In this document: positions 1 to 5,729 of the stretch, piece after piece
Position numbering within the stretch: position 1 is the stretch's first letter
Layout of the letters: every line of letters begins with the position of its first letter
Source: a bacterium
Lineage (GTDB): Bacteria > UBP15 > UBA6099 > DSWB01
Direction of reading: 5' to 3'
Assembly (NCBI GenBank): GCA_020061125.1
Contig: JAGUYV010000430.1
Coordinates: 1-5,729, forward strand
DNA length: 5,729 nt
The notes under the pieces: generated by a model
Told to the model about the DNA's origin: nothing
Databases searched by the model: none
The model's input: the letters and a program-made list of their open reading frames with translations, nothing else
Program-made: the position numbers and the translations under genes

Positions 1-70
1 ACACCGCCGCGGCCGCGCGCGCCGTGTGCGCCAGAAGCAGCAGAACGATGGCGGCGGCGGTTTTGTTCAT
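1..70 (-). CDS. Exported protein, N-terminal fragment (signal peptide only)
   Basis: Only the first 23 codons lie in the window. They read as a typical Sec signal peptide: Met-Asn-Lys-Thr, a run of Ala/Ile/Val/Leu (AAAIVLLLLA), then an Ala-rich end with Thr-Ala-Arg-Ala as a probable signal peptidase site. The start lies 8 bases past the stop of the 155-aa subunit gene and in the same direction, so it is very probably the next gene of the same operon. A weak GAG lies upstream as ribosome site. By position, it could be a larger structural subunit, an usher-like outer-membrane protein or an adhesin, but nothing visible decides this. Confidence 0.7.
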   Translation of the reverse strand, partial: MNKTAAAIVLLLLAHTARAAAAV

Positions 71-78
71 GGCGGGTC

Positions 79-546
79 TCATTCTTCATCAAGTGTGAAT
101 TCAATCCCGAGCGTGTAGCTTCCCGGCTGGTCGGCCCAGTTGGTGTTCAGCAACACATCCAGATCAATGACCGCATCGCCCGTGCCGGTGGCTACGATCT
201 GGTCCAGGATGTCCGCGGGTTCGTATGCGCCCGATCCGTCCAGGCGCCAGAGAAGGTCCGTGGCGGGTTTTGCGCCCGCGGCGGAGGTCATGAAATCTGG
301 GGTGCGTGCGCGCAGGGACAGGGTCCAGTTTGCGGCGCCGGTGTCCTGGATGACGATGCGCAGAGCGTAGGACATGGCTGCGGGATGGCGCTCGATGAAG
401 CCGAGGCCGAGATCCGCGGCGCGCGCCTGCCCGAAATTCACCACCGTGGCGTCCGCTGTCATGGACAGTTCCGCGCGCGCGGGCGCGGCGCAAACAACCA
501 GTGCGGCCAGGGCCGCGGGAATCATGGCCCGGAGCGCGCGTGTCAT
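79..546 (-). CDS. Small secreted beta-rich subunit (WxL-like or pilin-like)
   Basis: This 155-aa protein has a signal peptide of about 25 residues ending in Ala-Arg-Ala before Glu26, so the mature form is about 130 residues and exported. It contains no cysteine after the signal. Visible motifs are Asn-Trp-Thr-Leu-Ser-Leu at 73-78, LDGSGAY at 102-108, and a C-terminal strand PGSYTLGIEFTL at 141-152. The same layout occurs in the 167-aa protein at 1858-2361, so the two are probably distant paralogues. The W-T-L and the terminal F-T-L strand recall the two motifs of Gram-positive WxL domains; a pilin-like beta-sandwich is the alternative. Its ATG overlaps the stop of the chaperone-like gene as ATGA, implying translational coupling, with AAGGAG 10 bases upstream. 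Export and operon membership are secure; the exact family is inferred. Confidence 0.82.
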   Translation of the reverse strand: MTRALRAMIPAALAALVVCAAPARAELSMTADATVVNFGQARAADLGLGFIERHPAAMSYALRIVIQDTGAANWTLSLRARTPDFMTSAAGAKPATDLLWRLDGSGAYEPADILDQIVATGTGDAVIDLDVLLNTNWADQPGSYTLGIEFTLDEE

Positions 547-1397
547 CGCTCGTCAGCTCCTTGCGCACCGGGCTGCGGCAACGGGATCTCAAAGCGCGTC
601 TCGCCGGCCACAAGGTTGTCGCCGCCATAGTCCAGAACCGCCAGGGCGAGATATTCACCAGCAGGAAGCGGACCCTTCACGCGCGTATCCACCCAGATGG
701 ACTTGCCGGGAAATATATAGAATTCCTTGATCCCGGTTTTCAGCACGGATACGCCGTCCAGGGTGCGGATGTCCATGTAACCCAGGGGTTTCAGATAGTA
801 ATTGCCGGTGTTCTCGAACAGGATGCTGATGCTCATGCCGTCCTCGATCGCGGCATCCGGGGCGGGGGGTGCGGCTTTCATGCCCGCGATCCGGCCCTGC
901 ATGTTCGCACTGTCCTTGATGTTGACCACAAAGCGCGCGGCGTAGCGCAGCTTTGCTCCGATGAGCACCTGGCGGTGCGCGTCGTCTCCCTCGGGTTTCT
1001 CGGGACGGTTCTGGCCCTCGGCCATGACAAAGCTCCAATAGGAGCCGGAGGCGTCCATGGGAACCGTGAAGGAATACTTCACGACCTGCTCTTCACCGGG
1101 CCGCAGATCGAGTTGCGTCGGGCTGATGGAGAGCCAGGCGCTGCAGGTTCCGGGCAAAGAGCCGGGCGGGTTGGGGGTATACACGCCGTCCGGACCGCGG
1201 TCCCAGTCCAGGGCGTAAATGGTTATGGACTCGGGCTGCGCGCCGCCGGACACGCGGAACTGGCCCACGAAGGTCTGGCCCGGCTCTGCGTTAATCTCCA
1301 CCACAAGGGGAGCAATATTGAATGCGCGGGCCGGGAGCGCCGCGGCAACAAGCGCGGCCAGAACAATGATTAATCGAATCGGGATTTGGCGGTTCAT
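543..1397 (-). CDS. Two-domain periplasmic PapD/DUF916-like protein
   Basis: This 284-aa protein has a signal peptide cut after Ala-Arg-Ala at residue 25. Residues 26 to about 165 look like a PapD-type Ig domain: an opening strand FNIAPLVVEI, PGQ at 39-41, WLSISPTQLDLRPGEE at 88-103, and VP...GSYWSFV at 112-124. Residues about 168-272 form a second beta domain (FENTGNYY at 194-201, FPGKSIWV at 229-236, PAGEYLALAVLDYGG at 245-259). Two Ig-like domains fit periplasmic pilus chaperones. The order and phrase pattern also resemble WxL-interacting proteins (DUF916/DUF3324), but no C-terminal membrane anchor is present. It is flanked by small secreted subunits, which suggests that it folds, caps or anchors them. 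The start has a strong AGAGGAG 7 bases upstream. The family label is inferred from pattern reading, without a profile search. Confidence 0.78.
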   Translation of the reverse strand: MNRQIPIRLIIVLAALVAAALPARAFNIAPLVVEINAEPGQTFVGQFRVSGGAQPESITIYALDWDRGPDGVYTPNPPGSLPGTCSAWLSISPTQLDLRPGEEQVVKYSFTVPMDASGSYWSFVMAEGQNRPEKPEGDDAHRQVLIGAKLRYAARFVVNIKDSANMQGRIAGMKAAPPAPDAAIEDGMSISILFENTGNYYLKPLGYMDIRTLDGVSVLKTGIKEFYIFPGKSIWVDTRVKGPLPAGEYLALAVLDYGGDNLVAGETRFEIPLPQPGAQGADER

Positions 1398-1426
1398 GAC
1401 AAACTCCTCTTTTTAGTAGTGGCCGC

Positions 1427-1440
1427 GCCGGTTATCCGGC
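1427..1440 (-). other. Small GC hairpin between STAS and chaperone-like genes
   Basis: GCCGG and CCGGC form a perfect 5-bp stem with a 4-base loop just after the STAS stop codon. In the direction of transcription it is followed by an A-rich stretch and the AGAGGAG ribosome site, not by a T-run, so it is not an intrinsic terminator. It might mark an mRNA processing or stability point. It is small and could be chance. Confidence 0.3.
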
Positions 1441-1441
1441 G

Positions 1442-1780
1442 TCAGCAGGCCATTCGCTGGCAGGCGCACGGCGCGGCGCGGCGCACGCACAGAATGCCGT
1501 CGAGCTTATAGCGGAAAAAAATGGATGCGATCTCCCGCCGCGGGTTCACGATGGCCATGCTGCCCCCCCGCGCCTCGATTCTTCCCTTGAGACGCAGCAG
1601 GAATCCGATGCCCATGCTGTCTATGAAGTTCACGGCCGCAAGGTCCATTTCCACGGCTGTGCCGGGTCCGGTCCAGGCCAGAATGTCGCGCTCGAAATCG
1701 CGGATGTCATACCCGATCAGCTCCCCCGCGGGAGCCGCCGTGATGCTGTGTTCGCGTCTGATGATTGTGTATGTCAGCAT
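1442..1780 (-). CDS. STAS-domain protein (anti-sigma factor antagonist-like)
   Basis: This 112-aa cytoplasmic protein has no signal peptide or membrane segment and has the usual size of SpoIIAA/RsbV-type single STAS domains. The hallmark segment FIDSMGIGFLLRLKGRI lies at 52-68. Ser55, after Asp54, matches the serine phosphorylated in SpoIIAA and RsbV, both in motif and in position. The following GGSMAIVN strand and a helix ending near 96 complete the fold. In that family the unphosphorylated form binds an anti-sigma kinase, or another partner, and releases its target. No kinase or phosphatase gene is visible here. The last 15 residues carry four cysteines (98, 105, 107, 112), which is unusual for the family. 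The ribosome site GAGGGG lies 9 bases before the ATG. Sitting between surface-protein genes, it may control their synthesis or assembly. Confidence 0.87.
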   Translation of the reverse strand: MLTYTIIRREHSITAAPAGELIGYDIRDFERDILAWTGPGTAVEMDLAAVNFIDSMGIGFLLRLKGRIEARGGSMAIVNPRREIASIFFRYKLDGILCVRRAAPCACQRMAC

Positions 1781-1798
1781 GATGGGAGTCCCCTCTAT

Positions 1799-1860
1799 AA
1801 AACTGACCCGGCCGGCCCTGCGGGCGCGGCGTGCGCGCCCGCAGGGTCCGCTCGGGGTCA
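1799..1860 (-). terminator. Long GC hairpin with T-run, probable intrinsic terminator or attenuator
   Basis: A perfect 12-bp inverted repeat, ccctgcgggcgc at 1816-1827 against gcgcccgcaggg at 1835-1846, extends to 13 bp with a 5-base loop. An outer 6-bp arm pairs 1804-1809 with 1855-1860, and that arm includes the TGA stop of the 167-aa gene. In the minus transcript the structure is followed by G and then TTTTAT. It lies between the first subunit gene and the STAS gene, with no fresh clear promoter before the latter. Partial read-through would give much more of the first subunit than of the downstream products, as is common for major structural subunits. The T-run is short, so efficiency is uncertain. 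Confidence 0.7.
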
Positions 1861-2361
1861 GTCCACCACGATGGTGTAGGTGAGGTCTGTTGAGTAGATG
1901 CCCGGCGTGTCCGAAGAGAACAGGAGCAGCCGGTAGTTGATGCTGTGCAGCTCGTTGGTGGCGGGCGCCTGTTCGTCCAGAACGGTTATCGCGTTTGTGC
2001 CGTCGAGCTGGTGTGCGTATGTGCCCGCGCCGTCCAGGTCCACGAACAGTTCGCGGGTGCTTTTGGTGTTCGATCCGCCGATGAACAGATCGTTGCTGGC
2101 TTCCACGGTGATGTCGAAGAAATCATTGGAGCTGGCGCTGATGATGCCGCCGTTGATGGCGTCCTTGTATCCGGCGGACAGCTCGGCGGCGGTGATGGAA
2201 TTCGCGCCCGTGAGTTGCACGCTGGCGCCGCTCACCCACCATGTCAAATCCAGGATCGGCGGGATTTCCACATTCATGTCCACGGACAGCGATGTGCCCG
2301 CCGCGGCCTTGGCCGAAACCAGCAGTACCAGGAGCGTGATGATTGACAGCAGTTTTTTCAT
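1858..2361 (-). CDS. Small secreted beta-rich major subunit (pilin-like or WxL-like)
   Basis: This 167-aa protein is first in the minus-strand cluster. A signal peptide (MKKLL, hydrophobic core to about residue 16, then SAKAAAG) probably cuts after residue 19 to 21. The mature part is cysteine-free, rich in Ser/Thr/Asp/Asn and hydrophobic beta strands: SLSVDMNVEIPPILDL at 24-39, FFDITVEASNDLFIGG at 81-96, ELFVDLDGAGTY at 104-115, and a final strand DTPGIYSTDLTYTIVVD at 151-167. The last two elements match the 155-aa protein of the same cluster. An alternating-residue N-terminus plus a strong C-terminal strand would suit donor-strand polymerisation, but that is inference. It has the best ribosome site in the cluster (GGAGGT, 8 bases before ATG) and a terminator directly after its stop, both suggesting high expression. 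I do not recognise a precise family. Confidence 0.85.
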   Translation of the reverse strand: MKKLLSIITLLVLLVSAKAAAGTSLSVDMNVEIPPILDLTWWVSGASVQLTGANSITAAELSAGYKDAINGGIISASSNDFFDITVEASNDLFIGGSNTKSTRELFVDLDGAGTYAHQLDGTNAITVLDEQAPATNELHSINYRLLLFSSDTPGIYSTDLTYTIVVD

Positions 2362-2516
2362 TGTTCTTTACCTCCGTTGTTTTTTGCCTTTGTGCACTGG
2401 CCCCGATGCCCGAGATTTCCGTGTGCTTCCGGCTTCTGGCGAACATAAAGACAAGATGCATGCCACGCCTTGATCCACGGCCTGGAGCCGCATGCCCGCA
2501 TCCTAAAATTCGGTTT

Positions 2517-2544
2517 ATTATTGGGGTTTTTTTGTTTGCGGCAA
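2517..2544 (-). promoter_or_regulatory. Candidate sigma70-type promoter for the minus-strand surface cluster
   Basis: Read on the minus strand, TTGCCG (2544-2539) and AATAAT (2522-2517) are separated by 16 bases. This matches the -35 consensus at four of six and the -10 consensus at five of six positions. Transcription would begin near 2510 and leave a leader of about 150 bases before the 167-aa gene. It is the best match I found upstream of that gene. Confidence 0.4.
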
Positions 2545-2559
2545 AATGCGGCCACTGCA

Positions 2560-2587
2560 TTGCGCGCTGCCGCTCCCATGTTACACT
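2560..2587 (+). promoter_or_regulatory. Weak candidate promoter for the Kunitz-protein gene
   Basis: TTGCGC (2560-2565) and TACACT (2582-2587) are 16 bases apart. TG one base before the -10 gives an extended -10 form. The leader would be about 215 bases. A nearer alternative is TAAAAT at 2737-2742, about 68 bases before the ATG, but it has no matching -35. Neither is strong. Confidence 0.25.
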
Positions 2588-2809
2588 GTATCGCGCATCC
2601 GGGCCGGAAACACGCCTTTCAGACCAGTGGAAAACGACGCAGAGTTGGGAGTGTTCTCAAGCAACGCCCGTGCTTTTTCATCGAAAGATATGGTCATGCC
2701 AGGTCAAATAACCCAAAATATTCCTGACCCGTGATGTAAAATAATGAATTTCGCGCGCATTACTGTTTAGGCCCGCTGAAATTCACAACGCACTGGGGGA
2801 AACGGTAAC

Positions 2810-3925
2810 ATGACAAAAACAAAACGATTTGTGCTCGTGCTGATTGCGGCCCTGGCGTGCGTATGGAGCGCGCGAGCGGTTGCGTATGCGGTTGAGGCGC
2901 AAACAGGAGGCGCCGCCGCGTGTGCGCTCGCCCCGGATCCTGGACCGTGCAAGGGCCTGTTCGAGAAATTCTACTTCGACGCCAAATCCGGCACATGCCG
3001 CAGTTTCTTTTACGGCGGATGCCAGGGCGTGGTTCCGTTTGAAACCATCGAGGAGTGCCGCGCCGCATGCGAACAGACCGGGGCCTTGCGGCTGTCGTAC
3101 AGGATTTCGGAAAGGCCGGGACCGGCCATGTTCGTGGATGTGCTGTATCCCAATGGCTGGGACGAGCCGGAGATTTCGCTTACAGTGAACGGAGCGCCCG
3201 CAACCGCGCGGCGCGCGGGCGGCGGGTTCGACACCGAGTCGCAATTTGCAAGTTTCTTGCTCGCGCCGGGCGCGGCCGGAAACAAGGAGATCGTCGCAAA
3301 AGCCGCCGCCGGAGACAAGTCCGGCGAGGCGCGCACCGCCGTGTTCTGGAATCCGGATCCCCTGATTGCGCTTCTGGATACGGGCGGCCTCAATCAGGCC
3401 GTGCTCGAGCCGGGCGCGCTGCGGATTCTGGCCTGGCAGGCGCAGAATGTGAGCGCGAGCTTCAACGGCGCGCCGCTGGAGTTGAAAGCCGAGCGGCAGG
3501 ACGCGGCCCTGGGAGATATCCTCGCTGCGTCTCCGGCCTGGCAGCAGGGGCTGAACACCCTGTCCGTGAAGGCGCGCGCCATGAACGGCGGCGAGATCGC
3601 CGAGGAATTCACCTTTGTGAACATGGCCAAAGGCCAGCTCGCCCTGCACCACACCGCATCGCTCGTTTACGGCGAAGTGGGCAGCAAAAGCGGGCCGTTC
3701 TACCGCATCGAGACGGACGGAGACGCCCTGTCATTGCAGGACGACAATTTCGGCGAGATATTCGCGCTGGACGACGAAGGCTGGCTTTTCCCCAAACAGG
3801 TGCTGACCGTGACCCTGGCCCCCCAAGCGCCGGGCAAGAGCACGCTGCGCATCTACAAGAAAGAGCATTTCACCCAGGGCGAAACCCTGCTGCGAGAGAT
3901 TCCCGTGACCGTCGCCGGGAAGTGA
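2810..3925 (+). CDS. Secreted Kunitz/BPTI-domain protein with Ig-like repeats
   Basis: This 371-aa protein starts at an ATG 9 bases after GGGGGA. A Sec signal peptide ends near residue 23 (Ala-Arg-Ala) or 27 (Ala-Tyr-Ala). Residues 38-87 form a Kunitz/BPTI domain with cysteines at 38, 47, 63, 71, 83 and 87, spaced 8-15-7-11-3 against 8-15-7-12-3 in BPTI. GPCKG at 45-49 is the reactive loop with Lys48 at P1, and FFYGGC at 66-71 is the family signature. In known Kunitz inhibitors a P1 Lys directs binding to trypsin-like serine proteases. Residues about 122-181 and 214-271 are two similar beta modules, each opening with NGAP (127 and 219) and ending in Phe-x-Asn. Residues 275-371 are a further beta-rich segment of unknown family. 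The product is probably periplasmic or released. It is a monocistronic gene, divergent from the surface cluster. The protease target is unknown. Confidence 0.92.
   Translation: MTKTKRFVLVLIAALACVWSARAVAYAVEAQTGGAAACALAPDPGPCKGLFEKFYFDAKSGTCRSFFYGGCQGVVPFETIEECRAACEQTGALRLSYRISERPGPAMFVDVLYPNGWDEPEISLTVNGAPATARRAGGGFDTESQFASFLLAPGAAGNKEIVAKAAAGDKSGEARTAVFWNPDPLIALLDTGGLNQAVLEPGALRILAWQAQNVSASFNGAPLELKAERQDAALGDILAASPAWQQGLNTLSVKARAMNGGEIAEEFTFVNMAKGQLALHHTASLVYGEVGSKSGPFYRIETDGDALSLQDDNFGEIFALDDEGWLFPKQVLTVTLAPQAPGKSTLRIYKKEHFTQGETLLREIPVTVAGK
2921..3070 (+). other. Region coding the Kunitz/BPTI inhibitor domain
   Basis: This stretch codes residues 38-87 of the secreted protein, from the first to the sixth cysteine. 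The expected pairing by homology is 38-87, 47-71 and 63-83. The loop between the fourth cysteine and the conserved Phe (Phe77, BPTI Phe45) is one residue shorter than in BPTI, and the usual Asn at BPTI position 43 is not evident. All other hallmark residues (Gly-Pro-Cys-Lys, Tyr-Gly-Gly-Cys, Glu before the fifth Cys) are present. Confidence 0.9.
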
Positions 3926-3940
3926 CGCGCCGCGCGTCAC
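3922..3940. repeat. Perfect palindrome shared by two convergent stop codons
   Basis: GTGACGCG at 3922-3929 and CGCGTCAC at 3933-3940 are perfect inverted repeats separated by three bases. The left arm contains the TGA of the Kunitz-protein gene and the right arm the TGA of the transporter gene, leaving only 11 bases between the two coding ends. The hairpin would form in both transcripts and could help to end or protect either mRNA. Neither side has a T-run, so it is not a standard intrinsic terminator. Confidence 0.55.
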
Positions 3941-5337
3941 GCCCTGAAGAAAAGATATGACATTGCGGCGAACAGCGGAAGCAGGAACGCCGCGGCCCAG
4001 CCAAGATACCCCAGGAACGAGGGCATGGAAACCTCGTTTTCCTCGCAGATGGATTTGACCATGAAATTGGGCGCATTGCCGATGTAGGACACAGCGCCGA
4101 AGAACACCGCGCCCATGGAGATGGCGAGCAGGATGTGCTGGGGCACGCAGCCTCCGGCCACGGCCACGCAGCCCTCGCCGCCCATGGTTTTGGCCAGAGA
4201 CAAGAATGTCAGGTATGTGGGCGCGTTGTCCAGCATCGCGGACAGCCCGCCTGTCATCCAGAAATACTGCCATGCGTATCCCAGAGACAGCGCGCCCGTG
4301 GCGCCCTTGTGCTCGAGAATGTTCAGCGCGGGGATCATGCACGCGAAAATCGCGGCGAACAGCACGGCCACTTCCTTGACCGGAAACCAGGTGAATCCAT
4401 TTTCGCGGCGCAGCGCCGCCGGGGTGGTCTTGAGGGCAAGCGCGGCCATGAGACCCATGAGCGCAACCTGGATCGCGTCCCTCGCGAAACCCAGCTCTTT
4501 CATGTCTCGCAGAACCGTGCCGTAGAAGATGACCGTTCCCATGACCCCGAGCAGGAACAGAAAATTGTGCGCGCCCGCAATCGCGAATTTCTGGGGCGGC
4601 TCGTCCGCGGCCTGGTCTCCGGAGATCAGGCCCCCGTCTCTTTTGAGAATCAGCGTGTCAAGAACGAAGAACACCGCCAGCAGAACGGCCGTGGCCAGCG
4701 CCCAGCCGGGCAGCATGTATATCAGCGTCCACTCGAACGGAACCCCCTGAAGAAAGCCCAGGAACAGGGGCGGGTCGCCCAGGGGCGTGAGGGAGCCGCC
4801 GATGTTGCTCACAAGGAAAATGAAGAATACGAAGATATGAATTTTCGTCTTTCGGTTTTTGTTGATGCGCAGCATGGGGCGGATCAGCACCATGGACGCG
4901 CCCGCGGTTCCGATGAAGCTGGCCACAACGGAGCCCGTGAGCAGGAACGCGCTGTTTGTCAGCGGAGAGCTTTTGAACGAGCCGCGCACCAGAATGCCGC
5001 CGGAAATCACGAAAAGCGATCCCACCAGGGCGATGAACGAGCAGTATTCCACAAGCACATGCAGAGATTTGTCCGGAAGGATGACCGCCATGAGCACAGC
5101 CATGGGCAATCCGAATGCAAGGCTCACTTTGGGAAAGTTGTGATGCCACCAGTGCGCGTTGATGAGCGGGAGCAGGGCGATGCACAGCAAAATGCCCGCA
5201 AATGGCAGAACCCAGACAGGAGACATGTCCACAGGCGCGCTGCCCGCGGCCAGGGCCGGCGAGGATGCGCCTGTAAGCGTCAGCGCTGCGATAAGCGCCG
5301 TGAATCCAATGCTGGCATAAAACTTACCGGTAGTCAT
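3937..5337 (-). CDS. CitMHS/NhaD-like membrane ion transporter (putative Na+/H+ antiporter)
   Basis: The 466-aa product is very hydrophobic, with roughly 11 to 13 membrane segments after an N-terminal signal-like stretch ending SSPALAAG near residue 32. It belongs to the ion transporter superfamily. The motif SNIGGSLTPLGDPP at 177-190 corresponds to the NhaD/ArsB/CitM signature, and it is echoed in the second half by MLDNAPTY at 368-375 and SYIGNAPNF at 417-425, as expected for two inverted halves with re-entrant loops. The fit seems best to the 'putative citrate transport' group (CitMHS_2) often annotated as sodium:proton antiporter. Substrate cannot be read from sequence: Na+/H+ exchange or organic-anion uptake are both possible. 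The ATG at 5337 is preferred over TTG at 5340, because AGGAGG ends 4 bases before the ATG but only 1 base before the TTG. It is a single-gene unit. Confidence 0.9.
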   Translation of the reverse strand: MTTGKFYASIGFTALIAALTLTGASSPALAAGSAPVDMSPVWVLPFAGILLCIALLPLINAHWWHHNFPKVSLAFGLPMAVLMAVILPDKSLHVLVEYCSFIALVGSLFVISGGILVRGSFKSSPLTNSAFLLTGSVVASFIGTAGASMVLIRPMLRINKNRKTKIHIFVFFIFLVSNIGGSLTPLGDPPLFLGFLQGVPFEWTLIYMLPGWALATAVLLAVFFVLDTLILKRDGGLISGDQAADEPPQKFAIAGAHNFLFLLGVMGTVIFYGTVLRDMKELGFARDAIQVALMGLMAALALKTTPAALRRENGFTWFPVKEVAVLFAAIFACMIPALNILEHKGATGALSLGYAWQYFWMTGGLSAMLDNAPTYLTFLSLAKTMGGEGCVAVAGGCVPQHILLAISMGAVFFGAVSYIGNAPNFMVKSICEENEVSMPSFLGYLGWAAAFLLPLFAAMSYLFFRA

Positions 5338-5341
5338 CAAT

Positions 5342-5347
5342 CCTCCT
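5342..5347 (-). promoter_or_regulatory. Ribosome binding site that decides the transporter start
   Basis: On the minus strand AGGAGG is a full Shine-Dalgarno core. It leaves 4 bases before the ATG at 5337, which is short but workable, and only 1 base before the upstream TTG at 5340, which is too close. This argues for the ATG start. Confidence 0.75.
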
Positions 5348-5352
5348 CGGCG

Positions 5353-5368
5353 CGTCTGCCTTCAGACG
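5353..5368 (-). other. Leader hairpin just before the transporter ribosome site
   Basis: CGTCTG and CAGACG form a perfect 6-bp stem with a 4-base loop, ending 5 bases upstream of the AGGAGG. It could affect access to the ribosome site. It is small, and no ligand-binding motif or alternative pairing was recognised. Confidence 0.35.
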
Positions 5369-5426
5369 AGCGCTTGTGATGTTTTTCTGTGATTCAAAAC
5401 AAAACGGCCATGATACTCTTTCAATA

Positions 5427-5455
5427 ATTTTATCACAAAAAAGGTTCCCGAAAAA
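5427..5455 (-). promoter_or_regulatory. Candidate extended -10 promoter of the transporter gene
   Basis: Read on the minus strand, TGATAAAAT at 5435-5427 is an extended -10 (TG, one base, then TAAAAT, five of six). The -35 at 5455-5450, 17 bases upstream, is TTTTTC and weak. The region 5375-5460 is markedly A/T-rich against its surroundings. Transcription would begin near 5420, giving a leader of about 80 bases. Confidence 0.45.
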
Positions 5456-5476
5456 AGGCGGGCGATGAGTAGCGTC

Positions 5477-5506
5477 TCGCCAGGCGCGGGTCTTGCCTGA
5501 TATAAT
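5477..5506 (+). promoter_or_regulatory. Extended -10 promoter with perfect TATAAT
   Basis: TGATATAAT at 5498-5506 is a perfect -10 hexamer with the extended TG. TCGCCA at 5477-5482, 18 bases upstream, matches the -35 consensus at four of six. Transcription would begin near 5513, about 20 bases before the ATG at 5534. It is well placed for the truncated plus-strand gene. Confidence 0.6.
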
Positions 5507-5533
5507 TGGCGCAGCGGGCCGCCCGCCGACGCC

Positions 5534-5729
5534 ATGGACACTCGCCGCCGCACACACCTTCTCATTCCCCTGTTGCTGTTCGTATTTCTATCGTGCCTGT
5601 ACGGACTGTGCATTCAGGGCGTGCCGCGGCGCGGGGATCCCGAGGGCATGTTTCTGGTGGCGCGCAGCCTGGCGCTGCGCGGGGATGCCGCCCTGGCCCC
5701 GGACGCGTCCATCCCTATGGTGGCGGGCC
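5534..5729 (+). CDS. Membrane protein N-terminus, possible GT39/PMT-like glycosyltransferase (cut by window)
   Basis: The reading frame is open for 65 codons to the window end. A basic start (MDTRRRTH) is followed by one clear membrane segment (about residues 9-27, LLIPLLLFVFLSCLYGL) and then GDPEGMFLVARSLALRGDAAL at 34-54. A membrane helix, an acidic Gly-Asp-x-Glu turn, a 'x-A-R-S-L-x-x-x-G-D' helix and a second hydrophilic loop is the usual opening of PMT/ArnT-type (GT39 or GT83) lipid-linked sugar transferases, where the acidic residue of that first loop takes part in catalysis. This is a pattern-based guess from a short fragment. No Shine-Dalgarno is evident, but an in-frame stop at 5498-5500 and no other start codon make ATG 5534 the likely start. 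The leader is short behind a strong promoter. Confidence 0.65.
   Translation, partial: MDTRRRTHLLIPLLLFVFLSCLYGLCIQGVPRRGDPEGMFLVARSLALRGDAALAPDASIPMVAG

What the first reader, a model, noticed from the sequence alone, without database searches (positions are those of the whole stretch)
2810..3925. Bacterial secreted protein with a near-canonical Kunitz/BPTI inhibitor domain
Kunitz domains are overwhelmingly animal proteins. Here six cysteines, GPCK with Lys at P1, and YGGC are retained at almost BPTI spacing, behind a bacterial signal peptide and in front of Ig-like repeats. It may be a periplasmic or released serine-protease inhibitor, either for self-protection or for interaction with protease-bearing hosts, prey or neighbours. 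Lateral transfer from a eukaryote followed by fusion is one origin; a rare bacterial lineage of the fold is another.
Basis: partly seen in the sequence, partly recalled or inferred. Interest (0 to 1): 0.85.

Follow-up and report, generated by a model that had tools for sequence, protein, structure and literature searches.

The report
Kunitz-type protease inhibitor in a bacterium
An uncultured bacterium carries a gene for an exported protein with a genuine animal-style Kunitz (BPTI-like) protease-inhibitor domain; such domains turn out to be rare but scattered across many bacteria, so this is an unusual member of a known family rather than a new kind of system.

Summary
ORF 2810-3925 (+), 371 aa, encodes a signal sequence followed by a genuine Kunitz/BPTI domain at residues 37-88 (PF00014, 52 bits against a cut-off of 21; predicted fold 1.1 Å from the APP Kunitz domain), with Lys at P1. 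The mature protein has exactly six cysteines, all in this domain. The contig is bacterial: composition and codon use match its genome, and the neighbouring transporter is 78% identical in order-mates.

"Overwhelmingly animal" needs qualifying. A scan of about 85,000 prokaryote genomes gave 45 stretches with a true six-cysteine domain, mostly Myxococcota. PF00014 occurred in 5.5% of sampled Myxococcota and about 1% or less elsewhere. A published Acinetobacter example inhibits factors Xa and XIa. Origin by transfer from an animal is neither shown nor excluded; 50 residues resolve little.

The unusual detail is a one-residue-shorter loop (CQGVVPF, no Asn43). It recurs in Myxococcota, Patescibacteria and Pseudomonadota but not in the solved Kunitz chains listed. 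The 280-residue C-terminal part is orphan and beta-rich; "Ig-like repeats" is unproven. Most likely it is an exported, perhaps membrane-anchored, trypsin-type inhibitor aimed at foreign proteases; activity is untested.

The parts
2810..3925 (+). Whole gene: exported Kunitz-domain protein, 371 aa
   Evidence: ORF; PF00014; codon use like the genome; only PF00014 match in its genome
2810..2890 (+). Signal sequence, about residues 1-27; candidate signal peptidase I sites ARA|V or AYA|V, or a possible lipobox ALAC with Cys17
   Evidence: Sequence inspection; lipobox-like regular expression match; no signal-peptide predictor available
2918..3073 (+). Kunitz/BPTI domain, residues 37-88, six cysteines
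   Evidence: PF00014 52 bits, 56.2 bits; AF2 pLDDT about 90 over most of the domain; VIA-align Z 9.6, rmsd 1.1 A to 1aap
2942..2965 (+). Reactive-site loop GPCKGLFE, P1 = Lys48
   Evidence: Alignment to BPTI and TFPI
3020..3040 (+). Short loop CQGVVPF (residues 71-77), one residue shorter than CxGNxNNF and lacking the BPTI Asn43 equivalent
3074..3922 (+). C-terminal orphan, beta-rich region, fold unresolved
   Evidence: No Pfam at E 10; no homologue of the protein in the phylum; AF2 pLDDT 48 alone
3940..5340 (-). Neighbouring convergent CitMHS_2-family transporter; not part of the inhibitor, but shows that the contig belongs to the lineage
   Evidence: PF16980 503 bits; 77-78% identical orthologues in four order-mates

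Best explanation
The gene encodes an exported, possibly membrane-anchored, standard-mechanism serine-protease inhibitor. After export the six cysteines form the three BPTI disulfides, which hold the GPCKGLF loop in a substrate-like shape. Lys48 enters the S1 pocket of a trypsin-like protease and blocks it. The orphan C-terminal region probably holds the inhibitor at the cell envelope or binds a partner. The likely target is a foreign protease (from a predator, host or neighbour), because the S1-family proteases read in its own genome are HtrA-type. Shown: the domain, its predicted fold, basic P1, genomic context and a VKOR gene for disulfide formation. Inferred: export route, anchoring, inhibition and target.
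For: PF00014 over cut-off; TFPI, SmCI, boophilin and bikunin are the best PDB sequence matches; predicted fold matches BPTI-family structures at Z 9-9.6; P1 Lys with P1' Gly, the GPC loop and YGGC kept; six cysteines in the mature protein, all in the domain; VKOR in all 7 genomes of the phylum including its own; the own-genome S1 proteases examined (2 of 3) are HtrA-like with GNSGGP; of 37 other bacterial Kunitz proteins with a readable N-terminus, 15 matched a rough lipobox rule and 22 another signal or TM segment; recombinant Acinetobacter Kunitz domains with P1 Arg inhibit factors Xa and XIa at nanomolar Ki (PMC11511053).
Against: No activity data. The short loop lacks the near-invariant Asn43 and could alter stability or the secondary binding loop. 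Many Kunitz domains are not inhibitors (channel ligands, adhesion modules), and about half of the bacterial ones here have Asp or Glu at P1 (42 of 83), so inhibition is not guaranteed for the bacterial class. No protease gene or obvious partner lies next to it on this short contig.
Confidence: 0.68

Rival explanations
1. The Kunitz domain is a binding or adhesion module of a surface protein with no inhibitory role; the C-terminal beta region does the main work.
For: Kunitz domains sit in multi-domain cysteine-rich proteins in other bacteria (e.g. L009, L020), and half have acidic P1. The C-terminal region is five times longer than the domain.
Against: This domain keeps Lys at P1, Gly at P1' and the GPC and YGGC loops, the features of active trypsin-type inhibitors; only 22 of 83 bacterial domains have a basic P1.
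Confidence: 0.2
2. On origin: recent transfer of an animal Kunitz exon, fused to a bacterial secreted protein.
For: Absent from the six other genomes of its phylum held; best PDB matches are animal proteins, as expected since the PDB holds few others; with the loop columns removed its nearest rows are some animal domains, without support.
Against: The short VPF loop is shared with Myxococcota, Patescibacteria and Pseudomonadota proteins and with none of the 60 solved chains listed (2jot has a different gap); composition and codon use are native. A positive control, animal-like DNA in Defluviimonas, groups cleanly with bikunin (95*), whereas the window groups with no animal row with support.
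Confidence: 0.12
3. Contamination: eukaryotic or foreign DNA binned into this genome.
For: Fragmented draft, 513 contigs, 79% complete; the contig is only 5.7 kb; such contamination exists elsewhere (L007).
Against: Uninterrupted ORF with a bacterial signal sequence, tetranucleotide correlation of the contig 0.973 with the genome, and a flanking transporter 77-78% identical in order-mates.
Confidence: 0.02

Closest known systems
Animal Kunitz/BPTI domains (PF00014; TFPI, APP, BPTI, boophilin)
   Same: Six cysteines, GPCK loop, YGGC, same predicted fold (Z about 9-9.6), 32-48% identity
   Different: Loop after the fourth cysteine one residue shorter (CQGVVPF) with no Asn43 equivalent; bacterial gene, orphan C-terminal region
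Bacterial Kunitz proteins of Myxococcota, Planctomycetota and Bacteroidota (loci L003-L048)
   Same: Exported or lipoprotein-like bacterial proteins with a full six-cysteine domain; up to 53% identity
   Different: Mostly canonical GNxNNF loop and acidic P1, sometimes several domains per protein; the window has one domain, P1 Lys and the short loop
Short-loop bacterial domains L118 (Patescibacteria), L130 (Myxococcota), L148 and L149 (Pseudomonadota)
   Same: Same loop length and VPF motif; 39-48% identity
   Different: P1 is Lys in L118 but Asp, Arg and Gln in the others; Trp in place of Tyr before GGC; no shared C-terminal region seen
Acinetobacter baumannii F6W77 (KABP1-5; PMC11511053)
   Same: From a bacterial genome, secreted, six-cysteine Kunitz domains; some with basic P1 and measured inhibition
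   Different: Five domains and no orphan C-terminal region described; whether that gene is native to Acinetobacter was not tested here

Membership tests
Kunitz_BPTI (PF00014) | Profile score above the curated cut-off | tested here: met
   52 bits against 21, full profile 1-53
Kunitz_BPTI (PF00014) | Six cysteines in the BPTI order | tested here: met
   Cys 38, 47, 63, 71, 83, 87, near-BPTI spacing; actual disulfides not measured
Kunitz_BPTI (PF00014) | BPTI fold | tested here: met
   Predicted model, pLDDT about 90 over most of the domain, Z 9.6 and 1.1 A to 1aap
Kunitz_BPTI (PF00014) | Conserved GxNNF segment with Asn43 (common, not defining of the family) | tested here: not met
   CQGVVPF, one residue shorter
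MEROPS I2 / trypsin-type Kunitz inhibitor | Basic residue at P1 in an exposed GPC[KR] loop | tested here: met
   GPCKG
MEROPS I2 / trypsin-type Kunitz inhibitor | Inhibition of a serine protease | not testable with these tools
   No biochemistry available
Bacterial lipoprotein | Lipobox with lipidated Cys | tested here: inconclusive
   ALAC at 14-17 fits a loose pattern; signal peptidase I sites are also present
Ig-like domain proteins | Ig-like domain profile or fold in the C-terminal region | tested here: inconclusive
   No Pfam match at E 10; models too weak to judge

The most novel reading that the evidence does not exclude
The short-loop VPF Kunitz domains form an old bacterial subfamily, spread over at least four phyla, that keeps active protease inhibition without the Asn43 that is near-invariant in animal domains, and so represents a bacterial branch of the fold independent of recent animal transfer.
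Probability: 0.3. Interest if true: 0.55.

Novelty: new member of a known kind. Interest (0 to 1): 0.38.

Why it matters
BPTI-like inhibitors are textbook animal proteins. A basic-P1, exported version in a poorly known bacterial phylum, with a loop variant shared among distant bacteria, adds to evidence that bacteria keep their own stock of Kunitz domains. It offers a natural test of which residues the fold needs, and of what proteases bacteria guard against.

Tried and rejected
Close relatives by back-translated peptides in genome contigs: none. Plasmid and phage records: no match. Viral contigs: no pattern match. Tree without loop columns: grouping of short-loop rows lost, so I do not claim one origin. 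Synteny: none of the window's other proteins except the transporter has a match beside the relatives' transporter genes. C-terminal region: no Pfam, no NCBIfam or PHROG match for the whole protein, weak model, so its model was not used for fold search. Contamination was considered and rejected. An eLife paper mentioning Kunitz was about DNase units.

Full report
What is there. The ORF 2810-3925 (+) encodes 371 residues. Pfam finds one family in it, Kunitz_BPTI, at 52 bits against a cut-off of 21 and E 7.8e-14, covering the whole profile at residues 37-88. Its cysteines are 17, 38, 47, 63, 71, 83 and 87: one in the signal region and six in the domain. The N-terminus (MTKTKRFVLVLIAALACVWSARAVAYA) reads as a signal sequence; a lipobox-like ALAC is possible but no predictor was available. 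Chance is not a plausible explanation.

Fold. AlphaFold2 with 35 bacterial Kunitz domains as alignment gives pLDDT near 90 over most of the domain (81 in the block that holds the short loop). VIA-align matches BPTI-family structures at Z 9.6, rmsd 1.1 Å over 55 residues for the APP domain, and similar for BPTI. Foldseek on the whole model lists Kunitz domains with probability 1.00 but E about 0.003, diluted by the poorly modelled remainder. The remainder is beta-rich; by itself it models at pLDDT 48 and has no Pfam match. 'Ig-like repeats' is therefore possible but not shown.

Genome. The window is a whole 5,729-base contig (C334) of a draft genome of 513 contigs, 79% complete. Tetranucleotide correlation with a sample of its genome is 0.973, within the range of other contigs; the gene alone gives 0.902, above the median of equal pieces. 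Codon use is ordinary. The convergent CitMHS_2 transporter has 77-78% identical orthologues in four order-mates. Contamination is unlikely. The gene is the only PF00014 match in its genome, and none of the six other genomes of the phylum has one.

How rare in bacteria. A DNA pattern for the Kunitz core in 84,980 species genomes gave 46 stretches, 45 with a true six-cysteine domain. One of these (L007) is probably animal DNA, see the list of things noticed. Most are Myxococcota; others are labelled Planctomycetota, Bacteroidota, Proteobacteria and Roizmanbacteria. PF00014 was found in 18 of 329 Myxococcota, 1 of 343 Planctomycetota, 3 of 379 Patescibacteria above the cut-off, 3 of 319 Pseudomonadota including the L007 genome, and 3 of 386 genomes around the window's own, itself included; the phylum samples include the genome used as centre, so they slightly overstate rates. 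Among 38 carriers, matches per genome ran from 1 to 10.

The short loop. After the fourth cysteine, animal domains read CxGNxNNF. The window reads CQGVVPF, one residue shorter, without the Asn43 equivalent. The same length and VPF motif occur in L118 (Patescibacteria), L130 (Myxococcota), L148 and L149 (Pseudomonadota), and a related IPF in L120. A profile of the five short-loop domains found 125 solved sequences; in the 60 listed, the matched chain stretch is one residue longer than the query stretch, except 2jot, which has a different gap. On all columns the five fall on one side of a branch together with L034 (SH-aLRT 92); with the loop removed they do not. The shared loop could be one event or repeated. 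Origin is open.

Likely working. Lys48 at P1 with Gly at P1' in a GPC loop, as in BPTI, TFPI and the like, predicts a trypsin-type inhibitor. Of 83 bacterial domains readable at P1, 27 have Asp, 15 Glu, 15 Arg and 7 Lys, so the window is among the minority built like a trypsin inhibitor. VKOR, a disulfide-forming enzyme, is present in its genome. Of three S1-family proteins in the genome the two read are HtrA-like; HtrA enzymes prefer small aliphatic P1 residues (own knowledge), so a foreign target is more likely than an own one. This is inference.

Precedent. Sun et al. 2024 (PMC11511053) express five Kunitz domains from an Acinetobacter baumannii genome; KABP1 inhibits factor XIa (Ki 12.4 nM) and Xa (Ki 7.1 nM), with P1 Arg as the likely key residue. 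They call it the first bacterial Kunitz anticoagulant. I did not test whether that gene is native to Acinetobacter. No other paper centred on bacterial Kunitz domains was found in the library; the library is partial.

Verdict. A real, native-looking bacterial Kunitz gene, a new member of a known family with a mildly unusual loop.

Noticed in passing
L007 (Defluviimonas aestuarii JCM 18630, 4,002-base contig): Encodes a lipocalin-like stretch followed by two Kunitz domains, like the animal AMBP/bikunin precursor; its first domain groups with human bikunin domain 1; contig GC 0.506. Probably animal DNA in a named bacterial genome.
   Followed up: partly
Bacterial Kunitz set: About half of the bacterial Kunitz domains have Asp or Glu at P1 (42 of 83), unusual for trypsin inhibitors; their targets or roles may differ from those of animal domains.
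   Followed up: no
window 82-2361 (-): Three small exported, apparently beta-rich proteins (155, 284 and 167 aa) with no Pfam or NCBIfam family, plus a STAS-domain protein, in one orientation and divergent from the Kunitz gene.
   Followed up: partly
window 3922-3940: Perfect palindrome GTGACGCG-CCG-CGCGTCAC between the convergent Kunitz and transporter genes, no T run; may be a two-way terminator.
   Followed up: no
L009 (Planctomycetota) and L020 (labelled Deltaproteobacteria): Proteins with four or more Kunitz-type domains in one open frame, far more than the window's one.
   Followed up: no
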